From the NCBI GenBank assembly GCA_011056835.1, contig DSDU01000094.1, positions 1 through 44,858 on the forward strand: a stretch of DNA of 44,858 nt, written 5' to 3'. Under the pieces are notes generated by a model. It worked only from the letters and a program-made list of their open reading frames with translations. It was not told where the DNA came from and made no database searches. The position numbers were made by a program, and so were the translations under genes. The DNA comes from Deltaproteobacteria bacterium. Its GTDB lineage: Bacteria; Desulfobacterota; Syntrophia; Syntrophales; UBA6807. Positions 1 through 44,858 of this stretch are shown piece after piece (within the stretch, counting starts at the first letter, position 1; each line of letters opens with the position of its first letter).

Positions 1-197
1 ATATATATGTTATTCATGGCCATCGAGGCAAAAGTCCTGCATTCGATATTTATCACATACGCCTGATAATTTCGGGTGTCTTGCATCCAGACATTTTTGA
101 ACTGCCTCACCCTGGGACTTTTTCAATTTTCTGTGAAGGGACAAGAGATCGGGTGCACCGGGCATCCGCACCACGGAGAAAAAATCCTCATTTCCAC

Positions 198-935
198 TTA
201 TTCTGTTTCTTTCCGTATTTCCTCAAGCAGTCTCATGTCTTCTTCACTCAGGGGCGCCTTTTCAAGTAGATCGGGTCTTTTCATCAATGTCCGCTCCAGC
301 GATTTTTTCCGTCTCCACTGATTGATCTTTTTGTGATCGCCCGACAAAAGAACCTCAGGTACTGTCCAGGTACGATACTCCTGCGGTCGCGTGTACTGGG
401 GGTATTCAAGCAGGCCTGTTGCGAATGTGTCGAAGAGAGCCGATTCATTATTTCCAAGAACGTTGGGAACGAGACGGGAAATTGCATCGACAAGAATCAT
501 GGCGGGCAATTCTCCCCCCGTCAGGACATAGTCGCCGATGGATATCTCCCGATCAACCAGGTTCTCGCTGATGCGCTCGTCGATCCCCTCATAGTGGCCG
601 CATATAATTACAATGTGGTTGCATCGGGCGAGGTCTTCAGCAATCTTCTGGCTGAATGGTTCGCCCTGGGGCGTCATGAGTATTACTCGGCAGTCGCTTT
701 CTTCAGATACGATATCGTCGAGCGCCCGTGCTACCGGTTCGACCTTCATCACCATGCCGCCGCCGCCGCCGTATGGATAATCATCGGTCATCCTGTGCTT
801 GTCCACAGCATAGCCACGGATATCATGAAGACGAACATCGATAATGTGCCTGTCAAGAGCCTTTTTTATGAGGCTGCTGCTGAAGGGACTTTCGAACATC
901 TCGGGAAAGATCGACAAAATATCAAATCTGATCAT
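198..935 (-). CDS. trmD: tRNA (guanine37-N1)-methyltransferase
   Basis: TrmD methylates N1 of G37 in tRNAs with a G at position 36, using S-adenosylmethionine, and prevents +1 frameshifting. The 245-residue length is normal for the family. Visible family motifs are the glycine run [10 protein letters not shown] (55-64), GHYEGIDER (113-121) and the SPOUT trefoil-knot loop [11 protein letters not shown] (132-142), followed by YPQYTRP, which contributes to the tRNA site. The ATG lies 6 nt after the rimM stop and is preceded by a TAGGGAAT ribosome site, so the two are co-translated. It is the last clear gene of the ffh operon. rplS, which often follows trmD, is not visible before the window edge. 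Confidence 0.97.
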
Positions 936-941
936 TATTCC

Positions 942-1457
942 CTACAATCCCTCAAGTAAGTCGACAATCATAATGCCCTGATCGATATCGATTTCCATAA
1001 CGACATCTTCGATGGCGGGCAGTAATATTTCTCGCTCCCCTCCCGTGCAGACATATACGTCGTTGCTCCCCGTTTCAAAAACCTGATCGATTTTCCCGAG
1101 CTCCCGGCCGTCTTTCGTGAAGACCGTAAGCCCTATGATGTCGTGCCAGTAATATTCGCCTTCCGGCAGTTTTTCAAGTCTGTCGGCAGGGACGAAGACA
1201 TCGCAGCCGATGAATGATCGTGCCGCATCGGTATCGTTCACTCCCGCAAGTTCGAGAGAGATACTTTTTCGAGAATAACTCACATACCTGACCCCATAGT
1301 TGACCGGATTCCGGTCACTGCACTTAATAAATATCTCTTGCAGGGAGTCAAGTATCTGAGGTGATTCGATGTATGAAACGACCTTTAAACGGCCTTTGAA
1401 TCCGATAGGCTTGGTGATTTTTCCTATTTTGAGGAGATCCTTTTTCAAGTCCTTCAA
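942..1457 (-). CDS. rimM: 16S rRNA maturation factor RimM
   Basis: RimM helps assemble the 30S head by binding ribosomal protein S19. The 171-residue protein has the N-terminal beta-barrel beginning LLKIGKITKPIGFKGRLKV and a C-terminal PRC-barrel containing YYWHDIIGLTVFTKDG and a typical EILLPAIEDVV segment. The chosen start is a TTG directly abutting the TAA of the KH-domain gene upstream. No good Shine-Dalgarno sits at the usual distance, so either translation is coupled to khpA or an in-frame TTG three codons later is used. The family assignment is firm; only the first few residues are uncertain. Confidence 0.95.
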   Translation of the reverse strand: MKDLKKDLLKIGKITKPIGFKGRLKVVSYIESPQILDSLQEIFIKCSDRNPVNYGVRYVSYSRKSISLELAGVNDTDAARSFIGCDVFVPADRLEKLPEGEYYWHDIIGLTVFTKDGRELGKIDQVFETGSNDVYVCTGGEREILLPAIEDVVMEIDIDQGIMIVDLLEGL

Positions 1458-1688
1458 TTATTCGATAATTTCCAGGACCGCCCGCTTATGGAGCTTAGAT
1501 GATGCAGCGCTCAAAATGGTTCTCATTGCCTTAGCGGTTTTTCCTTGTTTGCCGATAACTTTACCCAGGTCTTCTTTCGCCACTCTCAGTTCGATTACGG
1601 ATGTCTGCTCGCCGATAACCTCAGAAACATCAACATCATCAGGATTGTCTACCAACGCTTGAGCCATGTACTTAACCAAGTCTTTCAT
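1458..1688 (-). CDS. khpA: KH-domain RNA-binding protein (KhpA/YlqC type)
   Basis: This is a 76-residue single KH-domain protein of the KhpA/YlqC family, a small RNA chaperone-like protein whose gene commonly sits between rpsP and rimM. The KH signature [18 protein letters not shown] is present around residues 40-58, with the GKQG loop that contacts RNA. Its ATG follows a strong GGAGGTTGAC ribosome site. It lies downstream of rpsP and its stop abuts the rimM start. In Gram-positive bacteria KhpA pairs with KhpB/EloR; no partner is visible here, so the cellular role in this organism is open. Confidence 0.93.
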
Positions 1689-1777
1689 CCCGTCAACCTC
1701 CGGTGATTGTTGTATGTTAAAACGTTTGATCTACATTGGCTTAAACAAATAAAGACCGGGCAGCAAGTTTTCGTCTA

Positions 1778-2047
1778 TCAGGCTACCGTCACCTTTTCTT
1801 TATTTACACTGACGCCTTTCTTTTTGAGCAGATGAGACACGGTTTCCGTCGGTTCAGCCCCTTTTGATAACCATTCCAGTACACGATCTTCCTTAATGGT
1901 GACCTCTGCGGGATCTGTTTTCGGATCATAATTTCCGACAATCTCAATAAATCGTCCATCTCTCGGTGCCCTGCTGTCTGCAACCACTATTCTGTAGAAG
2001 GGCTTCTTTTTTCTACCTGCGCGCGTTAGTCTGATTTTGATTGCCAT
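1778..2047 (-). CDS. rpsP: 30S ribosomal protein S16
   Basis: S16 is a structural protein of the small ribosomal subunit. The sequence starts [20 protein letters not shown] and contains [22 protein letters not shown], both diagnostic. I chose the ATG at 2047 (89 residues) over an in-frame GTG five codons upstream, because that GTG lies inside the long Shine-Dalgarno AAGGAGGTGAT and family members begin MAxKIRL. It sits between ffh and khpA in the same transcription direction, the usual order in this operon. The C-terminal tail [10 protein letters not shown] is slightly extended, which is common. Confidence 0.97.
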
Positions 2048-2109
2048 TCGTTTTGATATCACCTCCTTAATAATATTTCTGATGTTAGATAATTAGCATA
2101 TCTTAATTT

Positions 2110-3444
2110 TTATTTAAAGGGGAAATTACCTCTTTTTAAATGTTTGCCTCCCCCTTTGGTCAATTTTTTCATCATTTTTCTCATTTCCAGATAATTCTTG
2201 AGTAACCTGTTGACATCCTGAACGGTTGTTCCGCTTCCCCGGGCGATGCGCTTTCTTCGCGATCCGTTAATAATACGGGAGTCAAAGCGTTCTTTTTTCG
2301 TCATCGAGTCTATGATGGCGATAATTTTAACAAATTCTTTCTCGTCAACCTGCACGTTTTTCATTGCTTTTATTTTACCGAATCCGGGAATCATTGCCAG
2401 CAGATCTTCCAATGGTCCCATCTTTCGTATCTGCATCAGCTGATCCCTGAAATCCTCAAGGGTAAAGGAGTCTTTCCGTATCTTTCTCTCCAGTTCCCTG
2501 GCGGCCTTCTCATCATATGCCATTTGAGCTTTTTCAACCAGCGTGAGAACATCACCGTGTCCGAGTATCCTTGAAGCCATGCGGTCGGGATGAAATACTT
2601 CAATGGCATCCAGCTTCTCTCCGATTCCTATGAATTTAATGGGCTTCCCCGTTACAGCCTTGATTGAGAGCGCCGCCCCCCCGCGGGCGTCGCCATCCAC
2701 TTTTGTCAGGATCACGCCGGTAATATCCAGAAGTTCATTAAAGGTTTCAGCCGTGGATACGGCGTCCTGACCCGTCATGGCATCAGCGACAAAGAGAATT
2801 TCCGCCGGATTGACGGAGTCCTTGATTTTCTTCAATTCATCCATTAATGAGCTGTCGATATGAAGTCGTCCGGCCGTATCGATGATCAGAGTGTCATAAC
2901 CCCTGGTCTTGGCATCATTCAAGGCATCGACACAGATTTTGACGGGATCATTGGCCGGGGCGGATTCAAAAAGCCCGGAACCGATCGTACGTGCCAGAAT
3001 TGACAACTGGTCGATAGCCGCCGGCCTGTAGACGTCAGCGGACACGAGGCACACTCGTTTCTTCTGGTTCATCAGGAATCGAGCAATTTTAGCTGCCGTT
3101 GTGGTTTTCCCGCATCCCTGGAGACCAACCAGCATTACCGGGGCAGGAAAACGATTTGCCAGTTTCAATTGGCTGGCGTCTCCGCCCATGAGCTCAATGA
3201 GCCTGTCGTGAACTATTTTTACGACCTGCTGGCCCGGTGTTATGCTTTCTAATACCTCTCTGCCGACGGCGCGGCCTTTCACATCATCTATGAAATTCTT
3301 CGTTACCTTGAAGTTTACATCCGCTTCGAGGAGAGCCATCCTGATGTCCTTCAGCGCCAACCCTACGGACTCCTCGTCAAGGACACCTTTCCCTTTCAGT
3401 TTTTTGAAAACATTGTCGAGCTTTTCAGTGAGATGTTCGAACAT
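2110..3444 (-). CDS. ffh: Signal recognition particle GTPase Ffh
   Basis: Ffh binds 4.5S RNA and signal sequences of nascent membrane proteins and delivers ribosomes to FtsY. The 444-residue protein shows the N domain (1-100), the G domain with P-loop GLQGCGKTT (107-115), DTAGR (189-193) and TKVD (247-250), and a methionine-bearing M domain (about 300-435) with RIARGSGTTVQDVNRLL, the RNA-binding segment. Translation starts at an ATG after AAAGGTTTAGAT. It is the first gene of the operon ffh-rpsP-khpA-rimM-trmD and is preceded by a clear sigma-70-like promoter. No 4.5S RNA gene was recognised nearby. Confidence 0.97.
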   Translation of the reverse strand: MFEHLTEKLDNVFKKLKGKGVLDEESVGLALKDIRMALLEADVNFKVTKNFIDDVKGRAVGREVLESITPGQQVVKIVHDRLIELMGGDASQLKLANRFPAPVMLVGLQGCGKTTTAAKIARFLMNQKKRVCLVSADVYRPAAIDQLSILARTIGSGLFESAPANDPVKICVDALNDAKTRGYDTLIIDTAGRLHIDSSLMDELKKIKDSVNPAEILFVADAMTGQDAVSTAETFNELLDITGVILTKVDGDARGGAALSIKAVTGKPIKFIGIGEKLDAIEVFHPDRMASRILGHGDVLTLVEKAQMAYDEKAARELERKIRKDSFTLEDFRDQLMQIRKMGPLEDLLAMIPGFGKIKAMKNVQVDEKEFVKIIAIIDSMTKKERFDSRIINGSRRKRIARGSGTTVQDVNRLLKNYLEMRKMMKKLTKGGGKHLKRGNFPFK

Positions 3445-3519
3445 ATCTAAACCTTTATGGTTGCGAGGTATTGATTTACTTACTACTACCGTTCGGCTGT
3501 CATTGATCCGTAATTGAGG

Positions 3520-3547
3520 ATTGTATGAACTTAAATCTCTATGACAA
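3520..3547 (-). promoter_or_regulatory. Sigma-70-type promoter for the ffh operon
   Basis: On the minus strand, TTGTCA (3547-3542) and TACAAT (3525-3520) are separated by 16 bp; each matches five of six consensus bases. The predicted start near 3513 gives a leader of about 70 nt before ffh. The site lies in the gap between ffh and the SPOR gene, where a promoter is expected. This is motif recognition only. Confidence 0.6.
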
Positions 3548-3606
3548 ATACAGTTGTGAATTCGAAAGCCTTGATTCTAAACAAGAAACAAAATCGAAAC
3601 TCGAAT

Positions 3607-4227
3607 TTATTTCTTGCGGATAACCATGCATTTCAGTCCCCTGATCTTCGTTTCAAGGTGTGTTGCCGCAGTGCCGGCTTCCTGCCGGCCCTGGAACCCT
3701 GTCAATGTTACGCGAAACCATGTTCCCTTTGCCGTGAGGTCTGTCTCATCGATCTTCGGCGTATATCCCATAGCTGTCAGTCGATCTTTCAGGTTTTCCA
3801 TCCGATTCCTATCTTTAAATGAAGCAACCTGAATGATGTAATCACCACTTTGTGGCGTTGTGTGCCTGGTCGAAGATTTTACCGTCGGTGACGGTTTTAT
3901 GACGTCATGGTCTTTTTCTGTCAGCTTCTTGTAGAAATCGAGTTCCACGCTTTCCTGTTTTTTTTGTTCCTCATCTTTCTGCGTATCCTGCAACTCGGGA
4001 GTCCCTGTAACGGATGAAAAAGCCCTGTTCGATGTATCGGTGATCTTTTCTTTAATGGCCTGGGGGATCCCTTTTGCTATCTTTTCAGGATAACTCTCGA
4101 TGTTTTTGCCGACCATAACACCGAAAATAAACGAGAACAGAAGCAAAAGAGCATTCCCGAATGTGAACAGGACTAATCCCAGTTTGCCGAGTTTGAATTC
4201 AAAGTCTCGCGAATTACGGGATGCCAT
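3607..4227 (-). CDS. SPOR-domain inner-membrane protein
   Basis: This 206-residue protein has a short cytoplasmic N terminus, one transmembrane helix (about 17-40, LGLVLFTFGNALLLLFSFIF), a charged low-complexity linker (about 75-125) and a C-terminal SPOR domain (about 127-206, starting GDYIIQVASFKDRNRMENL). SPOR domains bind peptidoglycan stripped of stem peptides and often place proteins at the division septum. The architecture is like FtsN or DedD, but the linker is short and I see no FtsN-specific essential segment, so I do not name it. It lies 105 bp downstream of argS on the same strand and is probably co-transcribed. The ribosome site is AAGGT, 6 nt from the ATG. Confidence 0.88.
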   Translation of the reverse strand: MASRNSRDFEFKLGKLGLVLFTFGNALLLLFSFIFGVMVGKNIESYPEKIAKGIPQAIKEKITDTSNRAFSSVTGTPELQDTQKDEEQKKQESVELDFYKKLTEKDHDVIKPSPTVKSSTRHTTPQSGDYIIQVASFKDRNRMENLKDRLTAMGYTPKIDETDLTAKGTWFRVTLTGFQGRQEAGTAATHLETKIRGLKCMVIRKK

Positions 4228-4332
4228 GTTTTACCTTACGGACTTCAACTAAATGTTATGAACAATCAACGATGTACTTTTTGTATGCCGTGAAATCATA
4301 TGGGTGATATCTCATGTCTTGATGTATTCCGC

Positions 4333-5997
4333 CTACATACGGTCAGGGGCTGAGACTCCCAGGAGACGGAGGGCGTTTCTAAGCACAATACCGATACACT
4401 TCACGAGAAAAAGCCGGGCTTTAGTCAACTCGGCATCGTCGGAAACGACCCTGTTTTTATTGTAATAGCTGTGAAACAGTGATGCAAGGTCGTTGCAGAA
4501 AAATGTTATTCGATGCGGTTCAAGTGCCTGCGCGCTTCCTTCGACCAATTCGGGAAATCTGTCGATTGTTTTGATCAATGCGAGTTCTTCAGGGAGGTTC
4601 AGAAGATTTACATTAATATCTTTGTATTCAGGGATCGCGTACCCACGTTCCTGTGCCGTTCTTAAGATACTGGAAATTCTTGCATGGGCGTATTGTACAT
4701 AGTAAACAGGATTTTCGTTCGACTGCTTTTTCGCAAGTTCAAGGTCAAAATCGAGATGACTGTGAGACCTCCTCATCAGGAAATTATACCGTGAAGCGTC
4801 TTTGCCGACTTCCGCAACAACTTCACCTAAGGTCACGAATTCGCCTGCACGGGTTGACATGGCAACAGGTTTCCCGTCTCTCAGCAGGCTGACCAGTTGA
4901 ACAAGAACAACTTGAAGAGCACCTTTATCTTTTCCGATTGCCTGGATGCCTGCGTACATCCGGGGGACATAACCGTGATGATCGGCTCCCCATATATCGA
5001 TTACCGTATCGAATCCCCGTTCATACTTATTTTTGTGGTAGGCGATGTCTGCTGCAAAATACGTGGGCTCTCCGTTTTCTCTTACCACCACTCGGTCTTT
5101 CTCATCGCCGAAGTCGGTTGTTTTGAACCACAAAGTGGCACCGTCATTATAGACATATCCCTTCTTACCGAGCTCATGTAACAGTTTTTCAACCCCGTTG
5201 TTCTGATATAACGTTTTTTCACTGAAAAAACAGTCAAAAACCACACCGAAATCTTCAAGATCCTTCTTAATGCCGTCGAGGATCGACGCGGCGGCGTATT
5301 CGGTAAAAAATCTAATATTGTCGTCACTTCCGTTGTCTTTATAGCGTGTCCCGTATTTTTCAATAATTTCACCCGCCAGATCAACGATGTATTGCCCCTG
5401 GTAACATTCTTCGGGATATTCTATGTGTATTCCCAGGAGTTCCAGATAGCGAAGCAACACTGATTTCCCAAGGTTATTCATCTGGTTGCCCGCATCGTTG
5501 ATATAATATTCCTTGGATACGGAAAAGCTACAGGCCTTCAAGATATTTGCAATGACATCACCGATAACAGCGCCCCGGGCGTGGCCGATATGAAGAGGCC
5601 CGGTGGGATTCGCACTGACAAACTCCACCTGAACACGCTTGTTCGCTCCAAGAGCTGATGTGCCGTATGTATCGTTTCTATCGTTGACTTCCTCGAGGAG
5701 CGTTACCCAGAGGATGTCTTTCATAAAAAAATTAATAAATCCGGGACCGGCAATTTCAACTTTTTCCAATATCCCATCATTGTCCAGAATGTTTTCCACT
5801 ATCAGCGATGCTATTTTCCGAGGATTCATCTTCATGAGCGAAGCGAGAACCATGGCCACATTGGTGGCATAATCGCCGTGGGCCTCTTCTTTTGTCGCTT
5901 CTATCTCGATGGAGGGAATGTCTCTCGTTTCAAGTACCCCTCTTTCAAAACAAATATCCAGGGATTCCTTCAACAGATGGATCAGCTTCTGTTTCAT
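4333..5997 (-). CDS. argS: Arginyl-tRNA synthetase
   Basis: ArgS charges tRNA-Arg with arginine. The 554-residue class I enzyme begins with the arginyl-specific N-terminal domain ([14 protein letters not shown] near 36-49) and has the nucleotide-binding motif [15 protein letters not shown] with HIGH at 136-139. The KMSKS loop is degenerate ([14 protein letters not shown]), as is usual for ArgRS. The C-terminal DALR anticodon domain ends [15 protein letters not shown]. The ATG follows AAAGGAGATCA. Unusually, a terminator-like hairpin lies only about 30 nt before the start codon, immediately after a plausible promoter, so expression may be controlled in the leader. Confidence 0.97.
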
Positions 5998-6020
5998 TGA
6001 TCTCCTTTATCAAGCACGGA

Positions 6021-6050
6021 AAATGAAAAAGTTGGCCCGAGGGCCAACTT
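6021..6050 (-). terminator. Intrinsic terminator or attenuator hairpin before argS
   Basis: A perfect inverted repeat, AAGTTGGCCC paired with GGGCCAACTT (6029-6050), is followed on the minus strand by TTTTTCATTTT. It would end transcripts arriving from the pilY1 operon. Because it falls between the predicted argS promoter and the argS start codon, it would also sit at the very 5' end of the argS message. Confidence 0.7.
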
Positions 6051-6058
6051 CCCAGCTC

Positions 6059-6085
6059 CTTATATGTATCTGATGGTTAAGTCAA
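6059..6085 (-). promoter_or_regulatory. Candidate promoter for argS
   Basis: On the minus strand TTGACT (6085-6080) and TATAAG (6064-6059) each match five of six consensus bases, with a short 15-bp spacer. Transcription would begin near 6052, so the RNA would start almost directly with the hairpin at 6050-6029. The spacer is below the optimum of 17 bp, which lowers confidence. Confidence 0.45.
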
Positions 6086-6170
6086 GTATTTTTAACGATA
6101 ACCGCCGGCAATTCATATCGCCCAAGGGATGTTTTTTATGTTATCGTTCAATAAAACAAAAACCTGATCT

Positions 6171-6614
6171 TCATTTAGCCGGTTCCCACTCAGGGATCGT
6201 TCCGTAGAAAGGATACTTCTGCAATGCACGCGACGTTTGGACGCTCTGTGGCAGACGGTAAATTTCACGAGCCATGATGCGCCCATCAGGCAGCTCGAAC
6301 CCTCTGATGAATACCATGCTTCCCTTACGAAGAGACTGCAGGGAAATTGCTTTCTCCTTGGCATTGCGAATCATCGTCTTAAATCGATTGAGTCCCCTCT
6401 TCATGTTAATGAGATCGATTCGCTGTTCGCCTACAATCAGATAACCCTTTGATTGGTTTATTTCCATGACAGCGCTGTGCAGTTCGTAGAAGCATTGATC
6501 ATCTCTGTCTGTCGAAATTGTTCGTTCGGCGGAAAATGCCGGTGGGCAGACACAGCATGTTGCCAGGACCGCGGATAACAGAATATAATGTATTTTCAAA
6601 AGTATGCGTTTCAT
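6171..6614 (-). CDS. Secreted protein of unknown function downstream of pilY1
   Basis: I do not recognise this 147-residue protein. It has a signal peptide (residues 1 to about 29, ending AFSA), so it is probably exported. The mature part carries a predicted beta-rich segment (LHSAVMEINQSKGYLIVGEQ) and a second one (KGSMVFIRGFELPDGRIMAREIYRLP), spaced by a basic helix. The pattern 'property - G - x - L/V - x - D/E - G - R - I - x - A' resembles small OB-like or DUF5666-like beta domains, but that is only an impression. It starts 12 nt after the pilY1 stop and precedes the argS terminator, so it is almost certainly the last gene of the pilus operon and may act with PilY1. Confidence 0.75.
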   Translation of the reverse strand: MKRILLKIHYILLSAVLATCCVCPPAFSAERTISTDRDDQCFYELHSAVMEINQSKGYLIVGEQRIDLINMKRGLNRFKTMIRNAKEKAISLQSLRKGSMVFIRGFELPDGRIMAREIYRLPQSVQTSRALQKYPFYGTIPEWEPAK

Positions 6615-6626
6615 GAGACCCCCCTG

Positions 6627-9596
6627 TTAGAAAATTTGACGCCAGTAGAAAACGTTCGCATTGAAAGTCGAGACAGGATCTTCCGGGGCGACACCACCTT
6701 CGACGCCGATATACATCTTTGCGCCGCTTTCGAGAATCGCAATAACCGGAGCCGAGGGGATCGCTGTGCCGATGACTTTGCTACGGTCCAGTTTTCCTCT
6801 TTCAACAACATTTCCGTCCGCATCGGTTTCCGTTGCAGAACTGTAATCATGAACTGCGCCGCCTGTCAGGTAGTTCACGGCATAAAGCCGGGCCGTTCCC
6901 CGGGCTCCGGCCGCGTCACAGGGGTCCAACGGGTTCGGTCCGGTGCCGCTTGTATCGGGCGTGTATGTGGTGAAGTATACCACCCCTCCGTATACCGTCG
7001 GTGACGCCAGCACCTTTTCTCCCGTGTTTTCCAGCCTGATATACCAGCCTTTCGATGCTTTGAGATCCGCAAGAGCCTGGGCTTTCTGCGCGGCGGTTCC
7101 CATTTGAATGAGATTGTCCGTTACATCGACTAGATCGCTTTCATCGAGTGTTGTGAATGTTGATGTATCTTCCCAGGTATTTTTGATCGCATAAACACGA
7201 TTGACGACAGAGGTGTTGCTGGGAGCGGCTCGATTGCCCGTGCCGATGAAGATCATGTCTCCGAAGGATTCGATGACGGCATCGGGGGCATAAAACATCT
7301 TTCGCTGGACACTGTCAACGGCGGATGCCGAGAAAAGCTTCCTCCCTGACCAGGTTCCGTCACCGTTGTGATCTTCGAAGGCGAAGATATTACCACCAAG
7401 GTCGCCTGCATAAACGGCATTGATATAACCGTCGCTGCTTGTATCGAATCCCGTTACATCAACAATGGAATGATCCATCGAGCTGAAATTTCCCTTATTG
7501 AAATTCAGGGTGTTGACACTCCCGTTGGTTACTTGAACGGCAAACACGGCCCTTCCGAGCGTGTCTCCTGCCGCCGGTGTTGAGAGATCCTGATTCGTGT
7601 CATAACCACCCCCTAGGATAAATACGTCGGCCCATGTGGTCGTTGATGTCTTGATAGTTCCTTGAGTTGCCTTGATCCATGACTGACCAAGTTGGGCATC
7701 GCCTCCGCCGAGGATGTCCGGACTGACCTTGTACAGCCAGCTCGGAGATGTCGGCGTCGTTATGTCCAACGCATAGTAATGGTCGCCTCCGCGCCGTTCT
7801 CCGAAGAAGAGAATCTTTTGACTCGATCCGCTATACACAACGGGGGAGCCGTCGACAAAGTAATCGTGATCATTATTCAGCAACAGCGGCAGCCGGCCGA
7901 GTTGCTCCGGCGGGATGAATCCCCAGAGCTCGCTCCCCGTGCTGTCGACGAAACAATGCATCATGCCGTCATTACTTCCGGTAAATATATATGTTTCGCT
8001 TGGATAATGGACGACCGCCGGCTCGGAATGAAGGACGTCTCCAAGATACCAGAATCTGCTGCCTCCGTAAATATCATTGATGAGAGCGGTTCGTTCCGTA
8101 TCAGAAGCAACACCGACGACACTGTTTGTGATCAGGCTGTTGCCTGCCGTAAATGCATTGTCGGCGTTGGTCAGGGCGGACTGGGTGCCCATGTATGTGT
8201 AAAGATATCGCGTTGTCTGGTCCATAAGGACGCCTCCCGTCCCGCCGGATGCCACGTTTGATCCGTCCGCTGTTGTCGACCAGTATGACCGGGCATTATC
8301 GATGATCCTTCCGTCGGCCAGCGTGGCGGCTGCGCCATCAGCATCGATCAGATCGCCGTTTGAGTCGAGACCGTATTTTTTCAGATTCCCGAGCCAGCGA
8401 CCCGTCTGCTGCGGTTTGAAAAATCCCACGTAGATGTAATTCCCCGCATAGGCACGGTTCATGCGGCTGACAGGGACGACCGGCGAGACGAACACGGCGT
8501 TCTGTTCCGAGATGTTGGACATGATTTGCTGGAACGCTTCATTGAGCCCCGATATGTTCTGGGCCGTATAGTAGGCGCCTCCGCCGTTAGTCGCCGTATC
8601 CTGGAGAAGCTGCTGCTCGGATTTGAACCCGATGGTGTAGGTGATGATGTTTTGTCGTTCGAAGGACGTTCCCGTCCCCAGGCTTGGGTTGCAGTCATTG
8701 ACGTAGAGGTATTTTGCCACATCGTCGAGATAGTCGGTACCGTATGAAGCATAGCTTCCGGGATCGTTTCCGTCGTTGTCGTAATCGCCGATGGTATCGC
8801 CGTTGATATAGGCTCCCGATGAGAGTCTCCAGTCATTGTCCTGGGTCGGTTCGCCGTCGGTCATGAGAATAATGTAATTCTTTTGACATCGATCCGTCAT
8901 GGGGCTTGTATAGCTGACGCCGCTGTTGTACCAGCTGTTCATGCCGGCGAAATAGAGCCCCGCTTCGGCAAGTGTTTCCCCCAGGGGTGTCCAGTCCGAT
9001 GCTGTGAAACCGTCAACTGCGGTAGTCAATTCGGACGTGGTCGCGCTGCCGCACCCTTTAACAATTCTCCCCCCCTGATCATTATTGAATCGCATCAGAC
9101 CGAAGCGAACGCCGCTTGTGGTATCGATAAGATTTTTCACAACAGTTTTGGCGACGTTGATGCGCGAGTCCTTGGCACCGGCACCCGATGCTTCATAGTT
9201 TCTGAAGTTGCCGAGACGGAGGTCTCTGTTGTAGCCGCCGCAGGCGCCCGCTGTTGTCACCGCGTAGCGACAGAAACCGTCGACAAGGAGAAGATCCCTT
9301 GCCCCGGGGCAGATCGTATTGACATCGCCGGCAACCAACGTCCAGCCGTAATATGTCTTTCGATAGACCGCATTGGTCGGATACGATCCCGTATAGGTGG
9401 TAGCCGGGTCGTATTCTTCACTGACAACATCGACGGTGCCCATGCTCCCCGATGTGTCGAATATGATAAGCACGTTCGGTTCCACCGAGACACCGACGGT
9501 TCCGTAAATCTCCGTGTCATCCGCCCGGAGCGTTGCCGGGGTGATGATACAGAGGGCTGCTGCTATACAAGCGATTTTTTGTAAATACCTTTTCAT
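6627..9596 (-). CDS. pilY1: Type IV pilus tip-associated protein PilY1
   Basis: PilY1/PilC proteins ride with the minor pilins at the pilus tip and act in adhesion, pilus biogenesis and surface sensing. The 989-residue protein has a signal peptide (1 to about 25), a von Willebrand A-like region with a MIDAS signature DTSGSMG (47-53) and NYIILMTDGEP, then the PilC-type beta-propeller (about 500-870) with repeated blades such as FTGSNDGMMHCF and GGGYDTNQD. An acidic loop DHNGDGTWSG looks like the calcium site that controls pilus retraction in Pseudomonas. The ribosome site GGAGGATCTGCC precedes the ATG. It lies directly downstream of the four prepilin genes. Confidence 0.94.
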   Translation of the reverse strand: MKRYLQKIACIAAALCIITPATLRADDTEIYGTVGVSVEPNVLIIFDTSGSMGTVDVVSEEYDPATTYTGSYPTNAVYRKTYYGWTLVAGDVNTICPGARDLLLVDGFCRYAVTTAGACGGYNRDLRLGNFRNYEASGAGAKDSRINVAKTVVKNLIDTTSGVRFGLMRFNNDQGGRIVKGCGSATTSELTTAVDGFTASDWTPLGETLAEAGLYFAGMNSWYNSGVSYTSPMTDRCQKNYIILMTDGEPTQDNDWRLSSGAYINGDTIGDYDNDGNDPGSYASYGTDYLDDVAKYLYVNDCNPSLGTGTSFERQNIITYTIGFKSEQQLLQDTATNGGGAYYTAQNISGLNEAFQQIMSNISEQNAVFVSPVVPVSRMNRAYAGNYIYVGFFKPQQTGRWLGNLKKYGLDSNGDLIDADGAAATLADGRIIDNARSYWSTTADGSNVASGGTGGVLMDQTTRYLYTYMGTQSALTNADNAFTAGNSLITNSVVGVASDTERTALINDIYGGSRFWYLGDVLHSEPAVVHYPSETYIFTGSNDGMMHCFVDSTGSELWGFIPPEQLGRLPLLLNNDHDYFVDGSPVVYSGSSQKILFFGERRGGDHYYALDITTPTSPSWLYKVSPDILGGGDAQLGQSWIKATQGTIKTSTTTWADVFILGGGYDTNQDLSTPAAGDTLGRAVFAVQVTNGSVNTLNFNKGNFSSMDHSIVDVTGFDTSSDGYINAVYAGDLGGNIFAFEDHNGDGTWSGRKLFSASAVDSVQRKMFYAPDAVIESFGDMIFIGTGNRAAPSNTSVVNRVYAIKNTWEDTSTFTTLDESDLVDVTDNLIQMGTAAQKAQALADLKASKGWYIRLENTGEKVLASPTVYGGVVYFTTYTPDTSGTGPNPLDPCDAAGARGTARLYAVNYLTGGAVHDYSSATETDADGNVVERGKLDRSKVIGTAIPSAPVIAILESGAKMYIGVEGGVAPEDPVSTFNANVFYWRQIF

Positions 9597-9739
9597 GGCA
9601 GATCCTCCATACTAAACACCATACTTATGAAATAAGGATACATATTTTCGTAAAAAATCACTTACGTTCCGATCTGTCGTTCCCGTTAAGGCAGGAATGA
9701 CATGTTTACGGACGGTTGTAGGTTTCCGAAAACAAAGCG

Positions 9740-10264
9740 CTAATTTTTATTGAATAATTTCCAGGTACCGACCTGTAGTTGCACATTCCCCGCCGTGTTG
9801 CTTGACGTAACGCCGTACCGGCGGACAATGAAATATTTTATGCTGCACCCCGATCCGCTCGGTGGTGGTCCCGTGTGTGACATGACGGGCAGATCATTCG
9901 CCGCACTGCTGAGTGTCCCGATGTCCGTGCCGGTACTCTCAATACAGCGAACCTCAACCGACGCATCATCCGTGCTGTCTCCGTTGACATCAACCGTTCC
10001 CGTGTAGTTTGCCGTTGTTTCCGCCGCGGTGAGAAAGGCCGTCGTCATCCATGTGCCCGTATTTTCCAGGGTGTCGACGAGTCCGCCTTCGGCATCGTAG
10101 AAATTGTCGGCAATCTGTCGCTCGTTGCCGGATATCTGGAGCTCTACGGACGATGTTCTGACTGCGGCGTACCCTATCATGGTGACAAGAGAGAGCACGA
10201 GAATGGCCACAAGGAGTGCGTAGCCCCGTTCATTTTTGATGATCGTCGGTGATGGTATTTTCAT
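9740..10264 (-). CDS. pilX: PilX-type minor pilin assembly protein
   Basis: This is a 174-residue prepilin-like protein. After a basic leader (MKIPSPTIIKNERG) comes the PilX N-terminal hydrophobic helix YALLVAILVLSLVTMIGYAAVRTSSVELQISGNERQ, then the typical NFYDAEGG segment. The likely PilD cleavage is after the G preceding YALL. I start at the ATG at 10264, preceded by GGGGG at 6 nt, rather than a TTG four codons upstream. The C-terminal two thirds are poorly conserved and contain two cysteines that could form a disulfide. It sits between pilW and pilY1, the standard order of minor pilin operons. Confidence 0.85.
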   Translation of the reverse strand: MKIPSPTIIKNERGYALLVAILVLSLVTMIGYAAVRTSSVELQISGNERQIADNFYDAEGGLVDTLENTGTWMTTAFLTAAETTANYTGTVDVNGDSTDDASVEVRCIESTGTDIGTLSSAANDLPVMSHTGPPPSGSGCSIKYFIVRRYGVTSSNTAGNVQLQVGTWKLFNKN

Positions 10265-10284
10265 GAATGCCCCCAAATTATTCG

Positions 10285-10920
10285 CTAATACAGGTTTCTG
10301 CAGATGGCGCGAGTCGTGAGGGTCCGCGTGAAAGTTTGTCCCTGCGAATCCACATCCTGCCCCGTTATTGAGATAACAATCGTTCGAATCGTATCAAGGT
10401 CAGCCGCTGCTACGGGGACTGCAATCGTATTTCCATCGGCATCAAGGTAATTGAATGTCATGGCCGTAATATTTTCCGTCAGGTTATTAGAACTGGCGCT
10501 AGGCGTTCCTTCATAGAGGATCCGACGAATCCGCCGGTCGGCGGCGATATATTCATAGGTGATACGTTCCTCGTCGGCTTGCTCTATGGTTCCATCCATG
10601 TCCATATCGGCGGTGAATCGAAGTTTTGTAGAGGTCGCTTCCTTTATACCCGCCCCGTTGGTATCCGTCGCATCGATTGCGGGTGACAACGGATCAAGAC
10701 CGGCCAGGCGGATTTCTCGAATCATGAAGTCGGCGCTTGCTCTTACCGTCTGTTGAACCGCAACGACCCTGTCCTGAGTTCTATAGGAATGGTTTGATGA
10801 AATGTAAACACCATATATTGCTCCGACGGTTACGGCCATTATGGCCATGACGATTATAAGCTCGGTGAGGGTAAACCCTCCGTGACGTCGTAACAGCATG
10901 CAATTACCTTTGTTAGTCAT
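10285..10920 (-). CDS. pilW: PilW-type minor prepilin
   Basis: The 211-residue protein carries a type IV prepilin signature, RRHGG^FTLTELIIVMAIMAVTVGAIYGVYISS, with the conserved glutamate at +5. It matches PilW by size, by the segment RTQDRVVAVQQTVRASADFMIREIRLAGLDP and by position between pilV and pilX. The annotated ATG overlaps the pilV stop by one base. An internal ATG seven codons later (10899), with AAAGGT before it, would give a more typical 8-residue leader and is a real alternative. Minor pilins prime pilus assembly and form the tip complex with PilY1. Confidence 0.88.
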   Translation of the reverse strand: MTNKGNCMLLRRHGGFTLTELIIVMAIMAVTVGAIYGVYISSNHSYRTQDRVVAVQQTVRASADFMIREIRLAGLDPLSPAIDATDTNGAGIKEATSTKLRFTADMDMDGTIEQADEERITYEYIAADRRIRRILYEGTPSASSNNLTENITAMTFNYLDADGNTIAVPVAAADLDTIRTIVISITGQDVDSQGQTFTRTLTTRAICRNLY

Positions 10921-11297
10921 CAGAAACCGTCTCCTCGTGTAATCGTCGTCAATGCAACGTTGTGATTACGCCCCCGGTTTGTCCACGATACCGATACCGT
11001 GGCGGTTTGTGCGAAACCGCCTGCCGCTGTCAGTGTCCAGCTTCGATTATATATTCCGTCAACGTCGTTTCCGTCAGCAACCGTTGAGATATCAGAGCTG
11101 TTTTTCAGTTGTTCGAGCATGTCTTGGGCAAGAAACGTTGCCTGTGTGATTTCGTTTCCTGTCTGGTTGCCCCGGATTGCGCTCACCTGCATGGTGGCGG
11201 CCGCCAGGATGCCCACTGAAAATATGGCTATGGCTATCATGACTTCGACGATAGTGAATCCCCTTGTCTGCATTACTATCTTTTTAAATAACATCAT
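10920..11297 (-). CDS. pilV: PilV-type minor prepilin
   Basis: This 125-residue protein has a prepilin leader ending TRG^FTIVEVMIAIAIFSVGILAAATMQVSAIRGN, with the +5 glutamate required for assembly. The LAAATMQ segment with QTGNEITQATFLAQDMLEQLKN is typical of PilV. Two consecutive ATG codons follow GAGGACGC; either may be used. It is followed by pilW with a one-base overlap, which argues for translational coupling. At 125 residues it is at the short end of the family, with a compact C-terminal beta domain. Confidence 0.87.
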   Translation of the reverse strand: MMLFKKIVMQTRGFTIVEVMIAIAIFSVGILAAATMQVSAIRGNQTGNEITQATFLAQDMLEQLKNSSDISTVADGNDVDGIYNRSWTLTAAGGFAQTATVSVSWTNRGRNHNVALTTITRGDGF

Positions 11298-11322
11298 GCG
11301 TCCTCAACCTTTGATTATCGCT

Positions 11323-11838
11323 TTATTTCATGTCTACCCATGTGGATCCGCTGTCCTTGCTTTCCTGCAGTCTTGTGAGGCCCAGCATGGTCTGGACTAT
11401 ACCTATGTACTTATCGTTCGTGTTTCTCATATAGCAATGTCCTGCCGCATTAGGGAGTCCTACTCCTCGAAATCTGACTCGTGCGGCGCCGCCAAATGTT
11501 ACTTCATACATATCCACATCATCGGGAAGATCAACCGTTTTTATTTCAGTTTCTCCCCCGTTCCTGACCCAGTCACCGGCCGTTCCTCCGCCGGCTCCGT
11601 CATCGATAAAGATCGCATACCTGTTATTAGCCGTGTCGAATGTGACGGCAACACGGGCATTTGCTCTTACGGCTCGTATTTTCGCCAATTCCATATCAGA
11701 TTTGAGATTTCTGACACTCTCTCTCAACCGTTCGTCTTTCATGTATGAGTTGAACAGTGGCGTGGCAATTCCTGCCATTATGCCTATGAGCGCCATTACG
11801 ATGATGAGTTCGATCAAGGTGAAACCGTGTCTGGACAT
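11323..11838 (-). CDS. fimT: FimT/GspH-type minor prepilin
   Basis: The 171-residue protein has a very short leader MSRHG^FTLIELIIVMALIGIMAGIATPLFNSY followed by the GspH/FimT pattern LRESVRNLKSDMELAKIRAVRANARVAVTFD. It is the first gene of the minor pilin operon fimT-pilV-pilW-pilX-pilY1. FimT-type pilins contribute to the pilus tip, and some bind DNA during natural transformation; whether this one does cannot be read from the sequence. A sigma-54 promoter lies 83 bp upstream. FimU or GspH would be alternative names for the same family. Confidence 0.87.
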   Translation of the reverse strand: MSRHGFTLIELIIVMALIGIMAGIATPLFNSYMKDERLRESVRNLKSDMELAKIRAVRANARVAVTFDTANNRYAIFIDDGAGGGTAGDWVRNGGETEIKTVDLPDDVDMYEVTFGGAARVRFRGVGLPNAAGHCYMRNTNDKYIGIVQTMLGLTRLQESKDSGSTWVDMK

Positions 11839-11920
11839 GAAAGATTCTCTCCCTGTTGTCTAATAATCGGTCTCAGTATGTATCGTCATTTTTTAAAGTG
11901 TTCTATAGTGAATTATATTT

Positions 11921-11936
11921 AGCAAATAATGTGCCA
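11921..11936 (-). promoter_or_regulatory. Sigma-54 (-24/-12) promoter of the minor pilin operon
   Basis: The minus strand reads TGGCACATTATTTGCT, matching the RpoN consensus TGGCAC-N5-TTGCW at every defined base, with the GG and GC elements exactly 12 bp apart. The start point would be near 11910, about 70 nt before fimT. Sigma-54 with the PilR enhancer-binding protein drives pilin genes in several bacteria, which supports the call. The rest of 11839-12117 shows no gene. Confidence 0.8.
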
Positions 11937-12117
11937 TACAACAAAGCGCTTCCCGCTCACCGAAATAATAGCCATGTATGAAAAATGGTGACATAAAACA
12001 CGCTAAGCGTCATATTCCCCTTACTCTTTCTCTGTGTATTACCCGTCAATCTCACCATCCGATCGGCAGTTTCACCGAAATCGTAGTGTTTTTAAGCTCT
12101 CGACAGCCATTGTTTCA

Positions 12118-12894
12118 TTATCTGAGAAAAAGAAGCCGCGTTACGTATTCTCCGAAAAATAGATAGCCGACTGCCGCAACTGATAGAAAGGGCCCGAACG
12201 GAACGGCATATTGCATGTCTTTTTTCTTCATCATCATGGCAGTGATTCCGATAACCGCCCCTAAAATCGAGCTTACCATGATGATAAACCACAGAGACTG
12301 CCAGCCGAGGAACCCTCCCATCATTGCCAGAAGTTTGATATCGCCGCCGCCCATGCCTTCCGTTTTTCTCAACAGTTCATATGCAAAGGCGATTACGTAG
12401 AGAATGCCTCCTCCGATAATGATGCCCATAACGGCGTCGATCAGTCGCAGATTCATAATAAAGATCGCGAAGAGGAAGAAAACGGGAATTCCGGGGAGGG
12501 TGATGATATCAGGAATAATTTGATGTTTAAGATCGATAAAAGTGATGATGATCAGCGCGCATGTGAAGGAGAAGGCAGCAAGATATTGCAACGACAGACC
12601 GTAGCGCCAGAAGAGAAGGACTGAAAGTGACGCCGTTATGAACTCGACAATAGGGTATTGAGGCGATATCTCGGTTTTGCAGGTTCTGCACCGACCTCTC
12701 AAAATGAGATAGCTCACAATCGGTATGTTGTCATAGAACTTTATGGGCTGCTCGCATTGTGGGCAGTGAGATCCCGGAAATGCGATAGATTGCCCCTCCG
12801 GGATTCGGTAGATGCAAACATTGAGAAAACTGCCGACGATGCTGCCGAACACAGCCATAATGAGTATCGAAAAACCATATGTCAAAGATGTCAC
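12118..12894 (-). CDS. pilD: Prepilin peptidase/N-methyltransferase
   Basis: PilD is the inner-membrane aspartyl protease (A24 family) that cleaves the leader of type IV prepilins and N-methylates the new N terminus. The 258-residue protein has the cytoplasmic cysteine loop with CPQC (44-47) and CRTC (69-72), and the catalytic aspartates D121 (FIDLKHQIIPD) and D185 (GMGGGDIKLL). It has about seven or eight hydrophobic helices. It lies upstream of the minor pilin operon whose products it should process, but the sigma-54 promoter between them suggests separate transcription. The upstream gap carries a CRP-like site. Confidence 0.95.
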   Translation of the reverse strand: MTSLTYGFSILIMAVFGSIVGSFLNVCIYRIPEGQSIAFPGSHCPQCEQPIKFYDNIPIVSYLILRGRCRTCKTEISPQYPIVEFITASLSVLLFWRYGLSLQYLAAFSFTCALIIITFIDLKHQIIPDIITLPGIPVFFLFAIFIMNLRLIDAVMGIIIGGGILYVIAFAYELLRKTEGMGGGDIKLLAMMGGFLGWQSLWFIIMVSSILGAVIGITAMMMKKKDMQYAVPFGPFLSVAAVGYLFFGEYVTRLLFLR

Positions 12895-12983
12895 CGTGAC
12901 TGCTCCTTACCTCTTATATGTGCACATGTATGAGGCGAATTTCAGAACGCGGTGTCTGTGAGTTCTGATGCTCGTTCGATGGA

Positions 12984-13012
12984 AGAATATCCATGATTGT
13001 CGACATGAGCAA
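12984..13012 (-). promoter_or_regulatory. Possible pilD promoter
   Basis: On the minus strand TTGCTC (13012-13007) and TATTCT (12989-12984) are spaced by 17 bp, each with four of six consensus matches. The start would be near 12977, about 83 nt before pilD. The elements are weak, which fits a promoter needing an activator. The CRP-like palindrome is centred about 64 bp upstream of the predicted start, close to a class I activation position. Confidence 0.35.
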
Positions 13013-13033
13013 TGAATCGCTTCATATGGCGAG

Positions 13034-13049
13034 TGTGAAATGCGTCACA
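13034..13049. promoter_or_regulatory. CRP-type operator, TGTGA-N6-TCACA
   Basis: The sequence TGTGAAATGCGTCACA contains both half-sites of the Escherichia coli CRP consensus without a mismatch. It lies in the 262-bp gap between the CRP-family regulator gene and pilD, upstream of a weak candidate promoter. The adjacent regulator keeps the R-E pair that reads this motif. Nothing else stands out in the gap. Confidence 0.6.
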
Positions 13050-13156
13050 TGTACGCTCTTCGGCCGGCCGGACTCCTCCGCTGATCGGCGGCCTGTATGC
13101 CGATATATAAGGTTTTGCCTGTTCAATAGTGGTTTAATCGGTGAAACACGGCGGAT

Positions 13157-13846
13157 TTATAAATGTGCCCTTTTCTTGAGGCGCTCCAGATTAAGTATTT
13201 GAATCATATTCCCTTTTGTACTCACGAGATTTTTTTCACGAAGGACGCGCAATTCCTTATTTATGCTTTCCCGTGTGACACCCACCATGCTTGCAAGGTC
13301 TTTCTGCGTGAGACGGAGATCAATGTGCAACGTGTGATCATTTTCATCGGTACGTCCGTAATTTTCAGCCAGATCTACCAATCTTCGAGCCAGTCTGGTT
13401 GATATGGTTAGAAAGCAGACGTCTTCGAGGAGATCGTCGGTCTTACGGAGACGCATGGAAAGGAATGAAAAAATGGATTTTATCGCCTGTTCATTGTTTT
13501 TCAGGAATGACAAAAAGTCTTCCCTGTTGAGAGCATATAATTCCGATGGTTCCATCGCCACTGCATCGGCCGATCGAGGCATTCCATCGAGAAGCGCCAT
13601 TTCGCCAAAAAAATCCTTTTCGCTCAGGATTGCCGGAGTGACTTCTTCACCTGTGCTGGAAGGGAGCACGATTCGTACGCTTCCTGATCGTACGATGTAG
13701 AGAGTGCTTCCTTCATCACCTTTTCGAAAAAGCACCTCTCCCTTTTTAAGTGATCGGCGCCGCAGTGAAGCGGCAAGTCGTTGACTGTCTTCAGTGCTCA
13801 GGGACTGAAAAAGGTGAACACCTCTTAAAAATTCTTCTGGTTTCAT
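13157..13846 (-). CDS. CRP/FNR-family transcriptional regulator
   Basis: The 229-residue protein has an N-terminal cyclic-nucleotide-binding beta-roll with the phosphate-binding cassette FFGEMALLDGMPRSADA (79-95), where the G-E-x-A-L and R-S-A positions match cAMP-binding proteins. A long dimer helix follows, and then a winged helix (about 172-222, LTQKDLASMVGVTRESINKELRVL). In the recognition helix R192, E193 and K197 occupy the positions of CRP R180, E181 and R185, which predicts TGTGA-type half-sites. It lacks the N-terminal cysteines of FNR. Whether its ligand is cAMP, c-di-GMP or another nucleotide is not decided by sequence. It is transcribed away from yjbQ from an overlapping promoter. 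Confidence 0.93.
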   Translation of the reverse strand: MKPEEFLRGVHLFQSLSTEDSQRLAASLRRRSLKKGEVLFRKGDEGSTLYIVRSGSVRIVLPSSTGEEVTPAILSEKDFFGEMALLDGMPRSADAVAMEPSELYALNREDFLSFLKNNEQAIKSIFSFLSMRLRKTDDLLEDVCFLTISTRLARRLVDLAENYGRTDENDHTLHIDLRLTQKDLASMVGVTRESINKELRVLREKNLVSTKGNMIQILNLERLKKRAHL

Positions 13847-13879
13847 GGCATCGCTCTCTCATACTGAATGTCAGGTAAA

Positions 13880-13908
13880 TTGAAAAACAACGTCGATTGA
13901 TTTATAAT
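13880..13908 (+). promoter_or_regulatory. Promoter for yjbQ and following genes
   Basis: TTGAAA (13880-13885) and a perfect TATAAT (13903-13908) are separated by 17 bp, with a predicted start near 13915, 44 nt before yjbQ. It shares the same 57-bp stretch with the oppositely oriented regulator promoter. Confidence 0.65.
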
Positions 13909-13936
13909 CTATAGCCAATACTCAATAATAAGTCAA
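13908..13936 (-). promoter_or_regulatory. Promoter for the CRP-family regulator gene
   Basis: On the minus strand TTGACT (13936-13931) and TATAGA (13913-13908) are separated by 17 bp, with a start near 13901, about 55 nt before the gene. Its -10 box touches the -10 box of the plus-strand promoter, so RNA polymerase cannot occupy both at once. Confidence 0.65.
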
Positions 13937-13958
13937 AATATATAAATCGGAGCATAGT

Positions 13959-14357
13959 ATGAAACAGCTATCGATTCGAACGAATTCGCGGTTCGAAATG
14001 ATCGACATCACGCGTGCGGTCGCTGACGCGGTGAAAGAAGAAAACGTCGTCAGTGGAATATGTTATGTCTTTGTTCCTCATACGACGGCGGCAGTAACCA
14101 TCAACGAAAATGCCGATCCCGATGTGCCGCGGGACATCATAATGGAACTTGACAAGGTCATCCCTTTTCATGACAATTACCGTCATATGGAAGGTAACTC
14201 TGCTGCTCACATAAAAACATCTCTCATTGGATCTTCGGAAGCCGTTTTCGTCGAGAACGGAAATCTGGTTCTCGGCACATGGCAGTCGCTCTTTTTTTGT
14301 GAATTTGACGGTCCGAGAACAAGAAAATACATGGTAAAGGTTATCGCCACCGATTAA
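13959..14357 (+). CDS. yjbQ: YjbQ family protein (UPF0047)
   Basis: The 132-residue protein is a full-length member of the YjbQ/UPF0047 family, with the conserved stretch GICYVFVPHTTAAVTINENADPDV (38-61) and the family end LGTWQSLFFCEFDGPRTRKY. The conserved H-T-T and the later HIKTSLIGSS histidine form a putative metal site. Members have weak thiamin-phosphate synthase activity in vitro, but the physiological role is unsettled. It is the first gene of a plus-strand set with an MBL-fold hydrolase starting 15 nt later. The start codon is preceded by CGGAGC. Confidence 0.9.
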   Translation: MKQLSIRTNSRFEMIDITRAVADAVKEENVVSGICYVFVPHTTAAVTINENADPDVPRDIIMELDKVIPFHDNYRHMEGNSAAHIKTSLIGSSEAVFVENGNLVLGTWQSLFFCEFDGPRTRKYMVKVIATD

Positions 14358-14372
14358 GGACTCTGTTTTCAT

Positions 14373-15182
14373 ATGGAAAATGTAATAATTACAATTCTCG
14401 GGTCGGGAACCTGTGTGCCGTCGTTGCAGCGAAGCTCTCCATCGGTAATCATTGAAACCCGGTCTGCAAAGGTGTTATTTGATCTCGGTGCGGGAACGAT
14501 AAGACGGCTGCTCGAAGCAGGAATTACCATCTTCGATGTAACTCACATACTGTTAACTCATTTTCATCCCGATCATACCGCTGAGTTGGTACCGTTTATT
14601 TTTTCCACAAAATATCCCGGAACCTACCGACAGCGGACGCCATTCATCATCGGGGGAAGCCGGGGGATAAAAGATTTTTATAACGGTCTGCGAAATGTTT
14701 ACGGTCAGTGGATTGAACTTGATCACGATCTGATCAGGTTCATCGAGTTTGATACTGTGTCCGCCGACAGGTGTCATGACGATGGGTTTGACATAGTGAC
14801 ATTACCTCTCAAGCATATTGCAAGCAGTGTCGGCTTCAGGATTGAGACGGATGACGGCTTGAGAATTGTTTACACCGGTGATACAGACGTATGTGACAAT
14901 GTTGTGGCGCTCGCCGAGGATGCGGACATTTTAATCTGCGAAGCCGCACTGCCGGACCGACTGAAAGTCGATGGTCACCTTACCCCGTCGCACGCAGGTG
15001 ACATCGCGTCGACGGCACGGGTAAAAACACTTATTTTAACGCATTTCTATCCTGAATGTGACGATGTCGACATGGAGGCTCAATGTCGCAAAACCTATAC
15101 GGGTCCCCTTGTTCTCGCCAGAGATCTTATGCAGTTTGAACTGAACCGGGCAGGTATGCGGTTGCTGAGGCAAGGATTGTGA
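14373..15182 (+). CDS. MBL-fold hydrolase, ribonuclease Z-like
   Basis: The 269-residue protein has the metallo-beta-lactamase motif HFHPDH (63-68), a later IVYTGDT with the metal aspartate, LICEA, and a final LTHFYPECDD. This arrangement, with a glycine-rich LGSGTCVPSLQRSSPSVII N terminus, is that of the RNase Z/ElaC-like branch. The flexible arm that tRNase Z uses to hold tRNA is not evident, so a nuclease role is not certain; phosphodiesterase or another hydrolase activity is possible. It starts 15 nt after yjbQ and is probably co-transcribed. The following 183 bp (15183-15365) hold no recognisable gene. Confidence 0.85.
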   Translation: MENVIITILGSGTCVPSLQRSSPSVIIETRSAKVLFDLGAGTIRRLLEAGITIFDVTHILLTHFHPDHTAELVPFIFSTKYPGTYRQRTPFIIGGSRGIKDFYNGLRNVYGQWIELDHDLIRFIEFDTVSADRCHDDGFDIVTLPLKHIASSVGFRIETDDGLRIVYTGDTDVCDNVVALAEDADILICEAALPDRLKVDGHLTPSHAGDIASTARVKTLILTHFYPECDDVDMEAQCRKTYTGPLVLARDLMQFELNRAGMRLLRQGL

Positions 15183-15365
15183 GGTTTAAAGATCAGCCTC
15201 AATCTATTGGTTGACGGCAGGTTGTTTTGTTCTTTGCATCAGCGCAGCAAAAAGCAAAGACGGAACATAAAGCGATCTTCAAGGCATAAGCGGCGCACAA
15301 ACCATGCTTTTAACGGCCGAGATCGTATCGGTTATAGGACGGGGAAGGGGAAATTGATAAAAATA

Positions 15366-15944
15366 ATGAAATCATCATTTATCCTTGCATCCGCCTCTCC
15401 ACGAAGACAGCAACTTCTTCGAGACATCGGTCTGCAGTTCGATGTTATTCCGGGTGATGTGAATGAAGATTTTCTCAATGACGAATTACCTGTCGACTAT
15501 GTTTCCAGGATGTCCCGTGAAAAAAGTGATGCTATAGCACAGAAGGTTCCTGATGCGTGGGTCCTGGGTGCCGATACTATTGTAATCATTGATGGTGAAG
15601 TTCTCGGCAAACCACTTACCCGTGAGGATGCCAGGAATATGCTTATAAAATTGAGTGGCAGGGAACATTGTGTCATAACCGGTTTTACCATTGTGAAGAA
15701 AAGCGCCCACACGACAATGACGAATGTTGTTGAATCGAGGGTGGTGTTTAAGACTATCGAGGCGGATGAACTGGAGTGGTATATTGATTCACCCGAACCG
15801 TACGACAAGGCAGGCGCTTATGCGGTACAGGGCATGGCCGGATATTTCGTGAAAGAGATTCACGGTTCATATACCAATGTGGTCGGTTTGCCATTGACTG
15901 AAGTTGTTACGGCACTGAAGGAAGTTGGAGCGGTGATGTTTTAA
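15366..15944 (+). CDS. maf: Maf-family nucleoside triphosphate pyrophosphatase
   Basis: Maf proteins hydrolyse non-canonical or canonical nucleoside triphosphates (dTTP, UTP or modified pyrimidines) to monophosphates. The 192-residue protein starts MKSSFILASASPRRQQLL, with the SxSPRR signature, then GADTIV and GREHCVITGFT, and ends with the AGAYAVQGMAGYFVKEIHGSYTNVVGLP block typical of the family. The ATG at 15366 is supported by homology. A TTG at 15354 with AAGGGGA before it is better placed for ribosome binding and would add four residues. It is followed by a tiny ORF and yggS. Confidence 0.94.
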   Translation: MKSSFILASASPRRQQLLRDIGLQFDVIPGDVNEDFLNDELPVDYVSRMSREKSDAIAQKVPDAWVLGADTIVIIDGEVLGKPLTREDARNMLIKLSGREHCVITGFTIVKKSAHTTMTNVVESRVVFKTIEADELEWYIDSPEPYDKAGAYAVQGMAGYFVKEIHGSYTNVVGLPLTEVVTALKEVGAVMF

Positions 15945-16004
15945 TGTACGCGGTTCCGTTATTGCATATCATACTCGCAACGAGAAACAGAAGGAGGTAC
16001 GAGC

Positions 16005-16067
16005 ATGCATGCAGATGCCCCGCTTTCTATGCCGGCGCCGTTCGGTTTTGTGAACATATGTGCCTGA
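16005..16067 (+). CDS. Possible 20-residue small ORF between maf and yggS
   Basis: An ATG preceded by AAGGAGGT at optimal spacing opens a 20-codon frame, MHADAPLSMPAPFGFVNICA, ending in TGA 40 nt before yggS. The ribosome site is one of the strongest in the window, stronger than that of yggS itself. The peptide resembles nothing I know. It could be a leader peptide that couples or tunes yggS translation, or a chance reading frame. Confidence 0.3.
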   Translation: MHADAPLSMPAPFGFVNICA

Positions 16068-16107
16068 TCTTTCGAAGGACTTGCTTATTGGGAAAGGGGG
16101 TCGGTCA

Positions 16108-16800
16108 ATGTCGTTAATTGCGGATAATATAAAACGGATACGTGAAAACATTGCCGAAGCGGCTCGGCGGGCAAATCGCGATCCGTCCGACATCAGGTTG
16201 ATGGGAGTGACGAAAACCGTTGATGATCAGCGGATCGCGGAAGCGATCGATGCAGGGTTGGATATCGTCGGGGAAAATTACGTGCAGGAAGGGAAGAGAA
16301 AGATTGAGAAAATGGGTAAACCTCTGGAGTGGCATATGATCGGTCATCTTCAGACGAATAAAGCCAAATATGCCGTCAGGCTGTTCGATATGATTCATTC
16401 CGTGGATCGACTGAAACTGGCTCAGGAACTTGACAAAAGGGCCGGAGCTGAAGGAGTGAGAATTAACATTCTCGTTGAGGTCAACGTGAGCGGGGAAGAC
16501 AGTAAAAGCGGTGTTGTCCGGGACGATGCCGTCGCGCTGGTAAAGGAGATTGCCTCCTTCGATCACATTTTTCTCCAGGGGCTCATGACCATGCCCCCGT
16601 GGTTTGATGATCCGGAAGACGCACGTCCCTACTTTGCCGCACTCAGGGAACTGCGTGACAGGATCGTTACAGAGAATATTCCCAAGGTCGAAATGAAGGA
16701 GCTCTCCATGGGTATGTCACAGGATTACCGGGTGGCGGTGGAAGAGGGTGCAACAATAGTTAGAATCGGAACGGCAATTTTTGGAGAGCGTATATACTGA
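16108..16800 (+). CDS. yggS: PLP homeostasis protein YggS (PROSC/PLPBP family)
   Basis: This 230-residue protein is a fold-type III pyridoxal-phosphate carrier that buffers PLP and affects amino-acid pools; no catalytic reaction is established for the family. The PLP lysine sits in LMGVTKTVDD, and GENYVQEG, WHMIGHLQTNKAK, NVSGEDSKSG and the end SMGMSQDYRVAVEEGATIVRIGTAIFGER are all diagnostic. I start at the ATG at 16108 with GGGGGT upstream rather than an in-frame GTG 48 nt earlier. It converges on the HD-domain gene. I see no clear intrinsic terminator in the 195 bp between them. Confidence 0.95.
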   Translation: MSLIADNIKRIRENIAEAARRANRDPSDIRLMGVTKTVDDQRIAEAIDAGLDIVGENYVQEGKRKIEKMGKPLEWHMIGHLQTNKAKYAVRLFDMIHSVDRLKLAQELDKRAGAEGVRINILVEVNVSGEDSKSGVVRDDAVALVKEIASFDHIFLQGLMTMPPWFDDPEDARPYFAALRELRDRIVTENIPKVEMKELSMGMSQDYRVAVEEGATIVRIGTAIFGERIY

Positions 16801-16995
16801 GCGCCGGCAGTCGACGACCGGTATGCGGATCTTGAGATTACTGGCGTATTGTTGCTCATATTCACTTGCACCGGATCAATTCCGCTTTTCGTATAGCTGC
16901 GGCTTGCTCCAGGCACATTCACAACCCATGCTTCGTGTTCGGACAGTGGAAGTTGCCGGTCTTTCGCTTTACTGAGATCTATCGGCAGGCCCCAC

Positions 16996-18030
16996 TCAAA
17001 TGAATTTTCGTTCATGCAATGGTCTTCCAGTGCCTGAACCTTCTTCGTCATCGCTTTCCTTGCCAATAATATCTTCCGCTTCCGAACGTTTGTATATAAA
17101 ACGTTCAAAAAGCCTGTGATAGGGTGTCCAGTTCGAGTCGTCGTCATTGGAACTGTCAATGAATTCCCGGAATGCATTGACCTTGGCATCCATATCGTCA
17201 ATCATATTAACAATCAGTGCTTCTAATGTTTTCGGTCTTTTCGGTGAACCGTATTCCAAAACTCCATGATGACTTAAGAGTATGTGTCTGAGTTCGAGTG
17301 CAAGCTGTTCGGGAAAACCTTCGATGTGAGCTATCTTCCTGTTGACCAGTTCAAGGCCGAGAATGATATGACCGACCAGCCTGCCTTCATCGGTGTAATC
17401 TATTATTTTCTGAAAGGAGAGTTCGTAGATTTTACCGATATCGTGAAGAATTCCTCCCGTTAGGAGGAGGTCTCTCTGTATGTTTTTATAATGCTCAGCC
17501 GTTATATCGAGAAGCCTTGTAACTGACAGGGTATGTTCAAGCAGTCCTCCGATATAAGAATGATGCATTCCCTTTGCCGCAGGGGCTCGTTTAAAGGCAA
17601 ACAGAATATCTTCATCGCTGAATATCTCATGCAGCAATGCCTTGAGGTGTGGCGATGTAATTGTTTCAGTCAATTGTGTCAGAGTTTCGAACATGTCGTC
17701 TATATCGTAGTCGGTTGTCGGGGAGTAGTCCGCCGGTTCAATCTGGCTGTCGTCGATCTTTCTGATGTGTGAGACCGCCAATTGAATGGTATTCCTGAAA
17801 CTAACCGCCCGTGCCCTGATTTCGATAACATCGCCTGCCTGGAACAGCTTGTTTATTTCATCGGCATTTTCCCAGACCCGGGCTTCCATGGTTCCGGTTT
17901 TATCTCTCAGCCGAAGACTAAGGTAGGGCATTCCTTTTTGCGATACGGCAAGGTTTTTGTCGGTGACGAGAAACAGATCATTGATCCTGTTCGCCACTTC
18001 GATATCTTTTATATATATACGCTTTGTCAT
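16996..18030 (-). CDS. OB-fold/HD-domain 3'-5' exoribonuclease, YhaM-like
   Basis: The 344-residue protein combines an N-terminal OB fold (about 20-105, with KGMPYLSLRLRDKTGTMEARVW) and a C-terminal HD phosphohydrolase domain with HHSYIGGLLEHTLSV, GGILHDIGKI and LSHHG. This is the architecture of YhaM (Cbf1), a 3'-5' exoribonuclease that trims RNA ends. The protein is about 30 residues longer than Bacillus YhaM because of an acidic C-terminal tail. The ATG at 18030 shares its first base with the fdhD stop (TGATG), so translation is probably coupled. A longer reading frame runs upstream inside fdhD but is not needed. The substrate here is unproven. Confidence 0.85.
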   Translation of the reverse strand: MTKRIYIKDIEVANRINDLFLVTDKNLAVSQKGMPYLSLRLRDKTGTMEARVWENADEINKLFQAGDVIEIRARAVSFRNTIQLAVSHIRKIDDSQIEPADYSPTTDYDIDDMFETLTQLTETITSPHLKALLHEIFSDEDILFAFKRAPAAKGMHHSYIGGLLEHTLSVTRLLDITAEHYKNIQRDLLLTGGILHDIGKIYELSFQKIIDYTDEGRLVGHIILGLELVNRKIAHIEGFPEQLALELRHILLSHHGVLEYGSPKRPKTLEALIVNMIDDMDAKVNAFREFIDSSNDDDSNWTPYHRLFERFIYKRSEAEDIIGKESDDEEGSGTGRPLHERKFI

Positions 18031-18806
18031 CAAAAATTCACCCGTTCTTCGTGAGAATATACTCTCATCGTTCCCTTTCTCATATAGCCGATAATAGTGA
18101 TTCCCGCTTCGAACGCAGTTGTAATTGCCCGTGAAGTGGGAACGGCATGTGATAAAATGACCGGTATCCCCAGATTCCACACCTTATAAACTATTTCCGT
18201 GGACACCCGCCCTGTTGTGGCGATGATCATGTCTGCACAATTCATGTTTGACAGCAGAGAAAAGCCCCCGATCATATCAAATGTATTGTGCCGCCCGATG
18301 TCTTCTCTCGATATAATAAAGGTTCCATCCGCATTGATGAGTGACGAACAATGCGTTCCATGAGTAATGCCGTGTATCACCGTTGATGCAAGATGCCTTT
18401 TCATAAGATCAAGAGTATTCGGAGCGGAAATCCGTAAGCCCGATGTTATGACCTTCCCCGGAGTTTCTATTACAGTTTCTTGTGCACCGCTTGAGAAGAT
18501 CGACTTCTCGGAGGAATTATTTATTTCCTTTTTAAGTGACACATGCACGTTTGTGATATCATCCGATACAATGATGCGATCGATATCCTCACAGGATGAT
18601 ATAATGCCTCCCGATCTCAGGAAACCCACTGCCAGTTCATCAACATGGATGCCGGCACAGGCTATGGTTACAATCTTGTTTCCATTGACATAGAGACCGA
18701 TTGACAGTTCTCTGATAATACTGTCGGTTACATATGAATAGGCTGTTCCGTCGTAGTACCTTATTGTCAGCTTGTCAATGGGTGGTAGTTCACCGCTCTG
18801 TTTCAT
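18030..18806 (-). CDS. fdhD: FdhD-like formate dehydrogenase accessory protein lacking the CxxC motif
   Basis: FdhD transfers sulfur from IscS to the Mo/W-bis-MGD cofactor of formate dehydrogenase. The 258-residue protein has the family blocks HVDELAVGFLRSGGII (54-69), the GITHGTHCSSLI region (146-157), SREDIGRHNTFDMIGG (166-181), IIATTGRVSTEIVYKV and SRAITTAFEAGITIIGY. At the position of the sulfur-relay motif CGxCG (near 104-111) it reads FSSGAQET, with no cysteine. Remaining cysteines are C50, C72, C153 and C190. Its start overlaps the selB end by 17 nt, fitting a formate dehydrogenase with selenocysteine. Whether it can transfer sulfur is doubtful; it may only chaperone the cofactor. Confidence 0.88.
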   Translation of the reverse strand: MKQSGELPPIDKLTIRYYDGTAYSYVTDSIIRELSIGLYVNGNKIVTIACAGIHVDELAVGFLRSGGIISSCEDIDRIIVSDDITNVHVSLKKEINNSSEKSIFSSGAQETVIETPGKVITSGLRISAPNTLDLMKRHLASTVIHGITHGTHCSSLINADGTFIISREDIGRHNTFDMIGGFSLLSNMNCADMIIATTGRVSTEIVYKVWNLGIPVILSHAVPTSRAITTAFEAGITIIGYMRKGTMRVYSHEERVNF

Positions 18807-20721
18807 GAGTCGTTCTTTCCCGGAGAATGCGGTAGTCCGCGACCCGTATTGTCAGCTTTGCCTTGTCAAAGTATTCCATAAGTGGAATCGTATATTTTCT
18901 TGACAGACCGGTCAAATCTCTGAACATCGCCGGCGTGGCCTTTTCATGCTTGATAAGGAAATCCCGATAGTCATCCTTAAGCTTATTGAACGGTATTGTA
19001 TGAAAATACATGTCCTCGTTGACTTTAATAAGAAGCCCCTCCTGAATCATTACCGACAACACATTATTAACATCTCTTATTTTATGAGAAAATTGCTGGG
19101 CCAGTTCCTTTATCGATGGTGGCGTCAAGTTTGCGTCTCGATATATTGCCTCAATTTCTGAACGAAGCACGTTCAGATCTCCCTTGAGATCCACACGATG
19201 TTCAGGCGTCCTCAGAAGTTCCTTCTCAATGATGATTTTACCTTCCTTCTCCAGATCTCGAATTGACCTGTTGAAAAGCTTTACCTCAATGTATCTTCCG
19301 ATTGTTGTTCTGAGCTCCTCCTTGGCATAGCCTTCCTTCAATGGAAATGCCTTATGGTATGAAATGGTGTCACGAAGTATTTTATCCTGCAGATGTTTAT
19401 ACGCAGGATAGGATACAACCGTCGATTCGTCTCTGTCCAGCAGCAGTGCTTCCTTACGGGAAAACATTTCCTCAAGAATTTTCATTTGTCTGTTCAGGGG
19501 GATTCCCGTTCTTACCGATAACTGGCGGCTGTTGATGCCGCTGAGTCCGGCACGTTCGAGAATAACCTCCGTTTTTTGAAGGTCACCGCCGCTTTTCAAG
19601 AGCGGTAGCTGATCGAATTTATTTTCAGATGAACGCTTGTATTTTATCGCGACAGGATCGAGAATTTTCCCTCCGCCGATCGTTGTCATTGGTGAATAAC
19701 TGCGTATGACGAATCGATCATCGGCCATTGCCACCGCCGGCGATTCGAGCAGAATCTGGGCAAACACTTCTTCTCCCGGTTCGACTTCATTTCTACCGGG
19801 GAAAATGATCCGGGATATGATTTCGTTTGTGCCGATATGAAATCGGACAGGAGCACGGTTTTTTAGTTTTTTACCAGAAGATGAGAGATATCGAAGTAAT
19901 ATATCCATCCTGAGCGATGGCTTGAATGTGTCCGGTGCCGTCAGAACATCGCCTCTGTTCAGGACCTCTTTATCCACCCCTTGAAGGTTCATTGCGGTTC
20001 GCTGACCGGCGAACGCGCTTACCTCGGATTGACCATGAATCTGAATTCCCCTGATTTTTGCCTTTAACTTGTGCGGCATTATATCGACGGTGTCACCCAC
20101 AGTGATTCTTCCCGACACAAGAGTCCCCGTGACAACCGTTCCAAAACCTTTCATGGAAAATACTCGGTCAATAGGAAGCCTGAAAAAGCCGGCATCGCTC
20201 CGCTCGTCCGTAGTGGAAATGATCTGCTCAAGTGCCGATGTAAAATTAGAAATGCCGTCACCGGTTATGGCGGAAAGAGGAATAATCGGCGCCTGTTCGA
20301 GAAATGTGTCCTGCAAAAACTCACGGATGTCTTCGGTGACGAGATCAACCCAGTCCCGATCAACGAGGTCTATTTTTGTAAGGGCCACGATGCCCTTTTT
20401 GATGCCGAGGAGCTGGCAAATATTGAGATGTTCCGTTGTCTGAGGCATAATGCCTTCATCTGCTGCAATCACCATAACAACCACATCGATTCCACCTGCA
20501 CCTGCCACCATGTTTTTTACGAACCGTTCGTGACCGGGGACATCAACAATTCCGACGTGCTGCCCGTTTCGCAGCAGGAATTGGGCAAACCCGAGTTCTA
20601 TGGTGATGCCCCTTTCTTTTTCTTCTTTGAGGCGGTCCGTATCAATACCGGTGAGAGCTTTTATAAGTGCGGTTTTACCATGATCAACGTGGCCCGCTGT
20701 GCCGAGAATGATGTGCTTCAT
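18790..20721 (-). CDS. selB: Selenocysteine-specific elongation factor SelB
   Basis: SelB delivers Sec-tRNA(Sec) to UGA codons marked by a SECIS element. The 643-residue protein starts [17 protein letters not shown], with the G1 motif at 10-17, then DVPGHE and TKID, followed by EF-Tu-like domains II and III. The long C-terminal half consists of winged-helix repeats ending in the SECIS-binding module [26 protein letters not shown] start at the ATG at 20721, preceded by AGAGGAACG, and discard 19 upstream codons. It leads the selB-fdhD-HD operon. selA, selD and the tRNA-Sec gene are not in the window. Confidence 0.96.
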
Positions 20722-20781
20722 GAAATCGTTCCTCTGTAATGTTCCTTCCGCATCCGACCATCCGGCAATTTTTACCACCGC

Positions 20782-20834
20782 AGGAGCAGCGGTTTTATTG
20801 AGCGTGTCGGCACATAATCCGACCGGCGGCTCCT
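20782..20834 (-). other. Imperfect stem-loop in the selB leader
   Basis: An outer stem, AGGAGC with GCTCCT (20782-20787 and 20829-20834), encloses an inner hairpin with a 5-bp stem GTCGG/CCGAC (20806-20823) and an 8-nt loop. It lies about 60 nt before selB in the presumed leader RNA. It may be a control element, but it also overlaps a short ORF, and I cannot fold it quantitatively. Confidence 0.3.
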
Positions 20835-20962
20835 ATGGAGGCATGAGCGGCAATTGCACGATGCTTTGGGAAAATATCAGAATAAGTTCGTTTATACAAT
20901 AATAAATGACTTGCATGGTCGTTGAGGCTTTTCCAGACGGTTTCTGTTTTTATCTTGTGCAT
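20795..20962 (-). CDS. Possible 55-residue small ORF upstream of selB
   Basis: An ATG-started frame of 55 codons begins MHKIKTETVWKSLNDHASHL and ends RIMCRHAQ. It is unrecognised. It begins about 25 nt after the predicted start of the selB transcript and ends 73 nt before selB. The ribosome site is weak (AGAGTACAAG), and composition does not clearly distinguish it from a chance frame. If translated, it would be a short upstream gene or leader peptide of the selB operon. Confidence 0.25.
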   Translation of the reverse strand: MHKIKTETVWKSLNDHASHLLLYKRTYSDIFPKHRAIAAHASIGAAGRIMCRHAQ

Positions 20963-20993
20963 CTTGTACTCTATGGGGTGGAGAATTGGGTTG

Positions 20994-21023
20994 ATTATAG
21001 TGAATTCGATATGGTAGCGTCAT
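20994..21023 (-). promoter_or_regulatory. Candidate promoter for the selB operon
   Basis: A perfect TATAAT (20999-20994, minus strand) is preceded at 18 bp by ATGACG (21023-21018), a four-of-six match to the -35 consensus. Transcription would start near 20987, giving selB a leader of about 265 nt. The rest of 21024-21253 shows no gene and no clear ruvX promoter. Confidence 0.45.
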
Positions 21024-21253
21024 AAACTTTAAAGATAAGCGGGCTGTCTCTCGAATTCATTATCCCCGTGCTCATGCCGCTTTTGGATAAAACGACGGCT
21101 TGTTAAAGAAAAGAACAAAAGTCAGTTTTCGATTCCGGGCGGGTGAAGGTGCGTGTTTTTTTTGTTAAGCTATGATTTCGCAGTTAAAAAGATTGATGAC
21201 AGCTGCTCAGACGTATTTCGGTTTGGGAAGCAAACCGGCAAGGAGAAGAAATT

Positions 21254-21682
21254 GTGAGAATACTCGGCATTGATTATGGTGACAAGAGAATCGGACTGTC
21301 TGTCTGTGATGAACTCGGACTGACGGCACAGGGGCTTGCCACCATTGTACGTAAAGATATGGAACGGGATATTGAAGCGATTGCTGAATATATCAGGGAA
21401 TTCAATATCGAAAAAATTGTTATCGGTTACCCCGTGATGCTGGATGGCACCGAAGGAATACAGTGTGAGAAAGTCAATAATTTTGCTGACATCATTGGGT
21501 CGAGATTTTCCCTCTCGGTAATAAAATGGGACGAAAGCCTGTCAACAAAGGAGGCTGAAAGAATTTTGATTGAAGCTGATATGAGCAGAAAAAAAAGGAA
21601 ACGTGTGGTGGATAAGCTTGCCGCCATCATCATCCTTCAGGGATACCTTGATTATCTGTGGAGAATGAAAGGCGCGGAATGA
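21254..21682 (+). CDS. ruvX: Holliday junction resolvase-like protein RuvX (YqgF)
   Basis: YqgF/RuvX is an RNase H-fold nuclease implicated in 16S rRNA 5'-end processing and proposed as a Holliday junction resolvase. The 142-residue protein starts RILGIDYGDKRIGLSVCDE, with the first catalytic aspartate in GIDYG. The glutamate-containing IVIGYPVMLDG/WDESLSTKEAERIL block and the final aspartate in VDKLAAIIILQGYLD complete the active site. The start is a GTG after AAGGAGAAG at good spacing. The stop overlaps the mltG start as ATGA, so the two form a translationally coupled pair. Confidence 0.93.
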   Translation: MRILGIDYGDKRIGLSVCDELGLTAQGLATIVRKDMERDIEAIAEYIREFNIEKIVIGYPVMLDGTEGIQCEKVNNFADIIGSRFSLSVIKWDESLSTKEAERILIEADMSRKKRKRVVDKLAAIIILQGYLDYLWRMKGAE

Positions 21683-22713
21683 CGGATAACACAACGAAAT
21701 CGAGATTTATCATCCCGGTGCTCTTTGGTGCCGGCTTGCTGTTTGGTCTGCTTATCATCATATTTTTTATTTTCTATGACTATATTTACACACCGGTCCT
21801 CGGCAGAGAGTATGATTCGACGGTGACCGTAGAGATTCCCCGGGGAGCCAGCTTTTCCACAACGACCGATCTGCTGGAACGATCCGGTTTCATAACAAAC
21901 AGAAAGTTGTTTTATGTGCTCGCTTTTGCAAAAGGCGCCCCTTCTCACATAAGAAGGGGTGAATATGAATTAACCGGTTCCATGTCGCCTCTCGACATCC
22001 TCAACAAGCTTTTAAAGGGAGAGGTCAAGGGATACCGCATACCTGTCCCCGAGGGATTTACAGTGCAGCAGGTAGCTACTCGACTGTCCGCCTGGCGTCT
22101 TGTCGATGAGGATCGATTTCTCAATCTTTCAGCTGATGAAGAATTGCTGAAATCACTTTCCATCAGCGGGACAAGTGTTGAAGGGTATCTTTTCCCCGAC
22201 ACCTATTTACTGACTAAACTCATGGATGAATCTGAAATTATTAAGTTTATGGTCCGTCGCTTTCGCACAGTGGTTACTCCTGATATGAATGCCCGTGCAC
22301 GGGAGCTCGGTTTCAGTATCGAAGAAATTATTATCTTGGCTTCAATCATAGAAAAGGAGGGTGGAATATCGGAAGAAAGGCCGTTTATTTCTGCAGTGTT
22401 TCACAACAGACTGAAGAAAGGAATGAGACTGCAAAGTGACCCCACCGTCATTTATGGTTTGAAAGACTTTGACGGCAATCTGACAAGGAAAGATCTAAGA
22501 GAGAAAACACCATATAACACATACCGGATTAAGGGACTGCCGCCGGGACCGATATGTAATCCCGGTTTAGAATCAATTCAGGCAGCCCTGCATCCGGCAC
22601 CCATTGATTGTCTCTATTTTGTTTCCAAAAACAATGGAACTCACCATTTTTCATCCAATCTCAACGATCATAATAAAGCAGTCATAAAGTATCAGATTAA
22701 AAGAAAAAGATAG
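21679..22713 (+). CDS. mltG: Endolytic murein transglycosylase MltG
   Basis: MltG cleaves nascent glycan strands near the inner membrane and sets their length. The 344-residue protein has one N-terminal transmembrane helix (about 12-35), a LysM-like segment (GEVKGYRIPVPEGFTVQQVATRLS) and the YceG catalytic region with the conserved glutamate in ILASIIEKEGG, followed by RPFISAVFHNRLKKGMRLQSDPTVIYGL and YRIKGLPPGPICNPG. I start at the ATG that overlaps the ruvX stop. It directly precedes the dcw promoter, which starts 12 nt after its stop codon. Confidence 0.95.
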   Translation: MTDNTTKSRFIIPVLFGAGLLFGLLIIIFFIFYDYIYTPVLGREYDSTVTVEIPRGASFSTTTDLLERSGFITNRKLFYVLAFAKGAPSHIRRGEYELTGSMSPLDILNKLLKGEVKGYRIPVPEGFTVQQVATRLSAWRLVDEDRFLNLSADEELLKSLSISGTSVEGYLFPDTYLLTKLMDESEIIKFMVRRFRTVVTPDMNARARELGFSIEEIIILASIIEKEGGISEERPFISAVFHNRLKKGMRLQSDPTVIYGLKDFDGNLTRKDLREKTPYNTYRIKGLPPGPICNPGLESIQAALHPAPIDCLYFVSKNNGTHHFSSNLNDHNKAVIKYQIKRKR

Positions 22714-22724
22714 AACTTTTTTGC

Positions 22725-22753
22725 TTGACAAAGAGGGGGCGCCTCTTTATAGT
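22725..22753 (+). promoter_or_regulatory. Main promoter of the dcw cluster
   Basis: TTGACA (22725-22730, perfect) and TATAGT (22748-22753) are separated by exactly 17 bp, predicting a start near 22760. The spacer is itself an inverted repeat, with AAAGAGG and CCTCTTT (22730-22748) around a 5-nt centre, so a dimeric repressor could bind between the two boxes. It is the best sigma-70 promoter in the window. Confidence 0.8.
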
Positions 22754-22762
22754 CACCCTTAG

Positions 22763-22788
22763 GTGGAGAAAAGTGGATGATTGTGGAG
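22763..22788 (+). promoter_or_regulatory. Three MraZ-type operator repeats
   Basis: GTGGAG, GTGGAT and GTGGAG begin at 22763, 22773 and 22783, exactly 10 bp apart. In Escherichia coli MraZ binds three TGGGN repeats with the same 10-bp period just upstream of its own gene. Here the repeats are TGGAN, lie in the first 30 transcribed bases, and the last overlaps the mraZ ribosome site. Autorepression by MraZ is the natural inference. Confidence 0.65.
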
Positions 22789-22798
22789 GGGGCATCCT

Positions 22799-23245
22799 TT
22801 GTCGGTATTTCGAGGAAGATATTACCACACGATAGACGAGAAGGGCAGAATTATTTTTCCCGCCAAGCTCCGTGAAATCTTTACGGATAAGTACGACAAC
22901 AGATTGGTCATAACGAACTGGGATGGCTATCTGCTTGTTTTCCCCTATGCTGAATGGTCAGTAATTGAAGAAAAGATTTTTCAGCAATCAATCATTCATA
23001 AAGAAGTGAGAGCATTTCAGCGGCTTTTTATGTCGGGAGCTGTTGACTGTACTTTTGATTCACAAAAAAGAGTTCTGATTCCCCCATCTCTCAGAGAGTA
23101 TGCCAAACTCGAAAAAGATATCATTCTGGCGGGAATGGGGGGGAACATAGAAATATGGAATCGGGAACGCTTTGAAGAAGAGTTGATACAGTCGAGCCAG
23201 AATTTCGAGTTTTACAGTAAATTGATGGCGGAGCTGGGGCTTTAA
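22799..23245 (+). CDS. mraZ: Transcriptional regulator MraZ
   Basis: MraZ is an AbrB-like DNA-binding protein that forms rings of dimers and represses the dcw cluster. The 148-residue protein contains two copies of the swapped-hairpin motif, [17 protein letters not shown] and [20 protein letters not shown] start at a TTG at 22799, which has GGAGGGGG at 6 nt and gives an N terminus close to the family's MFRGRY. A TTG 18 nt earlier is in frame but lies inside the operator repeats. It is the first gene of the dcw cluster and follows its predicted operators. After it comes an unusual 227-bp gap. Confidence 0.92.
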
Positions 23246-23472
23246 GATATTTACTGAAAATAAAAGCCTTTTGTGCGGGTGGCGCTGCCGACTCAACGAC
23301 ACAAGGGGAACGAAGGCAGTAAATGGTTGAATACTAAGATCGCAATGGTAAAAACAAAACTGACTTCTGTGGCTCAAATCCCGCCCATGAGCACTGTGAC
23401 TTTAACCATAAGCCGTTTCGTGACTTCGTCCCATGATCGGATTTTTCTGCCGGGACTTAAAACTGGAGAATT
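23246..23472. other. Gap between mraZ and rsmH without a recognisable gene
   Basis: This is the longest gap inside an otherwise compact cluster, 227 bp. A plus-strand frame beginning at the ATG at 23345 runs into the start of rsmH, but its product resembles nothing and has no ribosome site. I see no clear terminator, second promoter or repeat. It may only be a spacer. Confidence 0.4.
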
Positions 23473-24411
23473 ATGGAATCAGCCTTTCACACGCCGGTTT
23501 TATTGAGGGAGGTTCTTCATTCTCTTGCCTGCAAACCCGGGGGCATATATGTGGATGGAACGGTAGGGGGAGGCGGTCATGCGTTCGATATTTTGCGGGA
23601 TATACGTCCGGATGGGGTTCTTGTCGGCATCGATAAGGATGACGCCGCCATTTGTGCCTCTCGAAAACGATTGGAATGTTTCGGTGACAGGGCGTTATTA
23701 GTTAAGGGAAGTTTCGCCGATATAAAATCGATTCTTGGAGGCTTGAATATTAAGAAAGTTGATGGAATTATTCTGGATCTCGGCGTTTCTTCATATCAGC
23801 TGACAACGGCGGATCGGGGATTCAGTTTTTCAGCGGATGCTCCGCTTGATATGCGGATGGATCAAGAAAAGCCGGGAACTGCCTGTGATCTGATCAACAA
23901 ACTTCCGGAAGGAGAGCTTGAGAAAATCATCCGTGAGTATGGGGAAGAGTTCAGGGCAAGAAGAATAGTGAGAGGAATAGCGGTTCGAAGGAGTAAGCGT
24001 CCCATTATGACTACAGGAGAACTTGCTGTTGTTGTTGCCGATGCCGTCAGGGGTAGTCGCGTCAAGGAGCGGATCCACCCGGCGACGAAGACGTTTCAGG
24101 CACTCCGAATTGCAGTGAATGATGAACTGTCAAGTCTCCGTCGTGCTCTTGATGACGGTATCGATCTGCTCACTTCAGGCGGCCGATTTTCCGTTATTTC
24201 GTTTCACTCCCTGGAAGACCGGATGGTTAAAAATACATTTCGTACATGGGAAAAAGGGTGTGTATGTCCGCCGGAGTTTCCGCACTGCGTTTGTAACAGA
24301 GAAAAAAAAGCCATGGTGATAACGAGAAAGCCGGTAAAACCGAGTCAGGATGAAATTAACTTCAATCCACGGTCCAGAAGTGCGCGGTTGCGAACGGCGG
24401 AGAGGATTTAG
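23473..24411 (+). CDS. rsmH: 16S rRNA m4C1402 methyltransferase RsmH
   Basis: RsmH (MraW) methylates N4 of C1402 in 16S rRNA. The 312-residue protein begins FHTPVLLREVLHSL and has the SAM-binding motif YVDGTVGGGGHAFDIL (26-41), IDKDD, the conserved ILDLGVSSYQL with RGFSF..APLDMRMD, and the C-terminal FNPRSRSARLRTAERI. Translation starts at an ATG after GGAGAATT. The stop is one base before the ftsL start codon. Length and motifs are normal. Confidence 0.97.
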   Translation: MESAFHTPVLLREVLHSLACKPGGIYVDGTVGGGGHAFDILRDIRPDGVLVGIDKDDAAICASRKRLECFGDRALLVKGSFADIKSILGGLNIKKVDGIILDLGVSSYQLTTADRGFSFSADAPLDMRMDQEKPGTACDLINKLPEGELEKIIREYGEEFRARRIVRGIAVRRSKRPIMTTGELAVVVADAVRGSRVKERIHPATKTFQALRIAVNDELSSLRRALDDGIDLLTSGGRFSVISFHSLEDRMVKNTFRTWEKGCVCPPEFPHCVCNREKKAMVITRKPVKPSQDEINFNPRSRSARLRTAERI

Positions 24412-24412
24412 T

Positions 24413-24724
24413 ATGGCGCACGTATCGAAAAGGTCACCGAGTAAGTTGGATGAGGGCAAGGGAGTGAAGTATTCCTCTCTCGGCTATGTTTCGTTGGTCG
24501 TCATGGTTGTGGTTCTTGTCTATGTCTGGTGTCACGTTCAGGTTACCGAAGTTAACTATGAAATGGCGCAGGCCATCAAGGTTCGTGAGCAGCTTCTGGA
24601 GGAAAACAGCAAGTTAAAAATTGAAATCGAACGATTGAAGTCACCGGCCAGAATTGAAGATTATGCGCGAAAAAAATTAGGTATGGACTATCCGGAGAGA
24701 AATCAGGTGGTTGTTTTACGATGA
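24413..24724 (+). CDS. ftsL: Cell division protein FtsL
   Basis: FtsL forms the FtsQLB complex that activates septal peptidoglycan synthesis. The 103-residue protein has a short cytoplasmic tail, one transmembrane helix (about 24-43, YVSLVVMVVVLVYVWCHVQV) and a periplasmic coiled coil (about 48-80) ending with the typical SPARIEDYARKKLGMDYPERNQVVVL. Identification rests on this shape and on position between rsmH and ftsI, since FtsL diverges quickly. The stop overlaps the ftsI start as ATGA. Confidence 0.9.
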   Translation: MAHVSKRSPSKLDEGKGVKYSSLGYVSLVVMVVVLVYVWCHVQVTEVNYEMAQAIKVREQLLEENSKLKIEIERLKSPARIEDYARKKLGMDYPERNQVVVLR

Positions 24725-26691
24725 CGGGCGAATCGAGAAAAGTTTTAAAAGCCAGGATAACAACAGCACTTGTTTTTTTTGTTGTGTTGTTCGTCGCTCT
24801 GGTGTCACGGGCTTATCAGCTTCAAATTCTTTCCGGCGAAGCCTTGAAGGCGCGGGCGGAGCGACAGCACAAGGATGTGCTCGAATTGCACACCGAGCGG
24901 GGAAAAATATTTGATCGGAACGGAAAGGTTCTTGCGGCGAGTACCCATGTTGATTCAGTCGGTGTCCATCCCTCGATGATAAAGGATCATGAGAAAACCG
25001 CCACAGAGCTGGCAAGGATTTTGAACACCAACAAGAAAACAGTGAGGGCGAAGCTGAAGGAACAAAGGAGTTTCTCCTGGATCGCACGGAAGATATCGCC
25101 GGAACAATCACAACGGATACGGGCTTTGAATATTTCAGGTATACAGCTCGTCAAAGAGCCGAGACGGTTTTATACAAACAGAGGACTGGCGAGTCATGTG
25201 CTGGGATTTGTCGGGACGGATGAAAACGGGCTTGAAGGCCTGGAATTCAAGTATGACAAATATTTGAAGCAGGTGGCCCGCAAAATTTCATGGGGCAGGG
25301 ATGCCCGCGGCAATCAATTCTGTATGGATGAGCGTGGCGGTACCTCGAATGATGAGAAGAATAATCATCTGATTCTGACCATTGACAGCCGAATTCAACA
25401 CGTTGTTGAGCGTCAGTTGCAGGAAGCCCTTAAGGAGACGGGGGCACACAAGGGGACTGCTATTGTCATGGATCCCCGGACTGGAGAAATCCTCGCCATG
25501 GCCTGTGTTCCCGATTTCAATCCCACTGTTTTTTACCGGTATTCTGATGAGATCAGGAAAAACAGGGCTGTTGCAGATTCTTTTGATCCAGGGTCCATAT
25601 TCAAGCCATTTGTTATTGCCGCTGCTCTCGACGAAGGTGTCGTCAGTCCCGACGAACTGGTGGATTGTGAAAATGGACGTTATACCGTGGGGAAGAAGGT
25701 TATTCGCGAAGCGGAGAATAAAAAATTCCGGGAATTGACCCTGCGGGATATTCTCAAATATTCCAGCAATATAGGTTCTGCCAAGATCGCTGAACGATTG
25801 GGGAAGGAACGATTTTACCGGCGCATGAAACAATTCGGATTCGGATCGAGGACAGCCATTGATTTGCCCGGAGAAGCGTCGGGCATCATGAGATCTTCCG
25901 AACTGTGGACCGACGTTGATCTTGCAACGATCGCTTTCGGTCAAGGCGTCTCGGTTACAGCAATTCAGATGATTGCGGCATTGTCAGGAATTGCAAATAA
26001 TGGTGTGATCATGCGACCTCAGGTCGTTCGAGGGATCATTGATAACAGGGGACAGGTAATCCGTGAATTTACTCCTTCGGTAATGGGGCGCGCCGTTTCA
26101 GCGGAAACCGCCCGGATCATAACATCTTATTTGACCGGGGTTGTTGGTGACAAAGACGGGACGGGGCAGAACGCGCAGATTTTAAATATAGCCGTTGCCG
26201 GTAAGACAGGGACGGCTCAGAAATATGATTTTACTGAAAGGCGGTATTCATCTGAAAAGGTGATTGCATCATTTCTAGGCTTTTTCCCCGCGAATGATCC
26301 GCGCATGACCGTGCTGGTTGTTCTTGATGAACCGCAAAGAAAGCGATGGGGCGGACAGGCGGCGGCTCCCGTATTCCGAGAGGTTGCACAGCAGGTCATC
26401 AGGTGTTTCGACAACGGAATAGGCGAACAGGAATATGTGGCTGAACCGCTGGATATGGAAATTAAGAATGCTGCCATTGAAGAGATAACGTGCGACCCGT
26501 CACATGACGGAAAATCCTTTATTCCCGACTTTACCGGAAGAACCATGGGCGAAGTTGTTAGAATTGCCCGGGAAAGAAATATCGATGTGAGATTATCGGG
26601 GACAGGTTGGGCGGTTAAACAAAATCCCGCTCCCGGAGCATTTTGTGATGACAAGACTGTCTGTGCCGTATTGTTCAGGCCGGCTTATTGA
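24721..26691 (+). CDS. ftsI: Septal peptidoglycan transpeptidase FtsI (PBP3) with a PASTA domain
   Basis: FtsI crosslinks septal peptidoglycan. The 656-residue protein has an N-terminal membrane anchor (about 12-34), a PBP dimerisation domain (about 57-215) and a transpeptidase domain with the active-site S292-I-F-K295, S348-S-N350 and K495-T-G497. A single C-terminal PASTA domain (about 598-656, PDFTGRTMGEVVRIARERNI) extends it beyond the Escherichia coli protein. PASTA tails bind peptidoglycan and are best known in Gram-positive PBP2x. Its start codon overlaps the ftsL stop, and murE follows after 9 nt. Confidence 0.95.
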   Translation: MTGESRKVLKARITTALVFFVVLFVALVSRAYQLQILSGEALKARAERQHKDVLELHTERGKIFDRNGKVLAASTHVDSVGVHPSMIKDHEKTATELARILNTNKKTVRAKLKEQRSFSWIARKISPEQSQRIRALNISGIQLVKEPRRFYTNRGLASHVLGFVGTDENGLEGLEFKYDKYLKQVARKISWGRDARGNQFCMDERGGTSNDEKNNHLILTIDSRIQHVVERQLQEALKETGAHKGTAIVMDPRTGEILAMACVPDFNPTVFYRYSDEIRKNRAVADSFDPGSIFKPFVIAAALDEGVVSPDELVDCENGRYTVGKKVIREAENKKFRELTLRDILKYSSNIGSAKIAERLGKERFYRRMKQFGFGSRTAIDLPGEASGIMRSSELWTDVDLATIAFGQGVSVTAIQMIAALSGIANNGVIMRPQVVRGIIDNRGQVIREFTPSVMGRAVSAETARIITSYLTGVVGDKDGTGQNAQILNIAVAGKTGTAQKYDFTERRYSSEKVIASFLGFFPANDPRMTVLVVLDEPQRKRWGGQAAAPVFREVAQQVIRCFDNGIGEQEYVAEPLDMEIKNAAIEEITCDPSHDGKSFIPDFTGRTMGEVVRIARERNIDVRLSGTGWAVKQNPAPGAFCDDKTVCAVLFRPAY

Positions 26692-26700
26692 GGATTCATC

Positions 26701-28221
26701 GTGAAATTAGATCGTTTATTAACAGGAATTGACATTGTAGCCGTCACGGGAACGATAAACGGCGACGTATCCGATGTCTGTTACGATTCGAGGCGGTGCG
26801 GTGATCATTCCCTTTTTGTCGCCATTTCCGGACTTAAGTATGACGGGCATCATTATGTTGATCAGGCCATCGACGGGGGTGCCTCATATATAATTTATGA
26901 GAAAGATATTCCTTTTCACCGTGATGCCGTCTACATAAAAGTAAAAAGCAGCCGAAGAGCCCTGGGCAGGCTGGGCCGCAATTTCTTCGGGAATCCCACA
27001 GCTCATCTCTGTTTGATCGGAATCACGGGGACGAACGGTAAAACGACTGTCAGCTATTTATTGGAATCAATTTTAAAGACTGCGGGAATGAACGTCGGTG
27101 TGATAGGCACAATAAACTCCCGTTATGGAAATGAAATTCATCAATCATTGATAACAACGCCCGAACCGATCGATTTGCAGCGGTTGTTCAGACACATGGT
27201 TGATGCGGGGGTGAGTCATGTCGTCATGGAAGTGTCGTCTCATGCCCTTGATCAGTTCCGGGTTGATGACTGCGCGTATGACATTGGAATTTTTACCAAT
27301 CTTTCCCAGGATCATCTCGATTATCATCATACCATTGAAAAATACTATGTTGCGAAAAAACGATACTTTCGGGAAATCATCAGGAATGGGGAGAAAATGA
27401 TCATTAACGGAGACGATCCTTGGGGTCGGCAGATACTACGGGAAACGGGAGGATCCTCCACGACTTTCGGGATTGACCGGCAGTGCGCTGTCTCAGCAGG
27501 ACAATTTGATCTGTCACTCAAAGGGATACACGCGGACATAACAACGGCGAACGGAAATTTCTCCGTTTCGTCTCCGCTGATCGGTAAGTTTAATCTCTAT
27601 AACATCCTTGCATCGGTGGCGGCGGCGGTCAAACTGGAAATTTCGCAGGATGCGATAAAGCGAGGAATAGAGCAGCTGGGTAACATTCCCGGTCGCTTTC
27701 AGAAGGTAAATCGAGACGATGAACCTGCAGTGTTTGTCGATTATGCCCACACGGAAGACGCGCTTCGAAATGTTCTGGAAAATCTGGCCCGGTTTAAAAC
27801 ACACAACATCATCACTGTTTTTGGCTGCGGTGGAGACCGCGATCGCGGAAAGCGACCCTTAATGGGTAAGGCCGCGTCCGATTTGAGTGACCTGGCGATT
27901 ATCACATCGGACAACCCAAGAACGGAAGATCCTCTGGAGATCATCCACCAGATTGAATCGGGTGTAAGAGGGGGGGTAGTAGAGAAAGTATCTCTCCTGA
28001 CTAATGGCTCAAGGAGATATGAAAAAGGCTACATAATAATTCCGGACCGACGGGAAGCCATAGTTACTGCCGTATCAATCGCCGCTCCACAGGACATCAT
28101 TCTGATTGCCGGAAAGGGTCATGAAAATTATCAGATTATTGGTGAGAAGAGAATATTCTTTGACGATACAATCGTTGCCCGAGAAGCCTTGGACAAGCGT
28201 CGTAAGGAGACAATGAGTTGA
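26701..28221 (+). CDS. murE: UDP-MurNAc-tripeptide ligase, meso-diaminopimelate-adding
   Basis: MurE adds the third residue of the stem peptide. The 506-residue protein has the ATP loop GTNGKTT (110-116), the catalytic region VVMEVSSHALDQ and the DNPR motif at 404-407, which marks enzymes that use meso-diaminopimelate rather than lysine. This tells us the wall chemistry of the organism. The start is a GTG after GAGGATTCATC. The end overlaps murF. Confidence 0.96.
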   Translation: MKLDRLLTGIDIVAVTGTINGDVSDVCYDSRRCGDHSLFVAISGLKYDGHHYVDQAIDGGASYIIYEKDIPFHRDAVYIKVKSSRRALGRLGRNFFGNPTAHLCLIGITGTNGKTTVSYLLESILKTAGMNVGVIGTINSRYGNEIHQSLITTPEPIDLQRLFRHMVDAGVSHVVMEVSSHALDQFRVDDCAYDIGIFTNLSQDHLDYHHTIEKYYVAKKRYFREIIRNGEKMIINGDDPWGRQILRETGGSSTTFGIDRQCAVSAGQFDLSLKGIHADITTANGNFSVSSPLIGKFNLYNILASVAAAVKLEISQDAIKRGIEQLGNIPGRFQKVNRDDEPAVFVDYAHTEDALRNVLENLARFKTHNIITVFGCGGDRDRGKRPLMGKAASDLSDLAIITSDNPRTEDPLEIIHQIESGVRGGVVEKVSLLTNGSRRYEKGYIIIPDRREAIVTAVSIAAPQDIILIAGKGHENYQIIGEKRIFFDDTIVAREALDKRRKETMS

Positions 28222-29663
28222 CCACCCAACAGGAACCTGTCTTGACAATCGGAGAAATCGTAACGGCTACGGGCGGACAACTCGTGCAGGGTCAGTCGGA
28301 CCGAATCTGTCGGGGAATATCGACAGACACGAGAACTCTTTCTCCGGGCAACCTGTTTATTGCTCTTGTCGGTGATCGATTCGACGGGCATGCGTTTGTC
28401 CCGACTGCCGTAACGAAAGGTGTAACCGGCATTATCTTTGAAGAGGGGCGAAAAGTTGGTGTACAGCCGGAAGCACACTCTGTAGCGATTATTGCCGTGA
28501 AGGACACAGTCAGGGCGCTGGGAGATATTGCGCATGTCTGGCGAATGCGTTTTACCATACCGGTTATCGCCGTCACGGGAAGTTCGGGGAAAACCACGAC
28601 CAAAGAAATGACAGCCTCTATTCTGTCACTGACAAAAACGGTGGTCAAAAACCGGGGCAATTTTAATAATCTGATCGGCCTGCCGCTGACACTGCTTCAG
28701 ATAAACGCGAGCCATGACGCGGCTGTTGTCGAGCTGGGCACCAACCTGCCGGGTGAAATTGCCCGTCTTACAGACATTGCAAAACCGGTTATCGGAGTTA
28801 TAACGAACGTCGGTCCTGCTCATTTGGAAGGATTAAAGAACCTGGACGGGGTTCGGGAAGAAAAAGCAGATCTTTTCCGAACCATGACCGCTGAAGGGAT
28901 TGCCGTGATCAATTCCGACGACGAAGCGGTTGTCAGGGCGGCACATCAATGGAAGGGCAAAACCATCACGTTCGGCCTGACTCACGGTTCCTCTGTTGGA
29001 GCGACATCTATCAAAATACGTGGAGAAAAAGGGATTACCTTTACACTGTCGATCGGAAGGAGAAAAAGAGAACTTACCATGGCGGTTCTCGGTGAACATA
29101 ATATTTATAATGCCCTTGCTGCGGCTGCATGTTCCCACGCCTGCGGCATTGATTATGATGACATATGCCGGGGCTTGACAGCATTTCGACAGGTTAGTGG
29201 ACGCATGGAGCTTTTTAGATTATGGAAGGGGGCTTTTCTTATTGACGACACGTACAACGCAAATCCGTCGTCAGTGAAAGAAGCACTCAAAACATTACGC
29301 GATTTAGCGGGAAGAAAGGGAAGTACCCTGATCTTCGGAGATATGCTTGAGTTGGGGGATCGAGCGGAGGAGATTCATGAAGATATAGGAATGGCGATCG
29401 CCGACACCGGTGTCGGAAGACTCATTCTCAGGGGGCAGTTTTCCCGTGCTGTCGCAGCAGGGGCACAAAAAAAAGGACTTTCGGGGGATCGTATATTTTT
29501 TCTCGATGATTCCGGTGATATAGCTGATTTTATTGTGAAATCACTTCGGGATGGTGAGTGGATTCTCATCAAAGGGTCCAGGGGGATGCACATGGAAGTG
29601 ATTACCGGAGCAATACTCAGACTATGCGGCGAAAATATGCCGTCACGTGAGGTCATGCAGTGA
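28218..29663 (+). CDS. murF: UDP-MurNAc-pentapeptide ligase (D-Ala-D-Ala-adding)
   Basis: MurF joins D-alanyl-D-alanine to the UDP-MurNAc tripeptide. The 481-residue protein has the substrate domain with [25 protein letters not shown], the ATP loop [14 protein letters not shown], and the later [17 protein letters not shown] block typical of the family. The start is a TTG overlapping the murE stop (TTGA), with AAGGAG at good spacing, so the codon is probably genuine. Its own stop overlaps the mraY GTG. Confidence 0.96.
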
Positions 29664-30739
29664 TATATCACCTTTTATATCCGCTGAGTGATACGATTTC
29701 ATATTTTAATGTGTTTCGATACATTACATTTCGAACGATTTATGCAACGATCACGGCTCTTGTTATTTGTTTCTTTCTCGGGCCCTGGCTTATCAGGAAA
29801 CTCCAGGCACTGCAGGTCGGTCAATCGATCAGGAATGACGGTCCTGATTCCCACTTTTCAAAAGAAGGAACGCCTACCATGGGTGGCGTCTTGATCATTT
29901 TTTCCGTGGTTGTATCGACACTTCTATGGTCTCGACTGACGGTTGATTATATATGGCTGGTTCTTCTTATAACGGTCGGTTACGGGTTGATCGGATTTTA
30001 TGATGATTACAAAAAGCTCCTGAACAGGAGCAGCAAGGGAGTGTCCGGGAGGGTACGGCTTGCGGCGGAAATCTTTCTGGCTCTGATTGTAGGAATTGTC
30101 CTCTATCTGAAATCGGATTTCAGCTCTGCGGTTACGATTCCGTTTTTTAAAACCATGCTGCCTGATCTCGGGTGGGGGTACATCATCTTTTCAACGTTTA
30201 TCATTGTGGGTGCGGCCAACGCGGTGAACCTGACGGACGGTCTCGACGGCCTTGCTATTGGTCCGGCAACAATCTGCTTTGCCACCTATCTTTTGTTTGC
30301 TTATTTTGCGGGGAATATAAAAATATCGGGATATCTTCAGGTGCCCTATGTGGCGGGATCAGGTGAACTGGCCGTCTTTTGCGGTGCAATGGTCGGAGCG
30401 GGTATCGGATTTCTCTGGTATAACGCATATCCCGCGCAGATTTTTATGGGAGATGTCGGATCGCTGTCATTAGGCGGCGCATTGGGAACCCTTGCCGTCC
30501 TGACCAAACAGGAGATGCTTTTGGCGATCGTCGGCGGGATATTTGTTGTCGAAACGGTATCGGTCATATTTCAGGTGGGGTGGTTTAAAGTATCAAACGG
30601 AAGACGGATTTTCAGGATGGCCCCCATTCATCACCACTTTGAATTGAAGGGATGGCCCGAGCCGAAGGTGATTGTTCGTTTCTGGATTATTACAATAATT
30701 CTCGCGCTTGTGGCCGTGAGTACGCTGAAACTGAGGTAA
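29660..30739 (+). CDS. mraY: Phospho-MurNAc-pentapeptide translocase MraY
   Basis: MraY makes lipid I by transferring phospho-MurNAc-pentapeptide to undecaprenyl phosphate in the inner membrane. The 359-residue protein has about ten transmembrane helices and the conserved cytoplasmic motifs [20 protein letters not shown] with the aspartate pair, [25 protein letters not shown] and the histidine motif [13 protein letters not shown]. The start is a GTG after GAGGTCATGCA and overlaps the murF stop. Confidence 0.97.
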
Positions 30740-30749
30740 GAGTCGATAG

Positions 30750-32108
30750 ATGGATCTGTCGAATCTCCGGGTACTGATTATCGGATTAGGAAGAACAGGC
30801 ATTGCGACGGCGCGATTTTGTGCCTCAAAGGGAGCTCATATCATGGTAGCCGATGAGAAGCGGGCATTTGAGCTTGTGGATGCACTAAAAGCGATCAGCG
30901 ACATTCCGGTTGAATTAAGGTTGGGTAGACATGATGAGGAAATCATGTCGATGGTTGATCTCGTTGTACCGTCGCCCGGTGTTCCCCCGTTTCATTATCT
31001 CCTGCGAGCGGCCCGGGACCGGGGAATTTCGATCATCAGCGAAATTGAACTGGCCTATCGGTTTTTGGTGACTCCGATTATTGCGATAACGGGAACCAAC
31101 GGTAAGACGACGACAACACGGTTGATCGGTGAAATCCTGACGGTGTGGGGGAAAAGGGTCTTTGTGGGAGGAAATATCGGTAATCCCTTGATCGGGATTG
31201 CCGGGAACGATCATGATTTTGAGTATCTTGTTGTGGAACTGAGCAGCTTTCAGCTTCAATGGATCGAACGGTTCCATCCATGCATTGCTGTTCTATTGAA
31301 TGTGAGCCCCGATCATATCGATTATCACGGTACATATGAGGAATACAGGCGAGCGAAAGAACGAATATTTGAGAACCAGACTGATCGTGATGGAGCAATA
31401 CTCAATGCAGACGATTCGGCCGCGCCGCTTCTCGGTGGGAAAATTAAAGCGAACGTTATGTGGTTCAGTTCTTCTTCCGTAGTGGATAGGGGAATGTTCA
31501 AAAAGGGAGAAACATTGCTGTCCGAAAGCCATCAGGGAAACGGAGAGGAATATCCGATAAGTGCCGTTCGTCTTCGGGGGAATCATAATTACGAAAATGT
31601 CATGGCAGCTATTCTGGCCGTGCGAAGATGCGGGTGTCCTCCGCAGGTGATACGTCAGACCCTCGAAAGCTTCAACGGGCTTCCACATCGAATGGAATAT
31701 GTCGGTGCGGCAGAGGGGGTTGAGTTTTACAATGACTCGAAGGGAACTAATGTTGATGCTGTGATACGAGCCCTGATGGCGTTTTCTAAACCGGTTATTC
31801 TTCTTCTCGGCGGGCGGAATAAAGGGGGAGATTTCTCTCGACTCGCAAAACCCGCCGGGGAAAAGGCGAGAAAGGTGATTCTTTTTGGAGAAGCGAGAAG
31901 GGATATAGGAAGCGCGGTCGGTAGCGCCGTAAAAACCATAATGACGGAAACACTGAAAGAGGCAGTCGATGCCGCATGGTCGAGTGCACGATCCGGAGAT
32001 GTGATATTACTCTCGCCGGGGTGTGCAAGCTTTGACGAATTTAAGAATTACGAGGAACGGGGAAATTTCTTCAAACACAGTGTTCGCCATATAATCGAAC
32101 ACAGATGA
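30750..32108 (+). CDS. murD: UDP-MurNAc-L-alanine:D-glutamate ligase
   Basis: MurD adds D-glutamate to UDP-MurNAc-L-alanine. The 452-residue protein has the Rossmann-like UDP domain (VLIIGLGRTGIATARFCASKGA), the ATP loop ITGTNGKTTTTRLIGEI, VELSSFQLQW, LLNVSPDHIDYHG and FYNDSKGTN, all typical. It follows mraY after 10 nt, and ftsW begins 23 nt after its end. Nothing unusual is seen. Confidence 0.97.
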   Translation: MDLSNLRVLIIGLGRTGIATARFCASKGAHIMVADEKRAFELVDALKAISDIPVELRLGRHDEEIMSMVDLVVPSPGVPPFHYLLRAARDRGISIISEIELAYRFLVTPIIAITGTNGKTTTTRLIGEILTVWGKRVFVGGNIGNPLIGIAGNDHDFEYLVVELSSFQLQWIERFHPCIAVLLNVSPDHIDYHGTYEEYRRAKERIFENQTDRDGAILNADDSAAPLLGGKIKANVMWFSSSSVVDRGMFKKGETLLSESHQGNGEEYPISAVRLRGNHNYENVMAAILAVRRCGCPPQVIRQTLESFNGLPHRMEYVGAAEGVEFYNDSKGTNVDAVIRALMAFSKPVILLLGGRNKGGDFSRLAKPAGEKARKVILFGEARRDIGSAVGSAVKTIMTETLKEAVDAAWSSARSGDVILLSPGCASFDEFKNYEERGNFFKHSVRHIIEHR

Positions 32109-32131
32109 TTCGGAAGTGAGCGTAACGATTC

Positions 32132-33286
32132 GTGGAGGAAAAACGATACGACATCATCATAATTCTCGTTACCCTTGTTCTCGTTATCATCGGGACAGTC
32201 ATGATATACAGCTCAAGCTCCATCATGGCAACGGAACGATTCAATGATGGATACTATTTCCTGAAGAAACAACTGGTGTTTGTATTGCTGGGACTGGTGA
32301 TAATGATAGTTATGTCGAAAATTCCCTATCGACATCTCCGAAAAGTCGCCTACCTCGGGATCCTTGTTTCGCTTGTGCTTCTTTGCGTGGTGCTGATTCC
32401 CGGCTTTGGTGTCAAGGTAGGGGGAGCAACGAGATGGATGCGGATCGGCGGATTTTCCTTTCAGGTTGCTGAGGTGGTGAAGGTAGCGCTCGTTATCTTT
32501 CTCGCTCATTTTTTTACAAAAAAAGCGGAGCATATCAGAGAGTTTCTCAAGGTGTTTCTTGTTCCGCTGATCATAACGTTTACAATGGTCGGCCTGATTC
32601 TGCTCCAGCCGGATTTCGGAACATCGGTTGTTATCATGGTGGTCATGCTTTCTATGTTTTTTCTCGCAGGATGCCGCATCATATATATATCAGGTGTCCT
32701 CGCCGCCTTCATGCCGGCGGGCATCGCGCTCATTATGTATGAGAGCTACCGCCTGAAGCGGCTCCTCGCTTTCCTTGATCCGTGGCAGGATCCGACTAAC
32801 TCGGGCTTTCAGATAATACAATCGTTTATTTCCTTCGGATCAGGCGGAACATTCGGTGTCGGAATCGGGAACAGTATGCAGAAATTGTTTTATCTCCCGG
32901 AGCCGCACACCGATTTCATTCTTTCAGTAATCGCTGAAGAAGGGGGATTCATTGCGGTTACTGCGGTGATTACCCTGTTTATCATACTGGTTATTCGCGG
33001 TTTCCTCGTTTCCCTGCATTCGTCCGACCTGTTTGGAACGTTGCTTGCCGGAGGCTTGACGGTCGTAATCGCTGTCGGGGTGTTCATCAACACGGCATGC
33101 GTTATGGGATTGTTGCCGACGAAAGGTCTGGCGCTTCCTTTTCTGAGTTATGGGGGAACATCGCTCATTATCAGCATGGCGATTATCGGAATATTATTGA
33201 ATATTTCATCATCCGTTCACGAGACGCCACTGGATGGAGCAACCCAGCATTATAATGGTGATCATCGTCATTATGAGAATGAATGA
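32132..33286 (+). CDS. ftsW: Septal peptidoglycan glycosyltransferase FtsW
   Basis: FtsW is the SEDS glycan polymerase that works with FtsI at the septum. The 384-residue protein has about ten transmembrane helices, the loop FGVKVGGATRWMRIGGFSFQVAEVVKVAL, LLQPDFGTS with the catalytic aspartate, and the end LALPFLSYGGTSLI. The start is a GTG with only a weak ribosome site, but the first helix begins eight residues later, so the start is placed well. The last codons overlap the murG start. Confidence 0.95.
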   Translation: MEEKRYDIIIILVTLVLVIIGTVMIYSSSSIMATERFNDGYYFLKKQLVFVLLGLVIMIVMSKIPYRHLRKVAYLGILVSLVLLCVVLIPGFGVKVGGATRWMRIGGFSFQVAEVVKVALVIFLAHFFTKKAEHIREFLKVFLVPLIITFTMVGLILLQPDFGTSVVIMVVMLSMFFLAGCRIIYISGVLAAFMPAGIALIMYESYRLKRLLAFLDPWQDPTNSGFQIIQSFISFGSGGTFGVGIGNSMQKLFYLPEPHTDFILSVIAEEGGFIAVTAVITLFIILVIRGFLVSLHSSDLFGTLLAGGLTVVIAVGVFINTACVMGLLPTKGLALPFLSYGGTSLIISMAIIGILLNISSSVHETPLDGATQHYNGDHRHYENE

Positions 33287-34373
33287 GCATATCAGAATCA
33301 TTATCGCCGGGGGGGGGACCGGGGGACACCTCTTCCCCGGTGTTGCTGTCGCGGAGGAGATCATTCGCAGAGATCCTGAACATGAAATTCTTTTCATCGG
33401 TACGGAGAGAGGCTTGGAGGGAAGAATTTTGAGGGATATGGGATATCGTTTGAGTACGATTGATATTGCGGGATTACGGGGCATGGGGATTATGAAGACA
33501 ATCGGCGGGCTGGTGAAAATTCCCATGAGTATTCTTCAGTCTCGTGCAATCATCGGCGGGTTCAATCCTCAAATGGTCATCGGTGTCGGCGGGTATGCGT
33601 CGGGTCCTGCGGTCATAACGGCCCATTATATGGGAATCAGGACAGCCGTTGCCGAGCAGAATGCGGTCCCCGGACTGACAAACCGGATCCTCGGAAAGGT
33701 TGCCGACAGGGTGTTCGTGACGTTTTCCGACACAGCTCAGTGGTTTCCCGGAAATAAGGTTCTCGTTACGGGAAATCCGGTGAGGAAGAGCTTTATAGAA
33801 GCGAGATCTTGGGGAAAAAGGGAAGTGGAGTCGTTTACCGTACTTATCTTTGGCGGAAGTCAGGGGGCGTCGGCGATCAATGACGCCGTCATTGAATCCA
33901 TGACATATCTGCGACAGATTCAGGCGCCTGTCCGCATTATTCATCAAACCGGATCAAAGGATGTGGAACGAGTGACAGCAGCATATCAAGCTCACGAAAT
34001 AGAAGCCCACGTCACGCCGTTTATCACCGATATGGCTTCGGCTTACGATGAGGCAGATCTGCTTGTCTGTCGGGCCGGCGCAACGACCGTTGCTGAAATA
34101 ACAGTCAGCGGCAAGGCGGCCATATTCATACCCTTTCCCCATGCGGTGGGTGACCACCAACGGTTAAATGCGCGGGTTCTTGTCGATGCGGGAGCAGCGG
34201 AAATGATTCTTGAGAAAGATCTCAATGGAAAGGTGTTGGCAGGAATGATTGAGAGACTGGTCAATGATCGAGACAAGTTGGAAAGGATGGCTGAACAGGC
34301 TCGTGCGTTGGGTGAAATCGATGCGGCAGGTCGTATCGTTGATGAATGTCTGAACATCATACAGGGAACGTAA
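33279..34373 (+). CDS. murG: Lipid II synthase (GlcNAc transferase) MurG
   Basis: MurG adds GlcNAc to lipid I, giving lipid II, at the inner face of the membrane. The 364-residue GT28 protein starts MNEHIRIIIAGGGTGGHLFPG, with the GGGTGGH loop, followed by GVGGYASGPAV, AEQNAVPGLTNR, IFGGSQGA and the UDP-GlcNAc site VCRAGATTVAEI. I chose the ATG overlapping the ftsW stop; an ATG two codons earlier is also possible. A 73-bp gap separates it from murC. Confidence 0.96.
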   Translation: MNEHIRIIIAGGGTGGHLFPGVAVAEEIIRRDPEHEILFIGTERGLEGRILRDMGYRLSTIDIAGLRGMGIMKTIGGLVKIPMSILQSRAIIGGFNPQMVIGVGGYASGPAVITAHYMGIRTAVAEQNAVPGLTNRILGKVADRVFVTFSDTAQWFPGNKVLVTGNPVRKSFIEARSWGKREVESFTVLIFGGSQGASAINDAVIESMTYLRQIQAPVRIIHQTGSKDVERVTAAYQAHEIEAHVTPFITDMASAYDEADLLVCRAGATTVAEITVSGKAAIFIPFPHAVGDHQRLNARVLVDAGAAEMILEKDLNGKVLAGMIERLVNDRDKLERMAEQARALGEIDAAGRIVDECLNIIQGT

Positions 34374-34446
34374 TAATGTTGAATGGGGGAATATCAGGGC
34401 GAGAGAGGCCGATTATCGATCGAATGTTCAATAGAGGAGATACTGA

Positions 34447-35817
34447 ATGAGAAGAAAGGTGAAGCGTATTTATTTTGTCGGAATCGGCGGTATCGGCATG
34501 AGCGGAATCGCGGAGGTTTTGTTGAATCTCGGTTATACGATCAGTGGCTCCGATTTGAGCAGGTCTGATATCACCGAACGACTGACATCATTGGGGGCAA
34601 ACATATCTTACAGCCACGATGCGGCCAACCTGGGAAACGTGGACGTGGTGGTGACATCGACGGCGATACGGCCGGATAATCCCGAAGTAGTGGAAGCACA
34701 CAAGCGAAACATTCCCGTCATTCCCCGGGCGGAAATGCTTGCTGAATTGCTTAAGATGAAGATATCCGTCGCCGTATCGGGCACTCACGGTAAAACGACG
34801 ACAACGTCCATGGTGTCAACGGTACTGGCCCATGGAGGTCTTGACCCGACCATGGTAATCGGGGGAAAACTTGCCAGTATCGGAAGTAATGCACGACTGG
34901 GAGACGGTGACGTGATCGTGGCGGAAGCCGATGAAAGCGACAAATCATTTCTGAAATTATGTCCCTATATCGCGGTGATTACCAACATCGAACTGGAGCA
35001 CCTCGACCATTTTTCCGGTATCGACGAAATAAAGGAAGCATTTGTTGAATTTGCCAACCTGGTTCCCTTTTACGGGGTTACCATACTTTGTTTGGATGAC
35101 GACAATGTGAAAGAAATCCTGCCGCGAATTAAAAGAAGATTTATTACTTACGGACTCTCTGAAGATGCGGATTATCGGGCAGCTGATATATCATTCGAGG
35201 GGTCGGGTTCTCGGTTTTCGCTGTTTTATAAAAATAACTTTCTCGGCTTTATTTCGTTGAATGTGCCGGGTAGTTACAATGTCTGTAATGCCTTGGCTGC
35301 AATCGCCGTGGCTAGAGAACTCGAAATGGAATTCTCTGCAATTTTTGATGGAATCGGGAGCTTTTCCGGGGTGCAGCGACGCCTGGAAATAAAAGGTGAA
35401 ACACGGGGCGTAACGGTGGTTGATGACTACGGCCATCATCCCACAGAGATCACGGCGACACTCAAGGCGGCACGGCAGGTCTGGACGGGCAGACGAATAA
35501 TTGTTGTGTTTCAGCCTCATCGCTATACGAGAACCAGGGGGCTGTTTAATGAATTTCTCGGAGCATTTGACGACGCCGATGTTCTCATCGTCACCGATAT
35601 TTACGCCGCCAGTGAACAGCCGATTGAAGGCGTCACAGCAGAAAATCTCTATCGGGGTATTGTGGACCGGGGACATGCTCATGCGACATACCTGTCGAGA
35701 TTTGAAGACATTGTTGCTCATCTGAGTGAGATAACAAAGCCCGGCGATGTGGTCATGACCGTCGGTGCCGGCACGGTATGGAAAATCGGCGAACAATTTA
35801 TCGCGACTCATCGGTGA
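34447..35817 (+). CDS. murC: UDP-MurNAc:L-alanine ligase
   Basis: MurC starts the stem peptide by adding L-alanine to UDP-MurNAc. The 456-residue protein has GIGGIGMSGIAEVLLNLGY, the ATP loop SGTHGKTTTTSM, VAEADESDKSFL, ITNIELEHLDH and VVDDYGHHPTEI, all standard. The ATG is preceded by GAGGAGATACTGA. The gene is independent of murB (no fusion), with a 9-nt gap between them. Confidence 0.97.
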   Translation: MRRKVKRIYFVGIGGIGMSGIAEVLLNLGYTISGSDLSRSDITERLTSLGANISYSHDAANLGNVDVVVTSTAIRPDNPEVVEAHKRNIPVIPRAEMLAELLKMKISVAVSGTHGKTTTTSMVSTVLAHGGLDPTMVIGGKLASIGSNARLGDGDVIVAEADESDKSFLKLCPYIAVITNIELEHLDHFSGIDEIKEAFVEFANLVPFYGVTILCLDDDNVKEILPRIKRRFITYGLSEDADYRAADISFEGSGSRFSLFYKNNFLGFISLNVPGSYNVCNALAAIAVARELEMEFSAIFDGIGSFSGVQRRLEIKGETRGVTVVDDYGHHPTEITATLKAARQVWTGRRIIVVFQPHRYTRTRGLFNEFLGAFDDADVLIVTDIYAASEQPIEGVTAENLYRGIVDRGHAHATYLSRFEDIVAHLSEITKPGDVVMTVGAGTVWKIGEQFIATHR

Positions 35818-35826
35818 GGACTGGAT

Positions 35827-36750
35827 ATGGCTTACAACGGTGCCTTCAAGAAAGAGATCGAACAAATCGTTCCGGGCAGAATTCGATGGCACGAGCTGAT
35901 GGCGCACCATACATCAATGGGCGTGGGCGGCACAGCCGACCTTTTCATTGAGCCGGGGAACGTTGATGAATTGAGGAAGGCACTAGCCTGTCTGGTCGGG
36001 TATTCCATACCTTTTGTTCCTGTGGGGAATTGTACCAATCTCATAGTGAGGGACGGCGGTTATCGCGGGGCAATTATATCGTTGCGCGGTATGGGAACAG
36101 TGGATATCAAGCTGAATGGACAAGGCAATGGATTCATTTACGGTGAAGCAGGTGTGGCGCTGTCCCGTCTGGTGGAGTTAACGGTACGAGAATGTTTTAC
36201 CGGCATGGAATTCTGTGCAGGAATCCCGGGAAGTATCGGAGGAGCGGTAAAAATGAATGCCGGTGCATACGGGAGCGAATTAAAAGACGTGATTGCGGAG
36301 GTTACCGTCATAGATCGGAACGGAATCATTGCCGCGAAAAGAAGGGGGGACCTTTCTTTTGAATACCGGAATCTCGTTATGGAGGAAGAATCAATCATTG
36401 TCAGTGCAGTATTCGGTCTTCAAGAAGGGGATGAAGAGCAAATCCGGAAGCGTATTGCTGAAATTATTTCGATGAGAAAGCAAAAGCACCCACTGGGATA
36501 CCGAAATGCAGGTTCCATATTTAAAAACCCGAAACCGGTTCCTGCGGGTAAGATCATTGATGATCTTGGTCTGAAGGGATCGCGAGTCGGGGACGCGCAG
36601 ATATCGGAGCAGCACGGGAATTTCATCATTAACCTCGGGAGCGCGACCTGTCGGGACATTATTCGACTTATTGATTATATTACCAAAAGGGTCGTCGAAG
36701 AGACGGGCATCAGCCTTGAGACGGAGATTAAAATTATCGGAGACGTATGA
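35827..36750 (+). CDS. murB: UDP-N-acetylenolpyruvoylglucosamine reductase MurB
   Basis: MurB reduces enolpyruvyl-UDP-GlcNAc to UDP-MurNAc using FAD and NADPH. The 307-residue protein shows HTSMGVGGTADLFIEP, VGNCTNLIVRDGGYRG, the FAD-binding EFCAGIPGSIGGAVKMNAGAYG, the catalytic serine in NAGSIFKNP and the C-terminal ETEIKIIG glutamate. Size and the absence of the extra tyrosine loop suggest the type II form. The stop overlaps the ftsQ start. ddl, common at this place in other bacteria, is absent. Confidence 0.96.
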   Translation: MAYNGAFKKEIEQIVPGRIRWHELMAHHTSMGVGGTADLFIEPGNVDELRKALACLVGYSIPFVPVGNCTNLIVRDGGYRGAIISLRGMGTVDIKLNGQGNGFIYGEAGVALSRLVELTVRECFTGMEFCAGIPGSIGGAVKMNAGAYGSELKDVIAEVTVIDRNGIIAAKRRGDLSFEYRNLVMEEESIIVSAVFGLQEGDEEQIRKRIAEIISMRKQKHPLGYRNAGSIFKNPKPVPAGKIIDDLGLKGSRVGDAQISEQHGNFIINLGSATCRDIIRLIDYITKRVVEETGISLETEIKIIGDV

Positions 36751-37586
36751 TGGCGCCATCACTCACGTCGATTATAGAAACACGAAAAAACAGACTGAAA
36801 AGGCGGTCGGGGAAGATCTTCGGAGATGTCGGTCGGTCGATAGCCTTGGTTACGATGACAGGAATCGTCGCCTTCGTCATGGTCTATGTTTACAATTTTG
36901 TTATAACAGCCCCCTACTTCCGTTTGGCCGCCATTCATGTGAGGGGGAATTCCCGAGTGGCGGAAAGTGATATTGCGCATCTTTCAGGCATCGGCACCAC
37001 CGAGAATGTATTGACATTAAATACGTCGGAAATTTCCAGAAAAATAGCGACTCATCCCTGGATACGGGAAGTAAGAATAGGCAGAGAGCTTCCCGACAGG
37101 CTGGTCATCGATGTCGTCGAAAGAACGCCGGCGAGCTTCGTGCTCATGGAGGGAACGCTGTACATCATGGACTGGCACGGGGAGATTTTCAAAAAAGTTG
37201 AGAATGACGACGATGTAACATTACCGGTGCTGAATGGAATGTCGTTCCAGGAGACCGTTGATCGTAATCTTGTACAACAGTCTTTGCTGCTCCTGGAATT
37301 TCTGGCTCAACGCAAAAGCTATCCCGCCCTTGAACATGTATCAGAGGTGTTCGGCCACAGGGAGTATGGATTTTCGGTCTATACCGAGGGTGGCGTATGC
37401 CTTCAGGTTGGTTTTGGAAACTATCGCCGAAAGTTGGAGCGATTAAAGCCCGTTCTTGTCGATCTGAGCAAAAGGAATAAGGAACGAATATTTATATGTA
37501 TCGATCTGACTGATACGGATAGGGTCGTCGTTAAGAGGAGCGACCTGTTTAACCGGGATCGTTTGACTAAGAGTTTCGAAACATAG
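36747..37586 (+). CDS. ftsQ: Cell division protein FtsQ
   Basis: FtsQ recruits FtsB and FtsL to the septum. The 279-residue protein has a basic cytoplasmic tail (KNRLKRRSGK), one transmembrane helix (about 34-57), a POTRA domain (about 61-130, AAIHVRGNSRVAESDIAHLSGI and HPWIREVRIGRELPDRLVIDVVERTPAS) and the FtsQ beta domain to the end. Its first ATG overlaps the murB stop; a second ATG follows immediately. A 49-bp gap with a DnaA-box-like palindrome follows. Confidence 0.95.
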   Translation: MMAPSLTSIIETRKNRLKRRSGKIFGDVGRSIALVTMTGIVAFVMVYVYNFVITAPYFRLAAIHVRGNSRVAESDIAHLSGIGTTENVLTLNTSEISRKIATHPWIREVRIGRELPDRLVIDVVERTPASFVLMEGTLYIMDWHGEIFKKVENDDDVTLPVLNGMSFQETVDRNLVQQSLLLLEFLAQRKSYPALEHVSEVFGHREYGFSVYTEGGVCLQVGFGNYRRKLERLKPVLVDLSKRNKERIFICIDLTDTDRVVVKRSDLFNRDRLTKSFET

Positions 37587-37594
37587 GCAGGGTG

Positions 37595-37611
37595 TTTTCC
37601 ACAGTGGATAA
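37595..37611. promoter_or_regulatory. Pair of DnaA-box-like sequences before ftsA
   Basis: TTTTCCACAGTGGATAA holds two opposed 9-mers, TTTTCCACA and (on the other strand) TTATCCACT, each differing from the DnaA box TTATCCACA at one base and overlapping by one base. It lies in the ftsQ-ftsA gap, 25 bp before ftsA. A single such match would be unremarkable; the opposed pair is why it is listed. Confidence 0.3.
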
Positions 37612-37635
37612 ATTCGATGAAAGGTGGATGGATGA

Positions 37636-38862
37636 ATGGCTAAACGGGGTAACATGATTGTCGGATTGGATGTCGGAACAACGAAAACATGTGCCGTCGT
37701 TGGCGAGGTGACTGATTCAGGGATTGATATTGTCGGCATCGGAACTCATCCTTCCCAGGGATTACGAAAGGGGGTTGTCGTTAATATTGACAACACTGTC
37801 GAATCGATCAAAAGCGCAATCGAGGAGGCGGAATTGATGTCGGGCACAGAAATCGGATCCGTTTATGCCGGCATTGCGGGCAGCCATATCGAAGGCATGA
37901 ACAGCCATGGCATTGTTGCAGTGAAGGGGCGTGAAGTTGACGAAGATGACCTCCGTCGAGCAATTGAAGCAGCCAAGGCGCTGGCAATACCCCTAGACCG
38001 GGAAATTCTTCATATTATCCCCCAGTATTTCATTGTTGATAATCAGGACGGCGTGAAAGATCCCATCGGTATGTCCGGAGTACGGCTTGAGGCTAAGGTC
38101 CATGTGGTCATCGGTTCCGTTACATCGGTTCAGAATGTAATCAAATCGGTCAATCGAGTGGGACTGGATGTGAATGACATTATCCTGGAACCACTGGCGT
38201 CAAGCGAGGCCGTCCTCAGCCAGGATGAAAAGGAACTGGGAGTCGCCATTATCGATATTGGCGGTGGGACCACCGATATTGCCGTGTTTGCCGAGGGAAG
38301 TATAAAACACACCTCCGTGTTGCCGCTTGGGGGAAATTATCTGACGAATGATATTGCCGTAGGTTTAAGGACACCCATGAATGAGGCTGAAAAAATAAAA
38401 ATCAAGTATGGATGTGCATACACGCCGCTTATTCCGACAGATGATTCGATAGAGGTTCCCAGCGTGGGGGGACGGACGCCCCGGAAAGTGGCCCGGCAGA
38501 TTCTTGGAGAAATTATTGAACCCCGGGTTGAGGAAATACTGCGGCTGGCTCATCGTGAAATTATAAAATCAGGGTACGAAGACCTTCTTGCCGCCGGCGT
38601 GGTCGTGACCGGTGGGACGGCAATTCTTGAAGGCGTGACGGAGTTGGGAGAGCAGGTGTTCAACATGCCGGTCCGTCGTGGAATTCCCGTCGGTATCGGA
38701 GGATTGACAGATGTGGTAAACAGTCCGCTTTATGCAACCGGGGTTGGATTAGTGTTGTATGGATACAAAAATAAATCGGGACGGGTTTTTAAAAAGCGTG
38801 ATGGCAATATAATAATCGGAATTATTCGTAGAATGAAAAAATGGTTTACTGATTATTTCTAG
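37636..38862 (+). CDS. ftsA: Cell division protein FtsA
   Basis: FtsA is an actin-like ATPase that tethers FtsZ to the membrane. The 408-residue protein begins [19 protein letters not shown], has the 1C domain with [19 protein letters not shown], the phosphate-2 loop [16 protein letters not shown] and adenosine motif [13 protein letters not shown], and ends in an amphipathic helix [13 protein letters not shown] for membrane binding. AAGGTGG provides the ribosome site. It precedes ftsZ by 17 nt. Confidence 0.97.
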
Positions 38863-38879
38863 AAGGGAGGGATTTTAAA

Positions 38880-40034
38880 ATGTTTGAACTGTTTGATGCG
38901 GGAAAAGGAAATTCGGCGAAAATCAAAGTTGTCGGTGTCGGAGGCGGTGGTGGAAATGCCGTTAACATGATGATTTCCTACGACCTCAACGGTGTCGATT
39001 TCATTACGGCAAATACCGACTCTCAAGCCCTGGTGGCGTCCCGGTCACCCATCAAGATTCAACTTGGCAATGAAATAACGAAGGGGCTCGGTGCCGGGTC
39101 CGATCCGGATGTGGGAAAGCGATCGGCATTTGAATCGCGAGAGCTGATCAAGGATCATCTCAGCGGAGCCGACATGGTATTCATCACGGCGGGTCTTGGA
39201 GGCGGGACCGGAACCGGCGGAGCTCCTGTCGTTGCAGAAATTGCCAGGGAACTGGGGGCCCTGACCGTAGCCGTCGTTACCAAGCCGTTTCTATTCGAGG
39301 GCAAAAAGAGAGAGCGACAGGCCGAAGAGGGAATTGCAGCCCTTAAAGAGACCGTTGATACCTTGATTGTGATTCCCAATCAGAGACTTCTCAGTGTCGG
39401 CGGGAGAAACATGTCACTTCTTGATGCCTTTAAGAAGGCGGATGACATCCTGTATCATGCCGTTAAAGGAATATCGGATCTCATAATGGTCCCCGGGTTG
39501 ATAAATCTTGACTTCGCCGATGTGAAAAATGTCATGTCTGAAATGGGGCTTGCGCTGATGGGAACCGGTATCGCCAGCGGAGAAAACAGGGCGGTGGAAG
39601 CGGCGCAGAAGGCAGTGTCATCTCCCCTGCTGGAAGATAATACCATTCAGGGTGCCCGAGGGGTTCTCCTGAATATCACCGGCGGACCTGATATGACACT
39701 CTTTGAAGTCAATGAAGCGTCAACCTTGGTACAGGCTGAAGCCCATGACGATGCGAATATCATCTTCGGCACGGTTATCGATGAAACAATGGGTGACGAA
39801 ATTCGAATAACAGTTATTGCCACGGGTTTTGACTCGAAAGGCCTGAAGAAACAGGAAGTCCCGTCAATTTCGAATTTTGTCGGTTATAATAAACGGGAAG
39901 ATCTTTCAACACCGGCATTTATGAGAAAAGAAAAGAGCGCGGATAAACCGGTCGTCGTGAAAATGGGTCTTATTGATGACGATCAAATTACCGATTATGA
40001 AGTCCCCGCATTCCTGAGAAGGCAGGCTGACTGA
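38880..40034 (+). CDS. ftsZ: Cell division GTPase FtsZ
   Basis: FtsZ polymerises into the division ring. The 384-residue protein has the tubulin signature GGGTGTG (107-113), an N-terminal [15 protein letters not shown], the T7 loop region [13 protein letters not shown] and a C-terminal conserved peptide [10 protein letters not shown] that binds FtsA and other partners. The ATG follows AGAAGGGAGGGATTT, a strong ribosome site that fits the need for high expression. It ends the dcw cluster; an intrinsic terminator follows about 230 bp later. Confidence 0.98.
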
Positions 40035-40261
40035 ACATACGATGTAAATCTTGAGTCATGGAAAATGATGCGGGTACATAGCGGCTGGCAGCGATGTCGT
40101 CGTGCTGATTGAGCAATGTGACTCAATTATCGGAAAATGCAATATGAGCCATCAGCGATGAAAAACACTGAGCGGAAGAAGTGCCCCCCCCCGATCAGCA
40201 AGGTGATCGGGAACAGGTCATCTTTGATTACAGATAACGTTTGATTGTTTTGCTGACAAAA

Positions 40262-40324
40262 CGTCCCTGTTACTAAGGAAATCCCTCCCTTCCTGATTTG
40301 CTTTATGACAGGGGCGGTTTTTTA
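40262..40324 (+). terminator. Terminator at the end of the dcw cluster
   Basis: A 9-bp stem (40262-40270 with 40308-40316, CGTCCCTGT/ACAGGGGCG with one G-T pair) is followed by a run of six T and then ATCTTTT. The loop is long (37 nt) and contains a small AAATC/GATTT stem. The asparaginase-like gene ends just beyond on the other strand, so it may serve both. The earlier part of the gap, 40035-40261, holds a nine-C tract (40184-40192) and a perfect 8-bp hairpin (40190-40211) without a T tail. Confidence 0.6.
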
Positions 40325-40335
40325 TCTTTTGATGG

Positions 40336-40818
40336 TCATATCTCTTCAAAGCGGTTGAACTCGAGATTTTTCCGCACTTTCGTCGGGTCAAAGATCCGAC
40401 CGTTCATTGCAATGTAGACACCGTTCGGCAGGATTTGAACAGCTGCCAGTGCTGACCCGATATTGAATGCGGCATCGGATGACTTGAAGTCTGCGGGCCG
40501 GATTGCACCGGTGAAAACAATGACCTTGTCCTTGATAGTCAAAACCATATTGGCCGATTCGATCATAGTATCGGTGCCATGAGTGATTACAATATGCCCA
40601 CAGGAGTCGGTACTGATTTTGTCATAGAGCAAGAGCCGGTCTTCATCAGTCATGTCAAGGCTGTCTTTTCTGATAAGTGATTCACATTCATAATCTACTG
40701 TTACGTTCATTTCTTCCAGGATCGTCACAATCTGCGGTTCACCTACCTGATAGACGCTCTTCTTGTCAAAATAGGTCTTGTCGATCGTTCCACCCATTGT
40801 ATAGATCTTTATCTTCAT
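40336..40818 (-). CDS. Single-domain asparaginase-like protein
   Basis: The 160-residue protein matches only the N-terminal domain of type I/II L-asparaginases. It keeps both catalytic blocks, YTMGGTIDK with the nucleophilic threonine and VITHGTDTM with the second threonine and aspartate, plus VFTGAIRPADFKSSDAAFNIGSAL. The C-terminal domain that completes the active site in full-length enzymes (about 330 residues) is missing. Short members like this occur in several proteobacteria, so it is probably not a truncation; function is unknown. I start at the ATG at 40818 with GGAG upstream instead of an in-frame codon 14 residues earlier. Confidence 0.85.
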   Translation of the reverse strand: MKIKIYTMGGTIDKTYFDKKSVYQVGEPQIVTILEEMNVTVDYECESLIRKDSLDMTDEDRLLLYDKISTDSCGHIVITHGTDTMIESANMVLTIKDKVIVFTGAIRPADFKSSDAAFNIGSALAAVQILPNGVYIAMNGRIFDPTKVRKNLEFNRFEEI

Positions 40819-41045
40819 TTTGTGCAATTCTCCATGTATAAAATCTTCTTTCGGCAACAATCAACAGGGGGTGCCGGTAGATAAGAGATACGATCCTAAG
40901 ATTCGGGCAATTACGAGAAACATCCGGCAAGGGGAATCAGAAACGATTGACCATGCTCATACACATACCGTCCGTCGGATACGATATAGTTTATAATACG
41001 CTCATGCTGCGTGCCACCGTTTTAATCCCGTTTCCTTTGTTTTAC

Positions 41046-42104
41046 TCATAATGTTACGTCGGCTTGCGATGAACGTTTTTTGTTTTTCACCTCATACAGG
41101 GAACGGGCAGATTTTTCAAGGAGCGAAACGGCACTGCATACATCCGTGTCCGCCGTTGATGACACTCCGCAACTGATAGAAATCGGGATGATTTGGTCTC
41201 CATACCGCAGGGGATATTTTTCAAATAATCCGTGAAGTTGTTTTGCAATCGCTGATACATCCTTTGATGATCCTCCGGGCATCAAAATGGCGAACTGATC
41301 TCCGGCCAGTCTGAAGACAAACCCGTCACGGTGAATGGTTTTCGTTATCTGCGTTGCCGCATAACTGAGAAGGGCGTCACCACAGGTGTAACCATGCAAT
41401 TCATTGACCGCTTTCAGATTATTGCAGTCGATAAGTAATAATGAGAGGTGTGTCCCCCGGGTTTGTGCGTTTGAAAATTCTTCTTTGATTATCCGATCCA
41501 GTTCCCGCCTGTTCAGGAGATCGGTGAGTGAGTCTCTCGTGGCGAGGTAATTCAGCTTTTCATGGGCCGTTATGTTGGAAAGACAGATAGAGATCTTGAC
41601 GGCCAGCTGGGAAAGAAAGAAAATATCCATGCTGGGTTCGAATCGGGAAGCTGAATAATCACCGAGATTGAGACTCCCGATCAGTTTGTCTTCATAGACG
41701 AGCGGTGCAATGGCAAGCGACTTGACAAAGTATTTCTTTCGATGGGGAAGAAGTTTGTAATATGGTTTCAGATTGTCGTTTACAAGAAGTGGCGATGCGG
41801 CATCCTGTACAAGCTGGGAAAAAGTTATTTTCCCGATCAGGTTGAGACGCTTTTTCAGCAGATCCGATGATTCCAGAGATTCGAGAATACACGATATCTC
41901 GCTGCCGTTGACGATCGATAACCAGACATGGGGTATTGCAAATTTATCTTCTATAAGCAGAAGCAACTGTTCAAAGAAATCTTTGAAGTTGCGAATTGCT
42001 AGCGTTCCCTTCTCTATCTCAAAGAACTTTTTTGCAATTTCTTCGTTGGCCTTTACCGTTTCGAGCGAGTAATACGTCATCTGGGGATGGGGATCATTGA
42101 TCAT
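41046..42104 (-). CDS. GAF-GGDEF protein with degenerate GGDEF signature
   Basis: The 352-residue soluble protein has an N-terminal GAF-like domain (about 35-180, similar to the DUF484/GAF type) and a C-terminal diguanylate cyclase domain opening RDSLTDLLNRRELD (190-203). The active-site loop reads A267-G-D-Q-F271 instead of GG(D/E)EF, and the upstream metal block is D226-C-N-N-L-K, so substrate binding is altered. It may be inactive, act as a GTP or c-di-GMP sensor, or retain weak activity, since AGDEF-type variants can work. It follows a PilZ-domain gene by 89 bp on the same strand. Confidence 0.87.
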   Translation of the reverse strand: MINDPHPQMTYYSLETVKANEEIAKKFFEIEKGTLAIRNFKDFFEQLLLLIEDKFAIPHVWLSIVNGSEISCILESLESSDLLKKRLNLIGKITFSQLVQDAASPLLVNDNLKPYYKLLPHRKKYFVKSLAIAPLVYEDKLIGSLNLGDYSASRFEPSMDIFFLSQLAVKISICLSNITAHEKLNYLATRDSLTDLLNRRELDRIIKEEFSNAQTRGTHLSLLLIDCNNLKAVNELHGYTCGDALLSYAATQITKTIHRDGFVFRLAGDQFAILMPGGSSKDVSAIAKQLHGLFEKYPLRYGDQIIPISISCGVSSTADTDVCSAVSLLEKSARSLYEVKNKKRSSQADVTL

Positions 42105-42193
42105 AGCAGCGTTACCTCACCATTTTATCAGCCTTCATGAAATATACTATTTTCTTCCGTCTTGTCAGTTGTTCTCTGCGACAGGTTTTCAGG

Positions 42194-43027
42194 TTATGAA
42201 GAAAGTTCGTGTGGGTTCGGCGTTTTTCGGCCATTAATATTTCGGGCATCCGACCCGAGTTCTTTCAATCGATTTTGTCGTTCAATTTCTCTGATCTTTT
42301 TCGCTAACGTGCTCTCTATTCCCGAATCTAAAGTCAAAAACTTCATTACAATAAATTCAATGGCAGGTGTTCTTTTCGACGCGACCGTCTGCCATAATCT
42401 GAGTATCAAAGCATCAACGGGAAACTCTTCACCATCGATTGTCAGGACTGCCTCCACATGGGATCGTGCCTCTATATTCGAGATGCTGCGGTGAGTGACT
42501 TTGGCCCCCCCGATTGAAATATCGACGATAGTCATCTTTTCTCCGGCAATGGAGAGTGAAAGACCGCTGTCTATCCCGGGTTTCACGCGAAAATGCATTC
42601 TTACATTAAATTGCACGGGGTTGTTTTGTTTTGTGACGATAAATGCCGAAACGCTTTCCGAGGATGTCAGCCGGTAATCCCTGATAATCCCGGAAACGGT
42701 GCCCTCAAATCCGTATCGAACCTGTTCGTTGTCTACACGGATAAGGTAGGTTACCATAACCTTTCTGTCGATATAATGGCTTGTGACCGGGGGAGTCGTC
42801 TGAGAGAGGATTATATTCTCATCGATAATATCGTAGATAAGAGATCGTCTCACATCGATTTTTTCTTTTTTATAATCGATTTCAACAACGATATCAGCTT
42901 TCGACCCCGGTCTCAACAGCGAAAAATCAAGCATATGACTCTCTTGACACTTTATAACGAATGTTGTTGGATTACGGAAAATCTCAAAAATAGCGTAAGG
43001 CATCATTACACTTTTCTCAATGCTCAT
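42194..43027 (-). CDS. PilZ-domain c-di-GMP-binding protein
   Basis: The 277-residue protein has a YcgR-like N-terminal beta domain (about 35-125, starting LRPGSKADIVVEI) and a PilZ domain with both ligand motifs, R143-M-H-F-R147 (RxxxR) and D169-I-S-I-G-G174 (DxSxxG). It should bind cyclic di-GMP. A basic, possibly disordered tail (RKTPNPHELSS) follows. The start is uncertain: the first ATG has no good ribosome site, and the ATG at 42934, giving MLDFSLLRPG, has GAGAG before it and may be the true one. Neighbouring a GGDEF-domain gene fits a local signalling pair; target unknown. Confidence 0.88.
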   Translation of the reverse strand: MSIEKSVMMPYAIFEIFRNPTTFVIKCQESHMLDFSLLRPGSKADIVVEIDYKKEKIDVRRSLIYDIIDENIILSQTTPPVTSHYIDRKVMVTYLIRVDNEQVRYGFEGTVSGIIRDYRLTSSESVSAFIVTKQNNPVQFNVRMHFRVKPGIDSGLSLSIAGEKMTIVDISIGGAKVTHRSISNIEARSHVEAVLTIDGEEFPVDALILRLWQTVASKRTPAIEFIVMKFLTLDSGIESTLAKKIREIERQNRLKELGSDARNINGRKTPNPHELSS

Positions 43028-43789
43028 GTCAAGATTATGAATGGAATAATGCCATTTATTATCGGAATCTTGTGCGTTCCCTGGATGCTGTTATGCCATG
43101 TCCGTCACAGGAGTTTCCCTCATCTTGTGGTGCCGTGCTGTACGGATGAGAATGGCTGAGGCACAAGACAAACGGCTCAAGGCAGGAATTGAGATTTCAA
43201 TAATTGAACAATATGCGGACATCTCGGTTCAGTTAACGGTGTCGTATACGACTCTCTTCCGTGACTGTCCAACGTTCCGCCTATCCTTTCACATCTCGCG
43301 CCCCACTTTCCCGACACTGCGATATTTTTCATTCCCTGTATCATTTTGGTTTTTATAGGCTCATTATGGTATTTTCCCGACAACCACTTGACCGGCAATT
43401 GTTCCTGCATTTGCTTACAGTGAAACGTTGTCGCGTTTTCTCTTTCAACGTTGCCATTCCGATCAACAAAGCATGACGGATAAAACCGAATCTTGCTTTT
43501 TCGTTTTTATCGTAAGGTTTCGTATTTGTTCCGGGACATCAATCTTATACATCACGGACAGCCGCTCTGTTCCTCAGGTCCTTCGGAAAAGAGCACTGGC
43601 AAAGTGAGGATATGATGAGTTTGGTGAAAAGCCGCTGACTGGTGAAAGCACAACAGTCCGGCAGAGTGATACTGCCGGACTGTTTAATAGCGATGAAGCG
43701 AGATTGAAACTACATCTCTAACGGCAAAAAAATCATCGGATTTACCCGTCGATGTTTTTCCTTTCATAATCTTCGAAGGTGCAGTCACT
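43028..43789. other. 762-bp gap with no supported gene
   Basis: Short frames up to 86 codons exist on both strands, but none has a ribosome site or a recognisable product. The only strong structure is the hairpin at 43653-43683. No tRNA cloverleaf, repeat or mobile element end is visible. The left part should contain the PilZ gene's promoter, but I see only weak elements, such as CATAAT shortly before 43027. Confidence 0.5.
43653..43683 (-). terminator. Perfect 12-bp hairpin after the carbonic anhydrase gene
   Basis: ACAGTCCGGCAG and CTGCCGGACTGT pair perfectly around a 7-nt loop, about 107 nt past the carbonic anhydrase stop. On the minus strand it is followed by TTGTGCTTTC, a poor T tract; on the plus strand by TTTAATAG. 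It is probably a transcription end or 3' stabilising structure rather than a textbook terminator. Confidence 0.5.
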
Positions 43790-44554
43790 TCAATGAGCCG
43801 ACGGATGCGTAACTGTGGAGGCTCCATATTCGGCAAGTAAAGTCTTCTGATTCGGATGTTCCCCGAGCCAGCTGACCTTTCCCGTTTTGATATCATAGAT
43901 GGCGCCGACAACCTTAAGCTTGCCGTATTTTATCCTTCCGACGCTGATAGGACTTGTCTTGAACAGGTCTTCGATGGCCTGCCATACATTGTACTTCACC
44001 GCCTCCTCAATAAGTGCCTCTCCTTTCAAATGGGGATGTTCCTCTTGAGCCTTAAGAACCGCAGGAATTATGTTATCGACAAGGGGGGGAATTTTTCCGT
44101 GCAACTTTGCTTTGGTGGCAACGGCGGTTACGGCGCCGCAGTGGGTGTGTCCAAGGACAACCAACACCGGCGTTTCGAGATGGTCCACACCATACTCAAT
44201 GGAACCTGCTTCATCAATATCGACAACGTTGCCGGCAACGCGCACTACAAATATGTCGCCGATTCCCCTGTCGAAAAGTATTTCTACAGGCACCCGTGAG
44301 TCGGAGCAGCTTATCACTGTTGCAAAGGGATGCTGTCCCTTTGATGAGGTCAGGTTTCTCCTCGATTGGTCTTGATTCGGATAGTGCTGCTGACCGGTGA
44401 CGAACCGCTCATTTCCGTCGGTCAGCAGGGCAATCGCTTCATTCGGGGCGATCTTTGATCCGATTACTTGAACCGTTCTGACGCTTTCCTGCGCTGCGAA
44501 CATGATGATGTATATGCCGATAATGACGGCAAAGAAGATGTACATTTTTTTCAT
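43790..44554 (-). CDS. Exported beta-type carbonic anhydrase
   Basis: The enzyme interconverts carbon dioxide and bicarbonate. The 254-residue protein has an N-terminal hydrophobic segment (about 4-21) that is a signal peptide or membrane anchor, placing it outside the cytoplasm. The zinc and catalytic residues are C83-S-D85-S-R87 and H136-T-H-C139, with the conserved VVRVAGNVVD between them and YGVDHLETPVLVVLGH. Cytoplasmic beta enzymes lack the leader, so export is the notable feature. A TTGACA promoter lies upstream, and no neighbour indicates a pathway. Confidence 0.93.
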   Translation of the reverse strand: MKKMYIFFAVIIGIYIIMFAAQESVRTVQVIGSKIAPNEAIALLTDGNERFVTGQQHYPNQDQSRRNLTSSKGQHPFATVISCSDSRVPVEILFDRGIGDIFVVRVAGNVVDIDEAGSIEYGVDHLETPVLVVLGHTHCGAVTAVATKAKLHGKIPPLVDNIIPAVLKAQEEHPHLKGEALIEEAVKYNVWQAIEDLFKTSPISVGRIKYGKLKVVGAIYDIKTGKVSWLGEHPNQKTLLAEYGASTVTHPSAH

Positions 44555-44608
44555 TTTTTATTTCCTCCCCTGTTGATGGATTCTATAATTGAAATGGCGA
44601 GCCGCAAA

Positions 44609-44637
44609 TACATATAATCCGATTCCCACATTGTCAA
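44609..44637 (-). promoter_or_regulatory. Promoter of the carbonic anhydrase gene
   Basis: On the minus strand a perfect TTGACA (44637-44632) is followed at 17 bp by TATGTA (44614-44609), or at 15 bp by TATATG (44616-44611). A start near 44602 gives a leader of about 48 nt ending in GGGGAGGAAAT before the ATG. The bases from 44638 to the window end show no gene I can support. Confidence 0.55.
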
Positions 44638-44858
44638 GCCGTTTTCGTGGTTTTAAAACATATTGGTTTTTGTGCGGCTTCTGCACATGCAGTTTCAAGG
44701 AATAAGGGTATTTTGAAAGATCGGTGTCCGTATCGTCGTTATGTTCACATCGTTACTACCGCTTATCGAATACTTATATACAGTTGACGAAAGTTGTTCA
44801 AGCGCACACCATCCGGACTGATGCGATATATTTGTGGTAGGAGAATGCACGTATACAT

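Follow-up and report, generated by a model that had tools for sequence, protein, structure and literature searches.

The mltG–mraZ gap and its promoter

The window analysed here, meaning the whole stretch of 44,858 nucleotides (contig DSDU01000094.1, from a genome of the order Syntrophales), contains the start of a dcw cluster on the forward strand. The mraZ gene (22799..23245) encodes a protein of 148 amino acids from a TTG start codon, with DXXXR motifs at D13-R17 and D87-R91. In a profile search, the product matched TIGR00242 with 117.8 bits (cut-off 98.35), in a scan that used six extra N-terminal residues, from the TTG at 22781; identity to the Escherichia coli MraZ is 32% over 129 aligned columns. 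This gene, with both DXXXR motifs kept, is the single MraZ match in the genome. The 13 close relatives of the protein (67-86% identity) come from metagenome-assembled genomes (MAGs) labelled Deltaproteobacteria, Syntrophobacterales, Syntrophaceae or Syntrophales. The next gene of the cluster is rsmH (mraW; 23473..24411, forward strand; TIGR00006, 360 bits), which is followed by ftsL. Upstream, on the opposite strand, translations of the open reading frames at 18790-20778 and 18030-18806 resemble, by eye, selB and fdhD, respectively.

The gap between mraZ and rsmH (23246-23472) spans 227 nt and gave no Rfam match. It measures 110 nt in a genome of the same genus (L002) and is about nil in two other relatives (L003 and L004). 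Compared by eye, the 227- and 110-nt gaps have short similar stretches in common and differ by an insertion or deletion.

An alternative TTG at 22781 opens the mraZ frame just ahead of the third of the repeats described below. We consider the TTG at 22799 the likely start because it is preceded by a Shine-Dalgarno sequence and agrees with the MSVFRG-type starts of the relatives. Of the 62 distinct leaders compared within the order, 30 have ATG as their nearest in-frame start codon, 20 have GTG and 12 have TTG.

The stop codon of mltG lies at 22711-22713, and the short gap between it and mraZ holds a predicted promoter and three GTGG boxes. The promoter (22725..22753, forward strand) is of the sigma-70 type and would serve mraZ and the dcw cluster: TTGACA at 22725-22730, a 17-bp spacer at 22731-22747 and TATAGT at 22748-22753. 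These hexamers match the consensus at 11 of 12 bases, the only site above 9/12 in the 3 kb scanned, where five sites reached at least 9/12 and 4.0 were expected. TTGACA is kept in all 62 leaders, and the spacer is 17 bp in 57 of them and 18 bp in five. Within the spacer and its flanking bases lies an inverted repeat, AAAGAGG/CCTCTTT (22730..22748; arms 22730-22736 and 22742-22748). Both the promoter and this repeat are exactly, base for base, where a previous reading made from the sequence alone had placed them.

The three boxes follow the -10 hexamer on the forward strand, as GTGGAG at 22763-22768, GTGGAT at 22773-22778 and GTGGAG at 22783-22788. The GTGG cores occupy 22763..22766 (box 1, followed by AG), 22773..22776 (box 2, preceded by AAA) and 22783..22786 (box 3, which overlaps the Shine-Dalgarno GGAGG at 22785-22789). 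The exact 10-bp period and the position of the last repeat inside the Shine-Dalgarno, both noted in the sequence-only reading, are confirmed to the base. Three features by which a MraZ operator can be recognized are thus found together: direct repeats with a GTG(G) core at a 10-bp period, a position in the dcw promoter 3' of the -10 and 5' of mraZ, and a MraZ gene with both DXXXR motifs in the same genome. The exact E. coli-type box sequence, GTGGG (TGGGN), does not occur among the three.

Conservation of the GTGG triple

The pattern GTGG-N6-GTGG-N6-GTGG occurs once when both strands of the assembly (3.4 Mb, 261 contigs) are searched, and a reversed-pattern control has no match; a longer consensus of 27 bases, allowed up to three mismatches, likewise gives one match. 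By these two scans, the genome contains no further MraZ sites of the triple form. Within the window, the exact triple is the sole match even when 2 or 3 mismatches are allowed, with shuffles averaging 2.17 and 1.21 matches. Rarity in the window proves little by itself; it is the whole genome and the relatives that carry the case.

For comparison across the order, 80 records were scanned, of which 71 had a MraZ start identifiable by motif (the exceptions being L042, L050, L059, L073, L074 and L076-L079). Removal of eight duplicates and one Fictibacillus locus (L075) left 62 distinct leaders, which were aligned on the boxes; 56 derive from genomes of the same order or closer, our own included, and six from named MAGs whose order was inferred from MraZ similarity. 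The exact triple is present in 59 of these 62 leaders, and the other three score 11/12. Column scoring by itself yielded 58 exact leaders and the three at 11/12; the 62nd, L008, was read separately as exact, its boxes being beyond the 70-nt scoring range and measured one box out of register, and the column and base counts include it in that form. GTGG is found at box 1 in 62/62 leaders, and the four bases of box 2 are kept in 61, 62, 62 and 62 of 62. The box bases carry 1.68-2.00 bits, compared to 0.02-0.54 bits in the 14 bases upstream. Some sequence between the boxes is also well kept: AG follows box 1, AAA leads into box 2 and a TNATT-like run leads into box 3. The leader alignment, a check suggested in the sequence-only reading, therefore shows conservation of the repeats but, as discussed below, not of the spacer palindrome.

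Three unscored loci of the order were read individually: the triple is complete in L050, the leader of L042 contains N's and L059 shows no clear triple. In two of the aligned leaders (L018 and L046), box 1 overlaps the -10 hexamer (TATAGTGG), such that MraZ would cover the -10 itself.

At the level of whole genomes, 142 of 155 members of the order contain the exact triple, once each in most, compared to 19/155 for the reversed control, a count in which adjacency to mraZ was checked for a minority and a few matches are plainly second matches elsewhere. Six of the 13 genomes without an exact triple were read: one base is changed in three (G009, G014 and G018), the leader contains N's in G047, G026 has no mraZ match, and G025, the source of L059, combines a divergent MraZ with no recognizable triple.

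At the level of the phylum, the exact triple occurs in 32 of 59 sampled genomes (reversed control, 11/59). Coordinates read by eye place it directly upstream of mraZ in 31 of the 57 phylum genomes with MraZ; the remaining 26 lack the exact triple. The 32nd triple-bearing genome (G092) has no MraZ match and carries the triple at two places, with unlike spacers. Among 30 phylum loci chosen as the best-scoring MraZ matches, hence not a random sample, one (L104) belongs to the same order and was omitted; of the other 29, 13 score 12/12 and eight score 11/12, a single locus scores 10 and three score at most 8, and no start was found in four (L084, L085, L100 and L107). Two additional arrangements were observed in relatives. 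In L109 (from G076, of the phylum), two consecutive GTGG triples precede mraZ, the second offset by 11 instead of 10 bases, and contig 1 of G071 contains two GTGGACAGGT-type 10-bp repeat arrays away from mraZ, at 1932764-1932837 and 2488503-2488546.

The base that follows GTGG behaves differently. Among the 62 leaders of the order, A follows boxes 1, 2 and 3 in 56, 38 and 52 cases, respectively; in the other orders (63 boxes from 21 scored loci), T (27) and G (23) are more common than A (11) and C (2). Judging from these alignments, this base varies between clades and does not appear to be part of the core, which is GTGG. The proposal that TGGA constitutes a distinct type of box consequently fails, given that the fifth base varies and box 2 has A in only 38 of 62 leaders. 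The A after box 3 can be attributed to the overlap of this box with GGAGG; for the A after box 1, the Shine-Dalgarno overlap provides no explanation. No MraZ residue linked to the base after GTGG stood out in an inspection by eye, made with no statistic.

In 59 of the 62 leaders, the five bases starting from the third position of box 3 are GGAGG (50) or GGGGG (9), the exceptions being L053, L055 and L008. In 61/62 leaders, L008 being the other, the end of this stretch is 6-16 nt away from the nearest in-frame start codon. Other orders, for which 21 loci were scored, have the beginning of box 3 at 7-45 nt before the start codon, the distance being at least 20 nt in 17 loci. The overlap of box 3 with the Shine-Dalgarno is thus a trait of this order, although boxes close to the start codon are seen in other orders as well. 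A literature search that combined MraZ with Shine-Dalgarno and direct repeats returned no paper, which we do not take to mean that the box 3 overlap is new to the literature.

Alternative readings of the leader

The inverted repeat in the promoter spacer was suggested to accommodate a second, dimeric regulator. Perfect 7-bp arms are indeed rare in shuffled spacers (p = 0.0027 in 20,000 shuffles), for a palindrome that was picked post hoc. A second match, with two mismatches, lies at 37532 in the window, where 0.2 were expected in all, and arms of 6 bp, made of other bases, occupy this position in three relatives (L039, L041 and L044, of which two share a genus). In E. coli, a second regulator, PdhR, was reported upstream of mraZ, with 1.72-fold enrichment by ChIP and a weak gel shift (PMC3265435). 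Across the 61 relatives, unthinned, in-register pairing averages 3.48 of 7 positions, compared to 3.18 by chance (permutation p = 0.0016). However, the genome of the same genus pairs only 4/7 positions, 54 of the 61 relatives pair 2-5, and the outermost pair, which is formed in 59/61, consists of promoter-hexamer bases. When the spacers are thinned to 18 or 11, the in-register z falls to 1.1 or 0.8, whereas another register reaches 2.3 or 2.6; even in the unthinned set, register 25 scores higher than the register of the palindrome (z of 3.6 vs 3.1). With the excess pairing gone in the thinned sets and other registers scoring higher, we reject the palindrome as a conserved operator. A second dimeric regulator, unsupported by these comparisons, is accordingly very improbable, and the palindrome is most likely a species-specific coincidence, with the qualification that the few independent spacers make this a weak test.

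Another possibility is control at the RNA level. GGA motifs over the Shine-Dalgarno are typical of CsrA targets, and the GUGGA repeats of the leader could be read as GGA sites, the last of which would block translation of mraZ when occupied. The genome carries csrA, in keeping with such a reading. Of 60 genomes examined, however, 20 have a csrA match (14 among the 46 of good quality), and the exact triple is present in 35 of the 40 genomes without csrA, as well as in 19 of the 20 with it. The GGA of box 2 keeps its A in only 38/62 leaders, and in L018 and L046 box 1 lies over the -10 and so is probably outside the transcript. Conserved GGA motifs in company with csrA, the signature of a CsrA target leader, are thus not what these genomes and leaders display. 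Furthermore, the leader RNA (22760-22860) folds no better than shuffled sequences (z = 0.25, with 114 of 200 shuffles as good), and the Rfam search and the folding comparison gave no sign of a known RNA family or of structure in the leader. Because the triple is kept without csrA, the GGA in box 2 is variable and the leader folds no better than shuffles, we reject control by CsrA or at the RNA level, which we hold to be very improbable, somewhat more so than the second regulator.

Finally, box 3 does form part of the Shine-Dalgarno, but the notion that the repeats are a by-product of that sequence and chance G-richness rather than an operator can be practically dismissed, given that boxes 1 and 2 are conserved as strongly as box 3, the 10-bp spacing is fixed, the rest of the leader is little conserved and the triple is unique in its own genome.

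A probable MraZ operator and its known counterparts

The best explanation of the GTGG triple, to which we assign a probability of roughly 0.93, is that it is an ordinary MraZ operator through which MraZ would regulate its own gene and the dcw cluster. The identification of the 10-bp triple with a MraZ operator, already made in the sequence-only reading, is supported on three counts: the triple is conserved ahead of mraZ, occurs once in the genome and is laid out as in E. coli. With respect to the mechanism, we infer a start site near 22760-22761, the binding of MraZ, the geometry of the ring, and repression rather than activation. Under this model, neighbouring subunits of a MraZ ring would each read one GTGG on the same face of the DNA, and the bound ring would extend from about +2 to +25, adjoining and partly overlying the start site. 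Bound MraZ would then lower transcription of mraZ itself, of rsmH, ftsL and ftsI and of the genes that follow. In this order, box 3 doubles as the Shine-Dalgarno of mraZ.

A more speculative extension is that operator and ribosome-binding site are fused in this order, so that one set of bases would determine both the strength of the operator and the translation rate of mraZ, with a set-point unable to drift in one alone; even an action of MraZ on the leader RNA would be conceivable. The overlap is evident in the leaders themselves; functional coupling is our proposal, and we consider it unlikely.

With these observations, the autoregulatory site already known from the cell-division cluster is extended to an order represented here mostly by metagenome assemblies. 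They also suggest that the GTGG cores and their 10-bp period are invariant and that the following base may vary, a pattern that would make a better search motif than TGGGN; the overlap of box 3 with the Shine-Dalgarno is a minor peculiarity of the lineage.

Given the precedents in E. coli, Burkholderia cenocepacia and Mollicutes, the plain reading is that MraZ, bound at the start site, autoregulates the dcw cluster. The Mollicute site of Fisunov et al. 2016, as quoted in PMC8475190, consists of AAAGTG[T/G] direct repeats, and the locus described here resembles it in having direct repeats, with box 2 reading AAAGTGG. The same article relates that MraZ overexpression was accompanied by more FtsZ in M. 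gallisepticum and that loss of mraZ raised the mraW and ftsZ transcripts in M. genitalium. In B. cenocepacia (PMC7761207), the MraZ site is placed past the -10, 'as in E. coli', and over the start site; EMSA showed binding to a 250-bp fragment, in which four GTG repeats were recognized by inspection. The two sites have in common GTG repeats with a 10-bp period (7 + 3 nt in B. cenocepacia), located past the -10 and over the transcription start, which in our locus is the predicted one; the B. cenocepacia site differs in having four repeats, compared to three here.

The closest parallel is with E. coli MG1655, where mraZ is likewise preceded by a strong TTGACA promoter and three GTGG-led boxes at exactly 10 bp. 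The order there is TTGACA, the -10, 7-8 bp and then GTGGGAAATT GTGGGGCAAA GTGGG, the gap from the -10 to the boxes being 8 bp with a 17-bp spacer and 7 if the spacer is taken as 18. The boxes thus begin 7-9 bp past the -10 at both loci, and the idea that their placement in the leader departs from the known architecture does not hold, since the E. coli boxes also lie just past the -10. Two differences stand out. The boxes are GTGGA here and GTGGG in E. coli, and box 3 begins 16 nt before the TTG start codon here, over the Shine-Dalgarno, compared to 24 nt before the ATG in E. coli.
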